Shown: one piece after another, positions 1 through 64,000 of the stretch
How the letters are laid out: every line of letters starts with the position of its first letter
Numbering within the stretch: position 1 is the first letter of the stretch
Source of the DNA: Bacteroidales bacterium
GTDB taxonomy: Bacteria > Bacteroidota > Bacteroidia > Bacteroidales > UBA10428
DNA: 64,000 bases
Direction of reading: 5' to 3'
Assembly: GCA_016934395.1 (NCBI GenBank)
Contig: JAFGSZ010000013.1
Coordinates: forward strand, 62,001 to 126,000
Program-made: the position numbers and the translations under genes
Notes under the pieces: generated by a model
What the model was told of the DNA's origin: nothing
The model's input: only the letters and a program-made list of their open reading frames with translations
Databases searched by the model: none

Positions 1-172
1 TTCGCGCATGTCTCTTCCCGATTACCCCGTAGCTATGGGTGTAATACGGGCTTGTAAAAGCAATGTATATGAAGATATGCTGCACAAGCAAATTTCATTA
101 TCCAAAACAAGAGAAAAAGTTAAAAACGTAAATGAGCTTTTAAAAAGTGGAAATGTTTTTAATATTCAATAA
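1..172 (+). CDS. 2-oxoacid:ferredoxin oxidoreductase, beta subunit (3' end only)
   Basis: Only the last 56 codons are present, reading in frame from base 2 to the TAA at 170-172. The visible peptide contains DYPVAMGVIRA, then VYEDMLHKQ, and ends with a short helix and LLKSGNVFNIQ. This pattern (P-V-A/P-x-G-V/I-R, then VYED, a Q, and LL-SG near the C-terminus) is what I know from the C-terminal end of thiamine-diphosphate-binding beta subunits of 2-oxoacid:ferredoxin oxidoreductases, which transfer electrons from 2-oxoacid decarboxylation to ferredoxin. The catalytic part lies outside the window, so substrate cannot be told. A terminator follows directly. Confidence 0.6.
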   Translation, partial: SRMSLPDYPVAMGVIRACKSNVYEDMLHKQISLSKTREKVKNVNELLKSGNVFNIQ

Positions 173-180
173 TTTTTTCA

Positions 181-206
181 AAGGAGGTCAACGGCCTCCT
201 TTTTTA
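181..206 (+). terminator. Rho-independent terminator
   Basis: Stem AAGGAGG (181-187) pairs with CCTCCTT (195-201) around a short loop and runs into a T-tract at 197-206. It sits 8 bases after the stop of the oxidoreductase subunit and separates it from the next gene. Confidence 0.8.
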
Positions 207-253
207 TTTCTTATCTTTAGAATCAGACCTTCAATTCTAAAGAATTAATTCCG

Positions 254-3238
254 ATGGCTGCTCAAATTGAAAATATTACAGACGATACCTATTATTTTTC
301 CGACACTTCTTTTAATCTGCTTATGCAAAAAAGAATCCGGAAAGTTCTGGTAATATGCAGCAGTTACGATTTTTTTATGCTTGAAGAAGACGGACGAATT
401 GATGAACAGATATTCAACGAATATGTATCCCTGAATTTAAGATACCCTCCTGTTTTTATCCATGCCGACAGCGCAAAAAAAGCTTTTACCATCCTTGAAG
501 AGCAGAGTATTGACCTTATAATTGAAATGTTGAGTATTGGTGATGCGGATACCTTTGAACTTTCGAGAAGGATAAAAGCAAAGTATAATCAGATTCCGAT
601 TGTAGCCCTTACTCATTTTTCACGCGAGGTTTCTCTGCGTCTTGAAAAAGAAGATACCAGTGCCATTGATCATGTATTTTGCTGGCTGGGAAATGCCGAT
701 CTTTTACTGGCTATAATCAAACTTATTGAAGACCGCATGAATGCCCAGTTTGATATCGAACAGGTAGGTGTTAACGCCATTTTACTGATCGAAGACTCGG
801 TACGTTATATTTCTTCGTATTTACCAAATTTGTACAAAATAATTCTGGAGCAGACCAGGGATTTTATGAAGGAAGCCCTAAATGAACACCAGAAAATGCT
901 TAGGCGAAGAGGCCGGCCCAAAATTTTGCTGGCAAGAAATTATAATGAAGCCGTTTCCAACTATAAAAAATACAGGGCAAATATTCTGGGAATTATTTCG
1001 GATGTAAGCTATAAAATAACAGCAAATCGAAGGGATACTAAAGCAAAATCTGGCCTTAAGTTCTGCAAAATGGTGAAGAATGATGATGAAAATATTCCAT
1101 TTCTTCTTCAATCTTCAGATATTGCTAACGAGGTTTACGCTAAAGAACTGGGAGCCGGCTTTATAAACAAATATTCAAAGAACCTGTCAAATGAATTAAA
1201 GGATTATATCCTTGAAAATTTTGGATTTGGGGAATTTGTTTTCCGTGACCCGGATACCCACGAAAAAAAATTTGTAGCTTCAAATTTAAGGGAACTTCAG
1301 CAGATGATCCTTACTGTTCCTGATAAAATCCTTGCGTATCATTCCCGGCGGGATGATGTTTCAAAATGGCTTAACGCCAGGGCACTGTTCCCTATAGCAC
1401 AAATTTTTAAACCCGCCAAACTTGAAGATTTTAAAAGTCTGAACGACCTGAGAAATTATATATATTCAGGAATTTCAAGATTCCGTTCCAGCAAAGCGCG
1501 GGGAATTATCGCAAAATTCGATAAATCTATTTTTGATGAGTATCTGCTCTTTTCGCGCGTCGGAGAAGGATCATTGGGTGGTAAAGCCAGGGGACTGGCA
1601 TTTATTAATTCGATTTTAAAAAAGGAAAATGTTATCAATAAATATAAAAATGTAATTATTACTGTTCCTCCAACGGTTGTGCTAAGCACAGAGGTATTCG
1701 AAGAATTTATGGAAAGCAACAATTTATACCAGATTGCCCTTTCAACAATAGATGACAAAGAAATTCTGAATGCCTTTATTAGCGCTAAGTTACCCGAATA
1801 TATTTATCATGATTTATTGGCAATAGTATCCCTGGCTAAAAATCCTATTGCCATCCGTTCATCAAGTAAGTTGGAGGATTCCTATTTTCAGCCTTTTGCC
1901 GGCATTTATAACACATATATGGTACCGATGTCGCAAAACAAACAACAATCCATACAAATGTTGGAAACGGCAATTAAAAGTGTATATGCTTCGGTATATT
2001 TTAAATCGAGTAAAGCTTATATTTCCGCAACATCAAATGCAATGGATGAGGAAAAAATGGGGATCATCCTTCAGTCAATTTGTGGTAAACAGTACGATAA
2101 TTATTTTTATCCTACCCTATCAGGAGTAGCCCGTTCTATTAACTTCTATCCTATTCCTCCCGAAAAATCTGAAGACGGTATAGTAAATATTGCTTTTGGA
2201 TTAGGAAAGTTAATTATGGACGGAGGTTTGACCTTGCGTTTTTCTCCAAAATATCCAAAAAAAATATTGCAGCTTTCATCTCCCGAATCGGCAATGAAAG
2301 AATCCCAGAAATATTTTTATGCTCTCGACATGGATTACCGTAAATTTATTCCCTCAACAGATGACCGGATAAATTTGCATAAAATTAAAATCCGTGAAGC
2401 TGAAAAAAATCCCGGATTTAACTACGTTGCTTCAAGCTACGATTTTGAAAATAATATTATCCGTGATGGCATTAACTATCCCGGAAAAAAGCTGGTTACT
2501 TTTTCACACATCCTTAATCACAATGCATTCCCGTTAGCGGAAATTGTTGATGATCTGCTTCAGATTTGTCAGAATTCTCTGAATAATCCCGTTGAAATTG
2601 AATTTGCCATGAACCTTGATACCCCGCCTGAAGAACCCAAGGTTTTTAATTTTCTGCAGGTACGCCCTATTGTTTCGAGCACTCAGGAAATAAAAATAAA
2701 GATAGATAATATAAATCCTGATGAGACAATTATTTATTCCGAGAAAGCTCTGGGAAATGGCCAGTATAATAAGATGCGTGATATAGTCTTTGTAAAACCA
2801 GAAACATTTAATGCTGCACATTCAAAAGACATTGCGGTTGAAATTGAGCATATCAATAACAGGTTTATTAAAGATAAAAAAAACTATGTGCTTATCGGAC
2901 CGGGTCGCTGGGGATCAAGTGAACCGTGGCTGGGTATCCCGGTAAAATGGGTTCAGATATCTGCTGCTCGTTTTATTGTAGAAGCCGGATTAGAAAATTA
3001 TAAGATCGATCCCAGCCAGGGTACGCACTTTTTTCATAACCTCACCTCATTCGGAGTAGGGTATTTTACTATAAATCCTTATATACAGGATGGCATATAC
3101 AACATAGAATACCTAAATTCAATTACTCCAACCTTTGAAAGTAAATTTTTAAAGCATATTAAATTTAAAACACCGCTGAAGATTGAAATCGACGGCCGGC
3201 AAAACAAGGGGGTAATTTATAAACCGGAATTTCATTAA
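254..3238 (+). CDS. PEP/pyruvate-binding domain protein with receiver-like N-terminal domains
   Basis: A 994-residue cytoplasmic protein with no signal or membrane helix. Residues about 28-165 and 222-320 look like two response-regulator receiver folds. The first has no clear phospho-acceptor; the second keeps an Asp at 250 (GIISD), a Ser pair where Thr/Ser is expected (LQSSD) and Lys306. Residues about 435-805 match the PEP/pyruvate-binding (PPDK N-terminal, ATP-grasp) domain: LGGKARGL near 441, AIRSSSKLEDS near 533, and a C-terminal IEFAMN...FLQVRP near 782-805. A conserved C-terminal part with GPGRWGSSEPW (882-892) follows. The phosphohistidine and PEP-mutase domains of true PPDK or PEP synthase are absent. 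Function is not established; a signal-responsive nucleotide- or PEP-dependent transferase is an inference. Confidence 0.75.
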   Translation: MAAQIENITDDTYYFSDTSFNLLMQKRIRKVLVICSSYDFFMLEEDGRIDEQIFNEYVSLNLRYPPVFIHADSAKKAFTILEEQSIDLIIEMLSIGDADTFELSRRIKAKYNQIPIVALTHFSREVSLRLEKEDTSAIDHVFCWLGNADLLLAIIKLIEDRMNAQFDIEQVGVNAILLIEDSVRYISSYLPNLYKIILEQTRDFMKEALNEHQKMLRRRGRPKILLARNYNEAVSNYKKYRANILGIISDVSYKITANRRDTKAKSGLKFCKMVKNDDENIPFLLQSSDIANEVYAKELGAGFINKYSKNLSNELKDYILENFGFGEFVFRDPDTHEKKFVASNLRELQQMILTVPDKILAYHSRRDDVSKWLNARALFPIAQIFKPAKLEDFKSLNDLRNYIYSGISRFRSSKARGIIAKFDKSIFDEYLLFSRVGEGSLGGKARGLAFINSILKKENVINKYKNVIITVPPTVVLSTEVFEEFMESNNLYQIALSTIDDKEILNAFISAKLPEYIYHDLLAIVSLAKNPIAIRSSSKLEDSYFQPFAGIYNTYMVPMSQNKQQSIQMLETAIKSVYASVYFKSSKAYISATSNAMDEEKMGIILQSICGKQYDNYFYPTLSGVARSINFYPIPPEKSEDGIVNIAFGLGKLIMDGGLTLRFSPKYPKKILQLSSPESAMKESQKYFYALDMDYRKFIPSTDDRINLHKIKIREAEKNPGFNYVASSYDFENNIIRDGINYPGKKLVTFSHILNHNAFPLAEIVDDLLQICQNSLNNPVEIEFAMNLDTPPEEPKVFNFLQVRPIVSSTQEIKIKIDNINPDETIIYSEKALGNGQYNKMRDIVFVKPETFNAAHSKDIAVEIEHINNRFIKDKKNYVLIGPGRWGSSEPWLGIPVKWVQISAARFIVEAGLENYKIDPSQGTHFFHNLTSFGVGYFTINPYIQDGIYNIEYLNSITPTFESKFLKHIKFKTPLKIEIDGRQNKGVIYKPEFH

Positions 3239-3295
3239 TTTATTCCCATATCAAGAATTCACAGACATTAATTCTCCGCAATTACTGGATAATAA

Positions 3296-3366
3296 AAAAA
3301 GACTTTGCGTCACATCTTTATAAATTTATTATTTTCCTGATTATGGATGTGGACAAAGCCTCTTTT
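3296..3366 (+). terminator. Possible terminator (long imperfect hairpin)
   Basis: Arms around 3301-3316 (GACTTTG..TCACATC) and 3346-3360 (GATGTGGACAAAGCC) are complementary with a few mismatches, and T5 follows at 3362-3366. The loop is long (about 29 bases). On the minus strand the left poly-A (3294-3300) would give a U-tract, so it could also serve the convergent Gfo/Idh gene. Confidence 0.45.
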
Positions 3367-3461
3367 TAAGAAACTAACATGAATTTTAAAAAAATCTTCA
3401 CATATATTTGTTTTGAAAAAACTTACTGAAAATAATTGCTGGCTACCAGAATAAACTCTAA

Positions 3462-4835
3462 TTAGCTGATTTTTATATATTCCGTCCCATAGGGTTTACG
3501 CTGAGGCCTGCTAAGCATTGAGTTAGCCTGTTCATCATTAATAAATTGTTCCTTTTCAGGATTCCATTCCAATTTCCTGGATAATTTCATGGCGATATGA
3601 CTAATCAGGCAAACTGTACAGGCCCTGTGACCAATCTCTACCGGTGAGATGGGTTCTTTCCGGTTTTGGATACAATCAAGCCAATTGCCATGCTGCTCAT
3701 CACTTTTATATAAATGAATTTCATTTTCCTTTATTACAGAATTAAGAATCGCCGGATCGCTGGCATTTAAAGCCTTGCTGCTTGATTCCTGTGAAACAGG
3801 ATCACTGGCAGTAGCAACATAATTGCCCCTGGATACAAAAATCCAGCCTTCGGTTCCCTCGTACCTGATACCATTTGGATAACCTCCACTGGTAAACATG
3901 GTAATTCCATTATCATACTCTGCTTTAACCATAAAGTCCCCATGTACATCCCATAAACCGGATTTTGGAAATTCAGCAACAGCTTCAACTGATATGGGAC
4001 CAGTATATTCCGTATCCATACCCCAGGCTGCCGAATCGAAATGATGTTGCCCCCATCCTGTAATCATACCTGCTCCAAATTGTTCTCTGCGCAACCAGCC
4101 CGGACGGCCATATCCTTCCTGCGGATGTACGCCAATCTCGGTATAATATACATTTGGAGTTGATCCGAGCCACATATCATAATTCAGATTTGCCGGAACA
4201 GGCATTTCTTCAGCTTCAGGACCTGGAGGATCACCGGGCAGTCCAACTCTTACAGTATGTAATTTACCTATTCTGCCATTTCTAACTAGTTCTGCAGCAA
4301 CACGAAACTGATCTGAAGAACGTTGCTGTGTGCCTACTTGTAAAATAATTCCTTTCTTCCTCACCACATCACTTAATAATCTGCCCTCAGTAACGGTTAA
4401 GGAAGTTGGTTTTTGTAAATAAATATCCTTACCTGCAAGCGCTGCCTCTATAGCAGGTTGTGAGTGCCAGTGATCGGGAGTACTAATGATTACGGCATCA
4501 ATATCTTTATTAAGAAGCATTTCCTTGTAATCAGCATACATCTTAACATCGATATATTTTTTTCCTTTACCGTTATAAAAATCCTCCACAAGCTTTTTCC
4601 CGTCTGCCATGCGGTTTTTATCCACATCGCTAACTGCAATAACCCGGGCTATATCATGTTGCATGGTACCCGGAAGATCATGACCACGTGCAATACGTCC
4701 ACAACCAATTTGTCCTATATTAATTTTATTACTGGGAGCGCTTTTCCCAAATACAGAAGATGGAACAATTGTTGGTATTATAATAGCCCCGGAGGTTGCT
4801 GCCAAAGAACTCTTTAAAAATTTTCTTCGTTTCAT
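3462..4835 (-). CDS. Gfo/Idh/MocA family oxidoreductase, Tat-exported
   Basis: A 457-residue NAD(P)-dependent sugar oxidoreductase-like protein. It starts with a twin-arginine signal (MKRRKFLKSS, hydrophobic to about residue 30), so it probably acts in the periplasm with a bound cofactor. The Rossmann fold begins at INIGQIGCGRIARG (38-51). The usual catalytic-lysine EKP motif reads QKP at 141-143. The C-terminal substrate domain follows at normal family length. It lies 43 bases downstream of the ThuA-family gene on the same strand, a common pairing in Bacteroidota carbohydrate loci, so the two likely form an operon. Substrate unknown. Confidence 0.85.
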   Translation of the reverse strand: MKRRKFLKSSLAATSGAIIIPTIVPSSVFGKSAPSNKINIGQIGCGRIARGHDLPGTMQHDIARVIAVSDVDKNRMADGKKLVEDFYNGKGKKYIDVKMYADYKEMLLNKDIDAVIISTPDHWHSQPAIEAALAGKDIYLQKPTSLTVTEGRLLSDVVRKKGIILQVGTQQRSSDQFRVAAELVRNGRIGKLHTVRVGLPGDPPGPEAEEMPVPANLNYDMWLGSTPNVYYTEIGVHPQEGYGRPGWLRREQFGAGMITGWGQHHFDSAAWGMDTEYTGPISVEAVAEFPKSGLWDVHGDFMVKAEYDNGITMFTSGGYPNGIRYEGTEGWIFVSRGNYVATASDPVSQESSSKALNASDPAILNSVIKENEIHLYKSDEQHGNWLDCIQNRKEPISPVEIGHRACTVCLISHIAMKLSRKLEWNPEKEQFINDEQANSMLSRPQRKPYGTEYIKIS

Positions 4836-4878
4836 AATATCTGTTTTTATGCTTGAATTTATATATCTGAATTATTTT

Positions 4879-5634
4879 CTACTGGTTTATACCTAATATC
4901 CATAAAATCCCTCCTCTTAAATGAGCAACAAAAGTCGGATCTTCATAGAATTGTGGATTATGACCCAAAGCTGTGTACCATTGTCTTCCACCTTCAAATT
5001 CATGACACCAGCATAGCGGAAATCGTTCACCGAATACCTCACCCGGATATTCATCCTTATTTTCATCTTCCACTGTGGTCATATCTGCTGAGAGTAATAT
5101 ATGTATATCAGGATTCAAATGATATGAATAATAACATTCGTCTTCTATCGTCCATCGTTGAGGCAATACAGATGTTGACGGATGTTTGGCATCAGTTACA
5201 ACAACATCAAATTGCTGGTATGGTGCATGGCGAATAAATTTACCTCCTACCAGTGCCCAATACCATGGCCATTGGCGTTCGGTTGCATTTGCAGAGTGAA
5301 TCGCTGCAAAACCTTTTCCGCTTCTTATAAATTCCCGGAATGCTTCTTTTTGTTCATTAGTGTTGAAACCTTCATTATTTGAATTTGAAAAAATAATCCC
5401 ATCATATTGCTTCAGGTTTTCAGGTGTAAATACATCCGGCAAATCTGAAACATCTGTTTTAATATTCTCATTAGCACAAATTTTTTCAAGGCAGGCTACG
5501 CTTGCTGCAATATTTTCATGTATATAACCTTCTCCGTTCTTAGTATAAATTAATACTTTTTTACTATTTACAGATTCGTTGAAACAAGAAATAAATATCA
5601 CAAAAATTGCAATAATAATAGCAAACTTTTTCAT
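4879..5634 (-). CDS. ThuA domain protein, putative lipoprotein
   Basis: A 251-residue protein with an N-terminal signal ending in a lipobox-like FISC (Cys17), suggesting lipid anchoring in the periplasm. The mature part has the ThuA (class I glutamine amidotransferase-like) layout: VLIYTKNGEGYIHENI near the start, YDGIIFSNSN, GKGFAAIHSA, then GERFPLCWCHEFEGGRQWYTALGH, which is the typical ThuA end. ThuA proteins are linked to trehalose or keto-sugar use, but the exact reaction is unknown. It precedes the Gfo/Idh/MocA gene on the minus strand and is probably cotranscribed with it. Confidence 0.85.
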   Translation of the reverse strand: MKKFAIIIAIFVIFISCFNESVNSKKVLIYTKNGEGYIHENIAASVACLEKICANENIKTDVSDLPDVFTPENLKQYDGIIFSNSNNEGFNTNEQKEAFREFIRSGKGFAAIHSANATERQWPWYWALVGGKFIRHAPYQQFDVVVTDAKHPSTSVLPQRWTIEDECYYSYHLNPDIHILLSADMTTVEDENKDEYPGEVFGERFPLCWCHEFEGGRQWYTALGHNPQFYEDPTFVAHLRGGILWILGINQ

Positions 5635-5811
5635 TTTTTATTTGATTGATAGTTTATTCAAAATAATTTTATCATACATCAGTATTTAAGAATTAAACAC
5701 TAAATTTAAATATTAAATCAAATATCACTATTATCAGGTTAAAATACAATTCTGAGACATTATTCTGATCATTTTAAAAAATAGTAACTTAATAAGTTCA
5801 ATAGCTTGTTC

Positions 5812-6546
5812 ATGAGAATAATACTTATAATCACCTTATATTATGCTGGAATCGGCCTTTGGGCAAAGCCTTCCAAACCTGCATATACAATTTCTGAAAA
5901 CCTGGAACTTTATCAAATATCAGCCAACGCATATTTACATATATCGTATACAAATTCCGAGCAATTTGGCCGGTTTTCTTCTAATGGAATGGTTTATGTT
6001 GTGAAGGGTGAAGGAGTGTTGATTGATACCCCAACGGATACTCTACAGACCAGAGAGTTGCTCGATTTTCTGCAAGACAGCCTGCATATTTCAATTACTG
6101 GATTTATAGGAACACATTGGCATAATGACTGTATTGGCGGATTACAAACCATACATCAGCAGGGTATTGAGTCTTATGCCTGTGAACTCACCCAAAATAT
6201 TGCAGAAAATAAAGGACTCCCGGTTCCCAAAATTGGCTTTAAAGATTCCCTGACTATTTTCCTGCAAGGACAGCCAATAAAATGTATGTACCCTGGTGCC
6301 GGCCATACACTAGATAATATAATTGTCTGGTTACCTGAAAGTCGAATATTATTTGGAGGTTGCCTTATTAAATGTCTTAGCGCCCAAGGATTAGGAAATA
6401 TTATCGATGCTGATATAACAGCATGGCCTGAAACACTGAAAAAAATAGAAAGGATTTATCCTGATGCTCAAATAATTATTCCCGGACACGGTTCCTGGGG
6501 TGGTATTGAGCTGGTGGAACATACATTGAGCCTGTTTACTCCTTGA
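5812..6546 (+). CDS. Subclass B1 metallo-beta-lactamase, CfiA/CcrA-like
   Basis: A 244-residue secreted enzyme starting at the ATG at 5812 (an upstream in-frame TTG at 5806 is less likely); the first ~18 residues form a signal peptide. All subclass B1 zinc ligands are visible: His102, His104 and Asp106 in THWHNDCIGG, His165 in PGAGHTLDN, Cys184 in FGGCLIK, and His226 in IPGHGSWGG. Lys187 and Asn196, which contact the beta-lactam carboxylate and carbonyl in this subclass, are also present. The stretches GLPVPKIGFKDSLT, IIVWLPE and DADITAWPETL are strikingly close to CcrA/CfiA of Bacteroides fragilis as I remember it. Hydrolysis of penicillins, cephalosporins and carbapenems in the periplasm is expected from the family; the actual spectrum is inference. 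No IS element adjoins it. Confidence 0.9.
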   Translation: MRIILIITLYYAGIGLWAKPSKPAYTISENLELYQISANAYLHISYTNSEQFGRFSSNGMVYVVKGEGVLIDTPTDTLQTRELLDFLQDSLHISITGFIGTHWHNDCIGGLQTIHQQGIESYACELTQNIAENKGLPVPKIGFKDSLTIFLQGQPIKCMYPGAGHTLDNIIVWLPESRILFGGCLIKCLSAQGLGNIIDADITAWPETLKKIERIYPDAQIIIPGHGSWGGIELVEHTLSLFTP

Positions 6547-6717
6547 AAGGACATATTATGATTAATTAAAAAACTCTTTTCTACCGAATTTTAGCAAAAT
6601 TGGTGAACAACATATAATAATAATGCCTACTTTTGCACCACAATCAAGATAATAATCTGTATGGACGACTATCACGAGAAAAATTACAATTCATTCGCTC
6701 CTTTGAGGTAAAATAAT

Positions 6718-6752
6718 GTATACCTCCATGGAGTATAATTTAGGAGGTATAC
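6718..6752 (+). promoter_or_regulatory. Inverted repeat covering the corA ribosome binding site
   Basis: GTATACCTCC (6718-6727) and GGAGGTATAC (6743-6752) form a perfect 10-bp inverted repeat with a 15-base loop. The right arm contains AGGAGG, six bases before the ATG at 6754. If transcribed, the hairpin would hide the ribosome binding site. It could also be a protein-binding operator. Confidence 0.55.
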
Positions 6753-6753
6753 T

Positions 6754-7683
6754 ATGATTACATACTGGCAATTAATTAAAAACGGATTACTCCCGTTGAA
6801 CAGTTACGAAAAAGGATGTGTGGTTAACGTTACAGATCCTACTCACAACGAACTAAATACCCTAAGAACTACCCTAAATATTCAGGAAGATTTCCTAACC
6901 GATGTTATGGACGTAGATGAACGTTCAAGACTGGAGATTGAAGATGGAAACCTGCTTATTATTTACAGAATTCCTGTCCACAATCAGGAAAACGGTATCC
7001 CGTTCACTACCATTCCCCTGGGTATTGTGTTATCAAAAAACAATCTTGTAATTATTTGTCAGAGCAACAATGAAGTACTTCAGGATTTTTTCAGCCGGAG
7101 TAGTAAAAACATTATTATAGAAAACAAAACCGATCTGATACTGAATCTCTTCATTCGTACTACCCTGTTTTATCACAGGTATCTGAAACAAATAAACAGG
7201 CAGACCAATCTAATTGAGCACGATTTGGAAAAATCCACCAAAAACAAAGAACTCCATAAACTGCTAAAAATGGAAAAATGCCTGGTTTATTTCACTACTT
7301 CCTTAAGTTCTAACGAATTATTAATAGCAAAATTCAGAAACTCAAAACTTCTGCAGCATAGCGATTCAACTGCTGATCTGCTGGATGAAGCCATTATTGA
7401 AAACAAACAGGCTATTGATATGGCCCATATTTACAGCGATATTCAAAGTGGTATGATGGATGCCTTTGCATCTGTTATTTCAAATAATCTGAATATTGTG
7501 ATGAAACAATTAACCATCATCACTATAATATTAATGATTCCGACTTTAATTGCCAGTTTCTTCGGCATGAACATACCGAATAAACTTGAACATAACAGCT
7601 TTGCCTTTATGGGTATCATAGGAGCTTCGTTTTTGCTTTCTGCTATAGGCGTGGTACTTTTCCGGAAAAAGAAATGGATGTAA
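6754..7683 (+). CDS. corA: CorA family divalent cation transporter
   Basis: A 309-residue protein with the CorA layout: a cytosolic alpha/beta N-terminal domain (1-150), a long helical stalk (150-250) and two C-terminal membrane helices (about 253-270 and 285-303). The pore signature GMN is at 271-273 (FFGMNIP), immediately after the first helix, as in CorA channels for Mg2+, Co2+ or Ni2+. The C-terminus is basic (RKKKWM), normal for CorA. The ATG at 6754 has an exceptionally strong AGGAGG that lies in one arm of an inverted repeat, so translational control is possible. It is monocistronic. Ion specificity cannot be read from sequence. Confidence 0.9.
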   Translation: MITYWQLIKNGLLPLNSYEKGCVVNVTDPTHNELNTLRTTLNIQEDFLTDVMDVDERSRLEIEDGNLLIIYRIPVHNQENGIPFTTIPLGIVLSKNNLVIICQSNNEVLQDFFSRSSKNIIIENKTDLILNLFIRTTLFYHRYLKQINRQTNLIEHDLEKSTKNKELHKLLKMEKCLVYFTTSLSSNELLIAKFRNSKLLQHSDSTADLLDEAIIENKQAIDMAHIYSDIQSGMMDAFASVISNNLNIVMKQLTIITIILMIPTLIASFFGMNIPNKLEHNSFAFMGIIGASFLLSAIGVVLFRKKKWM

Positions 7684-7764
7684 TCGGTTGCATTACTTTT
7701 TTAATTGAAGAAAGCAGCTAAAAGACTATTGCAGGCAAGCTTAAATTCTATAATTTTATAGATT

Positions 7765-8718
7765 ATGAATCGCATTGACAGGCTTACAGCAATAATTATT
7801 CTGCTTCAGTCAAAAAAGATTATTAAAGCTGCTGAAATTGCTGAACGATTTACTATCAGCCTCCGGACAGTATATAGGGATATGCGTGCATTGGAAGAAG
7901 CAGGTGTACCTCTTGGTTCGGAAGCCGGTACAGGATACTTTCTCGCCCAGGGTTATCATTTACCACCGGTAATGTTTACTACACAGGAAGCAAGCGCCAT
8001 GCTTACAGCTGAAAAACTGGTTGAAAAATTCACCGATTTATCAGTGAACAGAAATTATAAGCTTGCAATCGATAAGGTAAAAGCAATACTTCCTTTACAG
8101 GGTAAAGATTTTTTCGAGTCACTTCAACCCAAAGTAGAGATTCTTTTTAATCCTCAAATTACGAATGATTCTCCCATGCCTCATTATATGATCGATATAC
8201 AACAGGCCATTAGTACATCACAAAAGATATCCATTGATTACAAGTCAGCATACAATGATACACTTACCAGGAACAGAAAAGTTGAACCGATTGGCCTTCT
8301 TTATTACAGTTTTGCCTGGCATATGATCGGTTATTGCCAGCTAAGAAACGATTATCGTGATTTCAGGCTCGACAGAATTAAAAATTTAACCCTGCTCAAA
8401 GAACGCATCAATGCTGATAATAAGCTTTCATTAAAAGAATACCTTACAATACTTCAGCAAACCGAAGATTTATCCCAGGTAACTGTACGATTTGAAAAAT
8501 CAGTTTTAAAGGAAATCGAAAATACTAAATTGTATTATGGCTTTGTGAATCAAACTGAAACAAAAAATTCCATCGAAATGAATTTTATGACCAATTCTTT
8601 CGAATATATCGGAAAGTGGTTAATCACACTGGGAAATAAAGTTGAAGTAATCAGACCGGAGGGCTTTAAGAAACTTATTTATTCTTATGTTGAGGAATTA
8701 AAACATCATTATTCATAA
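7765..8718 (+). CDS. WYL-domain transcriptional regulator (YafY type)
   Basis: A 317-residue protein with an N-terminal DeoR-type helix-turn-helix (1-60; AAEIAERFTISLRTVYRDMRALE) and the GVPLGSEAGTGYFL wing typical of the HTH_11 family. A WYL domain occupies about residues 135-210 (IDYKSAYND..., VEPIGLLYYSFAWHMIGYCQLR, DYRDFRLDRI), followed by a C-terminal WCX-like extension. WYL proteins are ligand-responsive repressors or activators that often bind nucleic-acid-derived ligands; targets cannot be told here. It may control its own promoter or neighbouring genes. The start codon is unambiguous. Confidence 0.88.
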   Translation: MNRIDRLTAIIILLQSKKIIKAAEIAERFTISLRTVYRDMRALEEAGVPLGSEAGTGYFLAQGYHLPPVMFTTQEASAMLTAEKLVEKFTDLSVNRNYKLAIDKVKAILPLQGKDFFESLQPKVEILFNPQITNDSPMPHYMIDIQQAISTSQKISIDYKSAYNDTLTRNRKVEPIGLLYYSFAWHMIGYCQLRNDYRDFRLDRIKNLTLLKERINADNKLSLKEYLTILQQTEDLSQVTVRFEKSVLKEIENTKLYYGFVNQTETKNSIEMNFMTNSFEYIGKWLITLGNKVEVIRPEGFKKLIYSYVEELKHHYS

Positions 8719-8923
8719 ATATTTTTTACTGCTGACATAGTGTTGTCATTCAACAGAGTATTTTTATATATACAGTAAAATATAATTCTGATCCAACACC
8801 TGATGACTTTATTAAGCCACCCGGAAAATAACAACATTCGTGAAAACGTTTTCAGGCTTGAGCGACATCCTTGAAATAATGTGCGCTTCAGAATAAAAAA
8901 CCTGAACCTATAAACTTTTAACC

Positions 8924-9283
8924 ATGCAACAATTAAAGGAAAAAGCTGATCTTGTTGCCGCTTGCGGCTTATATTGCGGAGGTTGCCCCAGACATGTCAA
9001 AGGTAAATGCCCCGGATGTTTTAAAAATGAAAAATTAACCTGGTGTAAAATTAAAACCTGTGTTATTGAAAATAATTATCAAAGTTGTGCAGATTGTACT
9101 CAATTTGAAAATGTAACCGATTGCAAAAAATTCAACAATTTTATGAATAAAGCATTCGAACTGATTTTTAATTCAAACAGAAATCTTTGTATTTCCAAAA
9201 TAAAAGAAATGGGATATAATGATTATGCCATTTTCATGGAAAACAAAAAAGCTGTTACTCTGAAAAAAAGAGGCAAAAATTAA
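8924..9283 (+). CDS. DUF3795 cysteine-rich protein
   Basis: A 119-residue cytoplasmic protein with 11 cysteines, mostly in the first 70 residues: ACGLYCGGCP, GKCPGCF, TWCKIKTC, CADC and DC. The spacing is the DUF3795 pattern, presumed to bind zinc or an iron-sulfur cluster. Biochemical function of the family is not known to me. The gene stands alone after a 205-base gap and is followed by a strong inverted repeat (9286-9373). Confidence 0.8.
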   Translation: MQQLKEKADLVAACGLYCGGCPRHVKGKCPGCFKNEKLTWCKIKTCVIENNYQSCADCTQFENVTDCKKFNNFMNKAFELIFNSNRNLCISKIKEMGYNDYAIFMENKKAVTLKKRGKN

Positions 9284-9379
9284 AACAGGGCAATAACAAT
9301 CGATTTATTTTCACAACCAATGGTTGTGTCTCCTATCCCCTCATTCGTAAATAAACCAATCGCTACTGCCCTGAAATCT
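9275..9379 (-). ncRNA. Candidate small structured RNA, minus strand
   Basis: A 23-base arm at 9286-9308 pairs with 9351-9373. On the plus strand five positions are A-C or C-A mismatches. On the minus strand all five become G-U wobbles, so a minus-strand RNA would fold into an unbroken stem. An inner hairpin, CACAACC/GGTTGTG (9312-9328), lies within the loop. On the minus strand the stem runs into TTTTAATTTTTG (9285-9274), a terminator-like tail. TAGTTTTG (9393-9386), a Bacteroidota -7-like box (TAnnTTTG), lies a few bases before the stem, but no -33 box was found. No matching RNA family was recognised. Confidence 0.35.
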
Positions 9380-9522
9380 AATCAACAAAACTATATGTTA
9401 TCTCACCACCGGAGCTGCTGCTTCAATAGAATACAAGTTTATCTTATATCTAATACTATGTAGTTTTTTTGTCTATTATTTTAGTCGGTTACAATTAATA
9501 TTTCATACATATATTTTATTTT

Positions 9523-9558
9523 TTTTTCATTTTTTCATTTTTTCATTTTTTCATTTTT
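9523..9558. repeat. 8-bp tandem repeat (CATTTTTT)
   Basis: Cytosines at 9528, 9536, 9544 and 9552 are exactly 8 bases apart, giving three full CATTTTTT units plus a partial one. The tract lies 65-95 bases upstream of the Nramp-like start, in its probable promoter region. The rest of the 9284-9622 gap holds the candidate ncRNA and AT-rich sequence. Confidence 0.85.
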
Positions 9559-9622
9559 ATATCTGAATATTAATGTAATCTATTATTTTAGCAGTAAATA
9601 CTTAATTTGTAAATCCCAACGG

Positions 9623-11029
9623 ATGACTTCTGACTCCCCGGATACATTCTCCAAACCACCAAAAGGTTTGGCAATTTTATTATTAGTAGGCCCTTCAATA
9701 GTCTGGTGTTCAGAATATATTGGTTCAGGTGAGGTAATATTAGCTACACGTACCGGTGCAATATTAGGCACCTCAGTAATCTGGGCAGTAGTGTTCGGCA
9801 TTTTCCTGAAATTCTGGATTGGGATGAGCGGCGCCCGGTATACAGTGGCAACAGGTGAGGGAATGATCGATATGATTAGCAGAATACCCGGCCCAAAAAA
9901 CTGGGGAGTTTGGATCACCCTGGTTGCTCAGACCGCTACTGCGGCCATCGCCATTGGATCAATAGCCTCAGCAGCCGGAATATTTTTAAGCAGCATACTT
10001 CCCATTCCTCCAAAAATTGCCGGCTGGTCTATTACCATATTTGCAGTAATAGTATCCTGGTCGGGAAAATTTAACTGGCTCAAAATTATAATGAGCATGT
10101 TTGTTCTCGTGGTAATTGCCGGAGTAATTTTTGTTTCATTTCATGTATTTCCGGGATGGGTAATTTTCTTTAAAGGACTTATTCCAAAAGCAGCGGAAGT
10201 ACCCTTATGGGCAATAGAAAAAGGTATTGACACCAATCCATGGAAAGAGGTATTACCTTTACTGGGTTGGGGTGCAGGAGGTTTCGCCAGTCAGGTTTGG
10301 TATTCATATTGGGTAATGGGTGCCGGTTATGGAATGGCTAAAAAGGACACATTTGGAAAATCTGCAGATCTGGCCGCATTAAAAAAAGTAAATGTTACAC
10401 AGGCAAAAGATATTAAAGGCTGGTTCAGGGTAGTATATTCGGATGCAACTGTAGCGATGATTATCGGAGTATTTGTAACGCTTGGATTTTTAATAGCAGG
10501 TGCAGGTATTCTTGGACCCAGGCAGCTTGCACCAGACGGGGAAAAAGTAGCCATTCAACTCTCTGAAATTTTTTCGTCACATTGGGGAAAATTCGGTGGA
10601 ATGCTATTTATGATTGGTGGATCGGCAGCGCTTATTTCCACCCAGATTGGCCAGTTGGCAGGTTGGCCCCGATTGCTGGCTGATTCATTCAGAATCTGTA
10701 TTCCTTCTTTCGGCAAAAAACTGAAGTGGAAAGTTCAGTTTCGTCTTTTCCTGATTTTTTTCTTTTTATCGAATATGATTATTGTCTATTCTCTTGGTTA
10801 TAAACCCGTAGTCCTGGTAAAACTCGGGGCTGTTTTAGATGGTTTGCTGCTTACTCCGTTGCAGGCAATATGGCTTATCGTGGGTCTTTATTTTGTAATG
10901 CCGAAATTTTATTCAACAGAAACCTGGAGAATTATTAAACCCCATTGGATATTTGCTGCAGGTTTAATTATAGCATTTATTGTATTCGGATATTTTTGTA
11001 TTTTCCAGTTACCCTATATTTTTAACTAA
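9623..11029 (+). CDS. Divergent Nramp-family metal transporter-like protein
   Basis: A 468-residue polytopic membrane protein with about 11 hydrophobic segments and the LeuT/Nramp-like order of helices. In the first helix, where Nramp proteins carry the metal-binding DPGN motif, the sequence reads EYIGSGEVI (residues about 31-39). In the region of helix 6 the usual MPH motif is replaced by GWGAGGFASQVWYSYW (about 215-230). It therefore belongs to an uncharacterised branch of the superfamily; a classical Mn2+/Fe2+ uptake role should not be assumed. The start ATG at 9623 is followed by a short polar N-terminus. Upstream is a short tandem repeat; no partner gene is present. Confidence 0.75.
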   Translation: MTSDSPDTFSKPPKGLAILLLVGPSIVWCSEYIGSGEVILATRTGAILGTSVIWAVVFGIFLKFWIGMSGARYTVATGEGMIDMISRIPGPKNWGVWITLVAQTATAAIAIGSIASAAGIFLSSILPIPPKIAGWSITIFAVIVSWSGKFNWLKIIMSMFVLVVIAGVIFVSFHVFPGWVIFFKGLIPKAAEVPLWAIEKGIDTNPWKEVLPLLGWGAGGFASQVWYSYWVMGAGYGMAKKDTFGKSADLAALKKVNVTQAKDIKGWFRVVYSDATVAMIIGVFVTLGFLIAGAGILGPRQLAPDGEKVAIQLSEIFSSHWGKFGGMLFMIGGSAALISTQIGQLAGWPRLLADSFRICIPSFGKKLKWKVQFRLFLIFFFLSNMIIVYSLGYKPVVLVKLGAVLDGLLLTPLQAIWLIVGLYFVMPKFYSTETWRIIKPHWIFAAGLIIAFIVFGYFCIFQLPYIFN

Positions 11030-11114
11030 TTGTTGTCCCGGAAAAAATTAGCCTGCTTCTGATTTTAAGGGATAATAATACCCACTGCTAAAATTAATAT
11101 CATGTAATCTTATT

Positions 11115-11146
11115 AGAAAAAAGGCCCCTGTTTGCACAGGAACCTT
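11115..11146 (-). terminator. Terminator for the S9 peptidase gene
   Basis: AAGG-CC-CCTGT (11121-11131) pairs with ACAGG-AA-CCTT (11136-11146). Read on the minus strand the stem is followed by T6 (11122-11117). It lies 30 bases after the stop codon at 11177. Confidence 0.75.
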
Positions 11147-11176
11147 ATTGTATTAAATCTTAAAAAGGGTGAACCG

Positions 11177-13069
11177 TTACTTAACCTCATCTTCATTTTT
11201 TAAGTACGTATCCAGAAAGGTAAGAATTTGACCGTACCCTTTAATTTCATTTTCTTTTTTAATGAATCCATGGCCTTCGTCCGGAAAAACTACATATTCT
11301 ACCGGCACATTGTTTTTCTTCACAGCTTCTACAATTTCATCAGATTCCACCTGTAATACCCTGGGATCATTAGCACCCTGAAGTACCATAATCGGATGTT
11401 TTACCTGGTCTGCATGGAACAAGGGAGAAATATTATACAGACGCACCGAGTCTTCGGTAAACGGATCTCCCAGTTCAGTATAAAGCGCTTCGCGAAATGA
11501 TTCCCAATATGGCGGGATGGATTTAAGTGTCCGCAACCAATTGGTCACACCAAAAATGTTAACACCTACTTTAAATTCGTCCGGAACAAAAGTCATTGCT
11601 GCCATAGTCATGTAACCACCATAACTGCCACCAATTATTCCAATGTTATCTGCATCTATATATTTTTGTGTTTGTAACCATTTTTTGCCCCAAACGCAGT
11701 CTTTTAAGTCTTTTTCTCCGTGGTTTTTATCATCCATTTTATAAAAGGTTTTGCCATAACCACTGCTACCCCGATTGTTTACAGCAAGAACAGCATAACC
11801 ATGATTGACCAGGTACTGGATTAATGAAAAATACCCTACCCGGGATTGACCACCGGGGCCGCCATGTACCCAAACCAAAGCCGGGACTTTATTTTTCCTG
11901 GAAGCCATCAATGGTTTATAAAATATAGCAGGAATCTCAAGGCTGTCAAATGACAAATAGCGCACTACTTCAGCCGATACCAGGTCATCCGGATTTAATT
12001 CCGGATTTAATGTTTCTGTAAGTTTTTTAAGATCTTTTGTTTCAAAATTATAAACATAAAGATTACTGGGTGCTTTTGAGGTACCAACAGTTAAACGCAT
12101 CAGTTTTTCACTGTCCGAAATATTTACAGCCACAACATTGCCATCTTCTATCTGAGGGAAATTTACATTTTCTCCCGTAATGATATCTTTAATAATCAGC
12201 GTATTTTTCCCGTCTTCATTAATCGCTATTACCCTGTACTTTTCATTTTCGCTCACATAGCTGTACATTACATCCCAATTGGTTTCAAACAGGGTTTCCT
12301 TATTAGCCGAAGCAATTTCGTATTGTACGAGGTAAGCAAATTCTTTTCCCACATCGGTAATGAAGAAAAAATAGTTCCCATCATTACTAAAACCAGAACT
12401 GCCGTAACTGCCAGGATTTTCAGGATCTGAAATTTCTGTTGTTACTCCTGTTGACCGATTGTATAAATACAAACGATCTTCACTTGTAGTGATTGATTTT
12501 TGCAGGGCCAGTATATTTTCATCATCCGATATACCCGATAAATTTAATCCTTCATCATTCTGATAAATCATTTCCGGTACCCATTCGCCGATACGCATTT
12601 TATAAAAGTCAAAGAATTGCGGATTTCGTTTGTTAGACATAAAGTACATAAATTGTTTGTCTTTACTCCAACCTGCAAAACTTGCCTTTTCAGTTTCCCC
12701 CGGAGTGAGGTCGGCAGATGTTCCGTCATCATTCAATAAATAGATATGATCAATCTCATTTCCCCCTTTATCGGCGGAATATAGCACCTGATTGGTTCCG
12801 GGAACATAATCCACAGCAAAAAATGACTCAACTGTAGAATGCGTAATTTGCTTCTTAGTACCCTCTGCAATATTAATTTCATAGACATTAAATATTCCGG
12901 ATTCATCACTGCTAATAAGTAATTTAGATTCATCAGGAGAAAATGAGCCACCCCCGATCCGAATATTCTTATAGAATTGTTCGATTGAGTATTGAGGAAC
13001 TTCTTTTTGCGGAGCCTTGTCGCATGAAAGCAACACAGCAAAACTTAGTAAAATGATTAATATTCGCAT
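11177..13069 (-). CDS. S9 family prolyl oligopeptidase-like peptidase, lipoprotein
   Basis: I place the start at the ATG at 13069, giving MRILIILLSFAVLLSCDKAP with a clear lipobox (LLSC); the upstream extension to 13126 has no signal logic. The mature protein (about 615 residues) has an N-terminal beta-propeller built from repeated blades (SPDESKLLISSDESG, WSKDKQFMYFMSNKR and others) and a C-terminal alpha/beta-hydrolase domain. Catalytic residues are visible: Ser in GGSYGG, Asp in GANDPRV, His in DEGHGF. The oxyanion-region HGGPGGQ is also present. The family cleaves short peptides, often after proline or acylated residues; here it probably acts in the periplasm in peptide use. Confidence 0.9.
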   Translation of the reverse strand: MRILIILLSFAVLLSCDKAPQKEVPQYSIEQFYKNIRIGGGSFSPDESKLLISSDESGIFNVYEINIAEGTKKQITHSTVESFFAVDYVPGTNQVLYSADKGGNEIDHIYLLNDDGTSADLTPGETEKASFAGWSKDKQFMYFMSNKRNPQFFDFYKMRIGEWVPEMIYQNDEGLNLSGISDDENILALQKSITTSEDRLYLYNRSTGVTTEISDPENPGSYGSSGFSNDGNYFFFITDVGKEFAYLVQYEIASANKETLFETNWDVMYSYVSENEKYRVIAINEDGKNTLIIKDIITGENVNFPQIEDGNVVAVNISDSEKLMRLTVGTSKAPSNLYVYNFETKDLKKLTETLNPELNPDDLVSAEVVRYLSFDSLEIPAIFYKPLMASRKNKVPALVWVHGGPGGQSRVGYFSLIQYLVNHGYAVLAVNNRGSSGYGKTFYKMDDKNHGEKDLKDCVWGKKWLQTQKYIDADNIGIIGGSYGGYMTMAAMTFVPDEFKVGVNIFGVTNWLRTLKSIPPYWESFREALYTELGDPFTEDSVRLYNISPLFHADQVKHPIMVLQGANDPRVLQVESDEIVEAVKKNNVPVEYVVFPDEGHGFIKKENEIKGYGQILTFLDTYLKNEDEVK

Positions 13070-13182
13070 AATTTTAAAGTTTGGTTGTATAATAAGTAAC
13101 ATATATTCTAAATATTTCCTGATCAATCAAAAATACCGAAATACAATAAAAATTGCCCGTATTTTAACAATTTTCATAAATT

Positions 13183-15861
13183 TTACTTTAAGGCTACATC
13201 TTTATTTTTCAGATTTAATTTATCAAACTTCAGCATATTCCTATGGTGCCCATTGTACTTCATATCAACGGTATGACAAACCTTACAATTATTTTGTGTG
13301 GCAATACTCCCAGCTATACCCTGATATTGCAAAGGTTGCATATTATCCCGATCTCTGCCGTATTTATTTATTGCCGGATAAATGGCATGGGGCGAACCAT
13401 GGCATGCAGCGCAATAAACGCCGTTATTATCAACAGTATTCCGGTAAAGTGCTGCTCCTCCCGGAACCCAGTTATTAAACCCATTTACGCCCTTTCCTTC
13501 TTCCCTGATATTAAAATTTCCATGACATGCTTTACAATCCGGTTCCATCAACCAGGGCATTCTTGGGTTGACTTCAGCCTGTGTAGCGACTTTTCTCGGA
13601 GACAGGTTAGCCAGTAATTTATCTGCAGCCGGTTTCTTTTTAATTTTTTCATTTTTTACTAAAGCTACTGCATGATCTTCAATGGTTCCATGGCAATGCA
13701 CACAATTTAAACCGCGTGTATTATGTCGCCCCCGGCTGCAGGAAGTATTACCCAGAACACGTGCCGGATGACATAAAGCACAGGCATCGGCATCCATATC
13801 GGGAAGCACCTGGGCATGAAAACCGTGAACGGCTGATGAAAAATTTAAAATAGTTGGATTTCCCGGTGCACCAAGTGCGGGATCTTCATGGCAAGACTGG
13901 CATAAGGCAGGTTTCCCGTTAAGCGCGTTATTAAGCAGACTTGTCTTATTCATCCTGTCGTGAACCCTGAGAATATTTATTGCCGTTTCTTCAGAAAAAC
14001 CAGAAATATTATTCACCCTCCATGCTCCTCCATGGCAGTTTCTGCATCCCATTTCCGTTGAAGTAGGTGTAATAGCGCGTGTTTCTGCCAGTTTATTCCT
14101 ATTATTGTCTATGGCCCTTATAGTAAATGAAGGATAAGGATTGTACGTATTGTTGTCGTTATAAGCAGTTACCGGTATATATTCCGCCATAAAAGCCCCC
14201 TTGTTTTCATTAAATTTAAGCGATCCGGATATGCCATTTCCTGCTAATCCATAACCTTCCTGAAATTTGGCACCATAAACTATTTCCGAATATTGCCAGA
14301 AATCCACATGGTTCTGTGGGTTTCTGAATCCTTCTTCTACTTCATATTCAAGAGTTACATTTGTATTTATAATTTCAGGACGCTCTCCCCGTTTAATTAG
14401 CTGTGCATATAATGTATTGGCCGGTGGGAGAAAAGAAAAATATTTATCGTTATCAGAAACACAATGCATCCCCAGATCGTTCCATACCAGAAGAACGTAC
14501 TTGTCTTTCCGGCTGTTAAATTCAGATGGTTTGGATTCCAGGGATTGCACATTTACTATCTCTTCTTTGGGAGCAGGCTTACCGTGAACACTACGCAAAA
14601 TATAAGCTGAAAGCGCAGCTTTTTCATCCTCCGTTCCGAAAAATCCGGGCATATAATTATTTATTTTGTTCAATCCACTAAGTTTAGCTATCAATCCTCT
14701 TTCAGTAAAATACAAGGTTTTATTAAAAATCTGGTTCCTTCCCGTTAGCGTATGACAGGAACTGCATTCAAGTGAAAAAATTTCTTTTCCGTCATTCAAT
14801 AATTTCTCACCAGGATTTATATTTTCATTTGAAATCCATTTTGCAGTATTTAAAATCCCTTCTTTGTTTATGGCGTCCGTATTACTTTTATAAATGGAAT
14901 TTGAATACAAGTATTGGTTAATCAGATAAGGCCTGCGTGCGAATTCGCGAATATATTCAAAGCCCCCGAACCATATAAGTCCTACTAAAATAAACAAAAC
15001 GGTGGCCATCTTTCGAACAGTATTTGGAAACCGGATAACAAAAAACACAGCAAGAATAAAAATCAGGATGGACGCATAAACAAATATATTGATTGCTTTA
15101 ATCGCTTCAGCGTTCGAAACCAGAAGGTTGTCAAGCGATGTTTCGGGAACTATTTTAAAATACCAGAATCCACTCAGAAGAATTAGTATAAATGGTAAAT
15201 AGATCCATTTTAGACAGTAATTCACCAATGTATCCCATATTGGGGTATTCTTATTGGATAAAGAGGTAAGCATCCCAAAAATGCCGGCTATAAACAATGC
15301 AATACCGGTTCGGAAGAATAAAGAAGGAAAAAATCCGGGATTAAAAAAGCCATGCCAGAAATTTTGTGTTTCGAGCCATTTACCGGGAGTAAGCATAAAA
15401 GATAAAATTCCATTAATAACAAACAGGCTGAGCCAGGCAAATATAAAATAGAACCATCCGATGGCAAGATGTGATTTGGAATCCATTTTGCCAAAGCGAT
15501 TATGGTAAATCAACAGGGCAATAATTTCTCCGGTAAAAAACACCCATTCAGTGGCCCAACCAAAAACAAAATTATGAATTAACGAAGAGGTACCTGCCGG
15601 ATTCACAAGCGATATTATAAACCAGATACCCACACCGGAAACACCACCGAAAACCAAAGTCAGTAAAAGGAAAAATTTTGTGTGAGACTGCACATAAGCC
15701 AGAAGTGCAGGATTATTTGTCCTCAGGGCTTTTCTTTCCGTTAACACAAGGAATAATCCCCCGCCAACAGCAAAGTGGGCAACAAAAGCATGGAGTATAG
15801 CAATGATGGCTATTAAAGTACCACCGGTTATTGAATGCAATTCCCAGATTGGATAATTCAT
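13183..15861 (-). CDS. Cytochrome bd-like membrane core fused to an octahaem cytochrome c
   Basis: An 892-residue fusion. Residues 1-305 contain about eight membrane helices resembling cytochrome bd oxidase subunit I: AILHAFVAHFAVGG (His24 and His29) and WATEWVFFTGEIIAL (Glu105 and Glu112) look like haem and proton-path positions, by analogy only. The periplasmic remainder has eight CXXCH haem c sites at 366, 606, 654, 694, 720, 776, 817 and 859. The first lies in a mono-haem domain with a possible Met404 ligand; a haem-free stretch (about 450-600) separates it from seven clustered sites. It shares a one-base junction with the upstream polytopic gene, so the two probably form one complex. Quinol or O2 chemistry, or electron export to a periplasmic acceptor, is inference. 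Confidence 0.8.
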   Translation of the reverse strand: MNYPIWELHSITGGTLIAIIAILHAFVAHFAVGGGLFLVLTERKALRTNNPALLAYVQSHTKFFLLLTLVFGGVSGVGIWFIISLVNPAGTSSLIHNFVFGWATEWVFFTGEIIALLIYHNRFGKMDSKSHLAIGWFYFIFAWLSLFVINGILSFMLTPGKWLETQNFWHGFFNPGFFPSLFFRTGIALFIAGIFGMLTSLSNKNTPIWDTLVNYCLKWIYLPFILILLSGFWYFKIVPETSLDNLLVSNAEAIKAINIFVYASILIFILAVFFVIRFPNTVRKMATVLFILVGLIWFGGFEYIREFARRPYLINQYLYSNSIYKSNTDAINKEGILNTAKWISNENINPGEKLLNDGKEIFSLECSSCHTLTGRNQIFNKTLYFTERGLIAKLSGLNKINNYMPGFFGTEDEKAALSAYILRSVHGKPAPKEEIVNVQSLESKPSEFNSRKDKYVLLVWNDLGMHCVSDNDKYFSFLPPANTLYAQLIKRGERPEIINTNVTLEYEVEEGFRNPQNHVDFWQYSEIVYGAKFQEGYGLAGNGISGSLKFNENKGAFMAEYIPVTAYNDNNTYNPYPSFTIRAIDNNRNKLAETRAITPTSTEMGCRNCHGGAWRVNNISGFSEETAINILRVHDRMNKTSLLNNALNGKPALCQSCHEDPALGAPGNPTILNFSSAVHGFHAQVLPDMDADACALCHPARVLGNTSCSRGRHNTRGLNCVHCHGTIEDHAVALVKNEKIKKKPAADKLLANLSPRKVATQAEVNPRMPWLMEPDCKACHGNFNIREEGKGVNGFNNWVPGGAALYRNTVDNNGVYCAACHGSPHAIYPAINKYGRDRDNMQPLQYQGIAGSIATQNNCKVCHTVDMKYNGHHRNMLKFDKLNLKNKDVALK

Positions 15862-15862
15862 T

Positions 15863-16909
15863 TTATTGCTTTTTTGAAGATGTTATTAATCGGATCATAT
15901 AATACACGCTGGCTATTCCAATAATAAAAGCGCCAAGGAATAAAATCAGGGAGCCGTATTTTCCAGAAATTTCAAGGTCAGACAACCGGAATACTTCACC
16001 GAGATAAAATTTTCTTAACAGATCTCGGATTAAAATCATAAGGATTAGGATCAACAATATTCCCGAAATGGTGTACCTGAAATTTTGCCTGAAGCTATAA
16101 ATCAGAGTTGGTATTAATAATAGTACCGCGATGCCCAGAAGTATTGTGGCCAATCCGTTTCTCCCCAAAAACATCCAGGTAATTTTTCCCGGAAGGACTA
16201 ATAAAAACCATACTCCGACAGCAATTTGCACAAGGGTGGCATATGAAAAAATTTTTAACCCGCTATTAATTTCCTGATTGCGAAGCTCTTTATCACTTTT
16301 TTTATCAAAATAGGCGAACAAAGCTTTCCCTATTCCTGCAACCGCAATTGAGGCAACTATAAAATGAAGGTATCTTGGCCATAGTGTGGGTTCAGAAAAA
16401 TTAAGGTTCATGCCTCCGGTTGATCTGAAATATTTTCCCCAATCCTGCGGATGTAACATTAATGTAATATTATTCACATAGAGAAAAGCAATAACTAAAA
16501 GAATTAGCGTTGAAATAAAAAGGCCCGTTTTTGCTAGTACGGTTTTGCTGTTGATCTTATAAACAAAATAATAAGCTCCGTAATATGCAACTATCAGCAC
16601 CGGTATAATTAGTATCCATGGAACAGCCATAATAACCGAACTACTATAAAAAAACTGTCCGTAAAGCACCTGGATAAACAATAATGGCGGAACGCCAAAA
16701 TTAATAGTCAGCGCAATAAGAGTAGGAATTCCGGATGAAGCTTTGCTTATGGTTTTTCCCCGTATAACATCAATAAGGGTTAGCACGCTTCCACCAAGAA
16801 TAAAATTCACTAAAATAATATGAATTAAAAAGGTAAGAAGCAGCAAAACCTGAAACCATGACCAATGTACCGGAATCTGGTCAGCATGCGGAATAAGTTG
16901 CATTTCCAT
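15863..16909 (-). CDS. Polytopic membrane partner of the cytochrome fusion
   Basis: A 348-residue protein with about nine hydrophobic segments and no cysteine haem sites. It begins VHWSWFQVLLLLTFLIHIILVNFILGGS, where His residues in the first helix could be ligands. LYVNNITLMLHPQDWGKYF and RYLHFIVASIAVAG resemble the second subunit or N-terminal part of cytochrome bd-like complexes. It ends one base before the start of the octahaem fusion gene, implying cotranscription and a stable complex. I cannot assign it to CydB with confidence. Two in-frame starts (16909 and 16903) are possible; the first is used. Confidence 0.65.
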   Translation of the reverse strand: MEMQLIPHADQIPVHWSWFQVLLLLTFLIHIILVNFILGGSVLTLIDVIRGKTISKASSGIPTLIALTINFGVPPLLFIQVLYGQFFYSSSVIMAVPWILIIPVLIVAYYGAYYFVYKINSKTVLAKTGLFISTLILLVIAFLYVNNITLMLHPQDWGKYFRSTGGMNLNFSEPTLWPRYLHFIVASIAVAGIGKALFAYFDKKSDKELRNQEINSGLKIFSYATLVQIAVGVWFLLVLPGKITWMFLGRNGLATILLGIAVLLLIPTLIYSFRQNFRYTISGILLILILMILIRDLLRKFYLGEVFRLSDLEISGKYGSLILFLGAFIIGIASVYYMIRLITSSKKQ

Positions 16910-17042
16910 TTTATGTGGGTTGGTTAAATTTGGTATATATAAATCTAAAGAAAATTTCTAATATTACCTTACAAATTATGATTTTTTCTCTCATTATGAG
17001 GTTTTTATAGATAAAAAAAGGAGACTGATAATTCTAAAAACA

Positions 17043-17173
17043 GAGGGGGTCTAAAAAGAAGTTATTCCTCGCCAAGACGCCAAGACGTTAAGAGGTTAGT
17101 TGTTAATAACCAAACATTTGCGACTTAGCGGCTTTGCGAGAATTCTTTGTGTTCTGACTTTTTGGACAACCTC
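17043..17173. repeat. MITE-like imperfect inverted repeat (about 130 bp)
   Basis: The outer ends GAGGGGGTCTAAAAAG (17043 onward) and, in reverse complement, GAGGTTGTCCAAAAAG (from 17173 inward) match. The inner parts CCTCGCCAAGACGCC and TCTCGCAAAGCCGC also match as an inverted pair. It fills the middle of the 16910-17238 gap and encodes nothing. The 'gccaagacgccaagacg' style is typical of dispersed non-coding repeats; no transposase is nearby. Confidence 0.6.
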
Positions 17174-17238
17174 TTAGAAATTTTATTCTTAAGAGATAAT
17201 ACCTGAACGTTAAGGGTATAATGTATCAAGAATTGCAA

Positions 17239-18759
17239 CTAAGCCATAATTTCCAGCGGTATTTTCTCAGAGCTTGCAACGCGTCCTGATTTATCTACCG
17301 TTTTCATAGTATATTCATAAAATTTGCGATCATTCAAGGCATCAGAATAACTAAAAGGAACTTTTGTAGTTTGAGGTTTAAACGGGATATCAGTAACTTT
17401 TTGCCCGTCTCTCCATATTTCATACCTGTCAATAGGAGCATCGCCTGCATAGGCGGTATGCCAGCTGATCGATGCTTTTCGTTTATCTCCTTCAAGCTGC
17501 TGGGAGATTAAGATATTTTGAGGAGCAGTTAAAGGTTCTGTATCTTTCTGAAAATAATTGGTATTCCCTTCCTTGGCAATTTTTGCCATATTTTCAATTT
17601 CTTCACGGTCTGTTTGGGTAAGTGCATCAGGCATAATCTGTGCTGCTGCCATATTTTGGGTAAGCTGGCACGCTGCAGGATCATTACTGATCTGACCTAT
17701 CCCGATAATTGCCGTATGAATTCCCGGTGTAGTAAGGGAATATTCCACTAACCTGCGGCTTGATAATTCGCTGCTTCCAACAGTACGTACAACATGATCA
17801 GGCCGGTTGGACCATTCGGCAGGTTTTGTATACATGGCACCATCGGCAAATACTTTCATAGCTATAATTCCCATATTTTTTTCAGCGGCCACAGGAATTA
17901 CATTATGCTGCATATTAAATTTTCTTTTATCATTTGCATTGATTGCCACCAGCATAGCATCAATTAGATTATCTTTATCACGCTGAATCATATCCATCAT
18001 TAATGCAGGGTTATAATGTCCTGAAAAACCGATATGTCGCACAAGTTTTTCTTCCTTGGGATTTAGCCCTGTAAGATTTGTACCATCCCTGTAATCGCGC
18101 AGCGCAGCAAGTGCTCCAATGTTTTCAGCTTTAGGATCAGGATTATCAAGACCATCGTATAGCACTTCAAGTTCGGGCCAGGCTGAAAGGCTGTGGATAA
18201 GTACCATGTCCAGGTAAGCTCCCTGCGGGTAGTTCCCTTTGCCATCTCCAAAAACCTGGGAGAGCGATCGTTTCAGGTCATCAACAGTTTTTGTCCCCTG
18301 CATACCATTGGTCCAGTTATTCACACCGTCAATTTCATAGCCACCTTTGGCCCATCTTAAGTGAGTTTTACTGGTAAGAAAAATAGATCGCCGTTTCGTT
18401 TCATCATATCCAGATATACCCGGAATTAGATTTAATGTTTTAAACGCCATTCCGTAATTCATCTGGCTGGGCCCATATAGATTGGAGGTATCGTAGTAAT
18501 TAATTCCTTTATCAAAGGCTTTCAAAATAATTTTTACAGGGTCTACATCTTCAGGAGTCCATTGTATAGAAGCCTGACCTCCAAGTCCAAGAGTGGTAAC
18601 CTCAAAACCAAGTCTTCCAAAAGTCCGCATAAGCGGTTTTTCTGCCCGAACTGAGTTACAACCAATTATATAAGGAGCAACAGACAGACCAATCGCCGCT
18701 GATGAGGATGTTTTAATAAAATCGCGACGTGTTACATTGATATTTTTTTGTTTCGCCAT
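17239..18759 (-). CDS. Tat-exported aldo/keto reductase with C-terminal FN3-like domain
   Basis: A 506-residue protein. The N-terminus carries a twin-arginine signal (VTRRDFIKTSSSAAIG) and then a Cys in IIGCNS. The aldo/keto reductase barrel runs from about 43 to 400: FGRLGFEVTTLGLGG, the catalytic Asp/Tyr pair in YYDTSNLYGPS, Lys in LTSKTHLRW, and a long insertion around DDLKRSLSQVFGDGKGN. Residues about 410-506 (SISWHTAYAGDAPIDRYEIWRDG...) look like a fibronectin type III domain. Family members reduce carbonyls with NADPH; export suggests a bound cofactor and action on an extracytoplasmic sugar. No operon partner. Confidence 0.85.
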   Translation of the reverse strand: MAKQKNINVTRRDFIKTSSSAAIGLSVAPYIIGCNSVRAEKPLMRTFGRLGFEVTTLGLGGQASIQWTPEDVDPVKIILKAFDKGINYYDTSNLYGPSQMNYGMAFKTLNLIPGISGYDETKRRSIFLTSKTHLRWAKGGYEIDGVNNWTNGMQGTKTVDDLKRSLSQVFGDGKGNYPQGAYLDMVLIHSLSAWPELEVLYDGLDNPDPKAENIGALAALRDYRDGTNLTGLNPKEEKLVRHIGFSGHYNPALMMDMIQRDKDNLIDAMLVAINANDKRKFNMQHNVIPVAAEKNMGIIAMKVFADGAMYTKPAEWSNRPDHVVRTVGSSELSSRRLVEYSLTTPGIHTAIIGIGQISNDPAACQLTQNMAAAQIMPDALTQTDREEIENMAKIAKEGNTNYFQKDTEPLTAPQNILISQQLEGDKRKASISWHTAYAGDAPIDRYEIWRDGQKVTDIPFKPQTTKVPFSYSDALNDRKFYEYTMKTVDKSGRVASSEKIPLEIMA

Positions 18760-18873
18760 ATGGATGAATCTTTAATTGGATGAATATTTTACTGGATTTT
18801 AATATCACCGGTTGAAAGTGATACTAAATTACGTAATTTTTATTATTATCTGCAAATTCATTCCTGATGATTT

Positions 18874-19383
18874 ATGTATCAACATTCCAGATATAGTATT
18901 GATTTATATCATATACAGATTAAGAACTTGATGATACTTATTTCGTATGCTGATTACAGATATGTGATTGAGATGATAAAGGATGATAGATTTGTTGAGA
19001 TTGTGAGGAAAAGAAATAATTTGTGGATTATTCGATTTAAATCTGTGGAACCCTCCCAATTGCAGTTCGAAGAATTTTTAAACCAGCTTTATTCGTTGTA
19101 TAGTCAAAATTCACAACTCATTCTGATATTTGACGGATCTAAAGCCAGATATATACATACAAGACTCCGACATATTTATGCAAAATGGATCGAGAGGTAT
19201 GAAGATATGATAAAAAGCACATGCCTTCTGCATATTTATGTAAGTAATAACCTGGTTACGAATTATATTTTCAGAGAACTTTTTCTAGCGAAGGCTCCTC
19301 CTGTGTTATATAATACCGTGAGAAATATGGATGAAGCGTTAAGGAAAGCATTTGAATCAGGTAAGGTCTCGCGTTCCTCATAA
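18874..19383 (+). CDS. Hypothetical protein, possibly STAS/SpoIIAA-like
   Basis: A 169-residue soluble protein. The pattern of alternating strands and helices (NNLWIIRFKSVEPSQLQFEEFL, QLILIFDGSKARYI, STCLLHIYVSN) and the ending NMDEALRKAFESG resemble the STAS/SpoIIAA-like fold, but this is weak. A second possible start lies at 18931 (MILISYADYR). It stands between a minus-strand aldo/keto reductase and a plus-strand one and may be cotranscribed with the latter. Function unknown. Confidence 0.55.
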   Translation: MYQHSRYSIDLYHIQIKNLMILISYADYRYVIEMIKDDRFVEIVRKRNNLWIIRFKSVEPSQLQFEEFLNQLYSLYSQNSQLILIFDGSKARYIHTRLRHIYAKWIERYEDMIKSTCLLHIYVSNNLVTNYIFRELFLAKAPPVLYNTVRNMDEALRKAFESGKVSRSS

Positions 19384-19523
19384 CTAAGAAAATCATTTTA
19401 CAGCTAATTTTGTTACTTGTAATATAAGGATCGGATCCACTTATTTTCCGATTTACTATATTTACTTTTATTATACATGTATTGGATATAAAAGTAATAA
19501 TCCAAAAAAAAAAGCATAGAGCT

Positions 19524-20504
19524 ATGAAATATAGAAATTTTGGCCCTGACCAGATAAAAATTTCAGAAGTAGGATTAGGCTGTTGGCAACTTGGTGGAAA
19601 TTGGGGATCGGTATCCGATGAAGAGGCAAAAAAAATAATTAGAAGTTCGGTAGATAATGGGATCACCTTTTTTGATACTGCCGATGTATATGGAGGTGGC
19701 AGAAGCGAAAAAATTCTTGGTAACTATTTTAAAGAAAATCCGACTCCTGTATTTATTGCCACTAAGGTAGGAAGATCTGGCAATCTCTACCCTAATAATT
19801 ACACAGAACAAGGAGTTAGAAACTGCATTGATGATTCACTCAACCGGCTGCAAACCGATAGTCTGGACCTGGTACAATTGCATTGTATTCCAACCAAAGT
19901 GATGCAAAAGGGCGAAATTTTCAACTGGCTTAGGGCATTAAAAGCTGAAGGAAAAATTAAAAATTTCGGCGCCAGTGTTGAATCCATGAGCGAAGCTCTA
20001 TTATGTCTGAAACAAAAAGATTTATATTCGCTTCAAATCATATTCAATATTTTCAGACAAAAACCTGCTGAACAAGTTTTAAAAATTGCACAAGAAAAAA
20101 AAGTTGGCATAATTGCCCGTGTACCTCTTGCTAGTGGTTTATTAAGCGGTAAGTTTTCAAAATCTTCACAGTTTTCCGCAACTGATCATAGAAATTATAA
20201 CCGGGACGGTAAAGCCTTTAATGTAGGTGAAACTTTTGCCGGCTTACCTTTTAATAAAGGAGTTGAACTGGCTGAAGAATTAAAAAATACTGTGCCTGAA
20301 AACATGACCCTAATCCAAATGGCCCTTCGCTGGATTCTTGATTTTGATGCGGTTTCGGTGGTTATTCCTGGAGCAACTACTCCTGTGCAATCGGTTGAAA
20401 ATGCTAAAATTTCTGGATTAAATTCTTTACCCTCTGAATTACATAAGCAGTTATTCGATTTTTATAATCTACATGTAAAGCAACACATAAGAGGTCCCTA
20501 TTAA
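19524..20504 (+). CDS. Aldo/keto reductase
   Basis: Start chosen at the ATG at 19524 (MKYRNFGPDQIKISEVGLG), the canonical beginning of the family; the upstream extension to 19482 is lysine-rich noise. The 326-residue barrel shows the catalytic tetrad region: Asp and Tyr in FFDTADVYGGG, Lys in VFIATKVGRSG, His in LVQLHCIP. Cofactor-binding signatures near the C-terminus include VVIPGATTP and SVENAKISG. It is cytosolic (no signal) and uses NADPH. The substrate is unknown; similar enzymes act on sugars and reactive aldehydes. Confidence 0.9.
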   Translation: MKYRNFGPDQIKISEVGLGCWQLGGNWGSVSDEEAKKIIRSSVDNGITFFDTADVYGGGRSEKILGNYFKENPTPVFIATKVGRSGNLYPNNYTEQGVRNCIDDSLNRLQTDSLDLVQLHCIPTKVMQKGEIFNWLRALKAEGKIKNFGASVESMSEALLCLKQKDLYSLQIIFNIFRQKPAEQVLKIAQEKKVGIIARVPLASGLLSGKFSKSSQFSATDHRNYNRDGKAFNVGETFAGLPFNKGVELAEELKNTVPENMTLIQMALRWILDFDAVSVVIPGATTPVQSVENAKISGLNSLPSELHKQLFDFYNLHVKQHIRGPY

Positions 20505-20566
20505 ATTCAAAATTCAAATTGAATCTCGTACCAAAGAATTTTTGGTTAATGTATAATTTACAATAA

Positions 20567-20592
20567 GAAAAACCCGGCCTGTAAAGCCGGGT
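20567..20592 (-). terminator. Terminator between convergent genes
   Basis: AACCCGGC (20571-20578) pairs with GCCGGGTT (20586-20593). On the minus strand the stem is followed by a T-rich tract (TTTTTC, 20572-20567), so it mainly serves the PqqD-like gene ending at 20638. The tail for the plus-strand aldo/keto reductase gene is weaker. Confidence 0.75.
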
Positions 20593-20637
20593 TAAAATCA
20601 TATGATAAATTTATTATTACTACCCTGTTATTATCAG

Positions 20638-21060
20638 TTAATTTATTGCCAGTTTTTCAGGCCGGAGAATAATATTCCAATCACTAAGAATATTTAAAGA
20701 ATGTTTAATTTTCCTACGACTTTCTTCGTGTGAAATTGAATATTTTCTGGCCAGTACCGGGATCATTTGCTCTGTGGTCTGACGTCTGTAAATCGCTAAT
20801 AGAACATCGGCATTAAAATCATTAAAATGATACTTATCTGCTTTGGTTTCTTTTAGATTATATACCTCTACAATTCCATTGGAATATCGTTTTAATTTAA
20901 AATCCGGATTCAACCTGATTATATTTTCACCGATATATAAACCATTCTCTATAGTATTGGATGCATTTGATTTGAAAGAAATAACAAAAAGAAATAATGA
21001 AGCGAAAATAACTAGCAGGGATAGTCTAACCAGGTGTTTTGAAATTTTTTGTTTGTGCAT
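20638..21060 (-). CDS. Membrane-anchored PqqD-like small protein
   Basis: Start chosen at the ATG at 21060 (MHKQKISKHLVRLSLLV), giving 140 residues; the upstream extension to 21102 lacks support. An N-terminal hydrophobic segment (about 10-31) is followed by NASNTIENG, a signal peptide or anchor. The C-terminal ~80 residues (DADVLLAIYRRQTTEQMIPVLARKYSI..., LNILSDWNII) have the pattern of the PqqD family: an acidic-small-hydrophobic start, a T-x-E-Q helix and a final L-x-x-W-x-I-I. PqqD proteins chaperone peptides for radical-SAM enzymes, but none is nearby, so the role is unclear. Confidence 0.5.
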   Translation of the reverse strand: MHKQKISKHLVRLSLLVIFASLFLFVISFKSNASNTIENGLYIGENIIRLNPDFKLKRYSNGIVEVYNLKETKADKYHFNDFNADVLLAIYRRQTTEQMIPVLARKYSISHEESRRKIKHSLNILSDWNIILRPEKLAIN

Positions 21061-21522
21061 AATTTTAGATTTCTGAAAGGGTTTAGCAATAGTAAAAACC
21101 AATATTCAAATTAGTACATTTTGTTAAATGTGGGTATATGAAATCTCAGTTTAAACTTAATTTGAAAAAAGGGTTTTTAAAGGTACAATATTTTTAAATG
21201 TTTATCAAATTTATTGAGAACTTAATCAATTGAAATCAGGGTTTTGTCAAACAATAATTTTAATGCAAATTTCCATTTTTACAGGAAATTTTAATGGTAT
21301 TTTTATTTAGAAAGTTTTTGAAATGGGGAAGTATTTATTTAGATAGCCTGAAATTTTTAATTTAAAAAAAGGCATTTTTTTGATTCAAACATAAAAAACT
21401 AATTACTATAAAGTATATTTAGGGCAAGGTTGAAAAGCATTATAAACCGTTAAAGTTTATAGTGTGGAATTTCACGGCGGTTGAAGCCGGAAATGAATTT
21501 ATGTATACTTTAAAAGAATCTC
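21061..21522. other. AT-rich intergenic region between divergent genes
   Basis: 462 bases without a supported gene. The only structure I see is a 7-bp inverted repeat TATAAAC/GTTTATA at 21441-21461, about 60 bases upstream of the next start, which could be an operator or a short hairpin. No RNA family recognised. Confidence 0.4.
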
Positions 21523-22050
21523 ATGAATAAAATTATTATTCTACTCCTGATTTTTCTAATATATGGATGCTGTTCATTACCATTTATCGGTTGCCACTAT
21601 GAATATAAGTACCAGGAGAAGGACGGTTCTTTATTCCATAATTTTATTATTAACGATAGTATAATTATTATGATGGAAGCCGAATTATATGAATTGAATT
21701 ATAATGCTAAGGCGGAACAAATTACATGCACAATTCATACAACGTTCAAAATATATAACGAATCCGTATTACCACTATTTTTTACTACTTCAGAATTTGA
21801 TAGCAGGCTCTATTTTAAAAGTGCGGATGTTTCACTTGAGAAAATTTATCCTGCTTTTGATACCATTTTATACACCAATTCACATATCATCGAAAAAGAC
21901 CTGTTTTTGGAATATCATCTGAATAAAAAAGATAATTTTTTTAATCAGGAGAAACTTATTCTGGATATCGGAAAAATTCAATTGAATGAAACTTTTTTAA
22001 ATACAGCTCAAGCTGAAATGAATTTGAAAAAGATTATTGTAAAATATTAA
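21523..22050 (+). CDS. Hypothetical lipoprotein
   Basis: A 175-residue protein with a signal peptide ending in a lipobox-like IYGCC (Cys16). The remainder is predicted mostly beta: YEYKYQEKDGSLFHNFII, ITCTIHTTFKIYNES, LFLEYHLNKKDN. I do not recognise a family. It overlaps the convergent DUF2141 gene by four bases at the stop codons. A surface or periplasmic beta-sandwich is a guess. Confidence 0.6.
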   Translation: MNKIIILLLIFLIYGCCSLPFIGCHYEYKYQEKDGSLFHNFIINDSIIIMMEAELYELNYNAKAEQITCTIHTTFKIYNESVLPLFFTTSEFDSRLYFKSADVSLEKIYPAFDTILYTNSHIIEKDLFLEYHLNKKDNFFNQEKLILDIGKIQLNETFLNTAQAEMNLKKIIVKY

Positions 22051-22460
22051 AAAACATACATCATCTTAACTGTAATCGTTTTATCCGAATTTAGTTGAAA
22101 AAGCATATCTTTAATATCCGGAGCTCCGAATTTCTTTTCTGATTTGCCCGAAAAACCAAATCCTTCTTTTGGAATCCCCATCCAGTTATTATCCATTTTA
22201 TCATTTTGGTTTTCATCGTGATATATCCTCACCGCATAATTACCGGCAGATAAATTTTCCAATACTACGGACGCTTTTTTATTAATTATTTTTAAATACA
22301 TCCCCTTAATGACATTTTCATGTTCATCCAGCAGTTGCATGCCTACCAAACCCTCGTTACTTCTTATATCTTTAATAATCACCGTTAGTTTGTTGGATTG
22401 GGCAGAAACATTAATTTGAATAAACAGCAGGAAAAGATATACTTGCAGGTTTGTTTTCAT
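22047..22460 (-). CDS. DUF2141 domain secreted protein
   Basis: A 137-residue protein with a typical Sec signal ending NVSAQS (cleavage near residue 21). The body matches DUF2141: KLTVIIKDIRSNEGLVGMQLLD, LENLSAGNYAVRIYHDENQNDKMD, and WMGIPKEGFGFSG with its NP/GF-type ending. The family consists of periplasmic or outer-surface proteins of unknown function. It sits just downstream of the first ABC permease of module 1 on the same strand (23-base gap), so it may belong to that transcript. Confidence 0.85.
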   Translation of the reverse strand: MKTNLQVYLFLLFIQINVSAQSNKLTVIIKDIRSNEGLVGMQLLDEHENVIKGMYLKIINKKASVVLENLSAGNYAVRIYHDENQNDKMDNNWMGIPKEGFGFSGKSEKKFGAPDIKDMLFQLNSDKTITVKMMYVF

Positions 22461-22483
22461 AATAATTAAATTATTATCAGATA

Positions 22484-24808
22484 TTATTCATAGCGGATAC
22501 TATTAACCGGATTACTATTTGCCGCCCGCCAGGTTTGCCAGCTCACGGTTACCAATAGCATAATAAATGCCAGACCTCCTCCAGACAAGAAAAATAAAAT
22601 ACCAGGTTCGATACGGTATGGGAAGGTTGTTAAAAATCCTTTTGAAGCAACATATACCATTGGAGTTGCTATAGAAATGGCGATAATAACCTGGATAAAT
22701 AATCCTCTCAACAGTCTTAATATAACACTGGTTGATGAAGCTCCGCAGACTTTTCGGATGCCAATTTCTTTCCGGTGACGTTGAGCAATAAATAAGGATA
22801 ATCCAAACAAACCAATTAAAGAAGCCACGATAGTCAATACAAAAAACAAATTCATTAATTTAGTTGCCGAAACATATGATTTTGCTTCTCTTGTGGAATA
22901 TAATATTTCTTCATGATACATTATATCAATTGGATATTCCTGGTTAAATTCCTTCAACGTATTTGTAATATAAAGATGAGTTTCTTCCCGGTTTTCCGGA
23001 TTTATTCTTATTGTTAAATACTCATTCCGGTTATCGCTATACCGGATTAAAATGGGTATTTGATTAAATATAGGAGGTAGCGCCATATACCTGTCGACCA
23101 CACCAATAATTGTATATTGATGATCCCATAACATAACGGTTTTATTAATCGGATCGTCATAACCCAGTTCAATGGCTGCTTCTTCGTTTATAACGATACT
23201 ATTTTCTTTATCGGAGGTAAAATCAACAGAGAAGAACCTGCCTTTTAGCATATTAATCTGATATACATTTAAATAATCGGGCTCAAAAAAATACACTGCC
23301 GCCATAGCCTTGTTATCTTTTTCTTTCCAGTTGTTTGTAACACTAAATCCCATTGACGGAATTGTCGATCCCCAGGATACAAAATCAATTGCAGGATTTT
23401 TTAATAATTCGTCTTTAACTTTTTGTAAATCACCCCAGGGATAGCCGGATATACAAATAACGTTTTCACCCTTATATCCCTTAATGTTTGATTGGTCAAT
23501 ATATCGGTTTTGCCTGCTAATAACCATCATAAACTGTATAAATATTATAGCCAGGATAAACTGAAAAGTAGTTAAAAAATACCTGGAAAAACTTTTTCCT
23601 TTTATTTGATAACCAGCAGAACTCATTAAACGAACCGGTTTTAATGCTGAATATCGAGTGGCAGGGTATAATCCGGAAAATATTATGGTAATTAAAAATA
23701 ATGTTCCGGCAATTAACAAAAATTCTAAATCAGGTTTAATACTTAATTTGGTATCCATTAACATATTAAACTTTGGTAAAGTAACTTTAATTAAAATAAT
23801 TGCCAGATTAAAACTAATGAGTGTGGATAATGTAGTATCGATTAAAAATTGAAAGAAAATATTTTTTCGCTGCCCTCCATTAACTTTTCGGATGCCTGTT
23901 TCTTTACCCCGCGTTGAAAACAAAATATTTGTAAGGTTAATGTAATTAAAGCATGATGTAATCAGAACAAAAAGCCCTCCGATAAGAAATCCGAAAAGTT
24001 TTCCTCTGTTATTTTCATATGTCCCACGTAAGTGAATGTCCTTAATAGGCATTAAAAAAACAGTGGCATTGTCTATATCAATAGGCAATTTGTAAAGCGC
24101 TAAAATTTTGTTGTTAATTTTTTTATAATCTTTTCCGGGATATGCCAAAACATAAAGATTGTAACTGGTTCCACCATATTCATTATAATTCCAATGCGGT
24201 ATCCGGTCGGCAAATGAGAAGGGAATAATAAATTCGTTTTGTATATGTGTATTTGAAGGAAAATCCTTAAAAACACCGGTAACCATAAAGGCTAGTTTCT
24301 CCCCAAAGGTGTTCATGGTAATTAATTTTCCAACGGGGTTTTTTTTGCCAAAATAGCGCACGGCAGCCGATTCGGAAATAACTACAGTCATTGGATCAGC
24401 AGCCGGTCCTCCTAAAACAAATGGAATCGTAAAAATTTCAAAAAGAGCCGAATCTGCAACAAGGATATCATCTTCATTAAATAAATTTTCACCTACTCTC
24501 ACTGTTCCGGACAAGCCACGTGATATTGAAAAATTTTCAATTTCCGGAATTAAATTTTTTAAATCCTGCCCCACAGGTCCTGAAGTATTAGGCGTTTGTT
24601 GTATTTCACCAAAATCACCGGATGTATATACTCTGAATATCCTGTTTGCCTTATCGTGCGAATTTTCAAAAGTTAATTCATGATGAGCATACAAAATGGC
24701 CAGCACAGCAGAAGCCAGGCCAAGCGTTAATCCAAGAATATTAATTAACGAGATTACTCTGTTTTTTATAAGATTTCGCCAGGCTGTTCTTATATAGTTA
24801 AGAATCAT
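22484..24808 (-). CDS. ABC transporter permease, MacB/FtsX type (module 1, permease 2)
   Basis: A 774-residue permease. After a first membrane helix (about 18-42) come a MacB-type periplasmic domain, three helices (about 275-400), a second periplasmic domain and three final helices. This makes it a tandem duplication of the four-helix FtsX unit. Both FtsX coupling motifs are visible: KETGIRKVNGG after the first helix group and KEIGIRKVCGA near the C-terminus. It ends NPVNSIRYE, a variant of the family's NPVEALRYE end. It is the last transporter gene of module 1. The family moves hydrophobic substrates or peptides from the periplasm or membrane; substrate unknown. Confidence 0.9.
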   Translation of the reverse strand: MILNYIRTAWRNLIKNRVISLINILGLTLGLASAVLAILYAHHELTFENSHDKANRIFRVYTSGDFGEIQQTPNTSGPVGQDLKNLIPEIENFSISRGLSGTVRVGENLFNEDDILVADSALFEIFTIPFVLGGPAADPMTVVISESAAVRYFGKKNPVGKLITMNTFGEKLAFMVTGVFKDFPSNTHIQNEFIIPFSFADRIPHWNYNEYGGTSYNLYVLAYPGKDYKKINNKILALYKLPIDIDNATVFLMPIKDIHLRGTYENNRGKLFGFLIGGLFVLITSCFNYINLTNILFSTRGKETGIRKVNGGQRKNIFFQFLIDTTLSTLISFNLAIILIKVTLPKFNMLMDTKLSIKPDLEFLLIAGTLFLITIIFSGLYPATRYSALKPVRLMSSAGYQIKGKSFSRYFLTTFQFILAIIFIQFMMVISRQNRYIDQSNIKGYKGENVICISGYPWGDLQKVKDELLKNPAIDFVSWGSTIPSMGFSVTNNWKEKDNKAMAAVYFFEPDYLNVYQINMLKGRFFSVDFTSDKENSIVINEEAAIELGYDDPINKTVMLWDHQYTIIGVVDRYMALPPIFNQIPILIRYSDNRNEYLTIRINPENREETHLYITNTLKEFNQEYPIDIMYHEEILYSTREAKSYVSATKLMNLFFVLTIVASLIGLFGLSLFIAQRHRKEIGIRKVCGASSTSVILRLLRGLFIQVIIAISIATPMVYVASKGFLTTFPYRIEPGILFFLSGGGLAFIMLLVTVSWQTWRAANSNPVNSIRYE

Positions 24809-24850
24809 TTTTTATGGTTTTTTGAATATTTCAACTATTTAAATAATACA

Positions 24851-27211
24851 TTATTCATATCTCAGCGATTTTACAGGATTTGATAAGGCAACCTGTAAGG
24901 ACTGGTAACTAATGGTCAATATAGCAATGAATAGTGCTAATACTGAAGCGTAAACAAATTCCCGGATTTGAAGCGGGCATTTATAACTCCCGGGCAAAAA
25001 TTTATAAAAATATACAGCCGAAATTGAACCCAGGCTAATAGCAAATACCAATAATGGAATAAATTCTCTGATAAACATCAGGTATACCTGCCCTATTGAT
25101 GAACCCATAACTTTCCGTATACCCATTTCTTTGGTTCGTCTTTTGGCAGAATACGATATCAATCCAAACAGGCCAATCATTGATATTAAAATTGCCAGCA
25201 CGGTAAAAAAACGGAAAGTTTTATCCACACCATCCCATACCTGGTAGGCAAAATTGTCATATAGCCGGTCTTCCAAAAACCAAAATTCAAAAGCATCATC
25301 AGGAAATATTTCTTCAAAAAGTTCAGTGATTTTTCGCCTGGTCAGTAAAAGATTATCCGAATTCACACGAATACTATATATGTTTTCTCCATAGACATTT
25401 CCTGAATGAGCAACAAATATATACGGTTCAATTTTATCGTGCATATTTTCATAATGGAAATCTTTAACAACACCTATTACCTGATATCGGTTATCCCACA
25501 ATTTTTTCCCTATAGGGTCTGTCCATCCAAATATTTTTAATGCAGTTTCGTTTATTATACATTCCTTAATTTCGCCCTGATAATCCGTATGAAAATTTCT
25601 GCCCAACACCAGTTCCATTTCAAATGTTTCTAAAAACTTTTCATCTACCCGGTTAAACCGCGAATTTATCTGATCCTCCCCGGAACCTTCCCAGTTTATG
25701 CTCCTTCCTTCGCTTCCCCGAAAGGGTATGGTTAGCGATATGGTAACATTTTTTATATCAGGTTGCGTTAGCAAACGATTACGTATTTCCTGAATATTCC
25801 CATTTTCTTTTTCTGATCTGAACTGGGCATAAACAATATTATGAATGTTAAATCCACGGTCTTTATTCATCATATAATTAATCTGGTTAATTACAATCAA
25901 TGTGGATATGATAAGAAAAACCGAAATAAAAAACTGGAAGGTTACCAATACTTTTTTTAAGCCGACCTTACCTTTTTGACTTTTAAAAAAGTCGGCTTTC
26001 AGCACATTAACAGTTTTTAATGAAGAAAGAAAAAAAGCAGGATACAAACCAGACAGTATTCCAACCATAATCGAAATGCCGAGTAAAACCAGTATAAATA
26101 CAATATGGTCCTGATAATTAAATTCAAGTTCACGATTCGTAATTTGACTAAAAACCGGCAAAAATATTTTTGCCGCTACAAAAGCAAAATTTACCGCTAA
26201 TAGAGAGATAATTACAGATTCTCCAAGAAATTGTCCGATTAAGGCCTGCCGTGTACTGCCGTTTATTTTTTTAACTCCAATTTCTTTGGCCCGGGTGGAA
26301 GAATTTGCTGTAGTGAGATTCACAAAATTTATTGATGCCAATAGTAAAATAAATATACCGATAAGGCCATAAAGAAATATTGCTACCATATAATCATTTT
26401 GTTTAGATGGCCTGAGAAATACATCTTTTAGCGGTAAAAGATAAAGTTTATGTTGCTGTTTTAAGGCCTCATATTCATCAAGAAGATTGGTGATTTTATT
26501 TTCAAATACATTTTTATCTGCATTTTCTTTTAATAAAACATAGGTCTTAAATGAAGTAGCCGTCCAGTTATTCAGAAAATCTTTCCAGTTGTTGGTTTTC
26601 TCAAATAACTCAACAGGAATAATATATGATGGGCGTATGGATGAATTAAAGGGGAGTACTTTAAATATACCGGTAACTTTCAGGTTATATTTTTTTTCCA
26701 GCCAAACATTTTGCCCCAACGCATTTTCGTTTGGGAATAGCTTATCGGCTAATTTATCAGATAAAATAATTGAATAAGGTTCAGTAAGTGCTGTAGTTTT
26801 ATCACCTGCAATAAAGTTGTACGAAAAGATATCAAAGAGATTTTGTTCCGCATAATAACCCTCGCTCTCAAAAAAGGTCTGTACTTTTGAAGAGGATAAA
26901 AATTCGCCCCAGGCCTCACGGACTAATACCGAATTTTCAACTTCAGGATAATTTTCCCGAAGATATTTTGGTAAAGCAGCCTGGGTTTGATTCCAGAATT
27001 CTTCACCCGTCGATAAATTAACCCGTTGCTGCACCCGGTATATCCTGTCGTAATTTGTATTTTGTTTATCCCACGAATATTCATAATTAAGATAAAGCGA
27101 TATCAGAATAAATGCGGTAAATCCTATGGTTAGCCCAAAAATGCTTATAAGCGCCTGAACCCTGTTTTTAGACAGGTTCCTGAATGCCAGTTTAAAGGTT
27201 GTAAGTATCAT
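24851..27211 (-). CDS. ABC transporter permease, MacB/FtsX type (module 1, permease 1)
   Basis: A 786-residue permease with two FtsX halves. It opens with LAFRNLSKNRVQALIS and a helix ending in GFTAFILISLYLNYEYSWDKQN. That GFTAFI/NYEY-WDKQN signature is shared with the permease at 39424-41784 and marks a subclass. Coupling motifs are KEIGVKKINGS and KEMGIRKVMGS. The C-terminus reads NPVKSLRYE. It lies 44 bases after the ATPase gene stop and 42 before permease 2, so all three genes are likely one transcript. Acts in the inner membrane with the ATPase at 27256-27933. Confidence 0.92.
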   Translation of the reverse strand: MILTTFKLAFRNLSKNRVQALISIFGLTIGFTAFILISLYLNYEYSWDKQNTNYDRIYRVQQRVNLSTGEEFWNQTQAALPKYLRENYPEVENSVLVREAWGEFLSSSKVQTFFESEGYYAEQNLFDIFSYNFIAGDKTTALTEPYSIILSDKLADKLFPNENALGQNVWLEKKYNLKVTGIFKVLPFNSSIRPSYIIPVELFEKTNNWKDFLNNWTATSFKTYVLLKENADKNVFENKITNLLDEYEALKQQHKLYLLPLKDVFLRPSKQNDYMVAIFLYGLIGIFILLLASINFVNLTTANSSTRAKEIGVKKINGSTRQALIGQFLGESVIISLLAVNFAFVAAKIFLPVFSQITNRELEFNYQDHIVFILVLLGISIMVGILSGLYPAFFLSSLKTVNVLKADFFKSQKGKVGLKKVLVTFQFFISVFLIISTLIVINQINYMMNKDRGFNIHNIVYAQFRSEKENGNIQEIRNRLLTQPDIKNVTISLTIPFRGSEGRSINWEGSGEDQINSRFNRVDEKFLETFEMELVLGRNFHTDYQGEIKECIINETALKIFGWTDPIGKKLWDNRYQVIGVVKDFHYENMHDKIEPYIFVAHSGNVYGENIYSIRVNSDNLLLTRRKITELFEEIFPDDAFEFWFLEDRLYDNFAYQVWDGVDKTFRFFTVLAILISMIGLFGLISYSAKRRTKEMGIRKVMGSSIGQVYLMFIREFIPLLVFAISLGSISAVYFYKFLPGSYKCPLQIREFVYASVLALFIAILTISYQSLQVALSNPVKSLRYE

Positions 27212-27255
27212 AACTTGATTGATATAATAAAGATCTTTTTTATTAATTTTTGATT

Positions 27256-27933
27256 TTATCGCTTAATATTTTCAGTTACTATCTGTCCGTCGAACAAATG
27301 AACGATTTTGTTTGCCCGGTCTGCATAGCTTGGTGAGTGGGTAACCATTATAATGGTAGTGCCATCATAATTTAATTCCTCAATTAATTTCATTACCTCA
27401 TCCCCGTTTGCCGAGTCGAGGTTACCTGTTGGTTCATCAGCCAGAATTAATGCCGGATTTGCCACTACTGCACGGGCAATTGCCACTCTCTGCTGTTGGC
27501 CCCCGGAAAGTTGTTGCGGAAAGTGTTTCCGGCGGTGGGCAATTTGCATTCGTTCCAGAATTTTAGCCACCATTTTTTTTCGTTCTGCCCCTTTTATTTT
27601 TAGATAAAGTAAGGGCAATTCCACATTTTCAAAAACGGTAAGCTCATCAATTAAATTAAAACTCTGGAAAACAAATCCGATATTTCCTTTTCGCAGGTTC
27701 GTGCGCTGGCGTTCTTTATAAGAAGAAACTTCATAACCGTTAAAGTAATATTTTCCCTGAGTTGGGTTATCAAGTAATCCCAGAATATTCAACAAGGTGG
27801 ATTTACCACATCCCGATGGTCCCATTATAGCAAGAAATTCGCCCTTATTCACTTCGAGGTTTATGCGGTTTAAGGCAGTAGTTTCTACCTCATCGGTTCG
27901 AAAGACTTTTTGTAAAATTTCAGTTTTTATCAT
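27256..27933 (-). CDS. ABC transporter ATP-binding protein, MacB/LolD type (module 1)
   Basis: A 225-residue ATPase. Walker A is GPSGCGKST (about 39-47), the signature LSGGQQQR (about 142-149), and Walker B with its continuation [12 protein letters not shown]. The H-loop reads MVTHSP. This is the LolD/MacB subclass, which drives FtsX-type permeases by mechanotransmission. It is the first gene of a minus-strand block with two permeases, and a sigma-54-like promoter lies 28 bases upstream (27959-27974). The divergent regulator gene starts 212 bases away. Confidence 0.95.
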
Positions 27934-27958
27934 AATAGCATTTTTTTCGAATTAAATA

Positions 27959-27974
27959 TTCAATTTGTATGCCA
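27959..27974 (-). promoter_or_regulatory. Sigma-54 promoter candidate for module 1 transporter
   Basis: On the minus strand the sequence reads TGGCATACAAATTGAA: -24 element TGGCA, then GG-N10-GA, close to the TGGCAC-N5-TTGC consensus (last C replaced by A). The -12 element lies 28 bases before the ATPase ATG. Confidence 0.5.
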
Positions 27975-28145
27975 TTTGATCTTCTGTTTTGGTTATTAAT
28001 TACTTATGAAATATGAATACAGATAATTAAATAAAATATGTACCATTTTCATACAAACCCTGTGTCGATATGGAACAATTTGAATACATTTACAATCTAT
28101 ATAAGTCCAAATAATTTCAGAAGAAGACTCTATAAAAATTGTATT

Positions 28146-29522
28146 ATGAACCCAAATACAGGATCTTTACTCATTATAGATGACAATACCAGTGTGCTGA
28201 ACTCGTTGGAACTCTATCTTAAACATCACATTGAAAAAGTAATCACCCTTAAATCCCCTAATTCTTTATTATCTGTATTAGAACAAGATAACATTGATGT
28301 TATATTGCTTGATATGAATTTTGCGGCCGGGATTAACACCGGGAATGAAGGATTATTCTGGTTACGAAAAATTTTAAAACAAGATCCTTCACTGGTTGTG
28401 ATTTTGATGACAGCATATGGTGATATTGAACTTGCAGTAAAAGCGATAAAAGAAGGAGCTACAGATTTTATCACAAAACCCTGGGACAATAAAAAAATGC
28501 TGGTTACCTTACAAGCTGCATTCCAACTCCGGTCTTCGAGAAAACAGGTAAGAAAACTCCAGTTAAAACAAAAACAATATACTGAGGATCTTAACCGCAA
28601 TTTTCAGCATATTATAGGTGAATCGCCGGCAATGAAGCATTTGCTCAGGACTATTAAAAAGGTAGCCAATACAGATGCCAATGTTTTACTGCTTGGAGAA
28701 AATGGTACAGGCAAAGAACTTGTGGCACGTGAAATCCATAGATTATCAAAACGCAGGGACAAAGATTTTGTCGCAGTTGATTTGGGAGCCCTTAGCGAGA
28801 CTCTTTTTGAAAGTGAACTGTTTGGCCATATAAAAGGTGCCTACACCGATGCAAAAGAAGACCGTATCGGCAGATTTGAAAGCGCTTCAGGAGGTTCTCT
28901 TTTTCTTGATGAAATTGGAAATCTGGGGTTCTCTCTGCAGGCAAAACTCTTAAGCGCTTTAGAGCAAAGAAAAATTACACCGCTTGGCACCAATAAAGAA
29001 ATTCCCGTGGATATACGATTAATTTCGGCCACCAATAAAGATCTGCCATCGATGGTAAAAGAAAATCTTTTTCGTGAAGATTTATACTATCGTTTAAATA
29101 CGATTCAAATCGAGATTCCTCCTTTGCGTGAACGAGAAGATGATATTATTCTGCTGGCTGAGTATTACCTCCGTCAATATGCAACAAGGTATAATCGGAA
29201 CAACCTGAAATTTACAGTAAAAACCCTGGACAAACTGAAGAACTATTACTGGCCGGGAAATATCAGGGAGCTTCGGCATACCATTGAAAAAGCAGTAATT
29301 TTAAGTGATTCCGACACACTGCTTCCCGAAGATTTCCAGCTATCAGGAAGCCTGTCTTTGAACAACAGGATTCAGCAACCACTAAGCCTTGAAGAAGGCG
29401 AAAAACTCATTATTCAAACTACTCTCGAAGAAAAAAAATGGAATATCAGTGAGGCCGCAAAAGTGCTGAAGGTTGGTCGTCAAACTCTTTACAGAAAAAT
29501 TGAAAAATATGGTTTACAATAA
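28146..29522 (+). CDS. NtrC-type sigma-54 response regulator (module 1)
   Basis: Start at the ATG at 28146; the upstream extension to 28038 is not regulator-like. 458 residues: receiver domain (1-125) with Asp12/Asp13, phospho-acceptor Asp56 in LLDMNF, Thr89 and Lys111; AAA+ domain (about 155-385) with Walker A GENGTGKE at 184-191 and Walker B LFLDEIG at 252-258; Fis-type helix-turn-helix at the C-terminus (SEAAKVLKVGRQTLYRKIEKYG). The sigma-54 contact loop reads GAYTDA at 231-236 instead of GAFTGA. The receiver has an insert AAGINTGNEG after the acceptor Asp, shared by all three modules. It overlaps the kinase gene by 14 bases. Likely target: the divergent transporter promoter. Confidence 0.92.
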   Translation: MNPNTGSLLIIDDNTSVLNSLELYLKHHIEKVITLKSPNSLLSVLEQDNIDVILLDMNFAAGINTGNEGLFWLRKILKQDPSLVVILMTAYGDIELAVKAIKEGATDFITKPWDNKKMLVTLQAAFQLRSSRKQVRKLQLKQKQYTEDLNRNFQHIIGESPAMKHLLRTIKKVANTDANVLLLGENGTGKELVAREIHRLSKRRDKDFVAVDLGALSETLFESELFGHIKGAYTDAKEDRIGRFESASGGSLFLDEIGNLGFSLQAKLLSALEQRKITPLGTNKEIPVDIRLISATNKDLPSMVKENLFREDLYYRLNTIQIEIPPLREREDDIILLAEYYLRQYATRYNRNNLKFTVKTLDKLKNYYWPGNIRELRHTIEKAVILSDSDTLLPEDFQLSGSLSLNNRIQQPLSLEEGEKLIIQTTLEEKKWNISEAAKVLKVGRQTLYRKIEKYGLQ

Positions 29523-30876
29523 ACTTTATGTACAGGTTATAATCAGGGTAATACTTATTTCCCTGACCTGCTTTGTTATCGTATTTTTGTATTTGATCTA
29601 TCACGATCTTTTGGTTACAGCCAATCTGGTCCTCTTTTTATGTATACAAATCTGGTTGCTTATTAAATATTTGAACAGATTAAACAATGACCTGGCAAAT
29701 TTTTTTATGGCCATAGAAAATGATGATACAACACTGGTATTTAAGAGGCGATCACCGGCAAAGTCTTTTGAAAAACTCTATGAGCGACTTGATTATATCA
29801 ATGAAAAAATGCAGCAGGCTAAAATTGAAAATTATCGCCAGCACCAGTTTTTTAAAGTAGTTACAGAACATATTAATACAGGATTGATTACAATAAACCA
29901 GAGAGGAGAAGTAGAACTTTATAACCAGGCAGCAAAAAACATTTTAAGAATTCCCAGGCTTCAGAAAATTGAACAGCTGAACGAAATCCAGGAAGGATTT
30001 GCCCATGAACTTTTAAGATTAAGTCCAAACCAGAACAAATTAATAAAACTAAAGACAGGAGACGATCTTCAGCAAATAGCGGTAAAAACCAGTGAATATA
30101 AATTTCTTGATAAAACACTAAAATTAATTTCCCTGCAGGATATCAAAGCCGAACTCGAAGATAAAGAATTAGACTCCTGGCAAAAACTCATACGGGTACT
30201 CACTCACGAGATTATGAATTCAATAGGGCCGATAACATCTACAATAAAAACAATAAAAGAATTCCTTATTACAAACAATGAAAAATCGACCAAAGCGATT
30301 GCCGAAATAAACCAGGAAATAGTTGACGATACCGTACGCGGATTAAATATTATTGAAGAACGTAGTGATGGAATGCTTGATTTTGTTGAAAAGTTCAGGA
30401 GTCTTACCCTGATACCCAAGATTGAATATAATGAATTTGAAGTACATTCATTATGCGAAAATATTTTACACCTAATGTCTGCCGATTTCAGTGCTAATAA
30501 TATAAATTGTACCATCGAGATTATACCTAAGAATTTAAAGCTAATCGCAGATAAAAATATGATTGAACAAATTTTACTGAACCTGATTAAAAATGCGGTA
30601 CAATCTTTTGAGCTTAGCGACAAAAAATCTGATAATACAATTCTTATAAAAGCGTATTCGGCCATAAATAACCAGCCATTAATTGAAGTTACAGATAATG
30701 GTCCGGGCATACCAGAAGACCATCTGGATAAAATATTTATCCCGTTTTTTACAACAAAACCCGGAGGCAGTGGTATTGGATTAAACCTTGCCAGGCAAAT
30801 TATGCGTTTGCATAAAGGATCCATTCGGGTACATTCGAAACCAGACGAAGAGACAACTTTTACGCTGAGGTTCTAG
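29509..30876 (+). CDS. Intramembrane-type sensor histidine kinase (module 1)
   Basis: Start at the ATG at 29509, inside the end of the regulator gene. 455 residues: two membrane helices (about 8-31 and 39-56) joined by only about seven residues, so there is no extracytoplasmic sensor domain. Then come a linker, a PAS-like domain (about 115-205), the phospho-acceptor His233 in LTHEIMN, and a HATPase domain with N362 (IKNAVQSFE), DNGPGIP (396-402) and GGSGIGL (419-425). It pairs with the overlapping NtrC-type regulator. A kinase of this shape most likely senses the membrane or a partner membrane protein; the divergent ABC permeases are the obvious candidates (inference). Confidence 0.9.
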   Translation: MVYNKLYVQVIIRVILISLTCFVIVFLYLIYHDLLVTANLVLFLCIQIWLLIKYLNRLNNDLANFFMAIENDDTTLVFKRRSPAKSFEKLYERLDYINEKMQQAKIENYRQHQFFKVVTEHINTGLITINQRGEVELYNQAAKNILRIPRLQKIEQLNEIQEGFAHELLRLSPNQNKLIKLKTGDDLQQIAVKTSEYKFLDKTLKLISLQDIKAELEDKELDSWQKLIRVLTHEIMNSIGPITSTIKTIKEFLITNNEKSTKAIAEINQEIVDDTVRGLNIIEERSDGMLDFVEKFRSLTLIPKIEYNEFEVHSLCENILHLMSADFSANNINCTIEIIPKNLKLIADKNMIEQILLNLIKNAVQSFELSDKKSDNTILIKAYSAINNQPLIEVTDNGPGIPEDHLDKIFIPFFTTKPGGSGIGLNLARQIMRLHKGSIRVHSKPDEETTFTLRF

Positions 30877-30900
30877 AGACATCCGAAGTCTTCTCTCCGA

Positions 30901-33258
30901 TTATTCATACCGTAGCGCCTCTACCGGATTTTTCCTTGCTGCCCAGTAACTTTGCCAACTTATTGTAAGTATGGCAATAATTAAACATAATAAACCGGCA
31001 AGAATAAAAATCCACCAATTTAAATTTGTATGATATGCAAAGCCCTGAAGCCATTTATCCATTACGTACCAGGCAACAGGGGCGGCTATTAAAAACGATA
31101 TAAGTACCCATAAAACAAATTCCTTTGATAGCAGGGTAAAAATTTCAATAGTCCTTGCACCGTTTGTTTTTCTTATTCCAATTTCTTTTGTGCGGCGCTC
31201 TACCATAAACGATGATAATCCAATAAGGCCAAGACATGAAATAAAAATTGCAAGTAAAGAAAAGTAATTAAATATTTTACTCATCTGCTTTTCAGACCGA
31301 TAAAGATTATCGTAGTCTTTATCGAGAAAATTAATATGAAAAGGTGAAGCAGGATCAAACTTTTTAAATATCTTTTCAATGTATTCGACTGTTGAGATTA
31401 TATTATCTGGATTCATGCGCATAAAATAAATATTATATGAATCTTGATTCATAAACATTATCAGCGGCTCAATTTTAGTACGTATCGACTTAAAATGAAA
31501 ATTTTTTACAACACCAATTAATTTTAAATTATACCTCCAAAGTGACAAGGTTTTACCAATTGGATCTTCAATGCCCATAATATCTAAGGCCTTTTCATTA
31601 ATAACTACCGAAAGTGAATCAGATGGAAAATCCTTTGAAAAAAACCGACCTTCGTGAAGTTCAAGTTTAAAAGTATTCGCATAATCTTCATCTACACTAA
31701 CCATATGAAACAATATATCTTCATCCGGACTTTTTCCTTCCCAACTTAAACCGTCTGAAGAATTTAATATTGACGTTGGAATTTGATTTGATACCGATGC
31801 ACTAATTATATTTGGATTTTTAACAAGTTCATCTTTTACAGTTGTTCTTTTTTGCCTAATATCTTCCCCGAACCTAAAATAACTTATGTTTTCTTTGTTT
31901 AAACCCAGTTTTCTATTTTGTATATAATTAAGTTGACTACTAATAATTAATGTACAGATGATAAGAAAAATAGATAGTGAAAATTGAAGAATAACCAGTA
32001 TCCGGCGTAAACTACTATTTCCAGGATTTCTACTGATTACCCCTTTTATAACATTTAATGGTTTAAAGGAGGATAAAAATAATGCCGGATAACTACCGGC
32101 TAATAAACCTGTAAAAATTATAATTGAAATTAAACCTAAATATAATTTGTAACTGTTATAGTTTACATCTAGTTGTTTTCCCGAAAGATTATTAAAACCT
32201 GGTAATAATAACTCAACAAAGATCATAGCTATAACATGGGCAACAAATGCAATAAGTATTGATTCACCAAAAAATTGTACTATTACTTTTCCTTTATTAG
32301 CCCCGGACACTTTGCGCATTCCAATTTCTTTTGCCCTTCTGGCTGATTGTGCAGTAGAAAGGTTCATAAAATTTATACACGCAATTAATAAAATGAATAT
32401 CGCAACTATCCCAAAAATTCTAACGTTAGCAATATCCCCATGCCCATCAATATCAGCAGTAAATTTACCAGAAGAATGTAAATGGACTTTTTTTATATTT
32501 TGAATAAAAATTTCAGTTGTAGAACCTTCATTATATTTTTTAATAAACCCTGTTATTTTCTCATTTAAAATTTTGTGATCCACATCTTTTTGAAGCTCAA
32601 CATATGTATAAATAGAATTGTTGCCCCAATTATCCAGATCGGTTCCTGTTTCTTTCAAATATTTAAAGGGCACTAATAAATTGAACTGTAGGTGGCTGTT
32701 ATTTGGGTATTCTTTTATAACTCCTGTTACTGTGAAAATAAAATTTTTATTAATTTTCATTGTTTTGCCTATCGGATTTTCCTCATCGAAATATTTTTTT
32801 GCCATATCTTCTGTTATAACCACAGAATGAGGTTCCTTTAAAGCGTTGGTTATATCACCGGCCAAAAATTGAACTGTAAACATTTCTAAAAAATCCTGAT
32901 CGACAGCAGCAAACTTTTCGTTTATAAACTCATCACCTTTTTGCACCAGCCAATAATTATCAGTAAATCGCGAAGACCTTATTATTTCCGGAAATTCTTC
33001 TTTAAGTGCCGGAGCTAATGGGTTAGGGGTTACCACCACAGGAAAAATCTCCCCGCCACCATAATATTGGTTTTCCAACACTCTGTAAAGTTCATTTGCA
33101 TTTTTATGAAACTTATCATAACTAATTTCATCCAACACCCACAACAGAATTAAAAAAGTGCATGTCATGCCAATAGCCAAACCGGTAATATTTAATAATG
33201 AATAAACCGGAAATCTTTTAATGTTTCGTAGTGCTATTTTAAAGTAATTCTTCAGCAT
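30901..33258 (-). CDS. ABC transporter permease, MacB/FtsX type (module 2, permease 2)
   Basis: A 785-residue permease with two FtsX units. It belongs to the second subclass in this window: the first helix is followed by WVLDEISYDKFHKNANELYRV, and near the C-terminus it has MDKWLQGFAYHTNLNWWIF. Coupling motifs are KEIGMRKVSGA and KEIGIRKTNGA; the end is NPVEALRYE. The stop codon lies only 25 bases from the end of the module 1 kinase (convergent), so modules 1 and 2 abut directly. It is cotranscribed with the permease 58 bases upstream. Substrate unknown. Confidence 0.92.
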   Translation of the reverse strand: MLKNYFKIALRNIKRFPVYSLLNITGLAIGMTCTFLILLWVLDEISYDKFHKNANELYRVLENQYYGGGEIFPVVVTPNPLAPALKEEFPEIIRSSRFTDNYWLVQKGDEFINEKFAAVDQDFLEMFTVQFLAGDITNALKEPHSVVITEDMAKKYFDEENPIGKTMKINKNFIFTVTGVIKEYPNNSHLQFNLLVPFKYLKETGTDLDNWGNNSIYTYVELQKDVDHKILNEKITGFIKKYNEGSTTEIFIQNIKKVHLHSSGKFTADIDGHGDIANVRIFGIVAIFILLIACINFMNLSTAQSARRAKEIGMRKVSGANKGKVIVQFFGESILIAFVAHVIAMIFVELLLPGFNNLSGKQLDVNYNSYKLYLGLISIIIFTGLLAGSYPALFLSSFKPLNVIKGVISRNPGNSSLRRILVILQFSLSIFLIICTLIISSQLNYIQNRKLGLNKENISYFRFGEDIRQKRTTVKDELVKNPNIISASVSNQIPTSILNSSDGLSWEGKSPDEDILFHMVSVDEDYANTFKLELHEGRFFSKDFPSDSLSVVINEKALDIMGIEDPIGKTLSLWRYNLKLIGVVKNFHFKSIRTKIEPLIMFMNQDSYNIYFMRMNPDNIISTVEYIEKIFKKFDPASPFHINFLDKDYDNLYRSEKQMSKIFNYFSLLAIFISCLGLIGLSSFMVERRTKEIGIRKTNGARTIEIFTLLSKEFVLWVLISFLIAAPVAWYVMDKWLQGFAYHTNLNWWIFILAGLLCLIIAILTISWQSYWAARKNPVEALRYE

Positions 33259-33315
33259 ATTTTTTATATTTTATTTAAAACATCCGAAGCGTATGAACCA
33301 TCGGAAATATTAATT

Positions 33316-35634
33316 CTATTCATACCTAAGTGCTTCAACAGGATTTCTACTTGCTGCTTTCCAACTCTGCCAGCTCACAGTTAGTATAGCAATAACATAA
33401 GTTATTAGACCTGCCAGTAAAAATACCCACCACTTGATTGTAGTTTTATAAGCAAAGTTTTGAAGCCATTTATTCATGGCATAAAATGCTATCGGGCATG
33501 CTATAATAAATGATATAACCACATAAAATGTAAAATCCCTGGTAAGCATCAGCATTATTTCTCTGGTTTCCGCCCCAATTGATTTTCGAATACCTATTTC
33601 CTTGGTGCGGTGTTCAACTGATGATAATACCAATCCAAATAATCCCAGGCATGAAATAAAAATGGCTAATAACGTAATAATCATTGCCAGTTTACCAGTT
33701 AAGGCTTCTGTTAGGTATAAATTATCAATCTGGTCTTCTAAGAATTGATATTCAAAGGGATCATCCGGTACGATTTGTTTTATATTATTTTCGATATACA
33801 TTAATGTATTTGAAATATCATGTGGCTTAATTCTAATGAACATAAAATTTGCTCTTTCAGTCAATAATAAAGCAAAGGGGACTATTTCTTCATGTAATGA
33901 TGTTGAATGAAAATCTTTAATAATCCCTATTATTGTTCCTTCCACACCAAACCATGATTTTACCTTCATGCCAACCGGATTTTCAAGGTGCAAATAAGAT
34001 ACTGCCTTTTCATTCAAAATAAATGCGTTGGAAATGTCTGTTATGTAATCTTCTGAAAAAAAGCGGCCTTCCCTCATTTTAAAATCAAACGTTTTTAAAA
34101 AGTCGTAATCAACCCAATTGTATCCTATTTCTATTAATTCATCCTGATTTCTTCCTTCCCATTCAATTGGGCCGGAATTTCCCCAACTGGTCAACTCATT
34201 TGATGAGACAGCAATATTTTCAATATTGGGATTTTTAAGTAATTCGGCCTTTAATTCTTTTGCCTTTGCATTTAACTTTCCCAGGGAACTTATTTTTACA
34301 ACATTCTTTTGATTATAGCCTAAATCTTTTGATTTAATATATTTCAGCTGACTTATTATCAGCAGCATACAGATTATAAAAAATACCGAAATTGTAAATT
34401 GTAAAACAACCAGGATATTTCTTAATTTCCATTTTCTGTTAGTTGAGGTTTGGACTCTCCCTTTAATTATTCTGTTTGGCATAATTGAAGAAAGGTAGAT
34501 TGCGGGATAACTTCCGGCTATAAGTCCTGTTATTAATGTAATAAGTAAAAGGGAAACGGTAACCGGAACGTTATAATTTATATCGAGACTTGTATGCAAT
34601 AGATTATTAACAGAAGGAAGAATTAGTTCCACTAAAATCATTGCTATAATAAATGCTATAAAAGCCGATAAAATAGATTCTGCTAAAAATTGCCCTGCTA
34701 TCTGCCATCGTTTTGATCCATTTATTTTTTTTATAAAAATTTCTTTTTGCCGAAGTTCGGAGCGGGAGGTAGAAAGATTCATAAAATTAACGCAGGCAAG
34801 TAAAACAATTATAAATGCCATTGCAGAAAATATCAGTACATATGTAATAAGACTGCGGCCACGCAAGGAATATAAATGGCTTCTTGTAACAGGGATTAAA
34901 TACAGTACATTTCCCCATGCCGGTTGAAATAAGTTCATAACTCCGCTAATCTTTTTGTTTACTTCTTCAAACATATTTTTGTCCTGTAGCATTACATAAG
35001 TATTGGTCCTTTTTGAATCCCAATTATCCATCCAGTCTATTGCGTTAATGTAAGGCAACAGAAAATCAAATTTTATATGGGAATTTTCCGGAACATCTTC
35101 AATAACTCCGGTGACAGTAAAAATTGACCCATCGTTTAATTTTACAGGTTTATCTATAGAATTTCCATCTCCAAATAATTTTAAAGACAAGGATTTAGTA
35201 ATTATTATGGAATTGGGTTGCTTTAAGGATGTTTCCGGATTGCCATGAAGAAATGGAAAAGTAAACATTTCAAAAAACAATGTATCAACAAAACTGCCAA
35301 TACAGAAAAATCCTTTTTTTTCATATGCAACTTTCCATTGCGTTTCATTAAAATTCGTAGAATGTATAATTTCCGGGAAATTTTCTTTCAGATAACCGGC
35401 AAGTTTACCTGCTTGCCAATACCCATGATACTCTTTAGTTTCGTTAGTAAATGCTACCCGATATAGACGATCCGAATTTTCGTGAAACCTGTCGTAGCTC
35501 AGTTCATATTTTACCCAAAGCATAATAATTATAAAACATCCCAGACCAACAGACAATCCAAGAATATTTATTATTGAATAAACAGGTTGATGGAACAGAT
35601 TTCTGAATGGTATTTTAAAATACTTTTTTAACAT
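33316..35634 (-). CDS. ABC transporter permease, MacB/FtsX type (module 2, permease 1)
   Basis: A 772-residue permease of the DELSYDKFH/KWLQ-FAY subclass (WVKYELSYDRFHENSDRLYRV; MNKWLQNFAYKTTIKWWVF). The first coupling motif is altered to KEIFIKKINGS, while the C-terminal one is regular (KEIGIRKSIGA). It ends NPVEALRYE. The gene follows the module 2 ATPase by 51 bases and precedes permease 2. Two MacB-like periplasmic domains are expected between helices 1-2 and 5-6. Confidence 0.92.
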   Translation of the reverse strand: MLKKYFKIPFRNLFHQPVYSIINILGLSVGLGCFIIIMLWVKYELSYDRFHENSDRLYRVAFTNETKEYHGYWQAGKLAGYLKENFPEIIHSTNFNETQWKVAYEKKGFFCIGSFVDTLFFEMFTFPFLHGNPETSLKQPNSIIITKSLSLKLFGDGNSIDKPVKLNDGSIFTVTGVIEDVPENSHIKFDFLLPYINAIDWMDNWDSKRTNTYVMLQDKNMFEEVNKKISGVMNLFQPAWGNVLYLIPVTRSHLYSLRGRSLITYVLIFSAMAFIIVLLACVNFMNLSTSRSELRQKEIFIKKINGSKRWQIAGQFLAESILSAFIAFIIAMILVELILPSVNNLLHTSLDINYNVPVTVSLLLITLITGLIAGSYPAIYLSSIMPNRIIKGRVQTSTNRKWKLRNILVVLQFTISVFFIICMLLIISQLKYIKSKDLGYNQKNVVKISSLGKLNAKAKELKAELLKNPNIENIAVSSNELTSWGNSGPIEWEGRNQDELIEIGYNWVDYDFLKTFDFKMREGRFFSEDYITDISNAFILNEKAVSYLHLENPVGMKVKSWFGVEGTIIGIIKDFHSTSLHEEIVPFALLLTERANFMFIRIKPHDISNTLMYIENNIKQIVPDDPFEYQFLEDQIDNLYLTEALTGKLAMIITLLAIFISCLGLFGLVLSSVEHRTKEIGIRKSIGAETREIMLMLTRDFTFYVVISFIIACPIAFYAMNKWLQNFAYKTTIKWWVFLLAGLITYVIAILTVSWQSWKAASRNPVEALRYE

Positions 35635-35685
35635 GTTGATTTTTTATAGACATTCTAAGATTTTGAAACTTTAGATATCAGGATT

Positions 35686-36369
35686 TTAAATTCTTTTCTT
35701 AATATTCTCAGTCACAACATATCCATCGAATAATTGTACTATTCGGTGTGCCCGTTCGGCATGTGAAGGTGAATGGGTTACCATTACTATTGTTGTACCT
35801 TCAGTATTCAAATCTTCAAGAAGTTTCATTACTTCGTCACCGTTTGCCGAGTCGAGATTACCTGTAGGTTCGTCGGCCAGTATCAACTTTGGATTGGCAA
35901 CCACTGCCCTGGCAACAGCCACACGTTGTTGTTGTCCGCCGGATAATTGCTGGGGAAAGTGTTTTCTGCGATGAGATATTTGCATCCTCTCCAGCACTGT
36001 GTTCACTTTCATTTTTCTTTCTGAAGATTTCATTTTCAGATACAAAAGTGGTAATTCTACATTTTCATACACTGTTAATTCGTCTATCAGGTTAAAACTT
36101 TGAAAGATAAATCCAATGTTTCCTTTGCGAAGCTCTGTTCGTTGCCTTTCTTTAAACTTAGAGACTTCTTTGTTAAGAAAATAATACTTTCCGTCGGTAG
36201 GATTATCCAACAAACCAATAATATTTAATAATGTAGATTTACCGCAACCGGAAGGTCCCATTACAGCCACAAATTCACCCTTATCAACTTCAAATTTCAC
36301 TTTGTTTAAAGCAGTTGTTTCAACATCATCTGTTTTGAAAACTTTGATTAAATTATCTGTTTTTATCAT
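35686..36369 (-). CDS. ABC transporter ATP-binding protein, MacB/LolD type (module 2)
   Basis: A 227-residue ATPase very similar to the module 1 and 3 copies. It has Walker [10 protein letters not shown], signature LSGGQQQR and [12 protein letters not shown], and the LolD/MacB-type [22 protein letters not shown]-loop region. It is the first gene of the module 2 transporter block. A GG-N10-GC sigma-54 promoter candidate lies 40 bases upstream (36407-36423). Confidence 0.95.
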   Translation of the reverse strand: MIKTDNLIKVFKTDDVETTALNKVKFEVDKGEFVAVMGPSGCGKSTLLNIIGLLDNPTDGKYYFLNKEVSKFKERQRTELRKGNIGFIFQSFNLIDELTVYENVELPLLYLKMKSSERKMKVNTVLERMQISHRRKHFPQQLSGGQQQRVAVARAVVANPKLILADEPTGNLDSANGDEVMKLLEDLNTEGTTIVMVTHSPSHAERAHRIVQLFDGYVVTENIKKRI

Positions 36370-36406
36370 GACTAGAGGTTAAGAATATTAAAACTACTTA
36401 CATTTT

Positions 36407-36423
36407 AAGCAATCCTTGTTCCT
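36407..36423 (-). promoter_or_regulatory. Sigma-54 promoter candidate for module 2 transporter
   Basis: Minus strand AGGAACAAGGATTGCTT has the invariant GG and GC exactly 10 bases apart, with TTGC at -12. The -12 element lies 40 bases before the ATPase start. Confidence 0.5.
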
Positions 36424-36587
36424 AAAATGATTTCTTTATGAAAATTAAATAGTTGGGGGTTTGTGAATATAAATACAATTGTATTATTGTCTAAAATATG
36501 TACATTTGAATTCTAATTTTTGTACATTTTTTAAATATAAGACTTCTAAAGCTTCTTAAAAATATTTATTTGTTTTTACGATAAACC

Positions 36588-37955
36588 ATGGGAACAAAAC
36601 TGTTACTTGCAGATGATCACAAGCCGGTTTTAAAAGCACTGACTCAATTACTGGAATCAGAATTCGATGATGTAAAAGCGATCACCAATCCTAATTTGAT
36701 TCCCGGTTTGGTTAAAGAAGAGAATTATGATATCATTTTATTGGATATGAATTTCTCGGCAGGTATAAATACAGGTAATGAAGGTATCTTCTGGCTTAAC
36801 AGAATCCTGAAGATTGATCCCTTAGCAGTAGTAGTGATGATAACCGCTTATGGTGATGTGGAACTTGCCGTTCGGGCCATGAAAGAAGGTGCTACTGATT
36901 TTGTGATAAAACCATGGGATAATGAAAAACTCATAGCCACACTTCAATCTGCCTACAAGTTAAGGAAGTCGAAAATTGAGATTAGAAATTACCAGGAAAA
37001 ACAATCGCATCTTGTAAATGAAATTGATAAGCCGTTTAACCAATTAATAGGTAATTCGCCCGGTTTTCTTAAAATTTTAAATGAGGTTAAAAAATTTGCT
37101 AAAACGGATGCAAATGTTTTGATCCTGGGCGAAAACGGCACGGGAAAAGAATTAGTTGCTCGCGAAATCCACCGCCAATCAAAAAGGTCAAAAGAACTTT
37201 TAATTACTGTTGATATGGGCGCCATTGCCGAAACAATATTCGAAAGCGAAATGTTTGGCCATGTAAAAGGGGCTTATACCGATGCTAAAAACGAAAGGGC
37301 AGGCAGGTTCGAAATAGCCTCCGGCGGAACTCTTTTCCTGGATGAAATAGGTAATCTTTCCCTTTCTATGCAGGCTAAATTGCTTACAGCTTTAAACAAC
37401 AGGGAAATTTATAAGGTTGGTGCGTCCAAATCAATACCAATTGATATACGGCTTATTTGCGCTACAAATAAAGATTTGAAAAATTGGGTAATTAATGACC
37501 TTTTCAGGGAAGATTTGTACTACCGGATAAATACTATTGAGATTACTATTCCTCCACTCAGAGAAAGAAGAGAGGATATAGTTGAATTAGCCGGACATTT
37601 TTTAAAGGAGTATGCGACAAAGTATCAGAAACCATTGTTAAAATTTAATGCTAAAACCATTAATAAACTAATAAAATATCATTGGCCTGGTAATATCAGG
37701 GAATTAAGGCATGCTGTAGAAAAGGCAGTAATTTTAACGGAGTCTGATATTATTAGGCCAGAAGATTTCTTATTGTCTTCGCAATCAAAAAAGGATTTAA
37801 CTTCACCAAAACCCATTTCATTTGTCGAACTGGAAAAACAAGCCATTATTAACGCATTGGATAATAATAGGGGAAATGTAGTAAAAGCTGCCAAAGAATT
37901 AGGATTGGCCAGACAAACATTGTACAATAAAATGGGAAAATATAAATTATACTAA
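36588..37955 (+). CDS. NtrC-type sigma-54 response regulator (module 2)
   Basis: 455 residues with the same order as the module 1 regulator: receiver with Asp9/Asp10 and acceptor Asp53 (LLDMNFSAG with the NTGNEG insert); AAA+ with Walker A GENGTGKE (181-188) and Walker B LFLDEIG; and a Fis-type helix-turn-helix (VVKAAKELGLARQTLYNKMGKYK). The sigma-54 contact loop is GAYTDA (228-233). The kinase gene starts 54 bases downstream. It faces the module 2 ATPase across a 218-base gap that holds the promoter candidate and two TGTACA boxes 22 bases apart (36499-36526). Confidence 0.92.
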   Translation: MGTKLLLADDHKPVLKALTQLLESEFDDVKAITNPNLIPGLVKEENYDIILLDMNFSAGINTGNEGIFWLNRILKIDPLAVVVMITAYGDVELAVRAMKEGATDFVIKPWDNEKLIATLQSAYKLRKSKIEIRNYQEKQSHLVNEIDKPFNQLIGNSPGFLKILNEVKKFAKTDANVLILGENGTGKELVAREIHRQSKRSKELLITVDMGAIAETIFESEMFGHVKGAYTDAKNERAGRFEIASGGTLFLDEIGNLSLSMQAKLLTALNNREIYKVGASKSIPIDIRLICATNKDLKNWVINDLFREDLYYRINTIEITIPPLRERREDIVELAGHFLKEYATKYQKPLLKFNAKTINKLIKYHWPGNIRELRHAVEKAVILTESDIIRPEDFLLSSQSKKDLTSPKPISFVELEKQAIINALDNNRGNVVKAAKELGLARQTLYNKMGKYKLY

Positions 37956-38009
37956 GAGATTAAAGACATTCGAATTCTAAATAATTGTTACTTCTATATA
38001 CCTGCTCAT

Positions 38010-39368
38010 ATGATTTTAAAAAGATACTTTATCCATATTACTATTCGTGTTATTCTTATTATAATTACATGTTATGCTTTTGCTACCATGTTGCAGAAAC
38101 TACACGAAGAATATTATTATACCACTGCCGGAATTGCATTTCTACTTATATTACAAAGCACATTACTTGTAAAATATCTGAACCGAATAAACCGCGATTT
38201 AACGTTATTTTTTAGTGCCATACAAAATAATGATTCTACGCTGCTTTACCCCACTTTAGCACCAAATAAATCATATGTGGAATTACAAAATGGTTTAAAT
38301 GGTGTGAATAAAATAATTCAGCAAATTAAGACTGAAAATGAAAAAAAGGGTATGTACCTTAAAAATTTAATTGATCATTTGGATGTTGCATTATTAGCTT
38401 TTAACCATGAAGGTGGTATCGAACTTTTTAATAATGCAGCATTAAAAATTACAGGAATGCTTAAAATAAATACCATTGATGATATTGGAAAAAATAATAA
38501 AGATTTTCTAAAAACTATCCTGTCAATTAAACCCGGAGAAAATAAAGTATTAAAGACTACTTTTAATGACAGTCACTTTGATTTATCTATTAAAGCCAGT
38601 GTTTATAAATTTGAATCCCAGGTAGTAAAACTTGTTTCATTTCAAAATATAAAATATGAACTTGAAAGGAAAGAACTTGAATCGTGGCAGAAGCTAATAC
38701 GTATTCTAAACCACGAGATTATGAATTCATTAAGCCCGGTAATATCATTAACAAAAACATTAATTACCTATTTCAAAAAAAGTGATAATACTATCATTTC
38801 AGCAAACGAAATAAATCAAACAACAATAAATAAAACGTTAAACGGATTATATACAATCGAAGAAACCGGAATAGGCTTAACAAAATTTATTGATAATTAT
38901 CGATCGATTACTTCTCTTCCTAAACCAGAACTAAAAATTCTGAAAATAAAAGAATTATTTGCCAACTTAATCACTTTAATGAATGATGAGTTAAAACTGA
39001 AAAAAATAAGTATTAACACTGAAATAAGTCCGGAAAATCTTGATTTAGAAGCAGATTTCAATCAAATAACACAATTATTGGTGAATCTTATCCATAACTC
39101 TGTTGAATCGCTTCAACAAATAAAGAGTGGTAATATAAAACTTAAAGCCCAAACGGATAATAAAGAAAGAACGGTTTTACAAGTGTGGGATAACGGCCCT
39201 GGCATACCTAAGGAAATAATCGATGATATTTTTATACCATTTTACACAACAAAGGAAAACGGATCGGGAATTGGATTAAGTCTTGCCAGGCAAATTATGA
39301 GGTTGCATAATGGAACAATTGGCGTCCAATCACAACCGGGAAATACTATTTTTATGCTGATTTTTTAA
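38010..39368 (+). CDS. Intramembrane-type sensor histidine kinase (module 2)
   Basis: 452 residues. Two membrane helices (about 6-27 and 38-56) flank a roughly ten-residue outer loop (QKLHEEYYYT). The common sequence KYLNRINRDL follows helix 2. A PAS-like domain (about 115-205) precedes His235 in LNHEIMN. The HATPase domain has DNGPGIP and GSGIGL. It is the partner of the preceding regulator. The lack of a sensor domain is shared by all three module kinases. Confidence 0.9.
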   Translation: MILKRYFIHITIRVILIIITCYAFATMLQKLHEEYYYTTAGIAFLLILQSTLLVKYLNRINRDLTLFFSAIQNNDSTLLYPTLAPNKSYVELQNGLNGVNKIIQQIKTENEKKGMYLKNLIDHLDVALLAFNHEGGIELFNNAALKITGMLKINTIDDIGKNNKDFLKTILSIKPGENKVLKTTFNDSHFDLSIKASVYKFESQVVKLVSFQNIKYELERKELESWQKLIRILNHEIMNSLSPVISLTKTLITYFKKSDNTIISANEINQTTINKTLNGLYTIEETGIGLTKFIDNYRSITSLPKPELKILKIKELFANLITLMNDELKLKKISINTEISPENLDLEADFNQITQLLVNLIHNSVESLQQIKSGNIKLKAQTDNKERTVLQVWDNGPGIPKEIIDDIFIPFYTTKENGSGIGLSLARQIMRLHNGTIGVQSQPGNTIFMLIF

Positions 39369-39381
39369 TTTACTTAACTAC

Positions 39382-39416
39382 AAGTCTTCCAAAATTTCAA
39401 AAACTTCGGAAGACTT
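39382..39416. repeat. Palindrome between convergent genes (terminator or REP-like)
   Basis: AAGTCTTCC (39382-39390) and GGAAGACTT (39408-39416) are perfectly complementary, and the 17-base interior is partly self-complementary. There is only a weak T-tract on either side. It may be a bidirectional terminator between the module 2 kinase and the module 3 permease, or a REP-like element. Confidence 0.5.
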
Positions 39417-39423
39417 CTCTTAA

Positions 39424-41784
39424 TTATTCATACCTTAATGCCTCTACCGGATTTCTCCTTGCCGCCTTTAGGGTTTGATAACCAGAGGTTATTAAAATTA
39501 TTATTAAAACAATACCCGAAGAAGTAATATATTCCCACAATTTTAATCCGTATCGGTTTGCTCCGGGCATAAACTGATATAAATAATATGCGCATGGCCA
39601 GACAATTAAAGTCGCAATTACCACCAGTCCCAGATATTCTTTAGTCAGAATTAAAAAAATATTCCAGGCAGAACTCCCATTAATCTTTCTTATACCGATC
39701 TCCTTTGTTCTTCGCTCAGTTGTAAAAGATACCAATCCCAATAACCCGATTATGGCCAGTAATATATTTATCACTGTAAAAAACATGATAGTATTATTTA
39801 CCATTTCATATTTTAATAAAGTATCATCATATTTAAAATCTTCAGATAATAAGTGAAATTGAAACGGATCGTTCGGAAAATATGCCTCAAACTCTTCATT
39901 CAATATTTTTTCAGCTTCCTCTAATTTTTCAGGATTCACCCGAAAGGAAAAAGTCCATTCTCCAAATACAGATTCCGATTGAAGCAACGCTATATAAGGT
40001 TCAATTTTTTCATGCAAATTCCTAAAATGGAAGTCTTGTACTACACCAATAATATTCCATGTATTGTTGTTAATTCGTTTTCCAATAGGGTTTTCCCATC
40101 CAAACTTTTTCCATGCTGTTTCATTTATTATACAGTTTTTTTTCTTATCTGCAGAAAATTCATTTGAAAAATCACGCCCCATTATAATAGACATTTTATA
40201 GGTTTTAAAAAAATCATAAGAAACTAAATTGTCCCGGATGGAGATGGTTTCATTCACCAGCCCTCCTTCCCAGTTTATGTTTCCACCACCACTACTTACA
40301 AAAGGTATATGCTCTGAACATGAAGCGCTGATAATTTCAGGATGTCTAAGAATCCGTGCTTTAAGATTTTCAAAATTCCCGTCCTCACGTGTTGACCTGA
40401 ATTTGGTATAAAGAATATTTTCTTTATCAAATCCAAGATCCATATTCATCATATGTCTGATTTGCATAGAAAAGGTCAACGTAAGGATGATTAAAAAAAT
40501 GGATATAGAAAATTGAAAGACAACTAATAATTTTTTAGCACTAAACCTGTTCTTTTTTCTTATAAAAAAATTTCCTTTAAATAAAACTATTGCCTTTTGC
40601 GAGGACATAAAAAAAGCCGGGTAAATTCCCGATAACACCCCGATGCCTAAAGCAATCAAAATAATTTCTAATACAAAGTTGTAATTTTCAATATAAGATA
40701 ATTCCAAATGCTTTTGAATTACGTTATTGAAAACCGGTAACAAGGATTCTGTAAAAAATAATGCTAAACACACTGCAAAAAAAGATATTAATACAGATTC
40801 GCATAAAAATTGAATAATAAGCAATAATTTATTACTGCCATGCGATTTTTTAACGGCTACTTCTTTTGCCCTTACAGAAGCATTTGCTGTGGAAAGGTTA
40901 ATGTAATTAATTGAAGAAAGCAGAAGAATAAATACTCCGATTAATCCATAGAGAAAAATAGCAATCAGGTAATCATTCCGGTCATCAGGAGTTAAATAAT
41001 GCCTCGATAGTGGAAGCAAATACAAATGTTCAAATTCAACATTAGGATAATCTTCAAACAAGTTTTCAATTTTTTTATCAAGCAATTTGTAATCCTGTCC
41101 ATTTTTTAACATAACATAAACTCTGTAATCGCCCCACCAGTTGTAACGAAAATTTGGCCTGTTTTTGGTTTTTTCTATCGAGGATAAGGATATAATATAA
41201 TTTGGCCTAATGCTTGAATTCTCTGGTAAATCTTTATAAACTCCTGTAACTTTTAAGTTGAATTTTTTTTCAAGTATAATTGTTTGGCCCAGTGCATTCT
41301 CTTCTTCAAATAATTTGTCTGCAAGAGTTTTAGATATTACTATTGAATTTGGCTCTGTTAAGGCATTCTCCTTATCTCCGTTTATAAATTGATATGAGAA
41401 AATATTAAAAATAGCCTGATCAGAATAAATTCCTTTCTTAACAAATATGTCTTTGATTTTTGAAGTAGTTAAAAACTCACCGATATCATCATCATAAAAA
41501 AGCAATACTTCTTCAATTTCAGGATATTTGTCCTCAATCAATTTAGCTAAAATAGCATAATTGTGTGGAGATATATCATTGCCAGACTTAACAAACCTGC
41601 GCTGAATCCTGTAAATTCGATCGTAATTTTCATTCTGTTTATCCCAGTTATATTCATAATTAATAAACAGGCTGATTATTATAAAAGCTGTGAAACCAGC
41701 AGATAAACCTAATATATTAATTAAGAAATATACTTTGTGTTTCAGGAAATTTCTGAAGGCTATTTTTATAATGTTATGTATCAT
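39424..41784 (-). CDS. ABC transporter permease, MacB/FtsX type (module 3, distal permease)
   Basis: A 786-residue permease of the GFTAFI/NYEYNWDKQN subclass, closest by eye to the one at 24851-27211, including KLADKLF-type and LYGLIG-FILLL stretches. Coupling motifs are KEVAVKKSHGS and KEIGIRKINGS; the end is NPVEALRYE. It is the last gene of the module 3 block and is separated from the S41 peptidase by 180 bases that include a decayed permease tail. It may therefore have its own promoter. Its ATPase partner would have to be the module 3 (or 1/2) ATPase. Confidence 0.9.
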   Translation of the reverse strand: MIHNIIKIAFRNFLKHKVYFLINILGLSAGFTAFIIISLFINYEYNWDKQNENYDRIYRIQRRFVKSGNDISPHNYAILAKLIEDKYPEIEEVLLFYDDDIGEFLTTSKIKDIFVKKGIYSDQAIFNIFSYQFINGDKENALTEPNSIVISKTLADKLFEEENALGQTIILEKKFNLKVTGVYKDLPENSSIRPNYIISLSSIEKTKNRPNFRYNWWGDYRVYVMLKNGQDYKLLDKKIENLFEDYPNVEFEHLYLLPLSRHYLTPDDRNDYLIAIFLYGLIGVFILLLSSINYINLSTANASVRAKEVAVKKSHGSNKLLLIIQFLCESVLISFFAVCLALFFTESLLPVFNNVIQKHLELSYIENYNFVLEIILIALGIGVLSGIYPAFFMSSQKAIVLFKGNFFIRKKNRFSAKKLLVVFQFSISIFLIILTLTFSMQIRHMMNMDLGFDKENILYTKFRSTREDGNFENLKARILRHPEIISASCSEHIPFVSSGGGNINWEGGLVNETISIRDNLVSYDFFKTYKMSIIMGRDFSNEFSADKKKNCIINETAWKKFGWENPIGKRINNNTWNIIGVVQDFHFRNLHEKIEPYIALLQSESVFGEWTFSFRVNPEKLEEAEKILNEEFEAYFPNDPFQFHLLSEDFKYDDTLLKYEMVNNTIMFFTVINILLAIIGLLGLVSFTTERRTKEIGIRKINGSSAWNIFLILTKEYLGLVVIATLIVWPCAYYLYQFMPGANRYGLKLWEYITSSGIVLIIILITSGYQTLKAARRNPVEALRYE

Positions 41785-41875
41785 TTTGTTTAGTCAATAG
41801 AGTTATGAAAAAAATAAACTCTAATACATTATTTATGTCAATACTTCTGAATTATTGAAAATTCCGAAGCCTGGA

Positions 41876-41935
41876 TTATTCATATTTCAGCATTTATACC
41901 GGCTAACGGTTTGCTGCCTATAAGAAGTACTTTAC
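41876..41935 (-). pseudogene. Decayed 3' end of an ABC permease
   Basis: On the minus strand, one frame reads AANR-stop-PV-stop-MLKYE-stop, which aligns with the permease end AASRNPVEALRYE. The position of the final Tyr-Glu-stop is intact while internal stops have accumulated. Only this tail remains, immediately downstream of the S41 peptidase gene. Confidence 0.6.
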
Positions 41936-41964
41936 CAGGCTGAATTATGCAAATCTTTTTAAGA

Positions 41965-43458
41965 TTATTCATTTCCAATGAGTTTAAGTGTAAAGTTTAA
42001 TATTGCATCTGTGTTACTTATCCGATCACCAATATTTTCCTGAACATCATAATGAGGCAACGTCCCTTTTCCATATTCAATTCCGGAAACCGGGGTATGT
42101 ATTTCAACAAGCGGAATAGTAAATCGAATTTTTGTTATGGGTAATTCAATTTTTGGGACAATAGAACTTGTTGGCCCATAATAACTTCCACCGGATTCTT
42201 CACCAATTATTATGGCCCTTTTATTATAATGCACAACTGCAGAAAAAATACTTGCTTCTGACAGGGTTAATCCGTTAATCATTAAGTATACTTTGCCTGT
42301 AAAATTATTTATGGAAGACGGTTGTTGAATTCCCATCTCGTCAGCTCCAAGTTTATTAGTAATGAAGTTTTTCTTAACCAAATACTTCTCGCTGTTTATT
42401 TTTTTTGTAAACAACCAGGTTGTTTTGTTTAAAAGCTTGATAAACTTTGATGAACCGGAATATTTTTTGACATAATTGAATTTTCTAGTTCTGATAATGG
42501 CCGAGTCAACAAATACAAATTTTTGATTTGTCAGATAGGAATAAAGATAGTTTGCACCGGCTCCACCTTTATTATCCCTGATATCAATTATAATTCTTTC
42601 TACTGCATTATCAGAAATATATTTAAACACACTGTCAATAATGTGCGAATGTTCTTCATTCAATCTGAACCTTTTGATTTTTAAAAAAGCAACATCCAAT
42701 GAATCTGACAATTGCAACATTTCAAAGCTAATATTTTTGTCAATCTTTTTCTCGTAATCTAATTCATATTCTTTTTTTATTTTTTTTAAGGTATCGGCAT
42801 AAACTATTGCTGATTGACAAGTTCCACCCGGAGTTACATAGTCAACTTTAAAGATGCCGGTATCGCTAACAAACATTTTATAATATAAAGGAAAATTTAT
42901 TCCGGATAATCGTCTGTATTTGCTTGAGGCAATGTTGCCATCGGAAGAAAGGTGCCGAAATATAGTATTATTTATGTCTTCAATTGATTTATTGTTTATT
43001 CCCTTTATTTGTGAACCCTCAATAATGTTTTTATTCCTACTATAATTATGCTCTACATATGTTACATATTGATTTTTAAATAATATTACAGGAAATACCT
43101 TTTCCTTATCAAGGATATCATTTAGGATATTTGGTAAGGTTACATTCGTATGTTCGCAGTTTATTTTAGCTACACATGCTGTAAGCATGCTGTAAAAACT
43201 GAAAATATTCATTGAATCATTGATTAGTGTTTGAACACTATCAAATAACATTGTCATTTCTTTCTTTGATGTATAGCGATAAATTCCTCCATGCTCATTC
43301 TCGAGTGCCTGTCTGAAAATTTTAAAATCTGACATGAGCTGTGAAGATGAAAACTTATAATTTATTGTATCGGTTGTCGGAGATAAATTACTAGCAGATA
43401 TACCCTTACCGGATAGTGTAATTAACAGTATGTAAATTGAGATTTTTATCGTTTTCAT
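41965..43458 (-). CDS. S41 family peptidase
   Basis: Start chosen at the ATG at 43458 (MKTIKISIYILLITLSG), which gives a clean signal peptide; the longer frame to 43494 overlaps the permease stop. 497 residues. The C-terminal peptidase domain shows the S41 pattern IIIDIRDNKGG, then the nucleophile region GLTLSEAS and IIGEESGGSYYG. A short PDZ-like middle part (GSQIKGINNKSIEDI) is recognisable. Such proteases cleave C-terminal or unfolded segments in the periplasm. It lies 28 bases after a permease gene in the module 3 block and is probably cotranscribed. A catalytic Lys as in tail-specific proteases is not evident. Confidence 0.85.
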   Translation of the reverse strand: MKTIKISIYILLITLSGKGISASNLSPTTDTINYKFSSSQLMSDFKIFRQALENEHGGIYRYTSKKEMTMLFDSVQTLINDSMNIFSFYSMLTACVAKINCEHTNVTLPNILNDILDKEKVFPVILFKNQYVTYVEHNYSRNKNIIEGSQIKGINNKSIEDINNTIFRHLSSDGNIASSKYRRLSGINFPLYYKMFVSDTGIFKVDYVTPGGTCQSAIVYADTLKKIKKEYELDYEKKIDKNISFEMLQLSDSLDVAFLKIKRFRLNEEHSHIIDSVFKYISDNAVERIIIDIRDNKGGAGANYLYSYLTNQKFVFVDSAIIRTRKFNYVKKYSGSSKFIKLLNKTTWLFTKKINSEKYLVKKNFITNKLGADEMGIQQPSSINNFTGKVYLMINGLTLSEASIFSAVVHYNKRAIIIGEESGGSYYGPTSSIVPKIELPITKIRFTIPLVEIHTPVSGIEYGKGTLPHYDVQENIGDRISNTDAILNFTLKLIGNE

Positions 43459-43486
43459 AAACACGTTATGGATTTGGTGTACTAAT

Positions 43487-45862
43487 TTATTCATACCTGA
43501 GCGCTTCTACCGGATTACTAATAGAGGCCCTGTAAATGCGAAAAGAAATTGTTATTAATGTTATAACCACTATTATTGCAGCAGTAAGCAAAAATATTTC
43601 AAAAGATATCGGCGAATTATAGGGTAATACTTTTAACAATTGATCAATAATTAAATACGAAATCCCCCACGAAGCCGCCAGCGAAATAATCTGTAAATTC
43701 AAATATTTCCTGATAAAGAAGAAAAAGATAGAATAGGATGTACCTCCAAGAATTTTTCGTATTCCGATTTCTTTTGTTTTTCTATTCAGAGTATAGGATA
43801 TAAACCCATACAAACCGACAATCGCAATAATTACAGCCACAAGGGTGAAAAAACTTAAGGTATTAAAAATACGTTTTACAAGATCATAACTGTTTTTATC
43901 CCAATCATATATTTTATTTTCTATCCAATCAACTCCATTATAATCATCCGGATAAACGCTCATAAAATATTTTGTTAAATCATTTATTATCTGTTTATTA
44001 TTCGATTGGAGCAACTTAATGGAAAAGAAATTGGCAGTATTCACAGAATCAGGATTTAGATACAAAACATAAGGCGGAATGGATACAAAGACCGACCAAA
44101 TATGGAAATTTTGCATTACCCCTATAACCCTGAATTTTCCATTTTCAATGGTTTTACCGATAGGATCTTTCCAGCCCATGATTTTTACAGCTGTTTCATT
44201 TACTATACATGCATTATTTAGGTCTGATGTGTGATCAATTGAAAAATTCCTGCCTTCGATTATTTTTACTCCATAGGTTGTCAAAAAATCAAAATCCACA
44301 TAATTATAATTCATGTTAATTTCTTCTTCAGGTTCAGCTCCCTCCCAGTTGATCTTTTTTGAATCTGACCAAGAAAAAGGAACCGTCTGAGAAATAGAAA
44401 CATTTTGAATGCCAGGCAAAGCAGATAATTCCTGTTTTAATGAATTTAATTTTGAAAAGTTTTTATTTTCATTATCAGGAATCTTTTGTATCAATATATT
44501 CTGTTGATCAAAACCTAATTCTTTTGACTGTAAAAACTTAATTTGATTCTGAACACTTATAGTGACAATTATAAATACAGCAGTGATAATGAATTGAAAA
44601 AGAACCAAAGCTTTTATTGGAGAAGATTTAAAATTTTTATTGTCTATCCTTTGTTTTAAAATTGAACCGGAATCAAAGAAAGACAGCCTAAATGCAGGAT
44701 AAAAACCGGAAATAATACCTATCAATAAGGCAATACAAAAAATAAAGAGGAAAAAAGTATCATGGAAATAACGAATATTTAACTCCCTGTCAACTACGGC
44801 ATTTAATACCGGCAGAAAGAACTCTACAAGTATGCACGAAACTGCTAATGATAAAATACTGATTATTATTGCTTCAGCAAGAAATTGAAATATTATTTGT
44901 CTTTTTAATGATCCAATGGCCTTTCGTATTCCAATTTCTTTTACCCTTCCTGTTGCATGTGCAATGGTGATGTTTATAAAATTTAAACATGCTAATATCA
45001 ATGTAAACAAGGCAACTCCAATATAAAGGAATATAATTGATTTCGGTATTCCCTGGCTTAGTTCGTTTCCTGTCATTGAAAAGTGGATGTCTTTTAATGG
45101 TTTAAGATATAATTCATCCTTATTGTTATTAATATATTCATCTAAAAGATTTTTTATTTTGTCTTTAAAAGTATCCATTGAAATATTATCCTCTGCTAAA
45201 ACATAAGTATATGCTCCATATTCCCAATTGTTTAAAATATTTATCTCCGACATAAATTCACGTGAGTTGAGTGAAATCAGAAGCTCTAAATTAAAATGAT
45301 TATTTGCAGGCAAATCCTTGATAACTCCGGTAACGTTTAGATTATATTTATTATTTAACAGAATAGTTTTATTCATCGGGTTCTCATCCTGAAAATATTT
45401 TTTAGCTATCTTCTCAGTCAGAACGACACTTAAAGGCTGGGATAAGGCATTTTTATCCCCATGTATAAATTCAACAGTAAAAATGTTGAAAAAAGATTTT
45501 TCAGTATAAAAGCATCGCTTTTCAAGAACCGAATTATTTTTTTCTTTCGCCAGGTATACATTGGATCCCACAATTCTCACTGTTTGCTTAATTTCAGGGT
45601 ATTTCGATTCAAGTATCGGACCTAAGGGCATAGGAGCAATTGAATTAAACTCGCTCCAGGTGGGTTTAAATAGTTTTTGTTCTACCCTGTAAATATTCTT
45701 ATAATTTTCATTATACGAATCAAAGCTTTTTTCATATCTCACAAAGAGCATCATTAAAATAAATGCACCTAAACCAGTAGACAGTCCCAGTATATTTATA
45801 AATAAATATTGTTTATTTTTTAATAAATATCTGATTGTTGTTTTTAGTATGTTTATAAACAT
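43487..45862 (-). CDS. ABC transporter permease, MacB/FtsX type (module 3, permease 3)
   Basis: Start placed at the ATG at 45862 (MFINILKTTIRYLLKNKQYLF), matching the other permeases; the open frame to 45910 runs into a decayed permease tail. 791 residues, intermediate between the two subclasses (GLGAFILMMLFVRYEKSFDSYNENY). Coupling motifs are KEIGIRKAIGS and KEIGIRKILGG; the end is NPVEALRYE. It is followed by the S41 peptidase gene. The region upstream (45863-46432) is filled by a permease relic and a repeat-bounded DUF559 gene, so transcription from the ATPase promoter may be interrupted. Confidence 0.9.
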   Translation of the reverse strand: MFINILKTTIRYLLKNKQYLFINILGLSTGLGAFILMMLFVRYEKSFDSYNENYKNIYRVEQKLFKPTWSEFNSIAPMPLGPILESKYPEIKQTVRIVGSNVYLAKEKNNSVLEKRCFYTEKSFFNIFTVEFIHGDKNALSQPLSVVLTEKIAKKYFQDENPMNKTILLNNKYNLNVTGVIKDLPANNHFNLELLISLNSREFMSEINILNNWEYGAYTYVLAEDNISMDTFKDKIKNLLDEYINNNKDELYLKPLKDIHFSMTGNELSQGIPKSIIFLYIGVALFTLILACLNFINITIAHATGRVKEIGIRKAIGSLKRQIIFQFLAEAIIISILSLAVSCILVEFFLPVLNAVVDRELNIRYFHDTFFLFIFCIALLIGIISGFYPAFRLSFFDSGSILKQRIDNKNFKSSPIKALVLFQFIITAVFIIVTISVQNQIKFLQSKELGFDQQNILIQKIPDNENKNFSKLNSLKQELSALPGIQNVSISQTVPFSWSDSKKINWEGAEPEEEINMNYNYVDFDFLTTYGVKIIEGRNFSIDHTSDLNNACIVNETAVKIMGWKDPIGKTIENGKFRVIGVMQNFHIWSVFVSIPPYVLYLNPDSVNTANFFSIKLLQSNNKQIINDLTKYFMSVYPDDYNGVDWIENKIYDWDKNSYDLVKRIFNTLSFFTLVAVIIAIVGLYGFISYTLNRKTKEIGIRKILGGTSYSIFFFFIRKYLNLQIISLAASWGISYLIIDQLLKVLPYNSPISFEIFLLTAAIIVVITLITISFRIYRASISNPVEALRYE

Positions 45863-45906
45863 AATGCAATGTTTAATAGTGATAATTAAAATTTTGAAAA
45901 CTCTTA

Positions 45907-45963
45907 TCATTCCTACCGCAATGCCTAAACCGTCCTGCTTGCTACTCTGTAAATCAGCCAGTT
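45907..45963 (-). pseudogene. Decayed 3' end of an ABC permease
   Basis: The minus-strand frame reads NWLIYRVASRTV-stop-ALR-stop-E-stop, aligning with the permease end SWQSWRAASRNPVEALRYE. Two internal stops and one missing codon show decay. It starts directly next to the left inverted repeat of the DUF559 unit and overlaps the false upstream extension of the next permease. Confidence 0.7.
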
Positions 45964-45969
45964 AATTCA

Positions 45970-45994
45970 CCCCTAAATCTCCTAAAGGGGACTT
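45970..45994. repeat. Left inverted repeat of the DUF559 unit
   Basis: 25 bases, CCCCTAAATCTCC then TAAAGGGGACTT, an exact inverted copy of 46408-46432. Each copy is itself partly palindromic (CCCCT/AGGGG), like a REP. Confidence 0.85.
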
Positions 45995-46400
45995 CAGTTT
46001 ACGTCCTTGTTTTGTAAGCTTTTGCAAACATTAATAATATCTTGAATAACTGTGTTTATATCTTCACTAATTTGGTTATTAGAATACCTAAGCACCTTTA
46101 TCCCATATTCATTTAATTCATGAGTTCGTCCAATTCATATTCTTTATTTTCAGGCAAATTATGAATCCCGCCATCAACCTCAATTACTAATTTTAGTTTA
46201 TGACAATAAAAATCAGCAATAAATATATCTATTGGATGTTGTGCTTTAAATCGTAATCCCATTATCTTATTCTTTTGAAGTTTACCCCACAACAATTTTT
46301 CTGCTTCTGTCATATTATTTCTTAGCTCTTTAGCTTTCTCAAAAATGTGTGGTTTTGCACCATAAAACATTGAATTATTCAAATCATTCTTCATACGCAA
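45994..46400 (-). pseudogene. DUF559 (Vsr-like endonuclease) gene, frameshifted
   Basis: The first 90 codons from the ATG at 46400 read as DUF559: KAKELRNNMTEAEKLLWGKLQ, GLRFKAQHPIDIFIADFYC, LVIEVDGGIHN. After EYELDE the frame breaks and stops at 46113. One base of shift restores the expected ending THELNEYGIKVLRYSNNQISEDINTV, which runs to a TGA at 45994-45996. The span is 407 bases, one short of 136 codons, consistent with a single-base deletion. DUF559 proteins resemble very-short-patch-repair endonucleases. The gene is bracketed by 25-bp inverted repeats. Confidence 0.8.
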
Positions 46401-46407
46401 TATTTAC

Positions 46408-46432
46408 AAGTCCCCTTTAGGAGATTTAGGGG
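46408..46432. repeat. Right inverted repeat of the DUF559 unit
   Basis: 25 bases, AAGTCCCCTTTA then GGAGATTTAGGGG, the exact inverted copy of 45970-45994. It ends precisely at the base before the stop codon of the permease at 46433. Confidence 0.85.
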
Positions 46433-48802
46433 TTACTCATACCTCAACGCCTCCACAGGATTTCTACTAGCTGCCCTCCAGCTCTGCCAGCTCACTGTTA
46501 CCATGGCAATTACGTAGGCAATAATACCGGCCAAAACAAATATCCACCAGCTCATGGTTGTTCTATAGGCAAAACTCTGCAACCATTTTTTTAAAATAAC
46601 CCATGCTATCGGACATGCAATAATATAAGCTATCATCACCCATCCGGTAAATTCTTTTGAAAGCAGGAACATAATTTGCCAAGTTGTGGCCCCGTTAGAT
46701 TTACGAATACCTATTTCTTTAGTGCGTTGCTTCCCGATAAAGGATGTAAGCGCAATAAATCCCATACAGGCAATAATTATAGCTAATAGTGTAAAATAAC
46801 TAACCAGCGAATTTATTTTCTCAAACTGTTTATAGTCCTTGTCAATTTCATCATCAGCAAAAAAATAATCCAGTTCTTTTACCGGCTCAATACTGGTCCA
46901 TTTTTCTTTCAGCATATTTAACACTCCTGTCATCTCTCCGGGCTTTATGCGAATTGAAATATATTGTGCATTTTTTAAATCATTGTCTTTAAAAAAATAG
47001 TGAAGCAGAGGTTGAATTTGTCGATGTAAACCCATATAATAAAAATCGTCAACAACTCCTGCAATATTATGGGTAAAACCTGTTTTTGAACTTGCATGCA
47101 AATTGTAACCAACAGCTGAACTTACTTCCAATTTATTAAGCGCGGTTTTATTAATCACTATGGCATTACTGTCAATAATATAATCTTCATCATACAGATT
47201 TCCTTCAATAAATTTGATCCCATAGGTTTTGAAATAATCTTTGCTTACACCGCCTTGCCGCATTTTAACAGATTCAACCTGAGACCAGTGTTCGGGATAG
47301 AAGTTGTTATAATTTTCAATATACCTTCCCGGAACTATATCAGACGTAGCATAACTTTTTATCCGGGTATCATGTTCCAGTTCATTTACAATTATTTCAA
47401 ATTTTCTTACAGCTGCGTCTTTGTCTTTGTATTTCCATGAATTGGGCTCAACTACGATAACATTCTCCTTATCGAAATTTAAATTATGATGCTTCATATA
47501 AAGAATTTGTTTTTTCATAAGCATTGTTCCAACAATTAAAATTATCGAAAGTGATAATTGAAATATCACCATGCTGCTTCTGAGCACTTTTGCTTTTTTG
47601 CCTGAAGTAATTTCTTGTTTTAAGGATGGAATAATTTTAAACCTGGTTATTATACTGGCAGGTATTATACCTGAAAAAACTCCGGTAAATAACCATAATC
47701 CTATTAAAACAGGAAACGTCAGGAATATATTTTTATAATCCAAAACCAGGCGGGTTTCAAACATTTTATTAAAAACAGGTAATAATATTTCTGTTAAAAC
47801 AACAGATAAAAAGAGACCTAAGAAACTTATTATCAACGATTCACCCAGAAACTGTTTTATTAGACTTTTTTTATGCGCACCATACATCTTTCGCAGGCCA
47901 ACTTCAGTTGATCTTTTTATAGAACCAGCAGTAGAAAGGTTAATGAAATTTATGGATGCAATTAACAATACTCCTATTGCAATACAGATTAAAATATAGG
48001 TTAATGATTTATTATCGGCGGTTTTATTATGTAATTCTTTTAATGGCAAAAGCTTAAGTCTGGGTTTACTGTCGTTACCTGTAAGAAAATAATCTTCTAC
48101 TACTTTTTGGATTTTTTCTTCGAATTCATTTGGGTTAACACCTGGACTTAGCTGAATATAAGTTTGTGAAAAGGTATTGTACCAATCATGCACTTGTTCT
48201 AACCATGGATCTAACTCCAACCCGGTTTCGTAAGATACAACCATATCAAATTTAATGGATGAATTATCCGGGATTTCGTCAATTACACCCGTTATTAACA
48301 AACTATGTTTACCAAAATTTACATCCAGATTCTTTCCTACGGGATTTTCATTACCAAAATATATAGTGGCAATTTTTTTTGAAATAACAACACTGTTTTT
48401 TTCAACTAATGAATTTTCAGGATTTCCATAAATAAATGGAAACGTAAAAACACTAAAAAATCCGGTATCAACATAATGCAGTTCCTGCATTAACTCCTTG
48501 TCCTTAAAAGTAATAATATGCGTTGACCAATCGAGATAACGGCTGCCATTTATAATTTCCGGATAATCTTCCAGCAGCTTATTTAATACAATGCCCCTGG
48601 TAAACTCCATATCGTTTTCGCACAAACGATAAATAGTGTTTTTGTTTTTATGGAAATTATCATAGGTCAGTTCATTATAAACATACAGAAACAATAAAAT
48701 AAAAGCAGCAATCCCAATGCTTAAACCTATTGTATTAATAATGGAAAATGTTATATTCCTTGATAAATATCGCAGAGCTGTTGTTATATAATTTTTTATC
48801 AT
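46433..48802 (-). CDS. ABC transporter permease, MacB/FtsX type (module 3, permease 2)
   Basis: A 789-residue permease of the KWLQ-FAY subclass (LYVYNELTYDNFHKNKNTIYRL; LKKWLQSFAYRTTMSWWIF). The first coupling motif is diverged to TEVGLRKMYGA, the second regular (KEIGIRKSNGA). It ends NPVEALRYE followed directly by the DUF559 repeat, so the repeat unit may have been inserted at its stop codon. It follows permease 1 of the block by 15 bases, tightly coupled. Confidence 0.92.
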   Translation of the reverse strand: MIKNYITTALRYLSRNITFSIINTIGLSIGIAAFILLFLYVYNELTYDNFHKNKNTIYRLCENDMEFTRGIVLNKLLEDYPEIINGSRYLDWSTHIITFKDKELMQELHYVDTGFFSVFTFPFIYGNPENSLVEKNSVVISKKIATIYFGNENPVGKNLDVNFGKHSLLITGVIDEIPDNSSIKFDMVVSYETGLELDPWLEQVHDWYNTFSQTYIQLSPGVNPNEFEEKIQKVVEDYFLTGNDSKPRLKLLPLKELHNKTADNKSLTYILICIAIGVLLIASINFINLSTAGSIKRSTEVGLRKMYGAHKKSLIKQFLGESLIISFLGLFLSVVLTEILLPVFNKMFETRLVLDYKNIFLTFPVLIGLWLFTGVFSGIIPASIITRFKIIPSLKQEITSGKKAKVLRSSMVIFQLSLSIILIVGTMLMKKQILYMKHHNLNFDKENVIVVEPNSWKYKDKDAAVRKFEIIVNELEHDTRIKSYATSDIVPGRYIENYNNFYPEHWSQVESVKMRQGGVSKDYFKTYGIKFIEGNLYDEDYIIDSNAIVINKTALNKLEVSSAVGYNLHASSKTGFTHNIAGVVDDFYYMGLHRQIQPLLHYFFKDNDLKNAQYISIRIKPGEMTGVLNMLKEKWTSIEPVKELDYFFADDEIDKDYKQFEKINSLVSYFTLLAIIIACMGFIALTSFIGKQRTKEIGIRKSNGATTWQIMFLLSKEFTGWVMIAYIIACPIAWVILKKWLQSFAYRTTMSWWIFVLAGIIAYVIAMVTVSWQSWRAASRNPVEALRYE

Positions 48803-48817
48803 ATAAGTTTTTGTCGT

Positions 48818-51178
48818 TTATTCATACCTCAATGCTTCCACCGGATTCCTTCTTGCCGCCCTCCAGCTCTGCCAGCTCACCGTTAACAAAGCAATTATCA
48901 TAGCAAAAAGCCCGGCCAAAGCAAAGATCCACCAGTTCAGATTTGTCCGGTATGCAAAATTCTGAAGCCATTTATGCATGATAAAATATGCTATCGGACA
49001 GGCAATAATAAAGGCCAGTACTACCCATTTGGTAAAATCCTTTGAAAGCATGAGCATGATTTCTTTAGTTTCTGCCCCGTTGGCTTTGCGAATACCTATT
49101 TCTTTAATACGCCTTTCAGTATTAAATAATGTAAGCCCAAATAATCCCAGACAGGAAATAACAATTGCCAGAAAAGCAAAATTTGAAACTAATTTTTTTG
49201 CAGTATATTCTGTTTTATATAAATTATTATATTGTTCATCCAGAAATCCAAATTCAAAAGGTACATCTTTAATGATTTTTGTCCATGTTTTTTCAATAAA
49301 TGATATAGTCCTGTTTCGATTATTCTCATCTAACCTTATTAAAATAACACCATTAGAAATATAATCACTATTTGCAAAATCTGGTATTATAAATAATAAC
49401 TGCGGTTCATATGGATACTTCAGGGATCTGAAATGAGCGTCTTTATAGATGCCGACTATTGTTCCATCAAATCCCCATATATTAATATTTTTTCCAACAG
49501 GGGATTCATACCCTATTCGTGAAATAGCATTTTCATTTAATATAAACGAATTGAATATTTCTGAAATCGAATTATTAAAATCCCTCCCTTCGATTATATT
49601 TAATTTCATGGTTTTAATATAATCCGGATCCACACCAGTCCCTTCAATTAGAAAATCATCATCAGCTGTTTTTCCTTCCCAACTAATTTCATTGGTTTTA
49701 TCTGCTATTTCATTCGGTAATGAATTTTTTGCTGTAACGCCAATTATATCAGGATTTTTAAGTAATTCATCTTTAAATACCTTGTAGTTTTTGCCAACGT
49801 CCCCTTCCATGTCAATATATATTATATTGTCTTTATCAAATCCCAGGTTTTTATTTGCTAAAAAATTTATTTGATTATTAATTAATATGGCACAGATAAT
49901 TAAAATAATAGAAAGTGAAAATTGGAACAATACCAGGAATATCCGGTAATTCAATTTTTTGAAATGAAAAAAATAATTTTCATTACTTAAAATCGGACGT
50001 ATGGATGAATACGAAATTGCAGGTGCTATTCCGGGGATAATTCCCGCAAACAGGATTACAAGAAATAAAAACAAAAGACTATCCCGATTTAAATAATGAA
50101 TATCAATTTTTTTATCAGCCAATTGATTAAAATAGGGCAAACTGAATTCTACTATAATCAATGCAAAAAAATACGAGATTATTGCTATAAACAGGGTGTC
50201 AAAAATAAATTGCATAATCAGCTGTCTCTTATTCGCCCCGACTGATTTTCTTATGGTAGATTCTTTAACTCTTCTAAAAGATTTTGCATTGGTTAAGTTT
50301 AAATAGTTAATACAAGCAATTAGCAGGATTAAAAATGATACTAATGAAAATATATAAATGTATTTTTTATCCGTTATTTTAGCGAATTCTGCCTCAATAC
50401 CCGATGTTGTATGTATTGAGTTAAGTGGTTGGAGTAAAAAAAGTTCTTCCCTGAAATTTTTAGCTGTATTATTTATTTTTTCTGCAATTTTTTCAGGGTT
50501 TGTATCTTTATTAATCAAAATATAAGTATACAAATATACATCTCCCCAATTATTTAAATCCGATCCTGTTTTTTCTGTTAGCAGAATTGAACAGGCAAAC
50601 TCAAACTGAATATGAGAGTTTTGTGGGATGTCTTTTAATACACCTGTTACTATTAACGGAACACCATCTATTTCAATTATTTTCCCTAAAGGGTTTTCCT
50701 TTTTGAAATATTTAATAGCCATTTTTTGGGAAATAACGATATTATGAGGATCAGCTAGCGGGTGTTGTTGATCTCCGGAAATAAAAGGGAATGAAAATAT
50801 CTGAAAAAATGAGGGATCGACAAATACTCCTTTTTTTTCAAAAAATGTTAAATTATTATGTTTTAAAATAACCTTGTTTTTAAAATGTACCCTGGTAGCA
50901 TCATTTATTTCTGGGATACTGTTTTTAATGATCGGAGACATTGGAGGAGGGGTCAATGCCAAATCATACTTAGTCCCGGGTGTATTTATTTCCATATTTA
51001 CCCGGTAAATATTCTTAGCATTTTTGTGAAATTTATCAAAATTCAATTCATCTTTTACCCATAGAGTAATTAATAAAAAACAAGCCATTCCGATTGCCAG
51101 TCCAATAATATTTATAAATGCATAAACCGGTTGGCGGATTATACCTCGGATTGATATTTTAATATAATTTTTTAGCAT
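48818..51178 (-). CDS. ABC transporter permease, MacB/FtsX type (module 3, permease 1)
   Basis: A 786-residue permease of the DELNFDKFHKNAKNIYRV / MHKWLQNFAYRTNLNWWIF subclass, resembling those at 30901 and 46433. The first coupling motif is changed to KESTIRKSVGA, the second is KEIGIRKANGA. It ends NPVEALRYE. It lies 60 bases after the module 3 ATPase and 15 bases before the next permease, so ATPase and two permeases form a compact core operon like those of modules 1 and 2. Confidence 0.92.
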   Translation of the reverse strand: MLKNYIKISIRGIIRQPVYAFINIIGLAIGMACFLLITLWVKDELNFDKFHKNAKNIYRVNMEINTPGTKYDLALTPPPMSPIIKNSIPEINDATRVHFKNKVILKHNNLTFFEKKGVFVDPSFFQIFSFPFISGDQQHPLADPHNIVISQKMAIKYFKKENPLGKIIEIDGVPLIVTGVLKDIPQNSHIQFEFACSILLTEKTGSDLNNWGDVYLYTYILINKDTNPEKIAEKINNTAKNFREELFLLQPLNSIHTTSGIEAEFAKITDKKYIYIFSLVSFLILLIACINYLNLTNAKSFRRVKESTIRKSVGANKRQLIMQFIFDTLFIAIISYFFALIIVEFSLPYFNQLADKKIDIHYLNRDSLLFLFLVILFAGIIPGIAPAISYSSIRPILSNENYFFHFKKLNYRIFLVLFQFSLSIILIICAILINNQINFLANKNLGFDKDNIIYIDMEGDVGKNYKVFKDELLKNPDIIGVTAKNSLPNEIADKTNEISWEGKTADDDFLIEGTGVDPDYIKTMKLNIIEGRDFNNSISEIFNSFILNENAISRIGYESPVGKNINIWGFDGTIVGIYKDAHFRSLKYPYEPQLLFIIPDFANSDYISNGVILIRLDENNRNRTISFIEKTWTKIIKDVPFEFGFLDEQYNNLYKTEYTAKKLVSNFAFLAIVISCLGLFGLTLFNTERRIKEIGIRKANGAETKEIMLMLSKDFTKWVVLAFIIACPIAYFIMHKWLQNFAYRTNLNWWIFALAGLFAMIIALLTVSWQSWRAARRNPVEALRYE

Positions 51179-51195
51179 TTCCTTTTCCTTATTGA

Positions 51196-51220
51196 ATTCG
51201 AAGTTTTTTAAATTTCGAAT
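51196..51220. repeat. Short imperfect palindrome in the ATPase-permease gap
   Basis: ATTCGAA (51196-51202) and TTCGAAT (51214-51220) form a perfect inverted pair with an A/T-rich centre. It could be a hairpin attenuating transcription between the ATPase and permease genes, or a REP-like relic. Confidence 0.4.
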
Positions 51221-51238
51221 ATTTGGTTTTCCTGGTTT

Positions 51239-51922
51239 CTAAATTTTCTTTTTTATATTCTCTGTCACAATATGCCCGTCAAAGAGCTGCACAATCCGGT
51301 GTGCCCTTTCAGCATGACCCGGTGAATGGGTTACCATCACGATGGTTGTGCCTTCATTATTAAGTTGTTCTAAAAGTCTCATTACCTCTTCACCATTGGT
51401 CGAATCAAGATTACCAGTAGGCTCATCTGCCAGTATAAGTTTTGGATTGGCCACTACTGCCCTGGCTACTGCCACACGTTGTTGCTGCCCTCCCGAAAGC
51501 TGTTGCGGAAAATGTTTTTTCCGATGGGCAATCTGCATGCGTTCCAATACATTATTTACTTTCTGTTTTCTGTCTTTTGATGATACCCTGAGATACAATA
51601 ATGGAAGTTCAACATTTTCGTACACATTTAATTCATCTATCAGGTTAAAACTCTGAAAAACAAAACCAATATTACCTTTTCTCAAGTCTGTTCGTTGTCT
51701 TTCCTTGTAGTTGGAAACTTCTTTTCCGTTAAACCAGAATTTACCATTCGTAGGATTATCTAGCAGTCCCACAATATTAAGCAGTGTTGATTTACCGCAA
51801 CCTGATGGTCCCATTACAGCAACAAATTCTCCCTGTTTAACTTCAAAATTAACTTTATTCAAGGCTGTAGTTTCCACTTCGTCTGTGCGGAAAACTTTAA
51901 AAAGTTCCTCTGTTTTAATCAT
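51239..51922 (-). CDS. ABC transporter ATP-binding protein, MacB/LolD type (module 3)
   Basis: A 227-residue ATPase with Walker [10 protein letters not shown], signature LSGGQQQR and [12 protein letters not shown], the same LolD/MacB subclass as the other two. It heads the largest transporter block (four intact permeases). A weaker sigma-54-like site lies 34 bases upstream. Unlike modules 1 and 2, the space between this gene and its divergent regulator has been enlarged by a REP/transposase insertion. Confidence 0.95.
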   Translation of the reverse strand: MIKTEELFKVFRTDEVETTALNKVNFEVKQGEFVAVMGPSGCGKSTLLNIVGLLDNPTNGKFWFNGKEVSNYKERQRTDLRKGNIGFVFQSFNLIDELNVYENVELPLLYLRVSSKDRKQKVNNVLERMQIAHRKKHFPQQLSGGQQQRVAVARAVVANPKLILADEPTGNLDSTNGEEVMRLLEQLNNEGTTIVMVTHSPGHAERAHRIVQLFDGHIVTENIKKKI

Positions 51923-51954
51923 TTTAGTGCATTTTTATAATTTGACTCATCTTT

Positions 51955-51970
51955 TCCTAATATTATGCCA
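51955..51970 (-). promoter_or_regulatory. Weak sigma-54 promoter candidate for module 3 transporter
   Basis: Minus strand TGGCATAATATTAGGA keeps the -24 TGGCA as in module 1, but the -12 element reads TAGG instead of TTGC. Its distance to the ATPase start (34 bases) fits the other two candidates. Confidence 0.3.
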
Positions 51971-52033
51971 TAAAATTTAATCAATTGTATTAAAGCTAAA
52001 TAGACGTTTTTAATATAGGGATTTCTAAATAAG

Positions 52034-52050
52034 TGTTCAACTTTTGAACA
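52034..52050. promoter_or_regulatory. Candidate operator palindrome
   Basis: TGTTCAA and TTGAACA flank a three-base centre, about 75 bases upstream of the weak sigma-54-like site. Position and symmetry suit an enhancer-binding-protein site; no direct evidence. Confidence 0.3.
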
Positions 52051-52087
52051 TACTACGTTTAGATATTGAACAGATTTTGTAAGTTTG

Positions 52088-52126
52088 TTTAGACCTCGTA
52101 GGTTTTAAAAACCTACGAGGTCTAAA
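52088..52126. repeat. REP palindrome 1 (upstream of transposase)
   Basis: A 39-base perfect hairpin with one unpaired central base; half-site TTTAGACCTCGTAGGTTTT. The core ACCTC-xx-AGGTTTT is shared with the copies at 52371 and 52785. Ends 27 bases before the transposase ATG. Confidence 0.9.
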
Positions 52127-52153
52127 CAACCAGAATAAATAAAATTCATACGA

Positions 52154-52777
52154 ATGCAAACAACAATACCTCTTCTGCCAGAAAAATATTATCATATTTA
52201 CAATCGGGGAAATAATTCGGAAACTATATTTAAAGAAGAAAAAAACTACGTATACTTTTTATCCTTGTATTCAAAATATATATGCCCAATTGTCGACACA
52301 TTTGTATATTGTTTATTGAGCAACCATTTCCATTTTCTTATTCGGATTAAAAAAATTGAGGACATTATAATTACCTCACAGGTTTTGAAAACCTGTGAGG
52401 TAAGCAAAGTTTCAAAATATTTATCTCAACAATTCTCAAATTTCTTTAATGCTTATACTAAGGCCATAAACAAAGGCTATATTAGGACAGGGAGATTATT
52501 TCAGGAAAGATTCAGAAAAATTGAAGTCAATTCAGATGAATACTTTAAACAATTGATTAGATATATTCACTTTAATCCTGAAAAACATGGATTAATTAAC
52601 GACTTTAAACAATATCGATATTCATCATATAACATTCTATTAACAGACAAACCAACTCACTTAAACCGTTCCGAATTGTTGAATTGGTTTATTGATAAGG
52701 AAGATTTTATAAAATTTCATTATACTAATCAGAATAATATAAGATCCGAAAAAATTATTGGAGAAGATCCGGATTAA
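52154..52777 (+). CDS. REP-associated tyrosine transposase (RAYT, Y1_Tnp)
   Basis: A 207-residue HUH single-strand endonuclease of the IS200/IS605-like Y1 family. It has the N-terminal YYHIYNRGNNSETIF signature, the HUH motif HFH (58-60) in YCLLSNHFHFLIRI, the FSNFFNAYTKAINK helix, and the catalytic-tyrosine region EYFKQLIRYIHFNPEKHG (Tyr130 or Tyr137). RAYTs bind and cleave REP hairpins. The gene is bracketed by REP palindromes, and a third palindrome forms residues about 73-84, in the variable linker after the HUH motif; the frame stays open. Probably a resident, self-mobilising or domesticated element lying between the module 3 ATPase and regulator. Confidence 0.9.
   Translation: MQTTIPLLPEKYYHIYNRGNNSETIFKEEKNYVYFLSLYSKYICPIVDTFVYCLLSNHFHFLIRIKKIEDIIITSQVLKTCEVSKVSKYLSQQFSNFFNAYTKAINKGYIRTGRLFQERFRKIEVNSDEYFKQLIRYIHFNPEKHGLINDFKQYRYSSYNILLTDKPTHLNRSELLNWFIDKEDFIKFHYTNQNNIRSEKIIGEDPD
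52371..52403. repeat. REP palindrome 2 (inside the transposase gene)
   Basis: A 33-base perfect hairpin with one central base; half-site TTACCTCACAGGTTTT. Same core as the flanking REPs with compensating changes in both arms. It is translated in frame as TSQVLKTCEV. Confidence 0.9.
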
Positions 52778-52784
52778 GATAAGA

Positions 52785-52819
52785 TATACCTCGCAGGTTT
52801 TAAAAACCTGCGAGGTATA
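52785..52819. repeat. REP palindrome 3 (downstream of transposase)
   Basis: A 35-base perfect hairpin with one central base; half-site TATACCTCGCAGGTTTT. It starts eight bases after the transposase stop and ends 28 bases before the module 3 regulator ATG. Confidence 0.9.
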
Positions 52820-52847
52820 GGTAAGCAATTTCAATCTTTTTAGATAA

Positions 52848-54221
52848 ATGCAATTAGAAAAAGGGAAAATATTAATTATCGACGATAACAAACAAATACT
52901 CGATTCGCTTCAAATTTTGCTAAAAAGTGAATTTGGTTTAATTGACACCATTAAAAACCCGAACCTTATTCCTGAAAAAATCCGTTCGACCAGTTATGAT
53001 ATTATTCTGCTCGATATGAATTTCTCGGCCGGAGTAAATACCGGCAATGAAGGTATTTTCTGGCTTACAGAAATTTTAAAAACCGATCCCCTCGCCATAG
53101 TTATTTTAATTACTGCCTATGGTGATATCGAACTTGCCGTTAAAGCTATAAAAGAAGGAGCGACAGATTTTATAACAAAACCATGGGATACAGAAAAATT
53201 ACTTGCTACCCTCAGCGCGGCTTTTAAATTGCGAAAATCGAAACTGGAACTTTTTAATTTAAAAAACAGGCAACATCAATTAAACAAAGATATCGACAGG
53301 CAATTTAACGTCTTCACAGGTAAATCGCCGGTTATGAAGGAAATTTATACCATTATCGATAAAGTTGCGGCTACAGATGCCAATGTGCTGATACTTGGGG
53401 AAAACGGTACAGGTAAAGAAATTTTTGCCCGTGAAATTCACCGTAAGTCCAAACGTTCACAAGAAGTATTTATGGGTGTTGATGTGGCCTCTTTGAGTGA
53501 AACCTTATTTGAAAGCGAAATGTTCGGTCACGAAAAAGGGGCATTTACCGATGCAGGGGAAAAACGAATGGGAAGATTTGAAACTGCCACCGATGGTACA
53601 TTATTTCTGGACGAAATTGGCAATTTATCACTGCCTGTCCAGGCTAAACTGCTTACTGCTTTACAAAACAGGGAAATATACCGACTGGGATCAAACGTAC
53701 CCATACCCATTAATATCCGGTTAATATCAGCCACTAACAAAAATCTGTTTCAAATGATAGAAGATAAATTTTTTCGTGAAGATCTTTTATATCGACTGAA
53801 CACCATACAGATAAAAATTCCCCCATTACGCGAACGTAAGGAAGATATTCCCGGATTAGCAGACTGGTTTCTTACCCATTATACCTGTAAATATGAAAAG
53901 ACCGGAATAAGCATTACTAATAGCGGCTATGATAAACTGATCAATTATTCCTGGCCGGGAAACATCCGTGAATTAAAACATGCGATCGAAAAAGTTGTGA
54001 TACTGAGTGAATCAAAAAAACTTCAGGCTGACGATTTTTATTTAAAAGAACCCTATGGTGACTTTACCAATGCTTTTGATTCAAACAGATTAATTGATTT
54101 GGAACAAATTGCGATTATCAAAGCATTGGAAAAATGTAAAGGCAATATCGCTAAAACGGCTAAAATGCTTGATATTTCAAGAACTACGCTATACTCAAAA
54201 ATAAAAAAATATGGGCTATAA
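52848..54221 (+). CDS. NtrC-type sigma-54 response regulator (module 3)
   Basis: 457 residues: receiver with Asp12/Asp13 and acceptor Asp56 in LLDMNFSAG followed by NTGNEG; AAA+ domain with GENGTGKE and LFLDEIG; and a Fis-type helix-turn-helix (IAKTAKMLDISRTTLYSKIKKYG). The contact loop is GAFTDA (231-236), one residue nearer the usual GAFTGA than in modules 1 and 2. It overlaps the kinase gene by 11 bases. The promoter region has been replaced or displaced by the REP/RAYT insertion, so its expression may differ from that of the other modules. Confidence 0.92.
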   Translation: MQLEKGKILIIDDNKQILDSLQILLKSEFGLIDTIKNPNLIPEKIRSTSYDIILLDMNFSAGVNTGNEGIFWLTEILKTDPLAIVILITAYGDIELAVKAIKEGATDFITKPWDTEKLLATLSAAFKLRKSKLELFNLKNRQHQLNKDIDRQFNVFTGKSPVMKEIYTIIDKVAATDANVLILGENGTGKEIFAREIHRKSKRSQEVFMGVDVASLSETLFESEMFGHEKGAFTDAGEKRMGRFETATDGTLFLDEIGNLSLPVQAKLLTALQNREIYRLGSNVPIPINIRLISATNKNLFQMIEDKFFREDLLYRLNTIQIKIPPLRERKEDIPGLADWFLTHYTCKYEKTGISITNSGYDKLINYSWPGNIRELKHAIEKVVILSESKKLQADDFYLKEPYGDFTNAFDSNRLIDLEQIAIIKALEKCKGNIAKTAKMLDISRTTLYSKIKKYGL

Positions 54222-55560
54222 TCGATTTTACCTGAATATAATTTTCAGGATAATTTTAATCTCGGCAAATAGTTTTCTTTTTATTCTTGTGGTTACTGAA
54301 ACTAATCGTCCGGCAACCACCCTTTTTCTGGGATTATTATTAATTCTACAAACCGGAAATTTGATCTATTATGTAAATCGAATCAACAGGCAATTGGCAA
54401 ATTTTATCATAACACTAAAAGAAAAGGATACATCTGTAGTTTTTCTTCAAAAAAATATTGAAAAGAATTTTAGGGGAGTAAGTCAGAGTTTTCAAAAAAT
54501 AATATCAGAAATTCAGGATAGCAGAATAGAAAAAGAAAAAGAACAGCAAAAGATTAAAATTCTTGTTGAGCATTTAGGTATTGGCCTGATGGCAATTAAT
54601 GAGATTGGGAAAATTGAAATATTTAACCGCGCTGCCTCTGAACTGCTGCAAATTCATCCAATCCATAATCTATCAGAATTAGAAAAACCATATCCTGAAT
54701 TATGCAAAAAGATAGACACGTTAAAACCCGGAAAGCCGATATTGTATTCAATTAATGTTAAAAATAAAACCTTACAGCTTTCGATAAAAACCAGTTTAAT
54801 AAAAACTGAAAACTCGTATATAAAAATTATCTCGCTTCAAAATATACGGGAAGAATTAGAAGCTAAAGAACTGGACTCGTGGAAAAAATTAATACGGGTA
54901 ATTACCCATGAAATAATGAATACACTCACCCCGGTTACCACACTTACTACAGCCATCAGAAGAAATCTTTCAAATAATAAAACCCCAAAACTAGTCGCTG
55001 AAATTGAAGAAAAAAACATTAACGATACCTTAAAGAGTGCAGAAATTATTGAGGAGCGCAGCAAGGGATTAATAAGTTTTATCGATCGCTACCGTTCAAT
55101 TACCAGGCTTCCTGAACCAAAAATTACAACGGTTTTTATGAAAAAAGTTTTTACAACCCTCGAAGATTTATTTAAAAAGGAATTAGAAAAAAACAGCATC
55201 AATTTTACATATTCACTGAATAATGAAAATTTCACCATAGAGGCAGACCAACGTCTTCTTGAACAGGTTTTGATTAATCTGGTTAAAAATTCACTGGAAT
55301 CATTAAAAAACAAAAAGAGAGGAACAATTCACCTTACAGCTTTAAAAGAAAACTCAACCCCTAAGATTAAAGTTACCGATAACGGCATAGGTATTTCACA
55401 TGAAGCACTAGATAGTATATTTGTCCCGTTTTTTACTACTAAGGAAAATGGAGATGGTATTGGTTTAAGCCTTGCCAGAGAAATTATGCGAATGCATGGG
55501 GGTTCAATAACTGCAATTTCAGAACCCGGGAAACAGACTGAATTTACATTAACATTTTAG
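54211..55560 (+). CDS. Intramembrane-type sensor histidine kinase (module 3)
   Basis: 449 residues. Two membrane helices (about 8-28 and 36-54) are joined by a very short loop (TETNRPA). The YVNRINRQLANF stretch after helix 2 is shared with the other two kinases. A PAS-like domain (about 113-205) precedes His233 in ITHEIMN. HATPase motifs are DNGIGIS and GDGIGL. Overlap with the regulator gene implies translational coupling. The stop codon is followed, across a terminator, by the convergent RND operon. Confidence 0.9.
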   Translation: MGYNRFYLNIIFRIILISANSFLFILVVTETNRPATTLFLGLLLILQTGNLIYYVNRINRQLANFIITLKEKDTSVVFLQKNIEKNFRGVSQSFQKIISEIQDSRIEKEKEQQKIKILVEHLGIGLMAINEIGKIEIFNRAASELLQIHPIHNLSELEKPYPELCKKIDTLKPGKPILYSINVKNKTLQLSIKTSLIKTENSYIKIISLQNIREELEAKELDSWKKLIRVITHEIMNTLTPVTTLTTAIRRNLSNNKTPKLVAEIEEKNINDTLKSAEIIEERSKGLISFIDRYRSITRLPEPKITTVFMKKVFTTLEDLFKKELEKNSINFTYSLNNENFTIEADQRLLEQVLINLVKNSLESLKNKKRGTIHLTALKENSTPKIKVTDNGIGISHEALDSIFVPFFTTKENGDGIGLSLAREIMRMHGGSITAISEPGKQTEFTLTF

Positions 55561-55568
55561 CTATTTAA

Positions 55569-55609
55569 TAAAAAAAAGACTCCCCGGATAATTAAATCCG
55601 GAAAGTCTT
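55569..55609 (-). terminator. Terminator of the RND efflux operon
   Basis: AAGACTCCCCGGA (55577-55589) pairs with TCCGGAAAGTCTT (55597-55609) with a small internal bulge. On the minus strand it is followed by a T-tract (55577-55569). It lies 25 bases beyond the stop of the PG0541-like gene. Confidence 0.8.
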
Positions 55610-55633
55610 GAAACATCCGATAATTAACCTTAA

Positions 55634-55927
55634 TTAAACCATCTGGGATATTTCCCACACAAAAGCTTTCACTCCTACTTCCTTATTTACTTCATCAAGT
55701 TTTTTTATTTTTTCCAATAGAACCTGAACTTTTTCGTCAGAAACTATTGTTACTACAGCTGAATTCATTTCCGGCCAGGTGTGAGTCCCCATCCGGGGTT
55801 CTCCGGTTTCGGAACCCCGTCCCTTTACATTTTCCCACCAGGTAAATCCCCGTATTTCGAGACGGTCTAACATATATTCCACCCTTTCGGTATTAGCCTG
55901 GTTAAATACTATAAATACTGCTTTCAT
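55634..55927 (-). CDS. PG0541-family RND transporter-associated protein
   Basis: A 97-residue cytosolic protein: MKAVFIVFNQANTERVEYML, FTWWENVKGRGSETGEPRMG, VVTIVSDEKVQVLLEKI. This is the small PG0541-type, PII-like ferredoxin-fold protein that Bacteroidota encode next to RND pumps. It is the last gene of the tetR-tolC-adaptor-pump operon (34-base gap). A regulatory or sensing role for the pump is assumed from context; no ligand is known. Confidence 0.8.
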   Translation of the reverse strand: MKAVFIVFNQANTERVEYMLDRLEIRGFTWWENVKGRGSETGEPRMGTHTWPEMNSAVVTIVSDEKVQVLLEKIKKLDEVNKEVGVKAFVWEISQMV

Positions 55928-55961
55928 ATCTTTTATTTTTTTCAGTAATTAATACTCCCTT

Positions 55962-58900
55962 TTACCTGTCCATAAATACAAAACGTTTTCTCAAAGCTTG
56001 TTTTTTATCGCGTTCACCTTTTCGCGAAAAAATTGCATACACCACAGGAACAATAACCAGGGTTACCAGGGTTGAAAAAACCAGTCCGCCGATCACCGTA
56101 ATTCCCATTGGGCTCCACAATTCAGAACCTTCTCCGGTACTCATGGCCAAAGGCAACATACCCAGAATTGTAGTCATAGCTGTCATTAAAACAGGCCGTA
56201 ACCTCGATTTTCCCGAAAGTGCTATAGCTTCGTTGAGGTCATAACCCCTGTCGCGCATAAGATTAATATAATCCACAAGCACAATACCGTTTTTAACCAC
56301 AATACCCACAAGCAATACCGCCCCTAATGCGGCTATTACGCTAAGAGTGGTGTTTGTAAAAAATAAAGCCAAAATTACCCCGGTAAAAGCAAAGGGAATA
56401 GAAAACATAATTATGAAAGGCATGGCAAATGATTCAAACTGGGAGGCCATAACCAGAAAAACCAGAACCAGGCTTATAATTAAAAGTAACCCCAGGTCCA
56501 TAAAAGATTCTACCTGATCTTCATAAGCTCCGCCAACATTAACTACAACTTCCTGAGGAAAATCAATACTTTCTAATTCTGTATTTATTTTTTTGGCAAG
56601 TTCACCCAACGATACTCCAACAGGTTTTACAGATACTGTAACCACCCGTTCTTTTCGTTTTCGTTCAATATTAGGAGGTCCCCAATACTCTTTCACTTCT
56701 CCCAGTTCTTTTAATTTAATTTGCTGACCGGTTGGCGTCATAATTGTGATTTGTTCAAGGTCGGAAATTGAATTCCGGAACTCTTCCTTAAAACGCACCA
56801 CAATATCATATTCATCACCCTCCTCTCTGAACCTGGATGCGGTCAATCCATCTACCCGGTTGCGAATATTGGCAGAAACCATGGCGCTGTTCAAACCATT
56901 TTCAGCGAGTTTTCCCTTATCCAGTACTATTTGCAGTTCCGGTTTATCTGCTTTTCTGCTTATCTGTACATCCTGAGCGCCTTCAATTTTTTCAATTTTA
57001 CCTTTAACCTCTGCAGCCAGTTTATTGGTGATATCAAAATCGTAACCGAAAATTTCAATATCTACCGTATTGCTTGTGCCCCCCATACCGCTGCTGGATG
57101 TGGTAACATTATAATTTATAATTTCCGCAAACTGGTCCATCTGCTTACGCAGGTCATTGGCAATATCCCAAACACTGCGATCGCGTTCTTCGATTGAAGT
57201 TAATCGCATCATTAAGTTTATCATATTTGAACCTGTCTGGCTAAACAATGAAAAAATTCCTCCTTCATCATCAGATCCGGAAGAAGCAGAAAGAATAGTA
57301 ACTTCAGGATACCGGTCATGAATAATTTGTTCTAATTGCCGGGTGACTTTCATTGTTTCTTCAACCCTCAGCCCGGTCTGAAGTTCAACAGATGCCATAA
57401 TTCTGCTTTCATCCGATTCGGGCATAAAATCGGTACCTACATATTTAAATAAAAATAGTGAAGAAATAAATAAAACTAAGGCGATAATCATAACATACCG
57501 CTTACAATGTAAGGCCCACCGTATGGTTTTTTCATAAAATGCGTCCAGCTTGTTGAGAATTTTTTCAATGGTATTCTCATAACTGAACTTTTTCCTGTTT
57601 TCCGTTTTTGCTTTCAGCCGTAATAATTTAGATGCCAGCATCGGGGTAAGAGAAATTGCAGCCATGGTAGAGGTTACAACAGTTATGGTTACAATCCATC
57701 CCAGCTCTTTAAACAACACACCCGTCATTCCCGAAACCAGTGTAAGCGGCATAAATACGGCAACAATTACCAGGGTGGTGACAATGACTGAAAGCCAAAC
57801 CTCGTTGGTGGCATAAATTGCCGCCTCTCTCGGACTGCTTCCCCGTTCTATATGTTTGGTAATATTTTCAAGCACTACAATTGCATCGTCTACAACCATC
57901 CCAATTGCTATAGACAATGAGGTAAGGGAAATAACATTTACGGAACTGTCTGTAATAAACAGGTATATAAATGCCACAATCAGGGATATTGGAATAGTGA
58001 GGACAATAATAAATGTAGCCCGCCATCTGCCCAGGAAAAACAATACCACCAAAACCACAAATATAAGGGCCCACATAAGGGTTTCAGACAGGTTGCTCAC
58101 AGAATCTTTGATAAATGTTGATGTATCGAGTATTTGCTGAATTTTAATATCGGGAGGAAGATCTTTTTCCAATACCGCAAGTTTCTTATGCACCTGTTTT
58201 GCAATTTTAACCGTGTTGGCGCCCGACTGTTTCATTACAAACATCCGGATACCGGATTGACCGTTTATTTTTTCATCAAGTGATAAGTCTTTAATGCTGT
58301 CCTGAACCTGTGCAATATCGTGTATATATACAGGATTGCCGCCATAGTTGCCCACAACAATATCACTTATTTCGCGACTTTCTGATAATTCCCCTTCAAT
58401 GCGCAGTTGGTAATCCATTTTACCCATCTTTACATTTCCCGAAGGCATATTCAGGTTTTCGGCAGTTATCACATTACCTATCTGCTCAATAGTAAGGTTA
58501 TACGCATCAAGCCGTTGCGGATCTACGTCAACATATATCATACGTTTAGGCGCTCCAATCATACTTATTGACCCGATACCGTTAATCCTGTTTAACGGAT
58601 TTATAATCTTTTCTTCGATAATTTTGGCCAGCCCCGGGTAACTTTCATCAGCTGTAATGGCATAAAACACAATAGGCATCATGCTGGTGTTAAACTTAAA
58701 TATAAAGGGCCGGTCGCAACCTTCGGGAAGATAATCGAAAATCCGGTCTACGGCATCGCGAATATCATTCGAGGCCTCATCAAGGTTTGCCTCCCATTCG
58801 AATTCAAGGTTTACAATAGATAAATTATCGGACGAAACCGAGGTAATTTCCTTAAGATTGTCTACAGTGTTGAGTGCATCCTCAATGGTTTTTGTAATAT

Positions 58901-59084
58901 TTGTTTCTATATCAGAGGCATTGGCTCCCGGATAGGTTGTCATTACCGAAATATAGGGAGGATTCATTTCAGGATACAAATCTATAGGGATTTGCATCAG
59001 AGAATATATACCCACAACTATAATGGCTGCAAAAATCATTAAGGTTGTGATGGGCTTGTTTACTGCACTTTTATAAATACTCAT
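55962..59084 (-). CDS. RND efflux pump inner-membrane transporter (AcrB/MexB-like)
   Basis: 1040 residues with the duplicated RND layout: 12 membrane helices, two large periplasmic loops (about 35-335 and 560-865). The proton-relay pair Asp-Asp is in GMVVDDAIVVLENI in helix 4. Typical segments: MQIPIDLYPEMNPPYISV, TYPGANASDIE, LTPMLASKLLRL. The pump takes hydrophobic or amphiphilic compounds from the periplasm or membrane and exports them by proton exchange. The adaptor, outer-membrane channel and TetR repressor are encoded upstream in the same operon. Drug versus metal substrate cannot be told; the sequence lacks an obvious heavy-metal (CusA) Met cluster. Confidence 0.95.
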   Translation of the reverse strand: MSIYKSAVNKPITTLMIFAAIIVVGIYSLMQIPIDLYPEMNPPYISVMTTYPGANASDIETNITKTIEDALNTVDNLKEITSVSSDNLSIVNLEFEWEANLDEASNDIRDAVDRIFDYLPEGCDRPFIFKFNTSMMPIVFYAITADESYPGLAKIIEEKIINPLNRINGIGSISMIGAPKRMIYVDVDPQRLDAYNLTIEQIGNVITAENLNMPSGNVKMGKMDYQLRIEGELSESREISDIVVGNYGGNPVYIHDIAQVQDSIKDLSLDEKINGQSGIRMFVMKQSGANTVKIAKQVHKKLAVLEKDLPPDIKIQQILDTSTFIKDSVSNLSETLMWALIFVVLVVLFFLGRWRATFIIVLTIPISLIVAFIYLFITDSSVNVISLTSLSIAIGMVVDDAIVVLENITKHIERGSSPREAAIYATNEVWLSVIVTTLVIVAVFMPLTLVSGMTGVLFKELGWIVTITVVTSTMAAISLTPMLASKLLRLKAKTENRKKFSYENTIEKILNKLDAFYEKTIRWALHCKRYVMIIALVLFISSLFLFKYVGTDFMPESDESRIMASVELQTGLRVEETMKVTRQLEQIIHDRYPEVTILSASSGSDDEGGIFSLFSQTGSNMINLMMRLTSIEERDRSVWDIANDLRKQMDQFAEIINYNVTTSSSGMGGTSNTVDIEIFGYDFDITNKLAAEVKGKIEKIEGAQDVQISRKADKPELQIVLDKGKLAENGLNSAMVSANIRNRVDGLTASRFREEGDEYDIVVRFKEEFRNSISDLEQITIMTPTGQQIKLKELGEVKEYWGPPNIERKRKERVVTVSVKPVGVSLGELAKKINTELESIDFPQEVVVNVGGAYEDQVESFMDLGLLLIISLVLVFLVMASQFESFAMPFIIMFSIPFAFTGVILALFFTNTTLSVIAALGAVLLVGIVVKNGIVLVDYINLMRDRGYDLNEAIALSGKSRLRPVLMTAMTTILGMLPLAMSTGEGSELWSPMGITVIGGLVFSTLVTLVIVPVVYAIFSRKGERDKKQALRKRFVFMDR

Positions 59085-59121
59085 TGTTATTTCTCCTATT
59101 ATTAAATCTCGCGAAATGCAA

Positions 59122-60195
59122 TTATTCTGATACTACTTTTACCTCAACACCATCTAAAAGTCTTGACTGGCCTGCTATGATCAAATGGTCTCCCTCTTTA
59201 ATTTCGTTTGAAATGATTTCAACCTGATCATCATAACGTTTGCCCAGCTTAACCGAAATCCTTTTTGCAATACCATTTTTTTCAAGAAAAACATACCGTT
59301 CGTTTGATCCCTGCAGTTTTAAAATGGAAATTGCCGGAACCACGAGGGCCTGTACTTCGCTAATTTCAATGGATACCCGGCAGAACATTCCCGGACGAAG
59401 ATTTTTATAATCATTTGGCACCTGAATTTCCACCTGGAAAGAACGTGTTGCCGGATTTACAGTAGGATGAATCCGAAAAATTTTTCCCGTAAAGGTTTTA
59501 TCCGGGTAAATATCACTTTCAATTCTGGCTGTCATACCTAAAGAAATCATTGGAAAATAATTCTCCGAAATACTTACTATTGCTTTTAGGGGGTCCAATT
59601 GCACAATATATAAAATGGCCGCTTTTCCAGCAGTAGTGTTGGGAGCTCCTGAATATAACTCGCCATCTTCGAAATATTTTTCTGAAATAATTCCGCTAAA
59701 AGGAGCCCTTAATTGTGTATTCTCTTTTAAAAACTCAACATTGGACAACGCTATTTCATATTGTGCTTTAACCTGATCGTATTGTTGTTTTGAAATACTC
59801 CCAACCTTATTCAGCGTGTCTAACCTTTTAAAATCGGTTTCCACTGTATTTAGTTGCACTATAGCCTGATGCAACTGGGTACGGTCCATCTGCACCAGAA
59901 CATCGCCTTTAGAAACCTTTGAGCCGGTTTCTACATAAATTTTCTCTATACGTCCGGGGGATGAAGGAGCCAGATAAACCTCCTCAAAAGCCTTTAATGT
60001 AGATGATTGTTCAATGGTACGGCCTATGGATTGTTTTTCCAATTTTAAAATATTTACCATTTCAACCTTTTTTCCCGATAGACTATCCGGCAACACTGTT
60101 TCTTTAGCAGCAATTCCGCTTTCTGATTTTGATGAACAACCAGTTACAATCAAAACTATTATGTAAAAAGTGGGTACTATTAAAATCCGTTTCAT
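59122..60195 (-). CDS. RND efflux periplasmic adaptor (membrane fusion protein), lipoprotein
   Basis: 357 residues. The signal ends in a lipobox (LIVTGCSSKSES, Cys20). Then come a beta/lipoyl domain (VYLAPSSPGRIEKIYVETGSKVSKGDVLVQMD), a short alpha-hairpin (HQAIVQLNTVETDFKRLDTL...), the second lipoyl half (LRAPFSGIISEKYFEDGE) and beta-barrel and membrane-proximal domains. The adaptor links the RND pump to TolC. It lies 37 bases upstream of the pump gene and 39 bases after the tolC-type gene. Confidence 0.93.
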   Translation of the reverse strand: MKRILIVPTFYIIVLIVTGCSSKSESGIAAKETVLPDSLSGKKVEMVNILKLEKQSIGRTIEQSSTLKAFEEVYLAPSSPGRIEKIYVETGSKVSKGDVLVQMDRTQLHQAIVQLNTVETDFKRLDTLNKVGSISKQQYDQVKAQYEIALSNVEFLKENTQLRAPFSGIISEKYFEDGELYSGAPNTTAGKAAILYIVQLDPLKAIVSISENYFPMISLGMTARIESDIYPDKTFTGKIFRIHPTVNPATRSFQVEIQVPNDYKNLRPGMFCRVSIEISEVQALVVPAISILKLQGSNERYVFLEKNGIAKRISVKLGKRYDDQVEIISNEIKEGDHLIIAGQSRLLDGVEVKVVSE

Positions 60196-60234
60196 ATTAT
60201 TATTCTTTATTATTTTGTTTTTCTAAATCAATAT

Positions 60235-61536
60235 TTAAATTTTGTTTAAAAGTCTGTCCAGTTCGAGTTGTGCCTGGAGTACCTGCATTAATGCATTAAT
60301 ATAGTTATTCTCGGCCTGCAGATAATTATTGTTTGCAGTAGTAAGATCGAGACTGGAAACCATACCCTGCTGATATTTTAAAAAAATGTTATGGTATACC
60401 CGTTTGGCAACTTCCACATTTTTTTCCTGGCTTTCATATTGCTCGAGGGCCGTAGACAAATTAAACCGGTATTGTTTCTCTGCCATTAACAATTGATCCT
60501 CGAGCAAAGATTTATTATTTAATGTAGTTTCATACTGTATTCTCGCCTGGTCTAATTTTGCTTTTCGCATACCGCTTGAAAATATCGGAAGACTCAGATT
60601 CAGACCAACCATGTTGGGCGGCGTCATATCAAAATTAGTGGTTAAAAATTTATAGGTGTAATTATAAAAACCTGAAATTGTGGGCAGATACCCCATTTTT
60701 TCAAGCGTTACCTGTTTTTCAGAAATTTCCTCCTGTTTACCCATCAATTGATAATCAATATTTTCATTCAGATTAAAGGGCTGGACTATGGTGGCATTAA
60801 AATCCTGCTTTTCCATAACCTTGTCCAATGATTCGGTTAGTAATATTTTTGTATTACCATCAACCCCGAGCTGAAGCCGTAACAGGTTATATGCAAGTTC
60901 TATTTGCCGTTCTGCCGATTTAACTGCATTTTCAATCTGAGTAACCTGAACAGATAACTGGTCGACATCCGTAACCTCCAGAATTCCTGCCTGGTACATC
61001 GCCTGTGTTTTATCCAGTGCATCATATACATTTTGAAGATTTTTTGTATAGCTGTCCTTAAGTTTTTCAGCAACAAGAATATTATAGTATGAGCTTATTA
61101 CCAATTTCTTAATATCCATCCCTGTTTTCATATAATTTTTTTCAGAAAGACTTTTATAAATCTTTGCCGTTTGAAGCCCCACAATGTAGCTTCCGCTGAA
61201 AATGAGCTGCCCTAATGAAACATTCAGGTTGCTTGTAGGTTTTGATTCAATTTTTGTAGCGGGCATACTTTCATTAAACCGAAGTTCGATGGAATATCCC
61301 AGAAAATTGGAGTAATCTACTGTAGCATCAACCTGGGGAAGCCCGCCTGCCAGTGTCTGCCAGACCTGTTTTTGAGCTTCGTCTACCGCCAGTTCAGCAT
61401 TTTTTAATGTTTTATTATACTCAAGCGCATATTGCTGTGCACTATCCAGACTAAGGTATAACACCTCCTGTGCATCAAGAAAACTGCTTCCCGAAAACAG
61501 AAACAGTATCACTGCCAAAACTCTAATCCTATTCAT
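60235..61536 (-). CDS. TolC-family outer-membrane efflux protein
   Basis: Start chosen at the ATG at 61536 (MNRIRVLAVILFLFSGSSFLDAQE), giving a proper signal peptide; the frame extends to 61554 upstream. 433 residues with two repeats of the TolC fold, long coiled-coil helices (SLDSAQQYALEYNKTLKNAELAVDEAQKQ; KAKLDQARIQYETTLNNKSLLEDQ) and a conserved GLNLSLPIFSSGMRKAKL. It forms the trimeric exit duct of the tripartite pump. It follows tetR by 35 bases. Confidence 0.93.
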   Translation of the reverse strand: MNRIRVLAVILFLFSGSSFLDAQEVLYLSLDSAQQYALEYNKTLKNAELAVDEAQKQVWQTLAGGLPQVDATVDYSNFLGYSIELRFNESMPATKIESKPTSNLNVSLGQLIFSGSYIVGLQTAKIYKSLSEKNYMKTGMDIKKLVISSYYNILVAEKLKDSYTKNLQNVYDALDKTQAMYQAGILEVTDVDQLSVQVTQIENAVKSAERQIELAYNLLRLQLGVDGNTKILLTESLDKVMEKQDFNATIVQPFNLNENIDYQLMGKQEEISEKQVTLEKMGYLPTISGFYNYTYKFLTTNFDMTPPNMVGLNLSLPIFSSGMRKAKLDQARIQYETTLNNKSLLEDQLLMAEKQYRFNLSTALEQYESQEKNVEVAKRVYHNIFLKYQQGMVSSLDLTTANNNYLQAENNYINALMQVLQAQLELDRLLNKI

Positions 61537-61571
61537 ATACACATTATTAACCATTAGTTTAATCTTTATTT

Positions 61572-62183
61572 TTATTCTTTAACTTCTTCGAAATATTGTT
61601 CAATTAATTGTTGTCCTTTTTTTGTACAAACACCGATAAAATAGGGCATAATTATATTTTTGAAAATTTCCTTCTCAGAATACTGAGTTTTTGGGAACAC
61701 TGCTTCATTATGAATAATATTCATCAGTTCATGAACATAGTTGTTTACCAGATCAGCATCCAGGTCCTTTCGAAAAACTCCCTGATCAATACCTTTCAAA
61801 ATTAAGGTATGGGTAATTGTATAATCTCTTATTTTATTCTTGGTAAAAAACAATTCGTGAACTTCAGGATAATATTTTCGGATATCTTCAAAAAAAAGCG
61901 GAGATATTTTTCTTTTTGTATCTTCTCCCCACTTTCCAAAAGTGTAAATTGCTTCAACAACATTTGTTGCACTGTTCACAATCTCTAAAGCCTGGGTTTT
62001 TTTATTCGTTAAAAAAAATTTCATTCCTACTTTAAGTAAATCGTTTTTATCCTTAAAGGTTTCATACAAAGTCCGTTTCGAGATACCAAGATGTCCGGCA
62101 ATCTGATCCATGGTTACACTGCGGATTCCGTAAATCACAAATAATTCGAATGCCTCTTTGATAATGCGATCCTTCAACTCCAT
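61572..62183 (-). CDS. TetR family repressor of the efflux operon
   Basis: 203 residues. The N-terminal helix-turn-helix is clear (YGIRSVTMDQIAGHLGISKRTLYETFKDKNDL, about 18-50). The C-terminal helical ligand domain is not assigned to a subfamily. First gene of the operon, so it probably autoregulates and is released by a pump substrate. A 7-bp inverted repeat (62218-62243) lies about 35 bases upstream of the start. Confidence 0.92.
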   Translation of the reverse strand: MELKDRIIKEAFELFVIYGIRSVTMDQIAGHLGISKRTLYETFKDKNDLLKVGMKFFLTNKKTQALEIVNSATNVVEAIYTFGKWGEDTKRKISPLFFEDIRKYYPEVHELFFTKNKIRDYTITHTLILKGIDQGVFRKDLDADLVNNYVHELMNIIHNEAVFPKTQYSEKEIFKNIIMPYFIGVCTKKGQQLIEQYFEEVKE

Positions 62184-62217
62184 AAATTAGTCTTTAATTT
62201 GAGCTGACAAAAATATA

Positions 62218-62243
62218 AAAACTTATAAAGTTTGCAAAGTTTT
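62218..62243. promoter_or_regulatory. Candidate TetR operator
   Basis: AAAACTT (62218-62224) and AAGTTTT (62237-62243) form an inverted repeat with a 12-base spacer, in the promoter region of the tetR-led operon. Confidence 0.4.
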
Positions 62244-62326
62244 CTGCATAAATTATTTTTTATTTTTATTTCCACAGTTAATAAACAAGCCATGATTAAA
62301 TCCAGCTATACCTATATGGTATTGGG

Positions 62327-62344
62327 AATCCGGACATCCGGATT
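62327..62344. repeat. 18-bp palindrome, unknown role
   Basis: AATCCGGA-CA-TCCGGATT, perfect. It lies in the 314-base gap between the tetR operon and the divergent lipoprotein gene and could be an operator for either. A half-site, AATCCGGAT, recurs just before the ATG at 62498. Nothing else was seen in the gap except the TetR operator candidate. Confidence 0.45.
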
Positions 62345-62497
62345 AAATAAATGTTTAAAAAGAACAATAGTGGAATTTCGATTAACGGGTTATTCGGTAT
62401 AGGTTTTAGTTAAAATTTAAATAATTTTAAACTTCTAATAGTAAAGACTTTTCAATCTAGCTTATTAAAACTTTTAATAACCTGAATCCGGATAATT

Positions 62498-63328
62498 ATG
62501 AAACACTTTTTAATTTATGGCGCTTTTAGTATCAGCTTTTTTATAATCAGTTGCAAACCTGGAATTAAACAAGAAAATTCAGAATATTTAATACAAAAAA
62601 TCGATTCGCTCAAAAAAGCAGGGTATGAAATTATAGATTATCATGCTCATTTAAAGGGAGGCCTGACAATTGAGGATTTACTTGAACATTCAAAAAAAAC
62701 AGGCATTAAATATGGGGTAGCCGCAAATTGCGGTTTTGGTTTTCCTATACAAAACGATTCCGCGCTAAGTGCTTATTACCATTTTATGAAACCATACGAT
62801 GTATATAATGCTATGCAGGCCGAAGGCAGGGAATGGATCAGCCTGTTCAGTCCTGATTCTGTAGCCTTATTTGATTATGTGTTTACCGATGCAATGACTT
62901 TTATAGATGCAAAGGACCGGCGCACCCGGCTTTGGATGAACGACGAGGTTTATGTTGATGATACAACTGAATTTATGGACTATTATGTGCAGCAAATTGA
63001 AACTATTTTCAGTACAGAACCAGTGGACATATATGTTAATCCGACATTTCTGCCTGAGATTATTCGCAACCAGTACGATGAACTCTGGACTCCGGAACGT
63101 ATGATGAAAGTTATAACCGTGTTAAAAGAAAACGGTATTGCCCTTGAAATTAATGCCAGATATCATATACCTTCAGCATCCTTTATTAAACTTGCCAAAG
63201 AAAATGGGATGAAGTTCACTATGGGTACCAACAATGCTGAAGCAGAATTGGGTTATCTTGAATATTGTCTGGATATGATTTCCGCATGTAATTTAAGACC
63301 TGAAGATTTCTGGAAGGTTAAAAATTAA
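62498..63328 (+). CDS. PHP-like metal-dependent hydrolase, lipoprotein
   Basis: 276 residues with a lipobox signal (SFFIISCKPG, Cys19). The mature part begins a TIM-barrel-like fold with a metal motif DYHAHLKGG (His51-Ala-His53), then LEHSKKTGIKYGVAANCGFGF. A later EINARYHIPSASFIKLAKENGMKFTMGTNNAE resembles the PHP-domain ending (EIN, then G-T/S-D-x) with Asn-Asn where Asp-x-His is usual. The family includes phosphoesterases and amidohydrolases; the altered end means activity is uncertain. It stands alone between the efflux operon and the second CorA gene. Confidence 0.65.
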   Translation: MKHFLIYGAFSISFFIISCKPGIKQENSEYLIQKIDSLKKAGYEIIDYHAHLKGGLTIEDLLEHSKKTGIKYGVAANCGFGFPIQNDSALSAYYHFMKPYDVYNAMQAEGREWISLFSPDSVALFDYVFTDAMTFIDAKDRRTRLWMNDEVYVDDTTEFMDYYVQQIETIFSTEPVDIYVNPTFLPEIIRNQYDELWTPERMMKVITVLKENGIALEINARYHIPSASFIKLAKENGMKFTMGTNNAEAELGYLEYCLDMISACNLRPEDFWKVKN

Positions 63329-63395
63329 TGCAGAATTAATTTTATAATTTTTTTTTTACATTTCTACAGTCTAAATACCTTTAAAACTACTTATT

Positions 63396-64000
63396 ATGCC
63401 CAGATTTCTAATAAAAAGAACGGCAGCCAAAGGTACTTCACCGGGGTCTCTTATTTTTTTAGGTACAAAAAAAATGGAACAGACCCGAATGAGGATTATC
63501 CATTATTCAAAGGAGAATCTGATTGAAAGGGATATTCTGGATATCGATGAAATGGATGATTTTTTAAAGGAAGATACCGTTTCATGGTTAAACATTGATG
63601 GATTACATGATACATCGTTGATTGAAAATGTAGGTGAAAAATTTGATATTCACAGTCTTCAGCTTGAAGATATTCTGAATACAGACCAGCGCCCTAAGGT
63701 GGAAGAAGATGAAGATAATATTATCGTTTATCTTAAATTCTTAAGCCGAAATGCCGACCGCCGGCTAAATGCGGAACAGGTGGCTTTTGTTTTGGGGCAA
63801 AACTATCTCATCACTTTTCAGGAAAAAACAGGGGATTATTTTGAGCACGTCCGGGATAGAATCCGGAATTTTAAAGGCAGGATCCGATCGCTAAAAGCCG
63901 ATTATTTATTATATTCATTAATGGACACTATTGTAGATAATTACATTGCTGATATCGGAGAATTGGGAGAACAGATTGAAAACCTTGAAAACAAAGTGCT
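63396..64000 (+). CDS. corA: CorA family magnesium/cobalt transporter (5' part)
   Basis: Starts at the ATG at 63396 (MPRFLIKRTAAKGTSPGSLI) and runs open through the window edge (201 complete codons). The visible N-terminal cytosolic domain matches bacterial CorA: VSWLNIDGLHDTSLIENVGEKF, HSLQLEDILNTDQRPKVEED, IIVYLKFL, and the beginning of the stalk helices (YIADIGELGEQIENLENKV). The two C-terminal helices and GMN motif lie outside the window. It differs clearly from the shorter CorA at 6754-7683, so the genome has at least two CorA-type transporters. Confidence 0.9.
   Translation, partial: MPRFLIKRTAAKGTSPGSLIFLGTKKMEQTRMRIIHYSKENLIERDILDIDEMDDFLKEDTVSWLNIDGLHDTSLIENVGEKFDIHSLQLEDILNTDQRPKVEEDEDNIIVYLKFLSRNADRRLNAEQVAFVLGQNYLITFQEKTGDYFEHVRDRIRNFKGRIRSLKADYLLYSLMDTIVDNYIADIGELGEQIENLENKV

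Follow-up and report, generated by a model that had tools for sequence, protein, structure and literature searches.

The window that we analyzed, a stretch of 64,000 nucleotides from a draft Bacteroidales genome, contains an intact gene for a subclass B1 metallo-beta-lactamase. The gene occupies positions 5812..6546 on the forward strand, running from an ATG at 5812 to a TGA at 6544-6546, with an alternative TTG start at 5806, and its reading frame encodes 244 amino acids without internal stops. The protein scores 265.6 bits (E = 3.1e-79) against the NCBIfam subclass B1 model NF033088 (bla_subclass_B1), for which the cutoff is 200, and its Pfam match is Lactamase_B. Among proteins of solved structure, its top sequence relatives by phmmer are entries for CcrA of Bacteroides fragilis (best E = 2.4e-73). 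The first codons (5812..5868, forward strand) specify a probable N-terminal signal peptide (MRIILIITLYYAGIGLWA...), modeled as a helix at residues 2-15 followed by a linker of lower confidence. Because this segment is hydrophobic and has no lipobox cysteine, the protein is probably exported.

The predicted structure leads to the same assignment. An AlphaFold2 model built with an alignment of 53 homologs had a mean pLDDT of 95.9 and a pTM of 0.89. When the model was compared with the PDB using Foldseek, the first matches were the CcrA entries 2bmi, 1hlk, and 1a7t, with an rmsd of 0.7-0.8 Å over approximately 217 columns and 46-47% identity (0.7 Å for 2bmi). These were followed by other B1 enzymes of Bacteroidota, for example ECV-1, CIM-2, and MYO-1, and all 50 of the listed matches were B1 enzymes. 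Since the model was itself built on an alignment of homologs, it shows that the protein is compatible with the B1 fold but is no proof of activity.

The zinc site and predicted function

Alignments revealed that both metal sites are complete. The Zn1 site consists of H102, H104, and H165 (H116, H118, and H196 in BBL numbering), and the Zn2 site consists of D106, C184, and H226 (D120, C221, and H263). On the forward strand, the H-x-H-x-D motif that supplies H102, H104, and D106 is encoded at 6115..6129, H165 at 6304..6306, C184 together with K187 (Lys224) at 6361..6372, N196 (Asn233) at 6397..6399, and H226 at 6487..6489. In B1 enzymes, Lys224 binds the carboxylate of the substrate, and Asn233 has been described as critical for imipenem resistance conferred by IMP-1 (review PMC4212336). 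In addition, three sequence blocks are common to the window protein and CcrA: GLPVP..GF.DSLT, DNI.VWLP...ILFGGC..K, and DAD.TAWP.TL. A sequence-only reading of this DNA had described a class B1 enzyme with all zinc ligands, the drug-positioning Lys and Asn, and several blocks matching CcrA. Given the six ligands, Lys224, Asn233, and the match to the B1 model, that description of the gene was correct.

Two further cysteines stand out in the alignment. Directly after Lys224 lies C188 (6373-6375), a cysteine that is unique to the window protein at that column among 121 aligned B1 proteins, and C124 (6181-6183) occupies a position where most relatives have Asn.

Ligands and L10 residues are as in CcrA, so the standard di-zinc mechanism is most likely. 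If the predicted protein works like CcrA and other B1 enzymes, it would be exported to the periplasm, where a hydroxide held by Zn1 (H116/H118/H196) and Zn2 (D120/C221/H263) would attack the beta-lactam carbonyl. Lys224 would grip the carboxylate of the substrate and Asn233 would aid its binding, with the outcome that penicillin, cephalosporin, and carbapenem rings would be opened. Judging from its residues, the protein very probably hydrolyzes carbapenems, and we infer that it binds zinc, that it is hydrolytically active, and that the gene is expressed.

It could be argued that the B1 fold and metal site have been kept while the main substrate is something other than a beta-lactam, or that in its host the enzyme has little activity or is silent. 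When 21 new B1 genes were tested in E. coli, 18 hydrolyzed imipenem and three were inactive, at least two of which belonged to group B1-3 (PMC5637372), the group into which the window gene falls. Furthermore, B. fragilis cfiA usually gives resistance only once an upstream insertion sequence (IS) supplies a promoter (PMC9472255, PMC9138018), and no obvious promoter was found here. The expected place for one is the divergent intergenic region of 177 bp between a ThuA-domain gene and the B1 gene (5635..5811). Scans of this region for the Bacteroidota-type promoter TTTG-N-TANNTTTG and for sigma-70 promoters gave no more than chance-level matches, and the region contains no IS. Nevertheless, the residues on which beta-lactam binding and catalysis are known to depend have all been retained, Lys224 and Asn233 included, and we regard a weak, silent, or differently directed enzyme as unlikely.

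Chromosomal setting

The window comes from a 242-kb contig in a draft genome of 155 contigs that is 98.6% complete. On the strand opposite to the B1 gene, its neighbors encode a ThuA-domain protein and a GFO/IDH/MocA oxidoreductase; further genes encode CorA, followed by a WYL-domain regulator, a DUF3795 protein, an Nramp-type transporter, and an S9 peptidase. Housekeeping genes occupy the 19 kb preceding the window, among them pth, rplY, prs, yihA, pdxJ, uppS, bamA, and the genes for NAD kinase and glutamate racemase. The open reading frames that were scanned lay within approximately 6 kb upstream of the B1 gene and at intervals over the other 57 kb of the window, and none of them was a transposase, integrase, or phage gene; no Rfam family or tRNA was found in the window. 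The B1 gene thus has an ordinary chromosomal setting, just as the sequence-only reading had said when it noted the lack of an IS element. A prophage or integron location was considered and rejected.

Elsewhere in the window are other features of note. A cytochrome bd subunit I-like part is fused to multihaem cytochrome c domains in a protein of 892 amino acids (13183-15861). Repeated cassettes of a MacB/FtsX-type permease and an ABC ATPase alternate with pairs of a sigma-54 response regulator and a histidine kinase (22484-54221). Finally, the reverse strand at 55962-62183 encodes an AcrB-type RND efflux pump, a membrane fusion protein, a 439-amino-acid open reading frame, and a TetR-type regulator.

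Could the gene nonetheless have been brought in recently by a mobile element? Its locus differs from those of its relatives, and it is missing from most genomes of its family: a general B1 search gave a strong match in 7 of the 22 other family genomes (G001, G005, G006, G010, G014, and G019 above the B1 cutoff; G011, of the long type, slightly below). When related B1 loci were compared, none had flanks in common with the window gene, and most lay at differing chromosomal sites. Neighbors were alike in two cases only, L118 with one WYL-type regulator and L171 with a weak match to an S9 peptidase, and homologs of CorA and ThuA in the family marked no common site. However, the neighboring genes are likewise patchy among relatives, and therefore the missing synteny is not specific to the B1 gene. 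The composition of the gene (GC 39%, GC3 31%) is within the range of its neighbors (GC 31-42%), the scanned neighbors include no transposase or integrase, and the best relatives that we found are only about 50% identical. Likewise, relatives of the protein were absent from the phage records and viral contigs that were searched. Recent acquisition is thus quite improbable, and a chromosome-native gene is the reading that we prefer.

Relatives and the question of cfiA

Genes of this kind recur across Bacteroidales, but none that we found is close to the window gene. A relative at E ≤ 1e-30 was found in 30 of 295 Bacteroidales genomes (about 10%), and a scan of one genome per species yielded at least 226 relatives. 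The top 80 of these were 40-50% identical to the window protein across the aligned segment. The best plasmid match was CfiA2 on pBFUK1, at 44.5%. Because none of its relatives is close, the window gene would be a separate, new B1 family, of an ordinary kind, by the rule of at least 70% identity used in PMC5637372.

We placed the gene using three trees that agreed at large scale, one built quickly from 121 proteins and two built with more care from 39 and 31 proteins. In the 39-protein tree, most Bacteroidales genes fell into a single clade together with CfiA and the window gene (support 100/100), and this Bacteroidales-dominated clade was separate from the IMP/GIM/DIM, VIM, and BlaB/IND-type rows. 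Group B1-3 of PMC5637372 was represented in the tree by CfiA and MYO-1 out of that paper's B1-3 sequences, and through the clade shared with these two the window gene fits group B1-3. Within the clade, the window gene had a long branch (1.05-1.55) and grouped with three genes of its own bacterial family (L002, L004, and L007), L128, MYO-1, and the long-type genes L010, L133, and L134. At 91/96, this sub-lineage placement has moderate support.

Several of the relatives merit description in their own right. Two from the window's family, L004 and L002 (regions L171:9847-12369 and L172:10124-12673), occupy the same chromosomal site, which suggests that the gene has been passed on vertically in at least one of the family's lineages. 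By sequence reading, the gene pair beside them resembles the electron-transfer and catalytic subunits of dihydroorotate dehydrogenase (pyrK-pyrD). The long-type genes L010 (1114-2205, reverse strand), L133 (192-1511, forward strand), and L134 (1116-2162, reverse strand) score above the cutoff of NF041269. All three have approximately 100 additional C-terminal residues, and two of their zinc ligands are altered, with Arg or Ser at the H116 position and Asn at the C221 position; judged from these residues, their activity appears doubtful despite curation as beta-lactamases. In L118 (1498-2238, reverse strand), the protein is CfiA-like apart from an Asp aligned at the Zn2 ligand C221. Finally, five B1 genes nested within the Bacteroidales clade come from drafts labeled Planctomycetota (L077), Verrucomicrobiota (L069), Fibrobacterota (L028), Delongbacteria (L046), and Spirochaetes (L101), reflecting either horizontal transfer or wrongly binned contigs.

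The sequence-only reading had gone further, calling the enzyme CfiA/CcrA-like and suggesting that its gene may be ancestral to clinical cfiA or serve as its reservoir. There are reasons why such an environmental origin might be entertained: CcrA is the best solved match to the window protein, the CfiA model is its second-best family model, and both genes belong to one well-supported Bacteroidales-dominated clade. The likeness holds for the active site, the fold, and that clade. It does not make the gene a CfiA, since the two proteins are 43-44% identical and the window protein scores 244 bits on the CfiA model NF000322, which is 306 bits short of the cutoff of 550; the B. fragilis chromosomal gene scores 596. 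The approximately unbiased (AU) test rejected a pairing of the window gene with CfiA in both the 39-protein set (p = 0.0065) and the 31-protein set (p = 0.0157). This pair was the hypothesis that the sequence-only reading had supplied; the wider groupings with CfiA-side genes, which were also rejected (AU p = 0.023 and 0.025), were picked after the first tree had been seen. Moreover, CfiA has nearer homologs elsewhere in our set (L026, L077, L075, and L099, 57-58% identical to it), and the GNAT/XAT genes that accompany the cfiA element (PMC9472255) are absent beside the window gene, where ThuA, GFO/IDH/MocA, CorA, and WYL-regulator genes are found instead. The sequence-only reading had also named a position far from CfiA in a tree as evidence that would count against it. 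Such distance was found at the level of sub-lineages, with both genes still inside one larger Bacteroidales clade. The window gene is a distant cousin of CfiA, neither a close reservoir nor an ancestor of cfiA, and we consider direct ancestry very improbable.

Taken together, we hold with high confidence that the window gene encodes a di-zinc B1 enzyme, predicted to be exported, that is native to its chromosome and belongs to group B1-3, but in another sub-lineage than CfiA and with no close part in the origin of cfiA. A broader and tentative possibility, which we think rather less likely than its opposite, is that the gene belongs to a distinct, under-described B1 sub-lineage of Bacteroidales in which two known resistance determinants, plasmid-borne MYO-1 and possibly the long-type CrxA, arose independently of CfiA. 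Uncultured Bacteroidales might then hold a second mobilizable reservoir, and some members of the sub-lineage would have gained a C-terminal domain as their zinc site was partly lost.

Intrinsic genes of the carbapenemase type are already known to be common on the chromosomes of Bacteroidales, and our findings add one more. They also make a case against assuming that every environmental gene resembling CcrA is ancestral to clinical cfiA, and mobilization is better sought in the sub-lineage that contains MYO-1 than in a link to CfiA.

Comparison with known B1 enzymes

Other assignments were considered and set aside. Membership in the BlaB/IND/MUS group was rejected, with 168.7 bits on NF012146 versus a cutoff of 270 and the BlaB/IND-type rows forming a separate supported clade. 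The long-type B1 family was rejected as well (221.7 bits on NF041269 versus a cutoff of 350), the window protein having 244 residues and no tail. B2, B3, and glyoxalase-type metallo-beta-lactamases were ruled out by ligands and model scores, which are those of B1.

Among Bacteroidota B1 enzymes with solved structures, ECV-1 (Echinicola), CIM-2, CJO-1, and the Dyadobacter CcrA-like enzyme come from other hosts and are 36-39% identical to the window protein. The titles of CIM-2 and CJO-1 describe them as membrane-bound, whereas the window protein has no lipobox cysteine. The long-type enzymes L010, L133, and L134 share its sub-lineage but differ in their C-terminal extension and in lacking the H116 and C221 ligands that the window gene has kept. 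CrxA of B. xylanisolvens is possibly of the long type as well, a likeness drawn from the description of its C-terminal tail (PMC9472255).

The closest relatives are the chromosomal B1 genes of the window's own family (L007 from G001, L002 from G019, and L004 from G010). These are 44-47% identical and have a full zinc site, but they lie at loci different from that of the window gene, and L002 and L004 have Arg at position 224. MYO-1, from a Myroides odoratimimus plasmid, belongs to the same sub-lineage and shares the B1 ligands and Lys224; unlike the window gene, it is plasmid-borne and has Tyr at position 233, and its identity is 37% (39.6% over the core). With CfiA/CcrA of B. fragilis, the window protein shares subclass B1, the zinc ligands, Lys224, Asn233, Cys121, a near-identical predicted backbone (0.7 Å), and the same large clade. 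It differs in overall identity (46-47% even over the structurally aligned core), in falling under the CfiA family cutoff, in the rejection of their pairing, and in a locus without the neighbors of the cfiA element. Group B1-3 was defined as the chromosomal B1 genes of Bacteroidetes, CcrA among them, together with the plasmid-borne MYO-1 (PMC5637372), and this description already covers genes of the kind that we found in the window.
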